Below, in pieces: positions 1-34,714 of a stretch of 34,714 nt of DNA. This DNA is from Clostridiales bacterium. GTDB taxonomy: Bacteria > Bacillota > Sulfobacillia > CADDZV01. Position numbers and translations under genes: made by a program. Within the stretch, counting starts at the first letter, position 1. Every line of letters starts with the position of its first letter. Under the pieces are notes generated by a model, which saw only the letters and a list, made by a program, of their open reading frames with translations, did not search any database and had not been told where the DNA came from. Where the stretch lies: positions 1-34,714 of the forward strand of contig CADDZV010000012.1 of the NCBI GenBank assembly GCA_902812875.1, in the 5' to 3' direction.

Positions 1-2
1 AG

Positions 3-854
3 ACGGGGATTGTGCTTTTGGGGGCGAGCCTTCCATTTACGATCGTGATCCAGGGGGGCCTGTGGGGGTTTTTCGAGGCCCTGATCATCGTGACGGCTGG
101 GTTCGCCACGGCGTTCACGATGGCACGCCGCCTCGGGTTTGACCGCGCGTTCGCCGCCGTGCTGGGTGCGGGCGGGTCGGTGTGCGGCGTGTCGGCGGCG
201 ATTGCCATGGGCGCCAGCGTGAAGGCCAAGCCCAAAGAGGTCGGCTATGTGGTGTCCCTGGTGGTGTTGTACGCCCTGGCCTTGATCTTTGTCCTGCCGG
301 TGCTGGCGCGGCTTTTGCACCTCGGTCCGGTGGTCACCGGCGCGTGGATCGGGGGGTCGGAACTGGCAGATGCGGCCGGACTGGCAGCGGCCGCAATGGC
401 CGGTGAGACCGCCGTGAAGGCCTTCACGCTCGTGAAGCTGAACCGCGACATCATGATCGGGGTGCTGGCCTTCGCCTTCGCCACCGTGGCGGTGACGCGC
501 TGGCAGCACGCGCTGTCCGGGGCCGGCCGGCCGAGCGCCATGATCATCTGGGAGCGCTTCCCCAAGTTTGTCCTCGCGTTCTTTTTGGTTTCGCTTTTCG
601 TCACCGGGCTCGTGGTCGCATGGGGACAGCCGGCCGTAAACGCCCATATCATCGGGGTGCTCAACGTGTTCCGCACCTGGCTTTTCACCGTGGCCTTCCT
701 GTGCATCGGGCTGAACACAAGGCTCTCAGATATACGGGCGATGGGTGCCCGGCCCGTTATTGCCTTTACCGCCGTGGTACTGGTGAACCTTGTGCTCGGT
801 TTTCTGCTCTCCCACCTGTTTTTCGGTGGTGTGATTGCGGCTCCGCTCGGATGA
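3..854 (+). CDS. YeiH-family (putative sulfate exporter, UPF0324) membrane protein, 5' end cut
   Basis: This is the C-terminal about 284 residues of a polytopic inner-membrane protein. The open frame runs off the left edge, so the start is missing. The sequence has hydrophobic helices throughout and carries the features I associate with the YeiH/YadS family: a TGIVLLGASL-like segment at the edge, the small-residue run GGSVCGVSAAIAMGAS, and a VTGAWIGGSELADAAGLAAA segment around residues 105-125. Members are annotated as putative sulfate exporters, but the transported substrate is not established. The stop is followed by a 134-base gap before the next gene on the same strand. I see no cytoplasmic domain or partner gene that would narrow its role. 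The family call is fairly secure; the function is not. Confidence 0.75.
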   Translation, partial: TGIVLLGASLPFTIVIQGGLWGFFEALIIVTAGFATAFTMARRLGFDRAFAAVLGAGGSVCGVSAAIAMGASVKAKPKEVGYVVSLVVLYALALIFVLPVLARLLHLGPVVTGAWIGGSELADAAGLAAAAMAGETAVKAFTLVKLNRDIMIGVLAFAFATVAVTRWQHALSGAGRPSAMIIWERFPKFVLAFFLVSLFVTGLVVAWGQPAVNAHIIGVLNVFRTWLFTVAFLCIGLNTRLSDIRAMGARPVIAFTAVVLVNLVLGFLLSHLFFGGVIAAPLG

Positions 855-988
855 CGGTGCCGTTCCAGTGCAGTGGAGGTGTGTGAGAAAACCTTACCAT
901 TTGTCACTTTGCCGCCCAAGGCACATAGGATGTGAGCGATCCGGCGTGGGGCCGGCCCCGCCGGGTCAGACTACTACTCACCGGGGGG

Positions 989-2107
989 ATGTATGTGAGC
1001 GACCGGCGCGGCGGGCATGTACGCCGCTTGTTTCCAGGTGGCAACACAGGTTACGGGTTCCATTCCTTCTACGATTACATCGTGTCACCCGACGCCCGCA
1101 AAATCTTCGTGATCAAGGGCGGCCCCGGGGTGGGGAAGTCAAGTTTCATGCGGAAGATCGGGGAGGAACTTTTGCAGCGCGGCTTCGACATCGAGTTTCA
1201 CCACTGCTCATCCGACAATGGTTCTCTCGACGGGGTATATGCTCCCGACCTCGATATCGCCCTCATCGACGGAACCGCCCCGCATATCGTCGATCCCAAA
1301 AACCCCGGGGCGGTGGACGAGATTGTGCACCTGGGCGACTACTGGGACGAGGCCGGCATGCGCCGCAACCGCGAGCCCATTCTGCACCTGAACCGCGAGG
1401 TCGGGCGGCTTTTCCGCCGCGCGTATGACTATCTGCGGCAGGTGCTCACCCTGAGCCGGGCGGCGGAGTCGTACTACGTGGATGCGGATGTCCTCGACAT
1501 CGCCGGACTGAACGCGGCCGGTCGCAAACTGGTGGCGGACGTGGTGGGCGGCCACACGGCGGACCGCGTCCCCAAAGCCAGACACCTTTTCGCCTCTGCG
1601 ATCACACCGGATGGACCGCTCAACTACTTCGACACCGTCTTCGACGCCTTGGACCGGCGTGTGATTATCAACGGCAAGCCGGGCACGGGCAAGACCACCC
1701 TGGTACGCAAGGTGTACGACCAGGCGCTGGCAGCCGGGTTCGATGTGGAGGCCTTCCACTGTGCCCTCGACCCGCAGAAGATCGACCACGTGGTAATTCC
1801 GGCCTTGAGCGTGGCCGTGATCAACAGCCAGTGGCCGCACCCCTACGCACCGCGGCCGGGCGACGTGGTTATCGACACGAACGAGTACGTCCGGACGGCG
1901 GCGCTGGAGCCCTACCGGGCAGAGATGGCGCGGGTGCAGGATGATCTGGAAACGGCCATGGAACGGGCGGTGGGGTTCATCCACCAGGCCAAGCGGACAC
2001 ACGACGAGATGGAGTCGTACTACGTGCCGAACATGCACTTCGAGGAGATCAACGCCCGGCGCGACCGGGTGCTGCAGCGGATTTTGGAGCTGGCGGAGCA
2101 GGGGTGA
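989..2107 (+). CDS. PRK06851-type ATP-binding protein with two P-loops
   Basis: A soluble protein of about 372 residues containing two Walker A motifs: GGPGVGKS near residues 44-51 and GKPGTGKT near residues 229-236. The two halves look like a duplicated ATPase module, each beginning with a hydrophobic strand followed by the P-loop and each later containing an AFHC/FHHCSSD-type segment. This matches the family annotated PRK06851, found mainly in Firmicutes and without a known biochemical role. The start is uncertain. ATG 989 lies directly after a GGGGGG tract, GTG 995 has better spacing from that tract, and GTG 932 lies after AGGAT. The spacer before 989 also holds a self-complementary GGGGCCGGCCCC segment near 946-957. 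The gene converges with the minus-strand aminotransferase fusion. Confidence 0.75.
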   Translation: MYVSDRRGGHVRRLFPGGNTGYGFHSFYDYIVSPDARKIFVIKGGPGVGKSSFMRKIGEELLQRGFDIEFHHCSSDNGSLDGVYAPDLDIALIDGTAPHIVDPKNPGAVDEIVHLGDYWDEAGMRRNREPILHLNREVGRLFRRAYDYLRQVLTLSRAAESYYVDADVLDIAGLNAAGRKLVADVVGGHTADRVPKARHLFASAITPDGPLNYFDTVFDALDRRVIINGKPGTGKTTLVRKVYDQALAAGFDVEAFHCALDPQKIDHVVIPALSVAVINSQWPHPYAPRPGDVVIDTNEYVRTAALEPYRAEMARVQDDLETAMERAVGFIHQAKRTHDEMESYYVPNMHFEEINARRDRVLQRILELAEQG

Positions 2108-2149
2108 ACCTGGGCGCGGCATGATTTGCCCCGATTTAGCCGCAAATTT

Positions 2150-2216
2150 GGTCACCCAGTGCCCCGAAGCGGGTAGCGGCCCCCTCCTTGGCCGCCAATC
2201 GGGGCACTGGGTGACC
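2150..2216. terminator. Perfect 18-bp inverted repeat between convergent genes, possible bidirectional terminator
   Basis: The arms at 2150-2167 and 2199-2216 are exact reverse complements, beginning GGTCACCCAGTGCC. The 31-base loop contains a second nested 6-bp stem, GCGGCC at 2176-2181 with GGCCGC at 2190-2195. The structure sits in the 204-base gap between two converging genes, where a shared terminator is expected. Neither flank carries a clear T-tract, so it may act as an RNA-end stabiliser or be a dispersed palindromic repeat instead. Confidence 0.5.
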
Positions 2217-2311
2217 CTTTCGCGTACGATTTGGGCATTTTCAGATCACATCGAACGTGCCCACCCAGGGGCTGTCTGGCCAGTCCGTCTACTTCGATGG
2301 CGGGCCCGGGC

Positions 2312-5005
2312 TCAGCCGACGCGTACGGCTGCCCGCGCCTGCATCACCCGTGCCCAATCCGCGGCTGCCAGGGGACGGTCAAAGCTCCGCAGGTCGGCCA
2401 GGCGGAAGCCCATCGTGTCTGCGAGCCCGCGCAGGTAACTTATGGTCTCCATGTTGAGGTCAGTGCCGATGGACGTGTCCTCGTAGTGGTGGTCGAGGGC
2501 CAGCATCATCGTCTCCGACATGCAGGCGTAGGCCAGGCCGCGTTCGAAGCCGAAGTAAAACCCCAGGTCGGGGCGACCGGGCACTGCCACTACGCCCCCG
2601 TCGATGACCAGTACGTCCGGCCGGGCCTCCTTGATGGCCCGCGAGACGTTCGGCGGGCGGGACAGATCCAGTACCAGGGCTCCAAACCTGACGTTATCGG
2701 GCCGTACGAGTTCGTCCACGCTCGAGGTGGCAGTAACCACCACGTCTGCCTCTGGCAGCAGGGAGTCGAGGTCGGTCGTGATTACAAGCCGTCCGGCCTG
2801 CTCCATGGCCAGCACCAAGGCCTCGTACGCCTCCGGCCCCGCTTCCGACTCCAACCGCCCCGCGTCCGTTGCCAGGGACCGTGCCAGCTGCGTCACGGCC
2901 GCGCCTACGGTGTCTTGGCCGAACCGGGTCCCATTCTTGGCCAGCTCTAAAAGATGGCGGCAGGCGTCCGCGGCCACGCGCAAAAGCCGCGTCCGGCTTT
3001 GCTCCGGACGGGCCGGGTTGCCGATCAGCACGAGCCGTGCGGCTTCTTCGGCCAGCAGCATGGCGGTGGCGCGGCCGATGGCCCCCGTGGCACCCACTAC
3101 TGCCATGGTGGCAGTGGCCGGTTCCATGCCAAGCCGGCGGAGGGCTTGGTGCACCGCTTCCACTGCCGATACGACCGTATAGCTGTTGCCGGTGGTAAGG
3201 GCGACGCCGGTATCTTTCAGGTGCAGACCGCTGCGGGTGACTACGGAGGTATACGCTCCCAGGCCAACGATCTTCGCCCCGCGCGTCCGTGCCAGTTCTA
3301 CCGCCTTGCGCACCTCCGCCACCGCCTGGGCGTGCGGCATGTTCAAAAACTCGTCCGCGGTGCGGGCCACGGCCACGAACTCCCCATAAGCCGTGCGCCC
3401 ATCACGGGCTACCACCCGGGTCTTGCCCACCACCACCGGCTCGATCAGGTCGTTCCAGCGGGCCGCCAGGCGTTTGATCTCGTCGTTCGTGAACACCTGC
3501 AGGCTTTCGTCGATTTCAGCGTAGTTTCGGAAGTCCACCGGGTGCACAAGGAACGCGAAACGCCCTTCGGCCGGATCATCGCTGGGCACCGGGGCCGGCC
3601 GGCGGACAGGCGGTGGCAGCACCTGTGGCCGTGACTCGATTCCGAGCAGGTGTCCGATGAGTTCTGCGGTGTTCCCCACCGCCAGGTGCGAAAGCATGCG
3701 CCCGACCGCGTCGATAGCCTGCTGGCACATCTCCCGCGTGGCCACAAGCGGCGGCTCGATGCGGATGGTGCTGGCCCCGTTGAGGGTTGGGGCTACCCGC
3801 AGCCCCTCCACGTTCAAAAGATAGCTCGTCAGCACGGGTGTGAGGTTGTCCTGCTCGGCCAGGATGGCCAGAAGGCTTGTGCGGCCGAAGGTTTCCATGT
3901 CGACGTGGAAATCGAGGCCAAGCAAAAAGCCGCGGCCCCGCACCTCGCGGAGCACGTGCGGGTAGCGGCGTTGCAGCTCTTCGAGGCCGGCTTTGAGGAA
4001 CGAACCATTTTCGGCCACTTGGCGCACCAGGGCCTGGTCGTCACGTGTAAGGAGTTCCAGAGACCGCAGTCCGACCCGGCAGGCCAGGGTGTTGGCTGCG
4101 AACGTGGAGGAATGCTTCATGCCGAAATCCTCGGTGTAGACGTTTTCCCTGCACAGCATGGCTCCGATGGGGAAAAGCCCGCCGCCCAGGGCTTTCGCCA
4201 CGGTCATCACGTCCGGCGTGACGCCCTCTTCCTCACAGGCGAATAGACGGCCGGTGCGGCCGAGGCCAGTCTGGATTTCGTCGACGATGAGAAGCACGCC
4301 GTGGCGGTGGCAGATCTCTTCTACGGCCTTGAGATAGCCGGGCGGTGGCACCACGGCACCACCTTCACCCTGGATTGGTTCCACGATGAACGCGGCAAAC
4401 TCCGAGGCCCGCTTTGCCAAAAGCCGTTCGAGCGCTTCGGGATCGCCATAAGGGACACGCACGAAACCCGGTACGGGGGCGCCGAACGGTTTCTGGTAGG
4501 TGTCCTTGCCGGTAGCGGAGAGGGCACCAAGGGTCTTGCCATGGAACGAATTTTCGGTGGTGACAATTCCCAGCCGGCCAGTGGCCGAGCGGCATACCTT
4601 GATGGCTGCTTCCACTGCCTCTGCTCCGCTGTTGGCGAAGGTAACATAACGCAGGCCGGGCGGGGCAATCTCGATGAGCCGGCGAGCCAGTTCTCCGGCG
4701 GCTTCCAGGGCAGAAGGCTGAACAAACGACGGTTCACCAGCCAGTTCCACCGCACGCAACGCCGCCCAGATCTCCGGATGGTTGAACCCGAACGGCAGGG
4801 CGCCATACGCGGCCATGAAATCCAGGTAACGCCGGCCGGCAGCATCGTAAAGGTAGCAACCCTCGCCTCGTACGTAACGCTTGTCCATATTGACTTCTTC
4901 CAACAGTCTTCCGAGGTGTGGGTTGACGAACTCGCGGAACGGGTGCATACGCTCTGGCGCCTCCCGGGGGGATCGGATTGGCCGGACGACCAACTCTTTG
5001 TGCAC
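2312..5005 (-). CDS. Fusion: class III aminotransferase + acyl-ACP reductase-like (AAR) domain
   Basis: Residues about 20-445 are a class III PLP-dependent aminotransferase: SGAEA at 126-130, the VDEIQTGLGR segment at 241-250 and the Schiff-base lysine K271 in AKALGGG. Residues about 482-880 resemble cyanobacterial long-chain acyl-ACP reductase: GLGAYTSVV near 581, TTGNSYTVVSAVEAV near 604, the Rossmann motif GATGAIG at 638-644, and YACMSETMMLAL with C828. C828 aligns with the AAR nucleophilic cysteine in FACFAESMLLEF. A proline-rich linker (about 459-480) joins the halves. If both are active, an acyl thioester could be reduced to an aldehyde and aminated in one protein; the substrate is unknown. 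GTG 5005 has no ribosome binding site. ATG 4948, with GGAGG 11 bases upstream, fits the family start and the mapped promoter better, giving 878 residues. It is divergent from the IclR gene. Confidence 0.85.
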   Translation of the reverse strand: MHKELVVRPIRSPREAPERMHPFREFVNPHLGRLLEEVNMDKRYVRGEGCYLYDAAGRRYLDFMAAYGALPFGFNHPEIWAALRAVELAGEPSFVQPSALEAAGELARRLIEIAPPGLRYVTFANSGAEAVEAAIKVCRSATGRLGIVTTENSFHGKTLGALSATGKDTYQKPFGAPVPGFVRVPYGDPEALERLLAKRASEFAAFIVEPIQGEGGAVVPPPGYLKAVEEICHRHGVLLIVDEIQTGLGRTGRLFACEEEGVTPDVMTVAKALGGGLFPIGAMLCRENVYTEDFGMKHSSTFAANTLACRVGLRSLELLTRDDQALVRQVAENGSFLKAGLEELQRRYPHVLREVRGRGFLLGLDFHVDMETFGRTSLLAILAEQDNLTPVLTSYLLNVEGLRVAPTLNGASTIRIEPPLVATREMCQQAIDAVGRMLSHLAVGNTAELIGHLLGIESRPQVLPPPVRRPAPVPSDDPAEGRFAFLVHPVDFRNYAEIDESLQVFTNDEIKRLAARWNDLIEPVVVGKTRVVARDGRTAYGEFVAVARTADEFLNMPHAQAVAEVRKAVELARTRGAKIVGLGAYTSVVTRSGLHLKDTGVALTTGNSYTVVSAVEAVHQALRRLGMEPATATMAVVGATGAIGRATAMLLAEEAARLVLIGNPARPEQSRTRLLRVAADACRHLLELAKNGTRFGQDTVGAAVTQLARSLATDAGRLESEAGPEAYEALVLAMEQAGRLVITTDLDSLLPEADVVVTATSSVDELVRPDNVRFGALVLDLSRPPNVSRAIKEARPDVLVIDGGVVAVPGRPDLGFYFGFERGLAYACMSETMMLALDHHYEDTSIGTDLNMETISYLRGLADTMGFRLADLRSFDRPLAAADWARVMQARAAVRVG

Positions 5006-5020
5006 ATTTTGTGCTCAAAG
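4997..5020. promoter_or_regulatory. Candidate IclR operator: two TTTGTGC(A/T)CA repeats 11 bp apart
   Basis: TTTGTGCACA (4997-5006) and TTTGTGCTCA (5008-5017) are direct repeats one helical turn apart, and the second with its AAA flank forms an imperfect dyad. They lie at or just downstream of the predicted transcription start of the aminotransferase fusion and next to a divergent IclR gene, as expected for autoregulated or local control. A related GTTGTGCAAC palindrome lies before livJ (6086-6095). Assignment to this IclR protein is inference. Confidence 0.4.
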
Positions 5021-5023
5021 TTG

Positions 5024-5053
5024 ATTTTACCCGCTAGTACGTGTGTCATGCAA
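5024..5053 (-). promoter_or_regulatory. Sigma-A-like promoter of the aminotransferase-AAR gene
   Basis: Read on the minus strand, TTGCAT (5053-5048) and TAAAAT (5029-5024) are separated by 18 bases. The implied transcription start near 5017 would put GTG 5005 only about 12 bases into the message, which favours the downstream ATG 4948 as the true start. Confidence 0.5.
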
Positions 5054-5172
5054 GGGGAAACTAAAGCGTCGCGGTTTGGCGTCGCCGGCAGGAAATCCAC
5101 CCGACCCGGCGAAATGTTTATCAGCAGATAGGAATCAAATTCGCACCAGATGGGAAAGCGGGTGAAGGACGG

Positions 5173-6030
5173 TTGGGTGTTGGTGGTCCGGAACCGCGGG
5201 TGCCTGAAAGGGTGCTGCCGGCCGACGGGCTTGCCAGCCTCGAGCGGGGGCTCGGGATTATTTTTGCCCTGGACCAGCACGCGGAGGGACTGAGCACGGC
5301 CGACTTGGCCCAGGCCGCGGGGATTCCGCGTTCCACTGTGTACCGTTACCTTTCGGTGCTGGAACGCTACGGGCTCGTGAGCCCGGCCGCCACCGGCGGC
5401 GGGGCGCCGGTCCGTTACGTGCTCGGTAACCGGTTCATTGCCCTCGCGAGCCACGTGCCGGTTGAACACGAGCTCGTCAAGCGAGCCCTGCCCCTTATCG
5501 TCGAGCTTTCCAACCGCATCGGGGAGACCGTAATCATCACCCAGGTCACGGGTCTGCAGGCCATCTGCATCGAGCGGGTGGAAAGCCCCGGCCGGGTGAG
5601 GCTGTCGTTCGAAAAGGGCGCCGTGTTGCCCCTGCATGCAGGTGCCTCTGCCCGGGTGCTTATGGCTTACATGACCGATGCTGAGGTGCAGGAAGTCATC
5701 GATCACGTCGGGCTGGCCAGGTACACGGACAACACCATCACCGACCCTGATGAGCTGAGGCGGGTGCTGGCGGAAACGCGGGCGCGCGGCTACGCCATCA
5801 GCGACGAGGAGATGGATCCGGGGGTGCGGGCAATCGCCGCTCCCGTGCTCGACAGGACCGGGCGGGCCCGCGCAGCCATCAGCGTCGTGGGGCCGCGGTT
5901 CCGCCTCGACGAGGCCAAGACGGCGATGGTGCTTTCGCTGCTGTTGTCCATCCGCGACCAGCTGAGTGCAGAATTGTCGGAAACTGCCGGGGCACGGGAA
6001 GGGGGTGCGGCCAAGGACCGTCAGTACTGA
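5173..6030 (+). CDS. IclR-family transcriptional regulator
   Basis: A DNA-binding regulator of about 285 residues. The N-terminal winged helix-turn-helix spans roughly residues 20-80, with the segment LSTADLAQAAGIPRSTVYRYL as the recognition region. The C-terminal effector-binding domain follows, including LPLHAGASARVLMAYM and the family segment RARGYAISDEEMDPGVRAIAAPV. IclR proteins bind a small organic acid or aromatic ligand and control neighbouring catabolic genes. Here the gene sits between the divergent aminotransferase fusion and the livJHMGF-hutU run, so both are likely targets. The chosen TTG start follows AAGGA with short spacing. GTG codons at 5200 and 5212 are alternatives and would only trim a non-conserved N-terminus. 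Confidence 0.9.
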   Translation: MGVGGPEPRVPERVLPADGLASLERGLGIIFALDQHAEGLSTADLAQAAGIPRSTVYRYLSVLERYGLVSPAATGGGAPVRYVLGNRFIALASHVPVEHELVKRALPLIVELSNRIGETVIITQVTGLQAICIERVESPGRVRLSFEKGAVLPLHAGASARVLMAYMTDAEVQEVIDHVGLARYTDNTITDPDELRRVLAETRARGYAISDEEMDPGVRAIAAPVLDRTGRARAAISVVGPRFRLDEAKTAMVLSLLLSIRDQLSAELSETAGAREGGAAKDRQY

Positions 6031-6085
6031 CGCCCTTTCATTGTGGGGAGGATGTGGGTGGAGGATTGGTTATGGTCGAAAAGTG

Positions 6086-6095
6086 GTTGTGCAAC
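6086..6095. promoter_or_regulatory. GTTGTGCAAC palindrome upstream of livJ, possible regulator site
   Basis: A small perfect dyad 26 bases before the livJ start. It shares the core TTGTGC with the two repeats in front of the aminotransferase fusion. It is short enough to arise by chance, so this is only a candidate IclR site. Confidence 0.25.
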
Positions 6096-6121
6096 TATCA
6101 AAGAAGAGGAGGCACACGCGC

Positions 6122-7309
6122 ATGACACATAGGTTTATGTATGGCCGTACGGCCAGGGTGCTCATCGCCCTGATATTGGTGGCTGGCGTGGCGGTATTTG
6201 CCTCTGCCTGCCGCCAAGGAACACCGCAGGCCACCACGCCGATCAAGATTGGGTTTTTTGCCCCCGAGTCGGGCTTTGCGGCCGCGGACGGCCAGAGTGC
6301 TCAGGATGCGGCCAAGCTCGCGGTGGAAGAGATCAACAAGTCGGGCGGCATTAACGGGCGGACGTTGCAGCTCGTGGACTACGACGATGCCAGCGACGCC
6401 AACCAGGCGGTGTCCATCGCCAACAAGCTCGTTACCCTGGACCAGGTGACCGCCGTGGTGAGCGGCTCGTACAGTGATCAGACCCTGGCGGCCGCACCGG
6501 TGTTCCAAAAGGCCCAGATCCCCATGATCGCTGCCTACGCGGTCAACCCGGGCATTCCGGCTACCGGCAACTTCATCTTCCAGCAGAGCTTCACCGGCAC
6601 GGTTGAGGGACGGGCAGGTGCCGAGCTGGCCGTCAAGATGCTGGGCGGCAAGAAGATCGCCATTGTGGCCATCGACAATGATTTCGGTCACTCGCTCGTG
6701 GACGGGTTCAAGGCCCATGCCCAGCAACTCGGCGCTACCATAGTGGCAGAGGATTACAACCAGTTTGGTGAGAAAGACTTCGGGCCCATCATCACCCGCG
6801 ACCTGAACAAAGGGGCGGACCTCTTCTACATGGTCGAGTACGGGCCGGAAGGCTCGCAGTTCATTCGTTCGTGGAAGACGCTCGGTGTGAAAAAGCCCCT
6901 GGTTGGCACGGAGGGTGTGGACTCGACCACGCAATTCCTGCAGGTGGTAGGCACGGACGCGGACGGCATGGTAATCACCACCAACCTCGACCGTGACAGC
7001 ACCGATCCGAACGTGCAGACGTTCGTCAAGGACTTCACGGCCGAATTCGGCCATGCGCCGGACATGGTGGCTGCTTCCACGTACGACGCGTTCTTCGTCC
7101 TGGCCCAGGCCATGAAGACAAACGGCGTCACCCCGGACCAGATCCGGCAGGGGATCGCTGCCATCAAGGACTTCAACGCCATTACCGGCAAGATTGTCGG
7201 ATACACGGCTAATAACGAAGTTATCAAGCCGGTGCAGTTGCAGATCGTCCAGAACGGGCAGTTCCATCACTACGGGGTTGTGGACGACCCGACCCTGATC
7301 CAGCCGTAG
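6122..7309 (+). CDS. livJ: ABC transporter substrate-binding lipoprotein, branched-chain amino acid type
   Basis: A secreted lipoprotein of 395 residues that captures the ligand for the importer encoded just downstream. The N-terminus has a basic start, a hydrophobic stretch at about 11-27 and a lipobox ending at C30 (FASAC). The mature part begins KIGFFAPESG and shows the type I periplasmic-binding fold of the leucine/isoleucine/valine family (Peripla_BP_6), including EEINKSGGINGRTLQLVDYDDA. GAGGAGG lies about 10 bases before the ATG, and upstream in-frame starts lack this. Members bind branched-chain amino acids, other amino acids, amides or urea, so the ligand cannot be read from sequence. 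The hutU-peptidase-amidase neighbours suggest an amino acid or peptide-derived compound. Confidence 0.9.
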   Translation: MTHRFMYGRTARVLIALILVAGVAVFASACRQGTPQATTPIKIGFFAPESGFAAADGQSAQDAAKLAVEEINKSGGINGRTLQLVDYDDASDANQAVSIANKLVTLDQVTAVVSGSYSDQTLAAAPVFQKAQIPMIAAYAVNPGIPATGNFIFQQSFTGTVEGRAGAELAVKMLGGKKIAIVAIDNDFGHSLVDGFKAHAQQLGATIVAEDYNQFGEKDFGPIITRDLNKGADLFYMVEYGPEGSQFIRSWKTLGVKKPLVGTEGVDSTTQFLQVVGTDADGMVITTNLDRDSTDPNVQTFVKDFTAEFGHAPDMVAASTYDAFFVLAQAMKTNGVTPDQIRQGIAAIKDFNAITGKIVGYTANNEVIKPVQLQIVQNGQFHHYGVVDDPTLIQP

Positions 7310-7325
7310 CACCAACGAAGATGAC

Positions 7326-7355
7326 CTGGCCCCGCCTCCCACGGGGCGGGGCCAG
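7326..7355 (+). terminator. GC-rich stem-loop between livJ and livH
   Basis: An 11-bp perfect stem (7326-7336 with 7345-7355) and an 8-base loop, followed only by GGTTAATT rather than a T-tract. Such hairpins after a binding-protein gene commonly lower expression of the permease genes or protect the upstream message, giving the binding protein in excess. Confidence 0.55.
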
Positions 7356-7405
7356 GGTTAATTGCCAAAGCGGCCGGTACTGCCGACGGCACGGAGGAAA
7401 CGTGC

Positions 7406-8275
7406 GTGTTTATACCTAGTCTTGTCAATGGCATTACGATGGGTTCCATCTATGCCCTCATGGCCTTGGGGCTTTCACTCGTCTACGGCATCCTGCGCAT
7501 CCTGGATGTAGCCAACGCCGGGGCCTATACGCTCGGGGCCTATGTCGGCGTCACGGTTTTCCGGCTGACCGGCTCGTGGTGGATCGCCCTGGTGGCCGGG
7601 GCGGCGGTGGCGGCGTCGCTGGGATTCATTTTGCAAAGGTTTTTCTACGTACCGATTCTCGCGAGTGGTCCCATCATTCCGCTGATTGCCAGCATTGGCG
7701 TGTTTACTGCCCTGGAAGAGGCTTATCGCCTCATCTTCGGTCCGTACATCATCGAGTTTCCCGCTCGGGTGCCTCTGCCCGATATTCACGTTGCCGGGGT
7801 GCCGGTCAGGGGCGTACAGCTTTTGATCATCCTAGTGGCGGTGGTGGTGCTGGTGGGCACCTGGTACGTGTTGGGCCATACCCGCATGGGGCTGGCCTGG
7901 CGGGCCACTGCCCAGGACGCCGAAGTGGCCCAGGCCATGGGGATCGACGCCAGGCGGGTGACCGGCTGGAACTTCCTTTTGGGATATGCCCTGGCGGCGG
8001 TGGCCGGGGTGCTAGTCTCGATCAACTATGACGCGGTGTATCCGACCATGGGCGACATGCCGGCTTACAAGATGCTGGCGATTATCGTGCTGGGGGGTCT
8101 TGGCAATCCGCTCGGCACCATTGCGGCGAGTCTTTTGATCGGCCTTGTGGAAACCTTCGTGGCGGCTTACGTCGGATTTCTCCTGCCCCGCGACTCGATT
8201 GCGTTTGTCGCCTTGATCATCATCCTGTTGGTGCGTCCGCAGGGGATTTTCACGCGGGGGGCGGTGGCGAAATGA
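7406..8275 (+). CDS. livH: Branched-chain amino acid type ABC transporter permease LivH
   Basis: An integral membrane permease of 289 residues belonging to the LivH half of the family. It opens with NGITMGSIYALMALGLSLVYGILRILDVANAG, a highly characteristic LivH start, and carries the ABC-contact segment near AYKMLAIIVLGGLGNPLG. It pairs with LivM in the membrane and is powered by LivG and LivF. The GTG start is preceded by GGAGG about 10 bases upstream. The gene overlaps livM by 4 bases (ATGA), indicating translational coupling within one operon. Confidence 0.92.
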   Translation: MFIPSLVNGITMGSIYALMALGLSLVYGILRILDVANAGAYTLGAYVGVTVFRLTGSWWIALVAGAAVAASLGFILQRFFYVPILASGPIIPLIASIGVFTALEEAYRLIFGPYIIEFPARVPLPDIHVAGVPVRGVQLLIILVAVVVLVGTWYVLGHTRMGLAWRATAQDAEVAQAMGIDARRVTGWNFLLGYALAAVAGVLVSINYDAVYPTMGDMPAYKMLAIIVLGGLGNPLGTIAASLLIGLVETFVAAYVGFLLPRDSIAFVALIIILLVRPQGIFTRGAVAK

Positions 8276-9183
8276 CGTACTTTCTGGTCGTAGGCGTCAC
8301 CGTGGCTGTGTTTGCCATCCTTGCCCTCAGCCTCAACATTATTGCCGGTTACGCCGGCCAGCCGCATCTGGGGCAGGCGGCCTTCTTCGGGCTCGGGGCG
8401 TATACGGCGGCCATTTTATCGACACGTTACGGGGTTTCGTTCTGGCTTGACCTGCCGGCGGCCCTTATAGTGGCGGGTCTCGTCGGGGTTATACTCGGTG
8501 TGATCAGCCTGCGGCTTGCACGTGACTTTTTGGCCATCACCACCATCGGTATCAATTTTGTCATGGTGGCCATTTTCCAGTATGTGCCGTTTTTCGGCGG
8601 CGCGATGGGTATTCCGGCTATTCCTTCACCGGCCATTGCGGGACACGAGTTCGGTTACCGCGACTTTTTCGTGACTGCGGTGGTGTTGGTGATCATGGTC
8701 GCAGCACTCAGTGCTTATCTTGAGCGCACCTGGTTTGGAGCTGCCCTGAAAGCCATCAAGGACGATGAGCAGGCGGCGGCGGCGGTCGGGATCCAGGTGG
8801 CGTCGTACAAGATCGCCGCCTTTGTGCTTGGTACTGCCCTGGCGGGCTTGGCGGGCGGTTTTTATGCCCACTTCATGAGCGTAGTGACACCAAACGGTTT
8901 TGGGTTCCCGGTTTCTGTGAGCATCCTCTCCATGCTCGTATTTGGTGGACTCGGCACTATCCGGGGGGCGCTGGCGGGAGCCGTTCTCCTTGGGATTATG
9001 CCGGAGGTTTTCCGGTTTATTTCCAACTACCGGCTTTTGGTCTACGGTTTTCTTTTGCTGTTTATGGTGCGTTTCCAGCCGCAGGGGATTGTGGGAGAGG
9101 ACTCCTGGCTGGTCCACCAGATCGGCCGCTTGGCCGGGTCTTTGCGGACAGGGGGTGCCAGGCGTGACACTGCTGGAGGTTGA
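8272..9183 (+). CDS. livM: Branched-chain amino acid type ABC transporter permease LivM
   Basis: The second permease subunit, 303 residues with about eight to ten membrane segments. Family marks include LSLNIIAGYAGQPHLGQAAFFGLGAYTAAIL at the N-terminus and VFGGLGTIRGALAGAVLL near the C-terminus, the latter being the contact region for the ATPases. It starts inside the livH stop codon (ATGA overlap) and overlaps the start of livG by about 20 bases. The late segment LLFMVRFQPQGIVG is the usual LivM ending. Confidence 0.92.
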   Translation: MTYFLVVGVTVAVFAILALSLNIIAGYAGQPHLGQAAFFGLGAYTAAILSTRYGVSFWLDLPAALIVAGLVGVILGVISLRLARDFLAITTIGINFVMVAIFQYVPFFGGAMGIPAIPSPAIAGHEFGYRDFFVTAVVLVIMVAALSAYLERTWFGAALKAIKDDEQAAAAVGIQVASYKIAAFVLGTALAGLAGGFYAHFMSVVTPNGFGFPVSVSILSMLVFGGLGTIRGALAGAVLLGIMPEVFRFISNYRLLVYGFLLLFMVRFQPQGIVGEDSWLVHQIGRLAGSLRTGGARRDTAGG

Positions 9184-9943
9184 CCGCCTGACGGTGCGCT
9201 TCCGCGGCTTGACCGCTGTCGACGGCGTCAGCCTGGCCGTGGCGGAAGGCGAGTTTGTCGCCATTATCGGGCCGAACGGGGCTGGTAAGACCACGCTTTT
9301 CAATGTGATCGCCGGGAGCCTGCGGCCGTCGGCGGGCGAAATCCGTTTTGCCGGCCGGCCCGTGGCTGGCCTTGGTGCTGCCCGCATGAGCCAGCTTGGC
9401 GTGGGCCGTACGTTCCAGGTGGCACGGCCGTTCGGGTCGCTCACCGTGCGCGAAAACGTGCGGCTGGCAGCGGGCAGGCACTATCTGGCCAACCCTTTGG
9501 CGGCGTGGGGCCGCCGGGGGCGGGACCGTGAGGTGGAGGCCCGGGTGGCCCATCTGCTTGCGGTCACGGGGCTGGTCGGCTTGGCGGACCGCCGGGCGGC
9601 GGATCTCAACATGGGCGGGCTGCGGCGTCTCGAGATCGCACGGGCTCTGGCACTGGAGCCGCGGCTTCTTTTGCTCGACGAGCCAGCCGCCGGGCTCGGT
9701 GTCGACGGGATACGGCCTTTGGCCGAACTCATCCGTTCCTTGCGTTCGCAGCATCTCACGGTTTTGCTGGTCGAGCACCACGTTGGCTTCGCGCTTTCGC
9801 TGTGTGACCGCGTGGTGGTGCTCGACCAGGGCAAAAAGATCTTCGAAGGCACACCGGAAGCCGTCCGCCGAGACGAGCGCGTGATTACAGCCTACCTGGG
9901 GGAGTCCGGTGCCGGGGAAGGGGCGATGTCCGGTGGCGACTGA
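9164..9943 (+). CDS. livG: ABC transporter ATP-binding protein LivG
   Basis: A cytoplasmic ATPase subunit of about 259 residues. Visible are Walker A GPNGAGKT, the Q-loop region GVGRTFQ, a Walker B segment LLLLDEPAAGL and the switch histidine in LVEHHV. The signature region reads NMGGLRRLEIARAL, in which the usual LSGG(Q) is altered to NMGG; departures from LSYG are common in LivG. The GTG at 9164 was chosen because it begins the conserved LLEVDRLTVRF strand; GTG 9155 is also in frame. The gene overlaps both livM and livF, as expected for one transcript. Confidence 0.9.
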   Translation: MTLLEVDRLTVRFRGLTAVDGVSLAVAEGEFVAIIGPNGAGKTTLFNVIAGSLRPSAGEIRFAGRPVAGLGAARMSQLGVGRTFQVARPFGSLTVRENVRLAAGRHYLANPLAAWGRRGRDREVEARVAHLLAVTGLVGLADRRAADLNMGGLRRLEIARALALEPRLLLLDEPAAGLGVDGIRPLAELIRSLRSQHLTVLLVEHHVGFALSLCDRVVVLDQGKKIFEGTPEAVRRDERVITAYLGESGAGEGAMSGGD

Positions 9944-10655
9944 GCCCTTGCTTGTGGTTTCTGACCTGCGCGTGAGCTATGGCCGGGCGCAGGTCTTGGA
10001 CGGGGTGCGGCTGGCGGTAGGGAAGGGCGAGTTTGTGACGGTGGTGGGGGCAAACGGCGCCGGCAAGACCACCCTGCTGCGGGCGATCATGGGGCTGGTG
10101 CCTGCCCGCGGCCGCGTGCAGGTGCACGGCCAGGATATCCTGCCCTGGCCGCCGCACCGGCGGGCCGAACTACGCATCGGCTATGTGCCCGAGGGTCGGC
10201 GGGTGTTTGCGGACCTGACCGTGTTCGAAAACCTACAGGCCGGTGCCTACCGTCTGCCGGGCGGCCGCACCGCGTTGCAGGCACGGCTCGACTTTGTCTA
10301 CGGGCTATTCCCGCGTCTGGCGGAAAGGCGCCACCAGCTGGCGGCCAGTCTCAGCGGTGGTGAGCAGCAGATGCTGGCGGTGGGCCGGGCCCTCATGATC
10401 GATCCCGTGCTTTTGATCATCGACGAGATCTCCATGGGGCTCGCACCGGTGGTAGTAGACCAGCTTTTCCGCGTCTTCGGCGATATGCACCGGCAAGGGG
10501 TAACGATCCTGCTGGTGGATCAAAATGCACAAAAAGCCTTGGCCGCAGCCGACCGCGGCTATGTGATGGAAACAGGCCGGATCACCATGGAGGGGCCGGC
10601 GGGCGAGCTGCGGAACAATCCGGCGGTGGTGGAGGCATATCTGCAGTCGTTGTGA
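9933..10655 (+). CDS. livF: ABC transporter ATP-binding protein LivF
   Basis: The second ATPase of the importer, about 240 residues. It carries Walker A GANGAGKT, signature [15 protein letters not shown], Walker [12 protein letters not shown] and the LivF-typical [19 protein letters not shown]. The start at GTG 9933 overlaps the livG stop and gives the usual N-terminus [12 protein letters not shown]; an in-frame ATG at 9909 is a weaker alternative. Its stop is 50 bases before hutU, so hutU probably shares the transcript. Confidence 0.92.
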
Positions 10656-10705
10656 TCAGCAAGGTGCACGGTAAGCACAATTTTCTCGCACAGGAGGGAT
10701 TGGCA

Positions 10706-12391
10706 ATGGCAAGTGGGCCACGGGAAGTGCACGCGCCGCGGGGGACGACCCTGACGGCCAAGTCATGGCAGACGGAGGCTCCCCTCCGCATGCTGATGAA
10801 CAACCTCGACCCGGCGGTGGCGGAAAAGCCAGACGAGCTTATTGTTTACGGCGGGGCCGGCAAGGCCGCCCGGTCGTGGGAGGCTTTTGACGCCATTGTG
10901 GCCACGCTGCGGGACCTGGAAGAGGACGAGACCTTGCTCATCCAGTCCGGTAAGCCGGTGGGCGTGTTCAAGACCCACAAGTTCGCGCCGCGGGTACTCA
11001 TTTCCAACGCCATGCTGGTACCGGCCTGGGCCACGTGGGAAAACTTCTGGGATCTTGAGGCGAAGGGGCTCACCATGTTCGGCCAGATGACGGCCGGGTC
11101 GTGGATTTACATCGGCACGCAGGGGATCATCCAGGGCACGTACGAAACCCTCGCGGAGGCGGCCCGCCAGCACTTCGGCGGCAGTCTGGCCGGGCGCGTG
11201 GTGCTGACGGCCGGCCTCGGAGGCATGGGTGGGGCGCAGCCCTTGGCGATCACCATGAACGAGGGAGTCGGCCTCATCATCGAGGTCGATCCGGACCGCA
11301 TCCGCCGGCGGTACGACACGCACTTTGTCGACCGCAAGACGGAATCGATCGATGAAGCTCTGGCGTGGGTGGAGGATGCCCGCCGCCGCAAGGAACCGCT
11401 GTCGGTCGCCCTTTTGGGCAACGCCGCCGAGGTGGAGCCGGAACTTCTCCGCCGCGGATTCCAGCCGGACATCGTCACTGACCAGACCTCTGCCCACGAC
11501 CCGCTCAAGGGTTACATCCCGGCCGGGCTCAGCCTGGCCGAGGCGGCCGAGCTACGGCAGAAAAACCCGGAAGAATATGTGCGGCGTGCCCGGGCCTCGA
11601 TGGCCGAACAGATGCGGGCCATCCTGGGCTTCAAGCAGGCCGGGGCAATCGTGTTCGATTACGGCAACAACCTCCGCGAGCAGGCCACCCTGGGCGGTGT
11701 GCCCCGGGAAGAGGCGTACTCGTACCCGGGCTTTGTGCCGGCCTACGTGCGGAACCTGTTCTGCGAGGGCAAGGGGCCGTTCCGCTGGGCAGCCCTTTCG
11801 GGTGATCCGGAAGACATCTACAAGACGGACAAGGCCATCCTGGAGCTGTTCCCGGAAAACGAGTCGCTCCGCCGCTGGATCACCATGGCGGAGAAGAAGA
11901 TCCCCTTCCAGGGTCTGCCGGCCCGGATCTGCTGGCTTGGCTATGGGGAGCGGGATAAGGCAGGACTCAAGTTCAACGACATGGTGCGGAAGGGCGAACT
12001 CAAGGCGCCGATCGTCATCGGCCGTGACCACTTGGACGCCGGTTCGGTGGCATCGCCGTACCGCGAGACGGAGGCCATGAAGGACGGCTCCGATGCCATC
12101 GCAGACTGGCCGATCCTCAACGCTCTTCTGAACACCGCGGCGGGAGCAACCTGGGTGTCAGTGCACCACGGCGGCGGCGTCGGCATCGGCTATGCCATCC
12201 ACGCCGGCATGGTGGTTGTGTGTGACGGCACGGACGATGCGGATGAGCGGCTGAAGCGTGTGTTGGTCACCGACCCCGGCACAGGCGTCATGCGGCATGC
12301 GGACGCCGGGTACGAGAAGGCCCGGCAGGTGGCGAAGGAGCGCGGGCTGCGGCTGCCCATGATCGAGTGGGAGGAGAAGCATAGGAGCTAG
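10706..12391 (+). CDS. hutU: Urocanate hydratase
   Basis: Urocanate hydratase (561 residues) converts urocanate to imidazolonepropionate in histidine breakdown, using tightly bound NAD+ as an electrophile. The full-length family sequence is present. The N-terminal [11 protein letters not shown] is followed by the NAD-binding loop [12 protein letters not shown], the catalytic region [14 protein letters not shown] with its conserved cysteine, and [17 protein letters not shown] and [12 protein letters not shown] near the end. The ATG follows AGGAGGGAT with good spacing; no alternative is needed. It lies directly behind livF, but hutH, hutI and hutG are not in the window. The transporter may therefore bring in histidine, urocanate or a related compound, which is inference. 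Confidence 0.96.
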
Positions 12392-12424
12392 CAGCATCTG
12401 GGCTAACCAGCCGTGCCGGTTCGA

Positions 12425-12552
12425 GGCACGGGATACCCGCAATCTGTAATTCATTGGCAAGATGCAGGCACGCGGTGCCCAAATCGCGGTCCTCGGATTG
12501 CAAAATGGGCACCGTGTGTCCATATTTGCGGAAAAACAGGCACGCGATACCC
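12425..12552. repeat. Four degenerate 14-bp dyad repeats between hutU and the M14 peptidase
   Basis: The 237-base gap after hutU contains GGCACGGGATACCC (12425), GGCACGCGGTGCCC (12467), GGCACCGTGTGTCC (12508) and GGCACGCGATACCC (12539). The unit is an imperfect palindrome of the form GGCAC-N4-GTGCC. Start-to-start distances are 42, 41 and 31 bases, near whole helical turns. It could be an operator array for a regulator of the downstream peptidase genes, or decayed dispersed repeats. No terminator with a T-tract is seen in the gap. Confidence 0.5.
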
Positions 12553-12628
12553 CGATCCCCGGTGGGGCAGCAGGAGTTATGGTGCGATTCCCGAATAATG
12601 CGGAAACAGAACGATCGGGGGGATCGCT

Positions 12629-14296
12629 TTGCCTTTAGACCTGGTTTTCGATCACTTTTACACCTACGGTGAGCTCACGCGCTATCTGGAGGAGGCGGCG
12701 GCCCAGTACCCGGCTCTGGCCAGCCTGCAGTCGGTCGGCAAGAGCTTCGAGGGCCGGGAGATCTGGTGCCTGACCATCACCAATCAGGCCAGCGGTCCAG
12801 ATACGGCTAAGCCTGCCGTATACTTCGACGGCAACATTCACGCCGGTGAGGTGACGGGCTCGCACGTCTGCCTGTATACCATCAAGCAGCTGCTGGAAGG
12901 GTACGGCACGGACCCGGAGATCACGTACCTGCTCGATACTAGGGCGTTCTATATCCTGCCCCGCGTCAACCCGGACGGTGCCGAGATGTACCTGACCACG
13001 CCGTTCATGCTGCGGTCATCGGTTCGGCCATATCCGGAGCCCGAGGAGAAGGAAGGCCTGCGGGCGGAGGACATCAACGGCGACGGGCTCATCCTGCAGA
13101 TGCGCGTTCCCGATCCCAACGGGCCGTGGAAGGTCAGCGACCGGGATCCCCGGCTCATGGTGCTACGCCGCCCCGATGACTACAAGGGCCAGTTCTATCG
13201 CGTCTATCCCGAGGGCCGTGTCTACGGGCACCCGGAGGGCACCCCGAAGGTGGCTCCGAGCCGGTTCGGGCTGGATATCAACCGCAACTTCCCAGCCAAC
13301 TGGCGGATTGAGCAATCGGGGGCGGGTCCCTATCCACTTTCCGAACCGGAGACGCGCGCGCTGGCAGAGTTCATCATCAACCACCTCAATATCAGCACCT
13401 TCCAGGCGTACCACACATCGGGCGGCGTTATCTACCGTCCGTTCTGCACCAAGCCCGACAGCGACATGATCCCGGCCGACCTCGCCCTGTTCCGGGCCAT
13501 CGGCCTGCGCGGACAGGAGATCACGGGCTACAAACCCCTGCCTGCTTCCCACGGGGGACTTGGGGCTAGCCGGGCTGGCATTTTCATCGACTGGGTATAC
13601 GAACACCGCGGCATTATCGGGTTTAGCACCGAGTTGTGGGACATGGCCGGGCGTGCCGACGTGAACAAGGACAAGGAGTGGCGGGACAAGACCCCACAGG
13701 ACATCGAGGAAGACGAACTCAAGCTGCTCAAATGGCAGGATGAGCATCTCGGCGGGCGCGGTTTCGTGCCCTGGACGGGCTTTGACCACCCCGACTTCGG
13801 CTATGTCGAGATAGGCGGGTGGGTACAGAAGACGGTGCGGCAGAACGCTCCGCCCGGCCCGCTCCTCGAGGACGAGTGCCAGCGGAGCCACCGGTTTGCC
13901 ATCAGTATGGCCCTGACAACGCCGCGGCTGGTATGGTCCGACGTGACGGCGACGCCGGTGGCGCCTGGGGTTTTCCGGGTAGCGGCTACTTTGCGGAACG
14001 AGGGTTATCTCGCCACTTACGTCACCCAGCAAGCCCTGCGGATCAACGCCGTCAAGCCGGTGAAGGTGACGTTGTCCGTCCCCGGTGGTGAGGTGCTGAG
14101 CGGCCGGGCCGAAAAAGAAATCGGCCATCTCGAGGGTCGTGCCAGCGTAGTGGCCGGCCCGTGGGGGGCGCGCATGTCCGGCGACCAGGAGCGCCCGCTG
14201 GTGTGGGTCGTCAAGGCGCCCGCGGGCAGCATGGTTGAGCTGACGGCTGCTTCGGAGCGCGGCGGGACCGCGCGGGCCACGGTGACGTTGGGATAA
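12629..14296 (+). CDS. M14-family zinc carboxypeptidase, cytoplasmic
   Basis: A metallocarboxypeptidase of about 555 residues. The zinc ligands HAGE (GNIHAGEVTGSHV, near residues 71-74) and a later histidine in QAYHTSGG are visible, together with DINRNFPANW and the candidate general-base glutamate in GFSTELWD. The N-terminal part is the catalytic domain; the last about 130 residues look like a beta-rich accessory domain (TLRNEGYLATYVTQQ and following). No signal peptide is seen, so it should act on imported peptides or amino acid conjugates in the cytoplasm, matching the transporter and amidase neighbours. The TTG start follows a GGGGGGATC ribosome binding site. Confidence 0.88.
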   Translation: MPLDLVFDHFYTYGELTRYLEEAAAQYPALASLQSVGKSFEGREIWCLTITNQASGPDTAKPAVYFDGNIHAGEVTGSHVCLYTIKQLLEGYGTDPEITYLLDTRAFYILPRVNPDGAEMYLTTPFMLRSSVRPYPEPEEKEGLRAEDINGDGLILQMRVPDPNGPWKVSDRDPRLMVLRRPDDYKGQFYRVYPEGRVYGHPEGTPKVAPSRFGLDINRNFPANWRIEQSGAGPYPLSEPETRALAEFIINHLNISTFQAYHTSGGVIYRPFCTKPDSDMIPADLALFRAIGLRGQEITGYKPLPASHGGLGASRAGIFIDWVYEHRGIIGFSTELWDMAGRADVNKDKEWRDKTPQDIEEDELKLLKWQDEHLGGRGFVPWTGFDHPDFGYVEIGGWVQKTVRQNAPPGPLLEDECQRSHRFAISMALTTPRLVWSDVTATPVAPGVFRVAATLRNEGYLATYVTQQALRINAVKPVKVTLSVPGGEVLSGRAEKEIGHLEGRASVVAGPWGARMSGDQERPLVWVVKAPAGSMVELTAASERGGTARATVTLG

Positions 14297-14304
14297 GCCG
14301 CCGG

Positions 14305-14324
14305 ACCGCGGCCAGGGCCGCGGT
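14305..14324 (+). terminator. Stem-loop after the M14 peptidase gene
   Basis: An 8-bp perfect GC stem, ACCGCGGC with GCCGCGGT, and a CAGG loop. It is followed by GCTTTCGG with no real T-tract, so termination is probably partial and the next genes are likely still co-transcribed. Confidence 0.4.
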
Positions 14325-14388
14325 GCTTTCGGCGGGCGGCAGGAGTCGGTCAGGCGGGGTGGAACCCAGATGTGGGGGTGAGCCAGGT

Positions 14389-14994
14389 TTGGCTGAGAAC
14401 AGGCAAGATGCCACCGGAATAACTTCCGACGGTGGCCAGACACCGCAGAGCATTGAGGATCTCTCCCGCGCGGAACTCGTCGCCCTCATGGCCGACATGG
14501 CCAAGCGGTGGCTTGCCCACGACGGCCTGTGGTTCCAGGCCGTCGAGCGGGCCTACGGGCTTGACGAGGCCATGCGCCTCGATGCCGAGGCGTGGCGCGA
14601 TCTCACCGTGAACGAAGCCCAGCGTATTATGCGGTTTTTGCACATGGAACCAGGCGGCGGGCTTGGCGCGTTGGAACGGGCTTTGCGTTTCCGGCTCTAC
14701 GCTTTGGTGAACGAACAGCGTAGCGAACGCCCCGACAGCAACACCCTGGTCTTCCAAATGACCACCTGTCGCGTGCAGGAGGCACGCCGGCGGAAGGGCC
14801 TGCCCGATTTCCCGTGCAAGGCGGTGGGGATCGTGGAGTACAGCGGTTTTGCCAGCACGATCGACCCCCGGATCAAAACGGAGGTCATCGCCTGTCCTCC
14901 CGACGATACGCCGCGTGATTACTACTGCGCCTGGCGGTTTAGCATCGACGGGGAAGGCGGCAAAGGCCCCACCACCGGGGAAGGACAGCCATGA
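14389..14994 (+). CDS. DUF6125-like protein with conserved cysteines
   Basis: A soluble protein of about 201 residues. The C-terminal half has four evenly spread cysteine motifs: TTCRVQEARRRKG, FPCKAVG, IACPPDD and YCAWRF. This pattern, with the N-terminal helix LVALMADMAKRWLAHDGLWF, matches my recollection of the DUF6125 family, related in style to small Cys-dependent hydrolases. Family naming is from memory and moderately confident; no activity is established. A TTG start at 14389 was preferred because GGTGAG lies 6 bases upstream; longer frames back to 14323 lack a binding site. The stop overlaps the amidase ATG (ATGA), so the two are translationally coupled and likely work on related substrates. 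Confidence 0.7.
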   Translation: MAENRQDATGITSDGGQTPQSIEDLSRAELVALMADMAKRWLAHDGLWFQAVERAYGLDEAMRLDAEAWRDLTVNEAQRIMRFLHMEPGGGLGALERALRFRLYALVNEQRSERPDSNTLVFQMTTCRVQEARRRKGLPDFPCKAVGIVEYSGFASTIDPRIKTEVIACPPDDTPRDYYCAWRFSIDGEGGKGPTTGEGQP

Positions 14995-16886
14995 AAGACG
15001 AACAGGATCCAAAGCCGTCTTCGCTGCCACAGGACCAGGCAGAGCTCGCCCGGGCAGTGGCGGCGGTGATGCGGGGAGTGGAACGCGATATCATGCAACG
15101 CCAGCCGGGTGCACGCCTTGACGAGGCCATGCTGGCCGACATTGCCGGCCGGCTTGATGTTCTGGCCGCCAAGGTGCGCGCGTTGCACCTTAGCCTGCTC
15201 AAGGACGTGCCACCTGCACTTACCTACCACCTACCGCACCAAGCCGAAGCGGGTGCGGTCCGGGTGCCGGCGTCCCTGTGGCAGGCCCTGGCGGGCCCGG
15301 GCGGCACCGGCTATGCATCTGTGCAGGCTGCTGCCCAAGGCGGCGCCCCGCCGGCCGCAAAACGGTCGGGTCCGCCCGCTTTCTATGACGGATCAAAAGA
15401 CCGCTTGCTTCCGGCAGTCCACGCCGACGACCCTCTGGCCGGGGTCGGGGCAAAAGAACTCGCAGATCTCATCCGCCGGGGGGAGGTCTCGCCGGTGGAT
15501 GCTGTGCAGGCCGCGTTGGACCGTATCGGTGCCCTGGACGAAAGCGTGCGGGCGTGGGTGACGGTGTGGGGCGAAAAGGCCATGGAAGAGGCCGAGGCCG
15601 CGGCCGACGCAATCGCCAAGGGCGAGCCCGTGGGACCGCTCCATGGCGTGCCGGTGGGGGTCAAGGACATCTTCGAGATCACCGGCCTTGTAACCACGGC
15701 TGGCTCGCAAGTGCTAGCTGGGCATGTGTCGCGCCTGACAGCGGCAGCGGTGGAACGGCTGCAGGCAGCAGGCGCCATCGTGATTGGGAAGACGGCCACG
15801 CACGAGTTTGCTTTCGGCGTCACCACCGACACGCCGTTCCACGGCCCGGTGCATAACCCGTGGGTCTTGGACCGCGTGCCGGGCGGCTCGAGTGGCGGAT
15901 CGGGTGCCGCCGTCGCCGCGCGCATGGTGCCGGCCGCCCTCGGCACGGACACAGGCGGTTCCGTGCGCATCCCAGCTGCCCTGTGTGGCACGGTCGGGCT
16001 GAAACCTACCTTCGGCATGATCAGCAAATACGGGGTGATACCGCTGGCCTGGTCGCAGGACCACGTCGGGGTGCTGACTTCCTCGGTCGAGGATGCCGCT
16101 TTGTTCCTGCGTGTGCTGGCAGGACCTGACCCCCGCGATCCGAGCACGTTGGCGGAACTGCCCGGCGGCTTTTTGCAAGCCCTCGACGCGCTGGCGGGCC
16201 CGGTAAACGAAGCCGGAGCAACGGCCGGTGCCGGTTTAGGCGGGTCGCTGCCCGCGGTGGTGGCAGTCCCCTTTGACTGGCTGGCGGCTGGTGAGGTGGA
16301 CGAAGGTATCCGGGCAGCATTCCAAAGCCTTTTGAGTCGCCTCGAGGCCGCGGGCGTCCAGGTGCAGGATGCCAAGTTACCGCCGGCCCGGGCGATGGCC
16401 GTCGTGAACCGGTTCATTTCCCTTTGCGAAGGAGCCTCGTACCATGCCGATACCTTGCTCGAACGGCCGGGCGACTTCAGTGTGGCCGTCCGCAGCCGCT
16501 TCGAGCTCGGGCAGTTCCTGCTGGCCAAGGATTACATAACAATGCAACGGCTGCGGGGCGAGCTGGCCAGGTTGGTCACCGAAAGTTTACGTAACACTGG
16601 GGCCACGGTCATATTGCTGCCGGCCACACCGGTTCCCGCGCCCCGCATCGGGCAGGAGATTTGGTCTTGGCCGGGGGGCCCCGAAGCGGTCCCCGATACC
16701 CTGATCCGGTTCACGGCCCCGTTCAGCCTGACGGGACATCCGGTCATAACCGTGCCTGCCGGGCTGGTGACAGCACCAGACGATGGGCGTCTTTTGCCGT
16801 GGGGGCTGCAGGTGGTGGGGCGGCCGCTCGCGGACGTTGTGGTGCTGGCAGCAGCCAAGGCGATCGCCCGGTCAGTGCTCTCCTAA
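14991..16886 (+). CDS. Amidase-signature (GatA-like) amidohydrolase with N-terminal extension
   Basis: The protein has 631 residues. From about residue 145 on it is an amidase-signature enzyme, which cleaves a C-N amide bond with a Ser-cisSer-Lys triad. The triad residues are seen in GVPVGVKDIF (K225), GGSSGGSGAA (S300/S301) and GTDTGGSVRIPAALCG (S324). The first about 140 residues are an extension not found in a minimal amidase. Part of it is helical (LARAVAAVMRGVERD and following), and an Ala/Gly/Pro-rich linker runs about 100-130. The gene overlaps the preceding DUF6125-like gene by ATGA. No GatB or GatC is nearby, so it is probably a catabolic amidase rather than the tRNA amidotransferase. 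Substrate unknown. Confidence 0.88.
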   Translation: MKDEQDPKPSSLPQDQAELARAVAAVMRGVERDIMQRQPGARLDEAMLADIAGRLDVLAAKVRALHLSLLKDVPPALTYHLPHQAEAGAVRVPASLWQALAGPGGTGYASVQAAAQGGAPPAAKRSGPPAFYDGSKDRLLPAVHADDPLAGVGAKELADLIRRGEVSPVDAVQAALDRIGALDESVRAWVTVWGEKAMEEAEAAADAIAKGEPVGPLHGVPVGVKDIFEITGLVTTAGSQVLAGHVSRLTAAAVERLQAAGAIVIGKTATHEFAFGVTTDTPFHGPVHNPWVLDRVPGGSSGGSGAAVAARMVPAALGTDTGGSVRIPAALCGTVGLKPTFGMISKYGVIPLAWSQDHVGVLTSSVEDAALFLRVLAGPDPRDPSTLAELPGGFLQALDALAGPVNEAGATAGAGLGGSLPAVVAVPFDWLAAGEVDEGIRAAFQSLLSRLEAAGVQVQDAKLPPARAMAVVNRFISLCEGASYHADTLLERPGDFSVAVRSRFELGQFLLAKDYITMQRLRGELARLVTESLRNTGATVILLPATPVPAPRIGQEIWSWPGGPEAVPDTLIRFTAPFSLTGHPVITVPAGLVTAPDDGRLLPWGLQVVGRPLADVVVLAAAKAIARSVLS

Positions 16887-17705
16887 GGCAAGGTGCTTGT
16901 ACACTGACTCGGCCACGCGGCGAATAGTCCGCTGCGACTGTGCCCGGTCAGGAATTCCCCGCGTGAACACCACCAGGACAAACGCCCCCGACCGGCCGCC
17001 TTCGCGGTAATAGACGATCCCCGCGTCGTGCTCGATGCCGGGTATCCATCCCGTCTTGTGTGCCACTTCCCAGCGGGGAATGCCACCGAGCTCCTGCATG
17101 ACGTCGTCTACCTGCGGCGGCAGACCGGCCGGAATCCCGTCCTGGTATTGCTGCCGTTTCAGGATCCGGATCATCTCCAGGCAGGCCCGCTGGGATACGG
17201 CGGTGCCGCGGGCGATGTGTTCAAGGAGAAGGGCCATGTCGGCCGCCGTGATCGTATTCGTGCCCGCGCGCTGGGCAGGCACGACCTGCAGCTTGTTGTA
17301 CAAGCGCGAGCCGGTGAGCCCGAGGTCCGCCATCGTGCGGTTTACGTTTTCGCTGCCGACGAGATCGATGAGCATGTTCGTGGCGGTGTTGTCGCTCACG
17401 GTGATCATGAGCGTGACGAGGTCGATGACGGGCAGCTTGAGGCCCGGGCTGAGGTCTTGCAGGACCCCCGACCCGCCGACCTGGTCCTCGGCCCGCAGCA
17501 CCCGGCGATCGCCGAGGGCAAAGCGGCCGGCCGCCGCCTGTCGGAACACCTCCACCATGATGGGCAGTTTGATTACGCTGGCGGCGTAAAAGGGCTCCGC
17601 GGGATTGATCGCTACCTGCTCTCCCGTTCCGAGGTCGCGGGCTACCACCGCCACCGTGCCACCTGCTTCACGGGCGATGGTTTCGATAGTCTGGCTCCAG
17701 TCCAA
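16872..17705 (-). CDS. Beta-lactamase-fold serine hydrolase (class A-like)
   Basis: About 277 residues of the class A beta-lactamase/DD-peptidase fold. The three active-site boxes are present: SVIK in FYAASVIKLPIM, SDN in TVSDNTATNMLID, and KTG in VAHKTGWIPG. The general-base glutamate of true class A enzymes (ExxLN box) is not evident; the matching region reads YNKLQVVPAQRAGTN. It may therefore be a cell-wall or peptide hydrolase rather than a resistance enzyme. No signal peptide is seen with the chosen TTG start at 17705 (GAGAGGG 8 bases upstream); longer in-frame starts run into the upstream gene. It follows the Gmad2 lipoprotein gene closely and is probably co-transcribed with it. Confidence 0.8.
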   Translation of the reverse strand: MDWSQTIETIAREAGGTVAVVARDLGTGEQVAINPAEPFYAASVIKLPIMVEVFRQAAAGRFALGDRRVLRAEDQVGGSGVLQDLSPGLKLPVIDLVTLMITVSDNTATNMLIDLVGSENVNRTMADLGLTGSRLYNKLQVVPAQRAGTNTITAADMALLLEHIARGTAVSQRACLEMIRILKRQQYQDGIPAGLPPQVDDVMQELGGIPRWEVAHKTGWIPGIEHDAGIVYYREGGRSGAFVLVVFTRGIPDRAQSQRTIRRVAESVYKHLALGEH

Positions 17706-17710
17706 CCGGC

Positions 17711-18523
17711 TTACCCTCTCCACGTCACGGTCACGGTATCCATCTTGGTGCCGTCCTTCGGACTGACCCAGTAGACCCTCACCCCGGTGACGTACTCCCG
17801 GGCCGGTACTTCGATCTTGAAATAGCCCCAATCCGGACCGGCCGTCGCCGCCATCGTGTTGCCGGTACCGACGACGGTGGCGTTCGGCCCCAGGATGTCG
17901 TACCCGAGCGTGGCTTCAAACACGCGGGCGATGCCCTCGACGAGCAAGGTGCCCGGTGTCGCTTGGGACCCCGAAACGCCGATGAGGATGTTGGTAGAAG
18001 CGGGATTCTGGTAAACCACTTTCATGCCGTTCTGACCGGTAACCAAACGGAAACTGTTTGGCACGCCCACGGTCTTGGGTATGTATTCGCGGTCCGGCGA
18101 CACAAACACGACCGGCTTTGCCGTGGCCGGCAACCGGACGAGGGCAAACGGGTAAGCGGGTTGGTTGGTGGCAACGGTACTAGCGGTATAGCGAATGGTG
18201 GCCACGACCTGGTCCCCGCTGGCGTCGACCTTTGCGAACTGGACGGCGGCGTCGCTTTTGTCCTGCGGGCCCCAGGCCGCCAGGATGTAGCTATATTTGC
18301 CGAATGTCGCCGCTGTGGCCACGTCGATGTGCGAATAGGTGTCAAACCAGGCCCGTGCGTCGGGAGGCAGGCTCTGCGGGTCCGTAATGGTTTGCGGTCC
18401 CCTTGCACACGCCGACGCGGCTACGGCGGTGATGATCACCGCCACCGCCAGCTCCCATACATACCATGGGCCTGTTCTACCTTTCAGACGCGATGCACGG
18501 TACGTGGATGGCGGTCTCATCAT
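17711..18523 (-). CDS. Lipoprotein with C-terminal Gmad2 domain
   Basis: A predicted lipoprotein of 270 residues. A signal segment with lipobox (AVAASAC) ends near residue 39. Residues about 50-160 form an unnamed domain, perhaps PrcB-like, with KYSYILAAWGPQDKSDAAVQ. The last about 90 residues match the Gmad2 immunoglobulin-like domain linked with spore germination: VEGIARVFEATLGYDIL, then WGYFKIEV, then VYWVSPKDGTKMDTVTVTW. It is presumably anchored on the outside of the membrane, working with cell-wall components. Its stop lies 6 bases from the TTG start of the downstream serine hydrolase, which supports a joint cell-envelope role. AAAGGGG precedes the tandem ATG codons. Confidence 0.75.
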   Translation of the reverse strand: MMRPPSTYRASRLKGRTGPWYVWELAVAVIITAVAASACARGPQTITDPQSLPPDARAWFDTYSHIDVATAATFGKYSYILAAWGPQDKSDAAVQFAKVDASGDQVVATIRYTASTVATNQPAYPFALVRLPATAKPVVFVSPDREYIPKTVGVPNSFRLVTGQNGMKVVYQNPASTNILIGVSGSQATPGTLLVEGIARVFEATLGYDILGPNATVVGTGNTMAATAGPDWGYFKIEVPAREYVTGVRVYWVSPKDGTKMDTVTVTWRG

Positions 18524-18677
18524 AAAACGAGCCCCTTTCTGGCAGGTGAGGTAGGTTGGTCCTCGCGTGATATAGACTGTTTTCTTGAGCCTGGTGGCGC
18601 GGTACTATCATGTTGGCGGTCCCGGAGCACCATTCCGTTCTCGGGGACTGACCTTTGCCCATAGGAGGCTGTTCTCG

Positions 18678-18881
18678 GTGAGTCTGAACGTGGGCAGCGT
18701 TGATCGTGTTCTGCGTCTGGTCATTGGTGTCCTTTTTATTTTGGCCAAAATCGCCAACTGGGTTGGCGGGGGCTGGGGGTGGGCACTAGCTATCATAGGC
18801 GTAGTGCTGATCATTACCGCGCTCGTGGGTTACTGCCCGCTGTATGGTGTGTGCGGTATTTCCACCAGCGGTCGCAAATAG
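18678..18881 (+). CDS. DUF2892-family small membrane protein
   Basis: A 67-residue inner-membrane protein with two hydrophobic helices. It has the usual DUF2892 features: an N-terminal NVGSVDRVLRLVIG and a C-terminal GYCPLYGVCGIST with paired cysteines. Relatives occur alone or fused to rhodanese domains (YgaP type) and are associated with sulfur chemistry, though the role is unproven. The GTG start has AGGAGG at 18663-18668. The 3' end overlaps the tail of the convergent broken transporter gene by about 50 bases. Confidence 0.82.
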   Translation: MSLNVGSVDRVLRLVIGVLFILAKIANWVGGGWGWALAIIGVVLIITALVGYCPLYGVCGISTSGRK

Positions 18882-19706
18882 CATAAACTCGACGTTGTTA
18901 CACGTAAGTGGCCGTGCCGGTGGTGGATATCCGGTGCGTGCGCGTGAGCGTGCGTGATGGGCTCGTGCCGGTGCGGGTGAGAGTGGGCGTGGTCCGGTGG
19001 CATGCCCGGGTGCACGTGCAGGTGGTGCCCGTCGTCGTGACGGTGCCGGTGGTCGTGCTCCAGGGCTTCGTGCAAATGCACGTGAGCATGGTCTTCGCCC
19101 AGTAGCAGTACGGCTCCGATGATCATCAGCGGTACCGCGGCCACAGATGTTTCGCGTGAGGTTATCATCCACGCCCCACAAGGTGCAAGCTGCCAGTACG
19201 CCCAGTGTTCCCAGGGAAACGCCCCAGCTCCCGTTCGCATCCCAGCTCAGGAGGATGCTCGCGGTGGTCACGGCGGTGACGGCCCACCAGACCCGCGGCC
19301 CCATGGCTTCTCTGAATACCAGGGCGGCAAGCAGAGCGGTGGCCACACCTTCAAAGTTGAGGAGGAGCGACGCAGTGGCCGCGGGAGTGCGCTGCAGGCT
19401 GAACATCAGCACGATGGGCGCTACCACGCCTCCGGCCAGGATGGCTCCCATGAGCCATGGCAGGTCAGCTCTTCGCAGCGGGGCCTCCGCCTGCGCCTGT
19501 CCGGTCAGCCTTTGGGCTCCTTTGAAGAGCACAACGCCCAGGCCGGCCCCCAGGTAAAGCAGGGCGGCCATGGGGATGGGGTCGACCTGGCCGAGCAGTA
19601 TCTTCGCCAGTGGAGCGCTGGCGCCGAACAGGGCGGCTCCGGCCAGGGCCTGTATCATGGCATAGGTGTTGGTGCGCTTCATGCTTGTGAAATTCAACTG
19701 CGACAC
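18830..19706 (-). pseudogene. EamA/DMT-family transporter with internal deletion and frameshift; His-rich tail retained
   Basis: The N-terminal frame (from GTG 19706, AGGAG upstream) encodes about five helices of an EamA transporter up to WGVDDNLTRNI. The frame then shifts near 19139-19152. The other frame resumes at once with SVAAVPLMIIGAVLLLGED, the normal last helix, and continues into a histidine-rich tail (HEALEHDHRHRHDDGHH, HSHPHRHEPITHAHAHA) typical of a metal-linked EamA subfamily. The helices between, roughly 100 residues, are missing. Read literally the gene cannot make a complete transporter. Either a deletion made a pseudogene or the assembly is wrong here. The start overlaps nrdG by 13 bases, so it was expressed in that operon. 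Confidence 0.8.
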
Positions 19707-20530
19707 GACGCACTCCTACTGAGCGCTTTCTTGTAGAGCGGTGATGGCTCGATCAGCTGGCTCGTCTCCTCCGGGGGAAGGGTAGAAAAGTCATGGCCCC
19801 GCACCGTCACCTGGGCGAAATACGGGCGTGCGGCCGCGCGAAAGGCCTGTAATTCCTCCCTGGTGAAGGATGGATGTGTGCGAAATACCGGGTCCAGAAC
19901 ACGCGGGCCTGCTCTGAATGACTGTATGAAGTACCTGCGTTCCCGGGTGGAGTCCGGGTGGCGGGCCGCATCCAGGCTCGCCACCCACTCGCCTATGTCC
20001 CTAATGTCTTCAGGCTCATGCAGTCCGGGCACCACCGTGGTACGGAGCTCATGCGGGTGACCGGCCAGCAGCGTGATCGTGCTTGCGACTGCCTGCGTAT
20101 CGACTTTTACCCCGGCGGCAACCTCGTATTTCCCGGGTGCGTGTTTGACGTCCACGGCCACGTAGTCCAGCCACGGTAGCAGATCGGCCACCACCTCGGG
20201 ATGTGACCCGTTCGTATCAAGCTTTACGAGGTACCCGAGACCCTTTGCCGCCCGCACCAGGGAGGCGAGCAGATCCGGCTGCAGGGTAGGTTCACCACCT
20301 GTGATGGTCACTGCATCGACGAGGCCACGGCGCCGCTCGAGTGCGCTCAGAACATTGTCCAGTGCCAGTGCCGCCCCACGCGGTTCGGTCACGAGTGAAC
20401 CGTTGTGGCAAAATGGGCAACGGTAGTTGCAACCGCCCACAAAGATGGTGGTGCAAAGTTTATCGGGATAATCTATGGCCGAGGTGAGCTGTATCCCCGC
20501 GACCGTCGCCGTGCTCAGCCAAGCCGACAT
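19694..20530 (-). CDS. nrdG: Anaerobic ribonucleoside-triphosphate reductase activating protein
   Basis: A radical SAM enzyme of 278 residues that installs the glycyl radical on NrdD under anaerobic conditions. The iron-sulfur motif is CNYRCPFC in VGGCNYRCPFCHNGSLV, near residues 34-41, followed by the SAM-binding ITGGEPTLQPDL. The sequence is longer than the E. coli protein and belongs to the long activase type common in anaerobes. It begins 4 bases after the nrdD stop with GTGAGGAG as ribosome binding site, so the pair is translationally coupled. Its stop overlaps the start of the broken EamA gene. Confidence 0.92.
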   Translation of the reverse strand: MSAWLSTATVAGIQLTSAIDYPDKLCTTIFVGGCNYRCPFCHNGSLVTEPRGAALALDNVLSALERRRGLVDAVTITGGEPTLQPDLLASLVRAAKGLGYLVKLDTNGSHPEVVADLLPWLDYVAVDVKHAPGKYEVAAGVKVDTQAVASTITLLAGHPHELRTTVVPGLHEPEDIRDIGEWVASLDAARHPDSTRERRYFIQSFRAGPRVLDPVFRTHPSFTREELQAFRAAARPYFAQVTVRGHDFSTLPPEETSQLIEPSPLYKKALSRSASCRS

Positions 20531-20534
20531 CTCC

Positions 20535-22628
20535 TCACCGCCTCGTGCCCAGGAGGAACTCCCGCCGCTCCTTGAACTCTTCCTGCTTGCCGGCGTTCCA
20601 GTTTTGCACCGGCCGGAAGTAACCGACCACCCGGCTCCAGACTTCCGTGGGCTTTCCGCAGATTGGGCAGGAGAAATGCTCACCGACCAAATAACCGTGT
20701 GTCTCGCAGACAGAGAACGTCGGCGTGACGGTGAAGTACGGAATACGGTAGCGGCCAGTCACCTTTTTGATCAGGTCCTTTACCGTTTCCGGGTCTTCCA
20801 GGCGCTCTCCCAGGAAGGCGTGGAACACGGTACCGCCGGTGTACTCGCACTGCAACGGCTCCTGCAGCTCCAGGGCCTCAAATACGTCCTCCGTGTATCC
20901 CACCGGTAACTGCGTGGAATTGGTGTAATAAGGCTCGTCCTTGCCGGCGGTAATGATGTCCGGGTATGTTTTGGTATCCAACCGGGCCAGGCGATAGGTG
21001 GCCCCTTCGGCCGGAGAAGCCTCCAGGTTCCAGTTGTCGCCGGTCTCCTGCTGGTATTCCAGTAGCCGCTCTTTCATGAACCGCATGACGGACAGGGCAA
21101 AGTCCTGCCCTTCCGGATCGGCTATGGTCACGCCCAGGAAGTTCAGCAAGGCCTCGTTCATTCCCACCAGGCCGATGGTCGAGAAGTGGTTTTTCCAGTA
21201 GGTGCCGAACAGTTTCTTGATCTCGCGGAGGTAAAAGCGAGAGTACGGATAAAGCCCGGCGTCTGTCAGGCGCTCCAGGACCGCCCGCTTGGTGACGAGG
21301 CTTTCTTTGGCCACGTCCATCATGCGCTCCACCCGGTCCAGGAACTCGTCTTTCGATTTGGACAGGTAGCCAATCCGGGCCATGTTGATGGTCACCACGC
21401 CGATGCTGCCGGTGAGAGGGTTGGCACTGAACAGGCCGCCGCGCTTCTCCAGTTTGGAAATGTCCAGGCGCAGGCGACAGCACATCGAACGGATGTCGGC
21501 CGGATCCATGTCGCTGCTGACGAAGTTGGCAAAATAGGGTATGCCGTACCTGGCGGTCATCGCCATGATCCGGTCGACCACAGGGCTTGTCCAGTTGAAT
21601 TCCGGCGTGATGTTGTAGGTCGGAATGGGGAACGAAAAGGCGCGGCCGGAAGAATCGCCCTCCATCATCACCTCCGCGAAGGCCAGGTTGATCATGTCCA
21701 TTTCTTCCTGGTAATCACGGTACTGATCGTCGCCGTATTCGCCGGCTACCAGGACGGTTTCATCGGCAATGGGGGACTGTGCGGCCGTCACATCCAGCGT
21801 GATATTGGTAAACGGGGTCTGGAATCCCACCCTGGTGGGCACGTTCAGGTTGAAAACGAATTCCTGGATGGCTTGCTTGACCTCCTGGTAGGTGAGGCGG
21901 TCGTACCGGACGAAGGGCGCCAGGTAAGTATCAAACGATGCCACTGCCTGCGCTCCGGCCGCTTCCCCCTGCAGGGTATAGAACAGGTTGGCCAGCTGCC
22001 CGAGGGCAGTCCGCAGGTGGCGCGGGGGTCGCGCGCTGGTCTTGCCCGGTGCCCCCTGAAACCCGTCTCGCAGGAAGGCACCCAGATCCCAGCCCACGCA
22101 GTAGGGGGCGAGGATACCGAGGTCGTGAATGTGGATGTCGCCGCTTTCATGGGCCTGGCGCACTCGCGGGCTGTAGATCTTGTGGAGCCAGTAGCGGGAC
22201 GTCAGTTCGCTGATGATGTGATTGTTGAGGCCCTGCAGGCTGAAAGTCATATTGGAGTTTTCCCGCACCCGCCAGTCCGTGGCGCCGATGTAGCCGTCGA
22301 ACAGGTCGAGCGTGTCGTGCACAAGGGCGCGCACGTTGCGAAGCTCGGCATGCTTCTGGCGGTAAAGGATGTAGGCTTTGGCCACGTCGGCCAGGCCGCT
22401 TTCGATGAGGACCCGTTCCACAACGTCCTGCACGAACTCCACCGACAGCCCTTCGGCGGGCAGTTGGTTTCTCAGATACTGCTCGACGCGTGCGGTCAAC
22501 TCCTCTGCCAGCTGGCGATCGGGGCTACCGACAGCACGCGTCGCCTTCCAGATGGCGTCAGCGATCTTGCTGCGATCGTACGGGACCACGCGCCCGTCGC
22601 GTTTGCGAATCTCTGCCAGTTCCTCCAT
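20535..22628 (-). CDS. nrdD: Anaerobic ribonucleoside-triphosphate reductase, class III
   Basis: The oxygen-sensitive glycyl-radical enzyme (697 residues) that makes deoxyribonucleotides without oxygen. Residues about 1-90 are an ATP-cone regulatory domain (EIRKRDGRVVPYDRSKIADAIWKA). The catalytic barrel follows (NSNMTFSLQGLNNHI, DIHIHDLG, FPIPTYNITPEF). Near the C-terminus lie the zinc-site cysteines CETHGY and CPICG, then the radical glycine in RVVGYFRPVQNWNAGK. The ATG at 22628 has GGAAGGAG 8 bases upstream. It is the first gene of an operon with nrdG, and its promoter contains an NrdR-like box. The presence of this enzyme fits an anaerobic lifestyle. Confidence 0.95.
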   Translation of the reverse strand: MEELAEIRKRDGRVVPYDRSKIADAIWKATRAVGSPDRQLAEELTARVEQYLRNQLPAEGLSVEFVQDVVERVLIESGLADVAKAYILYRQKHAELRNVRALVHDTLDLFDGYIGATDWRVRENSNMTFSLQGLNNHIISELTSRYWLHKIYSPRVRQAHESGDIHIHDLGILAPYCVGWDLGAFLRDGFQGAPGKTSARPPRHLRTALGQLANLFYTLQGEAAGAQAVASFDTYLAPFVRYDRLTYQEVKQAIQEFVFNLNVPTRVGFQTPFTNITLDVTAAQSPIADETVLVAGEYGDDQYRDYQEEMDMINLAFAEVMMEGDSSGRAFSFPIPTYNITPEFNWTSPVVDRIMAMTARYGIPYFANFVSSDMDPADIRSMCCRLRLDISKLEKRGGLFSANPLTGSIGVVTINMARIGYLSKSKDEFLDRVERMMDVAKESLVTKRAVLERLTDAGLYPYSRFYLREIKKLFGTYWKNHFSTIGLVGMNEALLNFLGVTIADPEGQDFALSVMRFMKERLLEYQQETGDNWNLEASPAEGATYRLARLDTKTYPDIITAGKDEPYYTNSTQLPVGYTEDVFEALELQEPLQCEYTGGTVFHAFLGERLEDPETVKDLIKKVTGRYRIPYFTVTPTFSVCETHGYLVGEHFSCPICGKPTEVWSRVVGYFRPVQNWNAGKQEEFKERREFLLGTRR

Positions 22629-22682
22629 GCTGGTCGCTCCTTCCCCGTTGGACTCTGTTGTCCCCTCGATACTCACGCATCC

Positions 22683-22733
22683 CCTACCGCTAGTAGGTAA
22701 ATCAATTCTAAGACGCAATATCTTGTATGGCAA
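22683..22733 (-). promoter_or_regulatory. nrdD promoter with NrdR-like box in the spacer
   Basis: On the minus strand TTGCCA (22733-22728) and TAGAAT (22710-22705) are 17 bases apart. The spacer is filled by an NrdR-box-like dyad; the plus strand reads ACGCAATATCTTGTA (22713-22727), close to the recalled consensus with core CWATAT. A second weak dyad, CCTAC-N5-GTAGG (22683-22697), is centred 30 bases away, near the spacing expected of paired NrdR boxes. Repression by NrdR is the natural reading. Confidence 0.55.
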
Positions 22734-22879
22734 GGCGTGCGGGCAAGCTGGAAAGTACCGGTGGCCGCCGGCATGCAACGATGGATGGCGAACGTACCCG
22801 CTGTTATGCTCGGATAGACCGTCAGCCTGAGAGGGGCGCGTCCGATCCGCTACTGCGGTCCCAGGGAGGAGTTCTTCAC

Positions 22880-23152
22880 GTGCCTTCATCGCAGGGCGCG
22901 CTGTGGTCGCGCCTGAAACCCGCCATTCAGACCGTGGGGGCCGGCAATGTGGTCAGAGTGGCCTTCTATGCCCGGTTGAAGAGGATGCTTGACGCGCGGT
23001 GCCCGGCGCCAGGGAAGGCCGGCGAAGGGCGGTTCCGAGGGGTGCTGGTGCCGGGCGTAGTCACCTGGTCGGTGCGGGGGTTGGCTGGTCTTGTGGAAGC
23101 GATGGCGGCGGATTTCACGGGGTTGGACTGGCTGATCGATTGCCGGTGTTGA
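22880..23152 (+). CDS. Small hypothetical protein
   Basis: A 90-residue protein I do not recognise. It starts with GTG 22880 behind a strong AGGGAGGAG binding site at 22863-22871, 8 bases away, which is the main reason to believe it. The sequence is basic at the N-terminus (WSRLKPAIQTVGAGNVVRVAFYARLKRML), with a hydrophobic middle (GVLVPGVVTWSVRGLAGLVEAM) and a cysteine pair at the end (CRC). It converges with the second peroxiredoxin and overlaps its 3' end by 38 bases. Confidence 0.5.
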   Translation: MPSSQGALWSRLKPAIQTVGAGNVVRVAFYARLKRMLDARCPAPGKAGEGRFRGVLVPGVVTWSVRGLAGLVEAMAADFTGLDWLIDCRC

Positions 23153-23756
23153 AGAATCCCACGTCCGCCCAAGGAGGCGGCAGCGCGGCCTGTCCCGGGT
23201 ACCACCCGGCCTGCGTGTGTCGCCCCGTGGCGGCCACGAACTGGAACGCCTGCAAAGCCCGCAGCAGTTCCCCGGTACTGCGTCCCACGCTGCCGTTGTA
23301 GATAAAATACCCGCGGAGTATCCCATCGGGATCGATAAAAAACGTCCCCCGGAAATCGGTCCCGTCCTGCGGGTTGAAAACGCCATACGTGCGGCTGACC
23401 GTGTGCGTGCGGTCCGCCAGTACCGGGAATGGCACCCCGCGGACGTTTGGCGAGTACTGGCCTTCGATCTTGTGCGCGTAGACGCTGTCCGGGGATATCG
23501 CCAGCACCTCAGTCTTCAGCCTTTGCAGTGTTTTATAGACGGACGCGACCGCGCCGAGCTCGGTCGGTCAGACAAACGTGAAATCGGCACTGAAAAACCA
23601 AAGCACCACAAAGCGGCCCCGGAGGTCGTCGAGGCAAATGTTCACCTCCTTCCCATTGTGCACCCCTGGCAGGCAGAAGCGCGGGGCCGGTTTATCGATC
23701 GCCAGCGTTCCCCGGGGGACCGTTACGCCCCCCGGCTCGGGTGCCACGCTGCTCAC
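23115..23756 (-). CDS. Selenocysteine peroxiredoxin (copy 2), in-frame TGA at the peroxidatic position
   Basis: An AhpC/Prx1-type peroxiredoxin of 213 residues if TGA 23570-23568 is read as selenocysteine (U63). The frame continues unbroken on both sides, giving FTFVUPTEL in place of the universal FTFVCPTEL. Thr60 of the active-site motif is kept, while its usual proline is Ser. The C-terminal resolving cysteine (VCPxxW region) is replaced: TQAGWYPG has Thr181. Two cysteines, C28 and C41, lie near the N-terminus and are shared with copy 1. A hairpin with GGUC loop follows the TGA. The GTG start at 23756 or 23747 follows GAGGTGA. The gene is 18 bases after copy 1 in the same operon. It should reduce peroxides with a thiol or glutaredoxin partner. 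The C-terminus is longer than copy 1. Confidence 0.85.
23542..23555 (-). promoter_or_regulatory. Candidate bacterial SECIS hairpin of peroxiredoxin copy 2
   Basis: On the minus strand GGCGC (23555-23551), loop GGTC (23550-23547) and GCGTC (23546-23542) form a 5-bp stem with one G-U pair. The loop begins 17 bases after the TGA. A G in the first loop positions and this distance agree with bacterial SECIS elements; the loop resembles GGUC in E. coli fdhF. Confidence 0.65.
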
Positions 23757-23774
23757 CTCGCATCCTTGATGGCC

Positions 23775-24335
23775 CTAGAACTTGCCAATGTCTTCCCACT
23801 GGGGCAAAAGCCCTTGCCAGCCAGGCTCCCAGTTGGCCTGTGCCCGCCGGCCGGTTTCAGCCACGTACTGGTACGCTTGCAGGGCACGCAAAATCTCGTC
23901 GGCGCTGCGGCCGACCGTGTCGTTGTAAACCATATACCCGCGCAGGATACCCTGGGGATCGATGATGAAAAGGCCGCGGTAGGCTCTGCCCTCCTCGGGG
24001 TTGTATACACCATAGGCACGGCTGATTTCGTGGTTGCGGTCTGACAGCACCGGGTACTGCACATAGCGGGCGTTGGGCGAGTGCAACCCTTCCATCTTGT
24101 GTGCGTAGATGCTGTCGGTGCTTATCGCCAGCACCTCGGTGTTCAGCTGTTGCAGGGTGGGATAGATGGATGCGACCGCACCCAGCTCGGTGGCTCAGAC
24201 AAATGTAAAGTCATTTCCGTAGAAAAGGATAAGCACCCACTTGCCCCGCAAATCTTCGAGGCAGACCGTGGTTTGTTTTCCCAGGTGCACTGCCTGTGTA
24301 CAGAAGCGCGGTGCCGGGGCGTCGATGACCGGCAT
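23775..24335 (-). CDS. Selenocysteine peroxiredoxin (copy 1), in-frame TGA at the peroxidatic position
   Basis: A 186-residue peroxiredoxin when TGA 24197-24195 is read as selenocysteine (U47): FTFVUATEL replaces FTFVCPTEL. The N-terminal part, MPVIDAPAPRFC then TVCLEDLRGKWVLI, is the normal peroxiredoxin fold start, with C12 and C25 where Thr and Ser are usual. The resolving cysteine is lost: RRAQANWEPG has Ala165. The active-site proline before FTFV is Gly. After the TGA the frame runs ATELGAVASIYPTL and on through FPVLSDR-type and DPQGILRGY segments to the end. The ATG lies 1 base after the LysM gene stop with GGAGGGGGATG as binding site. A 6-bp GGUC-loop hairpin follows the TGA. It is a tandem paralogue of copy 2. 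Confidence 0.87.
24168..24183 (-). promoter_or_regulatory. Candidate bacterial SECIS hairpin of peroxiredoxin copy 1
   Basis: Minus strand: GGGTGC (24183-24178), loop GGTC (24177-24174), GCATCC (24173-24168), a full 6-bp stem with one G-U pair. The loop starts 17 bases after the TGA, exactly as in copy 2, although the stem sequences differ. Confidence 0.7.
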
Positions 24336-24336
24336 G

Positions 24337-24825
24337 TCACATCCCCCTCCTCATGTCAGGGCTAGGTATGCTGCGCAGGCGGAACGGCGGCAGGCACACC
24401 ATGGTCCCGGCGGGGATCTCGTCCGGGTTGGTGATGTGTTGGTTCACAGCGATCACTGCCTGGGGCACAAGCCCGTAACGGCGGGCGATGGTAAAAAGCG
24501 TGTCGCCAGGCCGCGGGCTTATGAAGCGGCCGTGGGTGCACATGATGGTTTTTTGATCGCAGTCGAGGTAGCACCGGACGCACAAGGCCTGTTGCAGGCT
24601 TGACGGGGCAGCGGTGCCAGGCAGCATATGCATGTGTGAGCGGAACGATGCCACGGCTTGGGCGGTGCGCCGGTCGTAGATACCGTTTACGGGGCCGGTG
24701 TAAAACCCTCGCATGGTCAATGCCATCTGCAAGGCCCGGACATCCGGACCCTGCAACGGCGGTGTGGAAAGCCACAGGATACGGAATATCCGATAGCAGC
24801 GGCGCCGCTTGCCGCCAGGGTGCAT
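24337..24825 (-). CDS. Peptidoglycan-binding and LysM domain protein
   Basis: A 162-residue protein. Residues about 16-85 form a PG_binding_1 repeat (LQGPDVRALQMALTMRGFYTGPVNGIYDRRTAQAVASFR). Residues about 106-150 form a LysM domain (PRPGDTLFTIARRYGLVPQAVIAVNQHI). Both bind cell-wall glycans. Between them is a cysteine cluster (CVRCYLDC, then C). No clear signal peptide is seen; the N-terminus MHPGGKRRRCYRIFRILWL is basic then hydrophobic and may serve as one in part. The ATG follows GGGAGGAGGGATC. It is the first gene of the operon with the two selenocysteine peroxiredoxins, an unexpected pairing. Confidence 0.82.
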   Translation of the reverse strand: MHPGGKRRRCYRIFRILWLSTPPLQGPDVRALQMALTMRGFYTGPVNGIYDRRTAQAVASFRSHMHMLPGTAAPSSLQQALCVRCYLDCDQKTIMCTHGRFISPRPGDTLFTIARRYGLVPQAVIAVNQHITNPDEIPAGTMVCLPPFRLRSIPSPDMRRGM

Positions 24826-24920
24826 AGCCGATCCCTCCTCCCGGGTGGCGCATTCTACCCTGGCATACTATGAACGGGCGGGGGCCACGGGTGACAGGCA
24901 GCGCGGGCTAGGCCGGACGT

Positions 24921-26258
24921 TTAGCGAGCAGCGGCGGTGTGAGCCGGGCGCGGCCGCCATCCCACTGGTGTGCCGCTGCCTGTGACCCACAAGAGCGTCA
25001 CCCCAGCCAGCCGCGCGACACTGGCTGCCACCAGGGCCGCGTGGGCGCTGGCGATCGTCAGCACATACACCCCTACGAGCGGAGCCACCAGCACTACCAG
25101 GCTGGTGGCGATATTGTATGCGGCTATGTAAGTGGGGCTCGACTCGGGCGGTGCCAGCTCCAGCACATAGTTGAACACGCTCAGGTTGAAGCCGGCCGCG
25201 AACATCCCAAAGACAAACTCGATGAACGACGGCGTATACGGAGCGTGGACAAACACGTATGCAAGACTGCCAAGCGGGAAAACCAGAGTGCTGATGGTGA
25301 GCGTGCGGCGGTGCCCATGCCGGTCGGCGAACCGTCCCCAGAAGCGGTACATTAGTACAGAGGAGAGGCCGCCGGCCGTGGCCATGGCACCGATCCACGC
25401 CGTGGAGAAATGAAGCATGCGCACAAGCAATATGGGATAGACGGCGGCCGGCATGGCCATGCCAAACTGCAACACGATCATGCTGGCCACAAATGTGACG
25501 TAGGGACGGTTTTCATACATCTGCTTTGCCACGGCCACCATGCCTTTCCCCCCACGGGCGGCGCGGCTGCCGGTGCCGTCCGGATCGCCGGACGGCTTTT
25601 CGTGCAAGGTGCTCAAGAAATACAAAGACACCATCAGAAACACGAATGAAACCAGGTTCAGGAATGTGTAGTTATACGGAAACTTGATGGCGGCCAACAA
25701 AAGCCCTCCCACCGCGGTGGACGCGATGGTGACCGCTCCGGTGAGGGCGTTGCGTTCGCCGAACAGCTGTCCCCGCGTTTCGGGCGGGAAGATCTTGCCC
25801 ATGAGCGACGTCCAGGCCAGCCCGGCCGCCGATCCGGGCAGGTTCATGATGATCACGCCGGCAATGAACACCCATGCCCGCGGGACCGGCAAAAACGGCA
25901 AGAGGGCAAACAGCAGAAAGAAGATCCGGTTGAAAAACGCCCACCACAGCACCACTGGCAGCCGCCGCGGGCTGCGGTTGGCCATGTACGCCCCGACCGC
26001 CTGGCCAAGGATGCCCGTGAGGGCCGGCAGCGAGGCGAGAAGCCCCACCATGTAATTGGTCGCTCCGAGGGCGATGGCAAAAACGCTCACGAAAGGGTTG
26101 AAAAAACCGGGCATGACGCTGTAGGCCATGCCGTCGAGGAGGCTCTGGCGGGCGTTGTGACGTAGTTCCGCGTCCTCCGGCAGGTACGAAAGAATACCGG
26201 CGCGCCGCAAAAAACGCCGGGCTGCCTCGGCAATACGATTACCGTCCAGGGGTAACAC
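24921..26258 (-). CDS. MFS transporter
   Basis: A major facilitator protein of about 445 residues with 12 predicted helices. There is a cytoplasmic N-terminal segment of about 40 residues, the first-half loop reading ANRSPRR and the second-half signature loop RFWGRFADRHGHRRTL. The substrate cannot be read; relatives are generally uncharacterised drug- or metabolite-type permeases of Firmicutes. The GTG 26258 start abuts its GAGGGG binding site and lies in a hairpin, so the true start is uncertain. It has its own promoter between it and the ZIP gene. Confidence 0.85.
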   Translation of the reverse strand: MLPLDGNRIAEAARRFLRRAGILSYLPEDAELRHNARQSLLDGMAYSVMPGFFNPFVSVFAIALGATNYMVGLLASLPALTGILGQAVGAYMANRSPRRLPVVLWWAFFNRIFFLLFALLPFLPVPRAWVFIAGVIIMNLPGSAAGLAWTSLMGKIFPPETRGQLFGERNALTGAVTIASTAVGGLLLAAIKFPYNYTFLNLVSFVFLMVSLYFLSTLHEKPSGDPDGTGSRAARGGKGMVAVAKQMYENRPYVTFVASMIVLQFGMAMPAAVYPILLVRMLHFSTAWIGAMATAGGLSSVLMYRFWGRFADRHGHRRTLTISTLVFPLGSLAYVFVHAPYTPSFIEFVFGMFAAGFNLSVFNYVLELAPPESSPTYIAAYNIATSLVVLVAPLVGVYVLTIASAHAALVAASVARLAGVTLLWVTGSGTPVGWRPRPAHTAAAR

Positions 26259-26262
26259 CCCT
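26248..26262 (-). promoter_or_regulatory. Hairpin over the MFS ribosome binding site and start codon
   Basis: AGGGGT (minus 26262-26257) pairs with ACCCCT (26253-26248) around a 3-base loop. The GAGGGG Shine-Dalgarno-like run and GTG 26258 lie inside it, so folding would hide the start. This is possible translational control, or a sign that the annotated start is wrong. Confidence 0.35.
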
Positions 26263-26291
26263 CATTTGCACTCGTTGCGTTTCGACGGCAC

Positions 26292-26321
26292 ATTTTACGC
26301 CGCGGAGGCGGGTTCCCTCAA
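26292..26321 (-). promoter_or_regulatory. Promoter of the MFS gene
   Basis: Minus strand TTGAGG (26321-26316) and TAAAAT (26297-26292) with an 18-base spacer, giving a leader of roughly 25-30 bases. It lies just after the ZIP gene stop. Confidence 0.45.
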
Positions 26322-26330
26322 TAGGTTTTT

Positions 26331-27125
26331 TTATCCGAGCCCGAGGGCACGTAGCATAGCCAGGCTGAGGGCGAAGATGGCCGCGCCGGCAAGGGTATAG
26401 GTTACAGGGCTTTGCCGGCCGCCGCGGTGAGTCATGGGGATCATGTCGGTGGTGGCGATATAAGTCAGCGCCCCACCGGCCAGCCCCTGGATCGCATGGG
26501 CGACCTGTTCGTTGATATTGCCGGCGAGAAGGATGGCCACGGCACCAGCCGTAGTCGAAGCCAGCAGGGCGACCGTGGTGAGGAGGGCGTCACGGTCGCG
26601 ATATTGAGCGGCCCGCATCACCGAGGCGATGCTGAAACCGGCCGGCAGCTTGTGGAGGGAGATCGCGATAAACAGGAGGATTCCCTGGGTGAGCCCGGCC
26701 CTGAAACTGGCCATCACGATCACGCCGTCGAAAAACGCGTGCGTGGCCAGCCCCACTGCTGCTGCCACACTGGCAGAACGCGATATCAACGGCTCATCTT
26801 CGGCCACAGCCCCCATAAGCGTATGCTCGTGTCCCACGGCGGCTTCGGGCTCCGCATGGGCGTGGGTGGCGAAAAGGTTTTCGGTGATGTAGATCAACAG
26901 GTAGCCGCCCAAGGTCCACCCGAGCCAGGCCGGGTTTGCCCGTGCCAGCTCGGGGAGTACATCCAAAAAAGTGGCCGCCAGTAAAAACCCGGCCGCCAAG
27001 GCGACGAGCTTGGCGAGGTCCTTCGCAGAGGGGGCGGGAATGTGGACCGCCAGATAGCCGCCCAGCAGGTTCGACAAGCCAGAAACAAATGTGAGCAAAA
27101 GACCCCAGGCCAAGGTGGCGTTCAC
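26331..27125 (-). CDS. ZIP-family metal transporter
   Basis: A 264-residue membrane protein of the ZIP family, which brings divalent metals such as zinc, iron or manganese into the cytoplasm. The metal-site helices are clear: HAFFDGVIVMASF in helix IV and HKLPAGFSIASV in helix V. A short histidine-bearing loop (THAHAEPEAAVGHEHT, around residues 87-102) lies between helices III and IV, as usual for metal sensing or delivery. The GTG start has GGGAGG 8 bases upstream. The gene follows the selenocysteine glutaredoxin/zinc-ribbon gene on the same strand and may supply metal for that redox group; this is inference. Confidence 0.9.
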   Translation of the reverse strand: MNATLAWGLLLTFVSGLSNLLGGYLAVHIPAPSAKDLAKLVALAAGFLLAATFLDVLPELARANPAWLGWTLGGYLLIYITENLFATHAHAEPEAAVGHEHTLMGAVAEDEPLISRSASVAAAVGLATHAFFDGVIVMASFRAGLTQGILLFIAISLHKLPAGFSIASVMRAAQYRDRDALLTTVALLASTTAGAVAILLAGNINEQVAHAIQGLAGGALTYIATTDMIPMTHRGGRQSPVTYTLAGAAIFALSLAMLRALGLG

Positions 27126-27181
27126 AGGTTTTACCTCCCTGCGGTTAGCATTGCCGCACGGCGAGCCCGGTCATTCCGGAC

Positions 27182-27197
27182 GGGGGGCACGCCCCCG
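27182..27197 (-). terminator. Short GC hairpin between the glutaredoxin-zinc ribbon gene and zip
   Basis: GGGGGC (minus 27196-27191) pairs with GCCCCC (27188-27183), 12 bases after the zinc-ribbon stop. It lacks a T-tract and is a weak terminator or stabiliser. Confidence 0.3.
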
Positions 27198-27208
27198 CAT
27201 CCTGGCTA

Positions 27209-27577
27209 TCAGGTGCAGGGGCGGCGGGTGCCGTAGCCGCAAACGGGGCAAAGGAGGACCCCGTTTTCATCGACCTGGAGGGCCGCAAACCCACAGTTCG
27301 GGCACAGCTCGCCGGCTGCGAGAAATACCACGGGCCGCAGCGCCCCGGGCTGCACCCGGTCGATCACCTCGTGGATGGCCGGTAACCCGGCATGGATCTC
27401 GCTACCCACTTTTACTGCGGGCAGCCCGGTGCCGGCCGGGAGGACATGTGCTCTCTCTTGCGGTTGCAGGACGATTTCCTGATACGCAATCTGGGCTTGC
27501 GCGAGCCACGCCCGCGCTTCGTGACACTCGTCTCAGCCCGGAGCCGTATACAATATCCAATCTCTGTCGGTCGGCGT
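27209..27577 (-). CDS. Candidate selenocysteine glutaredoxin fused to a zinc ribbon (U-x-x-C)
   Basis: Reading TGA 27535-27533 as selenocysteine joins two in-frame parts into a 122-residue glutaredoxin-fold protein. WILYTAPG leads into UDEC (U15-C18) where glutaredoxins have CxxC. Then come HEARAWL, IAYQEI, and the cis-proline segment TGLPAVKVGSEIHAG (P53), as in the neighbouring CRFC glutaredoxin. Residues 92-114 form a zinc ribbon, CPNC and CPVCGYG. An 8-bp hairpin follows the TGA. The start is unclear: no ATG/GTG/TTG has a binding site. ACG 27577 lies 7 bases after GGAGG and gives the expected N-terminus; TTG 27553 would remove the first strand. If only 27409-27209 were translated, the fold would be cut in half. 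It likely reduces disulfides or recycles the peroxiredoxins (inference). Confidence 0.7.
27499..27517 (-). promoter_or_regulatory. Candidate bacterial SECIS hairpin of the glutaredoxin selenoprotein
   Basis: Minus strand GCGCGGGC (27517-27510), loop GTG (27509-27507), GCTCGCGC (27506-27499): an 8-bp stem with one G-U pair. The loop begins 23 bases after the TGA and starts with G, within the described bacterial SECIS range. Confidence 0.55.
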
Positions 27578-27594
27578 GTTTCTCCCTCCCGGCA

Positions 27595-27624
27595 AAAAAG
27601 GCCGGGTATAACCCCGGCCTTTTT
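27595..27624 (-). terminator. Intrinsic terminator after groES
   Basis: On the minus strand GGCCGGG (27619-27613) pairs with CCCGGCC (27606-27600) around a 6-base loop, flanked by A5 and T6. This is a clear rho-independent terminator, 18 bases after the groES stop. The downstream glutaredoxin selenoprotein gene would need read-through or its own promoter. Confidence 0.88.
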
Positions 27625-27642
27625 GGTCACTATGCGTGCGGA

Positions 27643-27918
27643 TTATTCAGGCTTTAGGATGGCAAGCACGTCCGACCGCTGGAGGATGACGTAGGTGGTG
27701 CCGTCAAGCTTGACCTCGTTGCCGCCGTACTTGGCGAACAGCACGATGTCATGTGCCTTGATTTTTTCCTTGAGGTCGTCGTCGGTGCCGACAGCGATGA
27801 CCTCACCCTGCTGCGGCTTTTCCTTGGCCGTGTCAGGAATGATGATGCCGCCTACTTTTTTCTCCGGTTCCTCAATTGGCTTGACGAGGATCCGGTCGTC
27901 CAACGGTTGAATCTTCAT
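27643..27918 (-). CDS. groES: Co-chaperonin GroES, standing alone
   Basis: A 91-residue co-chaperonin that caps GroEL. The family features are complete: KIQPLDDRILVKP, the mobile-loop segment EKKVGGIIIPDTAKEKPQQGEVIAVG, and KYGGNEVKLDGTTYVILQRSDVLAIL at the end. The ATG at 27918 sits 6 bases beyond the core of an AGGAGGG site; an ATG two codons earlier directly abuts it. No groEL follows; a terminator does. No CIRCE repeat is seen. The gene lies behind the glutaredoxin gene and probably shares its CsoR/CstR-like promoter. It may be a second groES specialised for thiol or metal stress, or the sole one split from groEL. Confidence 0.93.
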   Translation of the reverse strand: MKIQPLDDRILVKPIEEPEKKVGGIIIPDTAKEKPQQGEVIAVGTDDDLKEKIKAHDIVLFAKYGGNEVKLDGTTYVILQRSDVLAILKPE

Positions 27919-27976
27919 GCACATCCCTCCTGGGATTTGGATTACCAAGCGTTGCGTGCGGGTATTGCCTTTTTCA

Positions 27977-28207
27977 CTACCGTATCCCCAAGGCCTGGAT
28001 AAGCTTGGCCTGGTCGAACCCGACAATAATCCGACCGTTTACATCGATGACGGGCACGCCCGTCTGCCCGGATTTCCGTTGCAGCTCCCGTGCTGCCTCT
28101 GGATTCCGCGACACGTCGATTTCACGGAACGGGATGGACCGCTCCTTGAGGAAACGTTTGGTGGCGGCACAGAAGCGGCATGTGGGCGTGGTATACACAA
28201 CTACCAC
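27977..28207 (-). CDS. Glutaredoxin (NrdH/GrxC-like), CxxC
   Basis: A 76-residue glutaredoxin-fold protein. It shows VVVYTTPTCRFCAATKRFL with CRFC at residues 10-13, IPFREIDVS, and the cis-proline loop TGVPVIDVNGRIIVGFD. It reduces protein disulfides in the cytoplasm. It could pass electrons to the OsmC protein, the selenocysteine peroxiredoxins or ribonucleotide reductase. The GTG start follows GGGAGGAAG. Upstream is a near-perfect promoter with a palindromic operator, and groES lies 59 bases downstream. It is not a selenoprotein, which makes it a useful reference for the U-x-x-C glutaredoxin nearby. Confidence 0.92.
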   Translation of the reverse strand: MVVVYTTPTCRFCAATKRFLKERSIPFREIDVSRNPEAARELQRKSGQTGVPVIDVNGRIIVGFDQAKLIQALGIR

Positions 28208-28238
28208 GGCAGTCTTCCTCCCGACCAGGTGGTGTTCC

Positions 28239-28258
28239 GGATACCCCCGGGGGTATCC
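28239..28258. promoter_or_regulatory. 20-bp perfect palindrome, CsoR/CstR-type operator
   Basis: GGATACCCCC followed directly by its reverse complement. CsoR-family repressors (copper CsoR, persulfide CstR and relatives) bind ATACCC/GGGTAT palindromes of this form. It sits just after the predicted transcription start of the glutaredoxin gene, a position for repression. The repressor gene is not in the window. Confidence 0.7.
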
Positions 28259-28266
28259 GTCCCGGT

Positions 28267-28296
28267 ATTATAGAAGCCAAATTTTCAGGCTGTCAA
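28267..28296 (-). promoter_or_regulatory. Consensus sigma-A promoter for glutaredoxin-groES
   Basis: On the minus strand, TTGACA (28296-28291) and TATAAT (28272-28267) match the consensus exactly with an 18-base spacer. The -35 element overlaps the stop codon of the upstream osmC gene, and the palindromic operator follows the start site. Strong promoter held under repression. Confidence 0.85.
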
Positions 28297-28862
28297 TGTT
28301 TTAGCACCGCCTGTACCGGTACCTGGTTTTTCATGATCCAGCTGGCCGGGCAACGTTCTTCGGCTTCCTTCAAGACCCGTTCCCAGCGCTCCGGCGGGGC
28401 GTCGCCGTCCACTTCGACCTCCCAGGCGATCTCCTCGAGCACCGGCTCATCGCCGAGTCCCAGGAATCGGGTGAAATTGATCCTTGCCTGGGTGTTCACC
28501 CGCAAACCGCGAAACTCCAAGCCTTCCAGCGATGCGACCAGGGCAAACGTCGAAACGAAGCAGGCCTGGGCCCCGTATAGACAATATTGTACGGCACTCG
28601 GGGCCAAACCCCAACCACCCATGCCCGGCGGGAAATCGGCGAAAAACTCCTGCGGCCCGGCTGCAGGAGTAGGAAGCGATCCCACGAACTGCGGCTGGCC
28701 GCGGTCCAATACCCAGTGCCCGTCCAGGTGCACGGTCATACGGCGAAGCGACTCATCCTGGCGGGCACGCGTGACGGTCGCGGTGAAGCCCTCCAGGTTC
28801 ACGTTGTTCAGGCTGGCGGGACCGGCCGCCGGTTGCTCTTTGGGTTGGTTGCGTTCATCCAT
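28293..28862 (-). CDS. OsmC-family protein
   Basis: About 189 residues of the OsmC/Ohr fold. Visible are a beta-rich N-terminal half (FTATVTRARQDE, MTVHLDGHWVLD), the helix with the first redox cysteines (SAVQYCLYGAQACFVSTFA), and the second cysteine in AEERCPASW near the end. Members reduce organic hydroperoxides or handle reactive sulfur in the cytoplasm. The ATG at 28862 follows GGGAGG at 13 bases; an earlier in-frame ATG at 28886 has no binding site. It lies after sufB and before the glutaredoxin promoter. Confidence 0.82.
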   Translation of the reverse strand: MDERNQPKEQPAAGPASLNNVNLEGFTATVTRARQDESLRRMTVHLDGHWVLDRGQPQFVGSLPTPAAGPQEFFADFPPGMGGWGLAPSAVQYCLYGAQACFVSTFALVASLEGLEFRGLRVNTQARINFTRFLGLGDEPVLEEIAWEVEVDGDAPPERWERVLKEAEERCPASWIMKNQVPVQAVLKH

Positions 28863-28937
28863 GGCTTTTTGTGTACCTCCCAGCATGATGTCGACGGGCT
28901 GCGGGGGTTTGCCCGCGTACAGGGCATATGATCTCCT

Positions 28938-30344
28938 TTAGCCGACTGCTCCTTCCATCTCGAGGGCCACGAGGCGGTTCAGCTCGACGGCGTATTCCAT
29001 CGGCAACTCCCGCACAAACGGCTCTATAAAGCCAGTAACAATCATCTTCGCGGCCTGTTCCGCCGGGATGCCACGGCTTTGCAGGTAGAAGAGCTCCTCT
29101 TCACCGATACGGCTCACCGTGGCCTCGTGCTCCGTGGTGACGTCGTCCCGTTCTACTTCCACGTACGGAATCGTGTCGGAGCGTGACTGGGGATCGATGA
29201 TCAGGGCGTCGCACTTGGACGATGACCGGGCGGAGCGGGCTTCGCGTCCCATGTGTACAAGCCCGCGGAAGACCGAAACCCCGCCGCCCCGGCTGATCGA
29301 CTTCGAACGCACTGTGGAAGTGGTGTCCGGCGCCAGGTGGATGACCTTGCCGCCGGCATCGAGGTACTGGCCGGCGCCGGCAAACGCCACCGACAGTATG
29401 TCGCCGCGGGCACCGGGACCGGAAAGGAGCACGCTCGGGTATTTCATGGTCACCTTGCTGCCGAGGTTACCGTCCACCCATTCCATGGCGGCACCCTCGT
29501 AGGCAACGGCCCGCTTGGTGACCAGGTTGTACACGTTTTTTGACCAGTTCTGGACGGTACTGTAGCGTACGCGGGCGTGGGGTTTGACGATGATCTCGAC
29601 CACGGCGCTGTGCAAGGCATCGGTCGAGTAGATCGGGGCGGTGCACCCTTCGACATAGTGCACGTACGAACCGGCTTCCGCGATGATGAGGGTGCGCTCG
29701 AACTGGCCCATGTTCTGTGCGTTGATGCGGAAGTAGGCCTGCAGGGGGATGTCCACATGCACCCCCTCCGGCACCCATATGAAGCTACCACCGCTCCATA
29801 CGGCACTGTTGAGGGCGGCGAACTTGTTGTCGGTCGGCGGCACGAGCGTGCCGAAGTACTCCTTGACGAGGTCCGGGTATTCACGCACGGCCGTGTCGGT
29901 ATCTACAAAGATGACGCCCTTTTTCTCGAGATCCTTGCGGATGCTGTGGTAGACCACTTCCGACTCATACTGGGCAGTGACGCCGCCCAGGTAGTGCTGT
30001 TCGGCCTCCGGGATGCCGAGGCGGTCGAACGTGTTCTTGATGTCCGCTGGCACGTCGTCCCACGACCGCGATGGGCGGTCGACCGGACGGATGTAGTAGT
30101 AAATGTCGTCGAAGTTTACGCCGGAAAGATCCGGGCCCCAGGATGGCATGGGCTTGGCGAGGAAGATGTCCAGAGACCGCAGCCGGAAGGCCCGCATCCA
30201 GGCCGGTTCTTTTTTCAGCCACGAAATCTCTTCCACGATTTCCCGCGACAGACCCTTGCGGGCCTTGTACACATAGTGTTCAGGGTCGCGGAATCCGTAT
30301 TGGTATTCTTCCGACACACCGAGATCAGGCTTTTTGTCCGTCAT
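28938..30344 (-). CDS. sufB: Fe-S cluster assembly scaffold SufB
   Basis: A 468-residue subunit of the SufBC2D complex that builds iron-sulfur clusters. It has the SufB N-terminus ([20 protein letters not shown]) and the beta-helix core. The functional residues are also present: the cysteine in [23 protein letters not shown] and the EHEA histidine-glutamate pair in [19 protein letters not shown]. The ATG follows GAAGGAGAG and overlaps the sufU end by 20 bases. It is the last gene of sufCDSUB. The complete operon supplies clusters for enzymes such as NrdG and other radical SAM proteins. Confidence 0.96.
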
Positions 30345-30777
30345 GGAGGTTCTCTCCTTCGGCCTGGTCCAAGGCCTTTTGCAGGGCATCCCACGCCAAG
30401 AGGGCACATTTGACCCGGACCGGGAATTTGGCCACGCCCGCCAAGGCCACCAGGTCAGGGCTGCCATCCTGCACGGTACCTTCACCGCGCATCATGGCGT
30501 GGAACGACGTGACCAGCCTGCGGGCGCGGTCGACCGTCATGCCCTGAACGCTCTCGGTCATCATGGAGGCCGACGCCTGGCTGATCGAACAGCCGGCCCC
30601 GCGGAACCGGGCCTCCGTGATGGTGCCGTCTTTTACTGCCACATCCAGGTAGATGTCATCGCCGCAAGAAGGGTTATGCAGGTGCACCTCTGCCGTCGGG
30701 TGCTCCACCTGGCCATGGTTACGGGGATGGGCGTAGTGATCGAGGATGACTTCTTTATAAAGCTCTTCCAACGACAC
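30325..30777 (-). CDS. sufU: Sulfur-transfer protein SufU
   Basis: A 150-residue zinc-containing sulfur acceptor that takes persulfide from SufS. The three ligand cysteines are visible: [20 protein letters not shown] and [11 protein letters not shown]. Unlike IscU it carries the SufU insertion between the second and third cysteines. The GTG start at 30777 (AGGAG 10 bases upstream) lies inside the sufS end, indicating coupling. SufU rather than SufA/SufE is the Gram-positive arrangement. Confidence 0.94.
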
Positions 30778-32014
30778 GGTCGAAGAACTCCTTTGCCTGG
30801 ACCAATGCCTCTGCGAGGGCGTCGATCTCTTGTTTTGTGTTATAAACGGCGAAACTGGCCCGGGCACTGGCACCGATGCCTAGACAGGCATGCAACGGCT
30901 GGGCACAATGGTGGCCGGCCCGGATGGCGATGCCCTTTTGGTCGAGGAAGGTGGACAGGTCGTGCGGGTGGACGCCTTCCATAACGAAGGTCACGAGCGC
31001 CCCGCGGGCCTGCCGCGGGCCGAAAACGGTCACCCCCGGCACGGAGCCAATGGTTTCCGTGGCGTACTGGGCAAGGGCGGCCTCCCATGCCGCCACGGCG
31101 TCGCGGCCGATGGCGTCGACGTAGTCCATGGCCGCGGCGAGCCCGATGGCACCGGCCACGTTCGGGGTGCCGGCCTCGAACTTCCATGGCACATCCGCCC
31201 ACGTGCTTTCCGCCAGGGTCACTTCGCTGATCATTTCACCCCCGAAGAGGAACGGCGGCATATCCGAAAGCAGCTCCGGCCGTGCCCACAGGACACCGAT
31301 GCCCATGGGGCCGTACATCTTGTGCCCGGAGAAGGCCAGAAAATCGCAGCCGATCTCCGTCACGGACAAGGGCATGTGAGGCACACTCTGGGCGGCATCC
31401 ACAAGCACTAGGGCGCCGCGGTCGTGGGCCAGCCGGGTGATCTCGGCCACCGGGTTGATGGTGCCGAGCACGTTCGACAAATGGGTGATGGCCACCAGGC
31501 GCGTGCGGTCCCCGAGCGCGGCGCGGAATGCTTCCATATCGAGCTCACCGCTTTCGGTGATGCCCACTACCCGCACGGTCGCTCCGGTCAGACGGCTTAT
31601 CTGCTGCCACGGGAGGAAGTTGGAATGGTGTTCCATCTCGGTCGTGACGATCTCGTCACCCGGCTTGAGGCGGTGGAGGCCCCACGCGTATGCCACCAGA
31701 TTGATCGCCTCGGTGGCGTTACGGGTGAAGACCACGCCGGCAGGATCGCCGGCCCCGATGAAGCGGGCCACACGGGAACGGGCAGCCTCATAGGCAGCCG
31801 TGGCTCTTTCCCCGAGCGTGTGGATGGCCCGGTGCACGTTGGCGTTGTTCCTGCGGTAGTACGCGGCTTCCGCTTCGATCACCGCTAATGGTTTCTGCGT
31901 AGTAGCTGCATTGTCCAGGTAGACCAGCGGGTGACCGTTGACTTCCTGCTGGAGGGCCGGGAAGTCTTGCCTGACCCGGGCCACGTCTATGCCGATAGTG
32001 TTTTTGTTTGTCAT
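30755..32014 (-). CDS. sufS: Cysteine desulfurase SufS
   Basis: A PLP enzyme of 419 residues that removes sulfur from cysteine and hands it to SufU. The PLP-lysine is in SGHKMYGPMGIGVLW. The persulfide-forming cysteine is in IRAGHHCAQPLHACLG. Other family parts include YLDNAATTQKP near the start and VDAAQSVPHMPL. The ATG overlaps the sufD stop (ATGA). It belongs to the group II (SufS) type. Confidence 0.96.
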   Translation of the reverse strand: MTNKNTIGIDVARVRQDFPALQQEVNGHPLVYLDNAATTQKPLAVIEAEAAYYRRNNANVHRAIHTLGERATAAYEAARSRVARFIGAGDPAGVVFTRNATEAINLVAYAWGLHRLKPGDEIVTTEMEHHSNFLPWQQISRLTGATVRVVGITESGELDMEAFRAALGDRTRLVAITHLSNVLGTINPVAEITRLAHDRGALVLVDAAQSVPHMPLSVTEIGCDFLAFSGHKMYGPMGIGVLWARPELLSDMPPFLFGGEMISEVTLAESTWADVPWKFEAGTPNVAGAIGLAAAMDYVDAIGRDAVAAWEAALAQYATETIGSVPGVTVFGPRQARGALVTFVMEGVHPHDLSTFLDQKGIAIRAGHHCAQPLHACLGIGASARASFAVYNTKQEIDALAEALVQAKEFFDRVVGRAL

Positions 32015-33252
32015 GCGATCGCCTCTTCCGCCACGAGCCCCAGGGCACGTTGCGCCAGCGCGGCCAAGTCGGCTGGCACGTCTGCCAGGACAGGGGCAAA
32101 AAATCCCGCTACCATCAAGCGGCGGGCCGTGGCCAAGTCAAGGCCGCGGCTTTGCAGGTAAAACAGCTGCTCCCGATCCAGGGGGCCGGCCGCGGTGGCA
32201 TGGCCGGCTTTCACGTCGTTTTCGTCGATCTTGAGGGCAGGTATGCTGTCGGCCCGTGCCCGCCGGTCAAGCAAAAGCGATTGCATATGCTGGTAGGCCT
32301 CGGAGCCGGCCGCGTTTTTCTGCACGTCCGCAAAGCCACGCAGCACGGCCCTGGCCTCTCCGGCCAGCACTCCCCGCATGACCAGCCGGCTCCGCGTGCG
32401 TACATTCTGGTGCCAGATGGTACCGCCGAGGTCCAGGTGTGTCGGGTAAACGCTTTTTTCCCCGGCCGTGTACAGGAACCGTGCTCGGGCCGAGGCCCCC
32501 GGGCCGCCGAGCACGGCTTCCATGCCGGCGCGGAACACGCCAGGGTGGGCGTGGGCGACCGCGGTGAAATCGAGCGCACTGTCCGATTGGAGGTGCGCCC
32601 GCAGCCGCAGGAAATCGTAGGCGAGTCCCTGCCGGCGGTGCTGCAGAAGCACGTTCACCGCGGCACCGGCGGCGGCCTTGAGCTCCACGTGGGTGTAGGA
32701 GAGCCGCGGTCCCTCCGGTCCGTCACTGGAGTCGTCTTCGTCTTCGATGATGATGGTGCCGCGACTGCCCTCTCCGGCGTGTACGAGGAGGATGTAAAAC
32801 ACGCTGCCGTATGCCAGGGGGGTCGGGAGGTGTATGCGGAGCGGGGCGGGTGATTCGTAGCCCGCGGGCAAATCAACCAAAACACCGTCCGACCACAAGG
32901 CCCGGTGCAGGGCTTCCAGCAGGTCTTCCGGTTCCGGCAACCGGCACATGGCCTGGCACAAAGGCATGTCGGCGGCTACCGCCGTGGGAAGGCGCCAAGC
33001 CACCTGGTCGTCCCCGGTGATGGCGACCGGCTCCAGGAGGGCTGGGGCGGGTGCCTTAATCTGGCCGAGATCGAGTCCCAGCCGGCCGAGATCCGTGCGC
33101 CGCCATTTTTCCTCCTTGGGGGATGGCAGTCCAAGACCGCCCGTGACAAGCCGGCCCACGCGGCGTTCTCGTTTCGCCCACGCTGGCTCGTCCATCGACT
33201 GCGAGATGGCCCAGGCTCTTTCGGATAGGTCTCCCGTGAGTTTAAGCGCCAT
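32011..33252 (-). CDS. sufD: Fe-S cluster assembly protein SufD
   Basis: A 413-residue partner of SufB within the SufBC2D scaffold. The C-terminal part shows the shared beta-helix family segment [35 protein letters not shown], including the conserved histidine. The N-terminal part (PSPKEEKWRRTDL) is the usual SufD helical region. ATG 33252 overlaps the end of sufC by 11 bases. Sequence is more variable than SufB, as normal. Confidence 0.93.
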   Translation of the reverse strand: MALKLTGDLSERAWAISQSMDEPAWAKRERRVGRLVTGGLGLPSPKEEKWRRTDLGRLGLDLGQIKAPAPALLEPVAITGDDQVAWRLPTAVAADMPLCQAMCRLPEPEDLLEALHRALWSDGVLVDLPAGYESPAPLRIHLPTPLAYGSVFYILLVHAGEGSRGTIIIEDEDDSSDGPEGPRLSYTHVELKAAAGAAVNVLLQHRRQGLAYDFLRLRAHLQSDSALDFTAVAHAHPGVFRAGMEAVLGGPGASARARFLYTAGEKSVYPTHLDLGGTIWHQNVRTRSRLVMRGVLAGEARAVLRGFADVQKNAAGSEAYQHMQSLLLDRRARADSIPALKIDENDVKAGHATAAGPLDREQLFYLQSRGLDLATARRLMVAGFFAPVLADVPADLAALAQRALGLVAEEAIA

Positions 33253-34042
33253 GGGAACCTGCCCCTTGTGTGGTGGCACTTGCCGGTGCTTGGGCGGCGG
33301 GCCCGTATTGTTCCTCCACCCAGCCGTAGCCCTTTTCTTCCAGGACCGCCGCCAAGGAATGGTCGCCGGAAATGACGATGCGGCCGTCAACCATCACGTG
33401 AATATAGTTGGGATCAAGACGCTCCAGCACGCGCTGGTAATGGGTGATGATCAAAAGCCCCAGGTCCGGCCCGCGGAGGTCGCGGATGACGCCGGTGACC
33501 ACGCGCAGGGCGTCGATGTCGAGTCCGGAGTCGGTTTCGTCCAGCAGGGCGATGGCCGGGTGCAGGAGCATCATCTGCAACATCTCATGCCGTTTTTTCT
33601 CGCCGCCCGAAAACCCGTCGTTCACGTAGCGCTGGAGGAAGGATTCGTCCATGTCCAGGGCGCGGAGTTTGTCGGCCACGAGCTTGCGGAACTCGAGCAC
33701 CGGGATCTCCCGGCCCTCCCTGGCCGACAGGGCGGTACGCAGAAAACCTGCCACTCGTACCCCTGGCACTTCGGTGGGGTACTGCATGGCCAAAAACAGC
33801 CCTCGGCGAGCCCTCTCGTCGGGAGACATGACCAAAAGATCCTCGCCGTCCAAATAAACCTGCCCTGCGGTAACCTGGTAGCCCGGGTGCCCGGCCAGGG
33901 TTGCCGCCAGTGTGCTCTTGCCAGCACCGTTTGGCCCCATGAGGGCATGGACTTCGCCGCCGCGCACGGTGAGGTTCACGCCCTTGAGTATTTCTTTCCC
34001 TTCGCGGGCGACGTGCAAATCGCGAATCTCCAGTGTGGACAT
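33242..34042 (-). CDS. sufC: Fe-S assembly ATPase SufC
   Basis: An ABC-type ATPase of 266 residues that drives the SufBC2D scaffold. Walker A is MGPNGAGKST, the signature FSGGEKKRHEMLQMMLL, and Walker B ALLDETDSGLDIDAL; these are diagnostic of SufC. A C-terminal Ala/Pro-rich tail is added. ATG 34042 (AAGGGG upstream) was preferred over an earlier ATG at 34060 that lacks a binding site. It is the first gene of the operon. Confidence 0.96.
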   Translation of the reverse strand: MSTLEIRDLHVAREGKEILKGVNLTVRGGEVHALMGPNGAGKSTLAATLAGHPGYQVTAGQVYLDGEDLLVMSPDERARRGLFLAMQYPTEVPGVRVAGFLRTALSAREGREIPVLEFRKLVADKLRALDMDESFLQRYVNDGFSGGEKKRHEMLQMMLLHPAIALLDETDSGLDIDALRVVTGVIRDLRGPDLGLLIITHYQRVLERLDPNYIHVMVDGRIVISGDHSLAAVLEEKGYGWVEEQYGPAAQAPASATTQGAGSHGA

Positions 34043-34120
34043 CCCACGGCCCCTTTTCATACGGATTTTTCGTCAGGGTTCGTCGTTAAATCCGAGTGAC
34101 TTACTTGGGTTTCCCCGCAT

Positions 34121-34148
34121 AGCATACCAAATCCGTAGGAATTGGCAA
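34121..34148 (-). promoter_or_regulatory. Candidate promoter of the suf operon
   Basis: Minus strand TTGCCA (34148-34143) and TATGCT (34126-34121), 16 bases apart, in the gap between sufC and the divergent kinase gene. The match is moderate and the leader of about 75 bases holds no recognised regulatory element. Confidence 0.35.
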
Positions 34149-34226
34149 GGCGGAAGGACAAAGGAGCCAGTCCGCGGAATGCAAGGGGCCGTAATTCATC
34201 GCATCGCACGGGGTGATCATAATTCC

Positions 34227-34714
34227 ATGGAGCTTTTCTACGGCATCGACATCGGTGGTTCGCACGTTTCCGCGGGGGTGGTGACGGCAGAAGGCAAGCT
34301 TCTCGCCAGTGCCGCCGCCTCGTTGCCGCCGCGGCCACCGGTGGAGACGGTGGTGGAAGTGGTGCGGCAGCTTTTGACTGAGATCGCACCGGCTGGGGGC
34401 ATCCGGCAGGCCGGCGTCGGCGTGGCGTCTGCCGTCGACCTGGACGGCCGCGCTCGCTTTGCTCCCAACCTCGGATGGCACGACGTCCCGCTCCGCGTGA
34501 TCTTGAAAGACGCCCTGGGGATGGACGTGGCCGTATTCAATGACGCTGACTGTGCCGCTTTCGCGGAGGCGAAGGTTGGGGCCGGGCGGCAGGCGAGGCA
34601 CCTAGTGCTTTTGACCTTGGGCACCGGCATCGGCGGCGGCATCGTGCTCGACGGACGGCCGTATCTGGGGGCCGGCGGGCTGGGGGCCGAAATCGGGCAC
34701 ATGAAGATCGTGGA
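34227..34714 (+). CDS. ROK-family sugar kinase, 3' end cut
   Basis: The first 162 residues of a ROK-family protein that continues past the right edge. The phosphate-binding loop GIDIGGSHVSAGVV at the start, FNDADCAAFAEAKVGAG near residue 110 and LLTLGTGIGGGIVLDG, then GAGGLGAEIGHM, are the ROK kinase marks. No N-terminal helix-turn-helix is present, so it is a kinase (glucokinase type) rather than a NagC-like repressor. GGGGTGAT lies about 10 bases before the ATG. It is divergent from sufC. Confidence 0.9.
   Translation, partial: MELFYGIDIGGSHVSAGVVTAEGKLLASAAASLPPRPPVETVVEVVRQLLTEIAPAGGIRQAGVGVASAVDLDGRARFAPNLGWHDVPLRVILKDALGMDVAVFNDADCAAFAEAKVGAGRQARHLVLLTLGTGIGGGIVLDGRPYLGAGGLGAEIGHMKIV

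Follow-up and report, generated by a model that had tools for sequence, protein, structure and literature searches.

On the minus strand of the window, by which we mean the whole stretch of 34,714 nucleotides that was analysed, a short open reading frame with two CPxC motifs is preceded, across an in-frame TGA codon at 27535-27533, by what looks like a glutaredoxin active site. The question raised by this locus is whether the TGA is read as selenocysteine (Sec, U) and, if so, what protein results and where it ends. Our analysis points to a single polypeptide containing two selenocysteines, one in the glutaredoxin active site and the other as the last residue; we consider this explanation, taken in full, to be likely.

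Reading frame of the gene

The gene of this putative double selenoprotein (27206-27577, minus strand) encodes a UxxC glutaredoxin domain, a zinc ribbon and a C-terminal C-T-U. Its frame is open from 27577 to 27209 with a single internal TGA (27535-27533), and an in-frame TGA is located upstream at 27649. With TGA translated as U, the frame reads TPTDRDWILYTAPGUDECHEARAWLAQAQIAYQEIVLQPQERAHVLPAGTGLPAVKVGSEIHAGLPAIHEVIDRVQPGALRPVVFLAAGELCPNCGFAALQVDENGVLLCPVCGYGTRRPCT, then TGA TAG; the motifs ILYTAPG-U-DEC-HEARAWL, the cis-Pro segment GTGLPAVKVG and CPNC...CPVC are distributed along it. If the ACG codon at 27577 is the start, which is uncertain, the product is 123 residues in length and its stop is the TAG at 27208-27206.

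No canonical start codon (ATG, GTG or TTG) was found at good spacing in this gene. A Shine-Dalgarno-like sequence, GGGAGGG (27584-27590, minus strand), is situated 6 nt before the ACG, and a start at the TTG at 27553 would remove most of the first glutaredoxin strand. The numbering of U as residue 15 in the initial annotation depends on the ACG start, and the lack of a well-spaced ATG, GTG or TTG was not mentioned there. A terminator-like hairpin, AAAAAGGCCGGG-GTTATA-CCCGGCCTTTTTT (27594-27624, minus strand), stands after groES and directly upstream of the gene. We regard this strong hairpin and the non-canonical start as real weaknesses; since the hairpin adjoins the gene upstream, expression is unproven and can only be inferred. 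The GC contents by codon position are 0.72/0.50/0.74 in the gene and 0.64/0.45/0.77 in the neighbouring genes. The glutaredoxin-ribbon fusion is known from one genome only, a fragmented assembly of 1.85 Mb in 88 contigs (96% complete), and no second example was found in the genomes searched; transcript, protein and selenium data are lacking.

Glutaredoxin domain across the TGA codon

The glutaredoxin domain, with the order b-a-b-a-b-b-a, occupies positions 27345-27562 (minus strand, limits approximate), and its cis-Pro codon is at 27421-27419. When C was put in place of U, the usual way of scoring Sec proteins with Pfam, the PF00462 score was 23.8 bits against a cut-off of 22.9; with X at the TGA the match was not reported at E 0.01. 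A profile of relatives from the same class, from which the window gene was left out, gave 31 bits across the TGA (X at that position) versus 18 bits for the portion downstream of it. The AlphaFold model displayed the complete b-a-b-a-b-b-a order with a mean pLDDT of 79, and Foldseek matched it to Grx1, Grx3 and NrdH structures with rmsd values of 2.5-4.0 A. We concluded, with good support from sequence comparison, that a complete glutaredoxin fold spans the TGA. Membership of the Sec-glutaredoxins rests on the class-level profile and the fold, and a disulfide reductase activity dependent on glutathione or thioredoxin reductase would be an inference only. Glutaredoxin-like matches were detected in 115 of the 154 genomes of the class, and many of these matches contain one in-frame TGA.

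The first selenocysteine codon and SECIS 1

The TGA at 27535-27533 (minus strand) corresponds to the U of U-D-E-C, and relatives have U or Cys at the same column. From the class, 27 sequences with U, among them that of the window, and 25 with Cys were extracted and compared. U occupies this Sec position in at least 26 relatives; every U sequence can be aligned on the strand-U-x-x-C motif, and nearly all have a covarying hairpin in one register.

In the window this hairpin, SECIS 1 (27499-27517, minus strand), is GCGCGGGC(GTG)GCTCGCGC; its 8-bp stem begins 15 nt past the TGA, its loop, GUG, lies 23 nt past it, and its energy is -13.2 kcal/mol. It satisfies the criteria given for bacterial SECIS elements, which are a loop of 3-9 nt, a stem of 4-16 bp, G in the first two loop positions, a spacing of 16-37 nt and an energy of at most -7.5 kcal/mol (PMC13188914, Fig. 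2). Dinucleotide shuffles did not separate SECIS 1 from chance (z -0.59). Because such plain shuffles are uninformative, comparative evidence is what counts for this element, and it was judged by synonymous codon redraws and covariance models instead. An equal G-first stem arose in only 0.09-0.5% of the synonymous redraws. Out of 8 cells, a mean of 6.9 hairpin pairs was kept in the 27 U members versus 3.8 in the 25 Cys members. Covariation in the U set was 0.27 versus 0.10 after shuffling, a value reached by none of 500 shuffles, and covariation in the Cys set lay much closer to the shuffled values. A covariance model of 23 other sequences, with the window left out, detected 27535 at 35.6 bits (E 1e-7), the next best match scoring 9.9; a model of the same 23 sequences without base pairs gave 12.7 bits at 27535. 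That TGA 27535 is a Sec codon served by SECIS 1 is thus well supported by sequence comparison, and the Sec-glutaredoxin part is a new member of an established family (PMC13188914, Table 1).

The hairpin in the common register was absent from two U relatives, those of genomes G108 and G049. The former (L053) is a canonical YTTPSUPHC glutaredoxin with TGA and no hairpin in that register; any SECIS it has is different. A 6-bp SECIS-like hairpin is kept in two Cys glutaredoxins (L112, 191-235; L117, 1534-1578), which perhaps represent recent Sec-to-Cys changes. Genome G110 also encodes a second Grx/ArsC-like U protein (L051, FYHKHGUGACESVKAWLS), whose gene has an 8-bp hairpin in the common register.

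Selenocysteine machinery and other selenoproteins of the genome

The genome harbours a tRNA-Sec with anticodon TCA (75.9 bits) together with SelB, SelA (592 bits) and SelD, so the set of selA, selB, selC and selD is complete. The gene of SelD (G000 contig C29:16915-17838, L067) has a TGA at SKSGU-ACKI, and we therefore concluded that SelD is itself a selenoprotein. The selA gene adjoins selD. Two genes of Sec-peroxiredoxins with the motif FTFVU are situated about 3 kb from the window gene on the same strand, one at 23775-24335 (minus strand, Sec codon 24197-24195) and the other at 23115-23756 (minus strand, Sec codon 23570-23568). Hairpins with GGTC loops follow the TGA codons of this tandem pair (23115-24386, minus strand).

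The claims of the initial annotation concerning this part of the locus were borne out. It had read the frame across the TGA as a glutaredoxin fold (YTAPG, UDEC, HEARAWL, TGLPAVKVG) followed by two CPxC motifs, had placed an 8-bp G-first hairpin 23 bases after the TGA (the distance to the loop, the stem beginning at 15 nt), and had pointed to two more selenoprotein candidates within 4.5 kb, which are the FTFVU peroxiredoxins with Sec codons at 24197 and 23570. Those of its named checks that could be run also support it: alignments with homologues extend across the TGA, with U or C at that position, all four sel genes are present, and the hairpin meets the PMC13188914 criteria and covaries among the U members, far less among the Cys members.

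The zinc-ribbon domain and its family

The ribbon, CPNC-x14-CPVC-GYGTRRPCT (27212-27304, minus strand), matches a family of small standalone proteins of about 45-60 residues, which is itself well supported at the sequence level. Members were found in nine genomes of family f37, which belongs to the same class as the window, and in the Zixibacteriota assembly L004; when that genome (G536) was taken as the centre of a search, the ribbon was detected, at E 1e-4, in 28 of the 132 genomes belonging to its phylum. The relatives inside that phylum are not independent of each other, and how the genomes are related is only partially known. No relatives were found in plasmids or viral contigs. Frames of 422 residues in G079 and G084 were considered as further fusions and rejected, the 75 residues before the ribbon having no glutaredoxin motif.

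The four-Cys knuckle pair is invariant in all 33 family members, and the window ribbon keeps every family-invariant residue. Pfam gave many sub-threshold zinc-ribbon matches to the ribbon, none of them decisive, and no Pfam or NCBIfam model exceeded its cut-off for the ribbon members tested, one protein standing exactly at the cut-off of the generic Auto_anti-p27. Metal binding is inferred, and whether the metal is zinc or iron is undecided. It is possible that the CPxC...CPxC domain is an iron-binding, rubredoxin-like electron-transfer site and not a structural zinc ribbon. This reading is favoured by the redox gene context of the ribbon genes and by Foldseek, in which the best match of the ribbon model, an insignificant one, was an Fe-bound CBS-rubredoxin-like protein; against it, the sequence matches are mostly zinc ribbons (L37Ae, S27ae, TFIIB, RNA polymerase), none of which settles the metal.

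A probable second selenocysteine codon at the C-terminus

Thirty-three C-termini of ribbon proteins were readable, that of the window included. In 32 of them TGA comes after C-T, C-G or a variant of these, and a further stop codon, TAG (19), TAA (8) or TGA (5), stands directly behind it, whereas only 9 of 223 (4%) TGA-ended long ORFs of the same loci, taken as a control, had such a tandem stop. In the window the TGA is at 27211-27209 (minus strand), directly followed by TAG at 27208-27206 (minus strand). A hairpin is found 15-21 nt past the TGA in all 32 cases, with a loop beginning with G[G/U] or N-G[G/U] (GGUC, GUU, CGUGC and so on). That of the window, SECIS 2, lies in the 3' untranslated region (27180-27198, minus strand) and has the sequence GCGGGGG(CGUGC)CCCCCGU; it satisfies the PMC13188914 criteria (7 bp, loop CGUGC, 17 nt from UGA to loop, -12.6 kcal/mol), and its extended stem at about 27205-27176 reaches -19.9 kcal/mol.

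When the 3' hairpins were aligned with MAFFT, RNAalifold returned no structure, since stems of opposite composition are placed out of register by MAFFT. The hairpins were instead assessed by loop-anchored counts with shuffle controls and by one equal-length set. The mean 3' stem was 6.4 bp versus 1.6 in equally treated dinucleotide shuffles, the highest of 300 shuffled sets being 2.2. The 26 distinct stems were 95.5% paired versus 47% when the arms were re-dealt among the members (maximum 65% in 1000), and in the equal-length subset, to which the window belongs, covariation was 0.69 versus 0.21, reached by 0 of 500 shuffles.

Of the 33 members, 32 retain the Sec codon and 28 the Cys two residues earlier. 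No relative with Cys at the C-terminal Sec position was found when the ribbon profile was run against roughly 640 genomes. SelB is present in all nine ribbon genomes of f37, in the L004 genome and in that of the window; G078, which shares its genus with three of the f37 ribbon genomes, has neither a full ribbon nor SelB over the cut-off. From these comparisons, the identification of TGA 27211 as a Sec codon with SECIS 2 is well supported, and it is most likely that the ribbon family ends in C-T-U or C-G-U. Since a second Sec codon is the probable reading of TGA 27211-27209, the end of the frame, set at 27209 by the initial annotation, had to be corrected, the coding sequence most likely ending at TAG 27208-27206. 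That annotation was correct but incomplete: the C-terminal Sec of the ribbon and of its whole family, the more surprising part, had been missed.

Four divergent ribbon proteins (L149, L151, L157 and L160) have altered ends. One of them, L157, ends in SCG-TGA without tandem stop or hairpin, and Sec has therefore possibly been lost from it.

Proposed decoding and alternative explanations

In the explanation that we favour, SelB acting on the hairpin inside the coding sequence would allow TGA 27535 to be decoded as Sec in the UxxC site of the glutaredoxin, and SelB acting on the second hairpin, in the 3' untranslated region, would allow TGA 27211 to be decoded as the last residue (C-T-U-COOH), after which translation would end at TAG 27208. 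The ribbon itself would be a copy, fused to the glutaredoxin, of the small standalone selenoproteins with C-terminal Sec found in two phyla.

One competitor, which we regard as unlikely, is that only TGA 27535 encodes Sec, TGA 27211 being an ordinary stop, the 3' hairpin a terminator or mRNA stabiliser and the TAG a backup stop. In its favour, hairpins often follow genes, the 3' hairpin of the window taken alone is only modestly unusual (p 0.015; z -2.1), a run of T follows the hairpin in some relatives (L155, L161), and a Cys-terminated relative is missing from the genomes searched. Against it stand the tandem stop in nearly every member versus the 4% expected, the SECIS-type loop at a fixed 15-21 nt with no T run in most members, the co-occurrence of the ribbon with SelB, and the retention of U where the neighbouring Cys is lost. 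A terminator or backup stop fails to explain the combination of tandem stop, hairpin and SelB.

Very unlikely, in our view, is a decaying pseudogene, that is, a glutaredoxin-ribbon gene that has lost its start and gained a nonsense TGA. The absence of a canonical start, the terminator-like hairpin directly upstream and the occurrence in a single genome speak for it. However, the TGA falls exactly on the codon of the catalytic Cys, where relatives carry U; there is no other stop or frameshift across 122 codons; the invariant ribbon residues and a perfect 8-bp SECIS 1 are kept; and the GC contents by codon position are near those of the neighbouring genes. Also very unlikely are two products, with TGA 27535 mostly terminating and the ribbon made as its own small selenoprotein from a GTG near 27333: the ribbon is standalone elsewhere and this GTG is in frame before it, but the glutaredoxin fold continues in frame beyond the TGA to the ribbon, SECIS 1 is conserved, and no clear Shine-Dalgarno sequence precedes the GTG.

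Relation to known selenoproteins

The window gene shares with the known Sec-glutaredoxins (PF00462, UxxC; PMC13188914, Table 1) the fold, the replacement of the first active-site Cys by U and a SECIS in the coding region; unlike them, as they are listed with one Sec, it adds a C-terminal Sec-bearing ribbon. The Uxx-star proteins (NF041211, NF041212, NF041114) also have a glutaredoxin-like domain with U, but the window scores far below their cut-offs (25.1 versus 66 bits for NF041212), and these models comprise 70-71 residues without a ribbon. The ribbon family resembles DUF466/KCU-star (NF033934; PMC4607533) in being small, with Sec as the last residue followed by TAA or TAG and with a SECIS beyond the gene end. 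The two differ in that the sequences are unrelated (no NF033934 match), DUF466 ends in C-U and the ribbon family in C-T-U or C-G-U, and the ribbon family carries the CPxC ribbon and has no Cys-ending relatives that we could find. The dual CXXC motif small selenoprotein (NF041197) is likewise small with two CxxC motifs and one Sec, but none of 9 ribbon sequences matches NF041197.

Animal thioredoxin reductase ends in G-C-U-G. By analogy, the flexible C-terminal Cys/Sec pair may here too receive its electrons from another redox centre of the same protein, although there is no sequence relation, the partner in the window is the glutaredoxin domain with its UxxC site, and no residue follows Sec; the same analogy has been drawn for DUF466 (PMC4607533).

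Neither the ribbon family nor the fusion is included in a 2026 inventory of 119 prokaryotic families. No paper combining selenoprotein, zinc ribbon and SECIS, or selenocysteine, glutaredoxin and zinc ribbon, was found in the literature searched, outside which most subscription papers lie; the statement of the initial annotation that no selenocysteine glutaredoxin with a C-terminal zinc ribbon is known agrees with this search. Sec-glutaredoxins and C-terminal Sec were thus known already, the double-Sec architecture is new, and the ribbon family and its fusion were not found in Pfam, NCBIfam or the papers searched.

To gene finders, proteins ending in Sec resemble ordinary TGA-stopped proteins, and homology searches drop the last residue. 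The authors of the DUF466 study suggested that more families with terminal Sec could be found (PMC4607533), and the ribbon family, which occurs in two phyla and whose SECIS lies beyond the coding region, appears to be one such. A simple screen for others would look in Sec-decoding genomes for TGA directly followed by a stop, with a hairpin of G[G/U] loop some 18 nt further along.

Genomic context and inferred function

At about eight loci of the L004 phylum (L150, L154, L155, L156, L158, L159, L161 and L162), a standalone ribbon gene ending in C-T-U comes after a thioredoxin gene, with CoA_binding_2 between them in two, and in most of these an OsmC gene follows. Such thioredoxin-OsmC clusters were seen in one phylum only. 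From these clusters, the fusion to the UxxC glutaredoxin and the Sec-peroxiredoxins nearby, we infer, without any protein data, that the flexible C-T-U tail is a selenol or selenenyl-sulfide redox centre which would be reduced by a thioredoxin-fold partner. In the standalone clusters this partner would be thioredoxin, acting in trans, and in the window it would be the UxxC glutaredoxin to which the tail is attached, acting in cis. The tail would pass electrons to an oxidised protein, to peroxide or to a peroxidase. Its Cys and Sec could form a selenenyl-sulfide; the Cys is not essential, since a few members are without it. The fusion to a Sec-glutaredoxin points to the role of the tail and offers a testable case, with two selenocysteines in one small protein.

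A bolder reading is a selenium relay within one chain, in which the U of the glutaredoxin would exchange electrons directly with the C-terminal U via a diselenide or selenenyl-sulfide that forms transiently; the standalone ribbon family would be a general electron carrier, working through its C-terminal selenol, for thioredoxin-fold enzymes in at least two phyla. Taking both parts together, we lean slightly against it.

Two further features of the neighbourhood were observed. A gene of a ZIP-family metal transporter (27125-26331, minus strand) is located directly downstream of the selenoprotein gene, and a perfect sigma-70 promoter (TTGACA, 18 nt, TATAAT; 28296-28267, minus strand) lies upstream of a Cys glutaredoxin gene (28207-27977) and groES.
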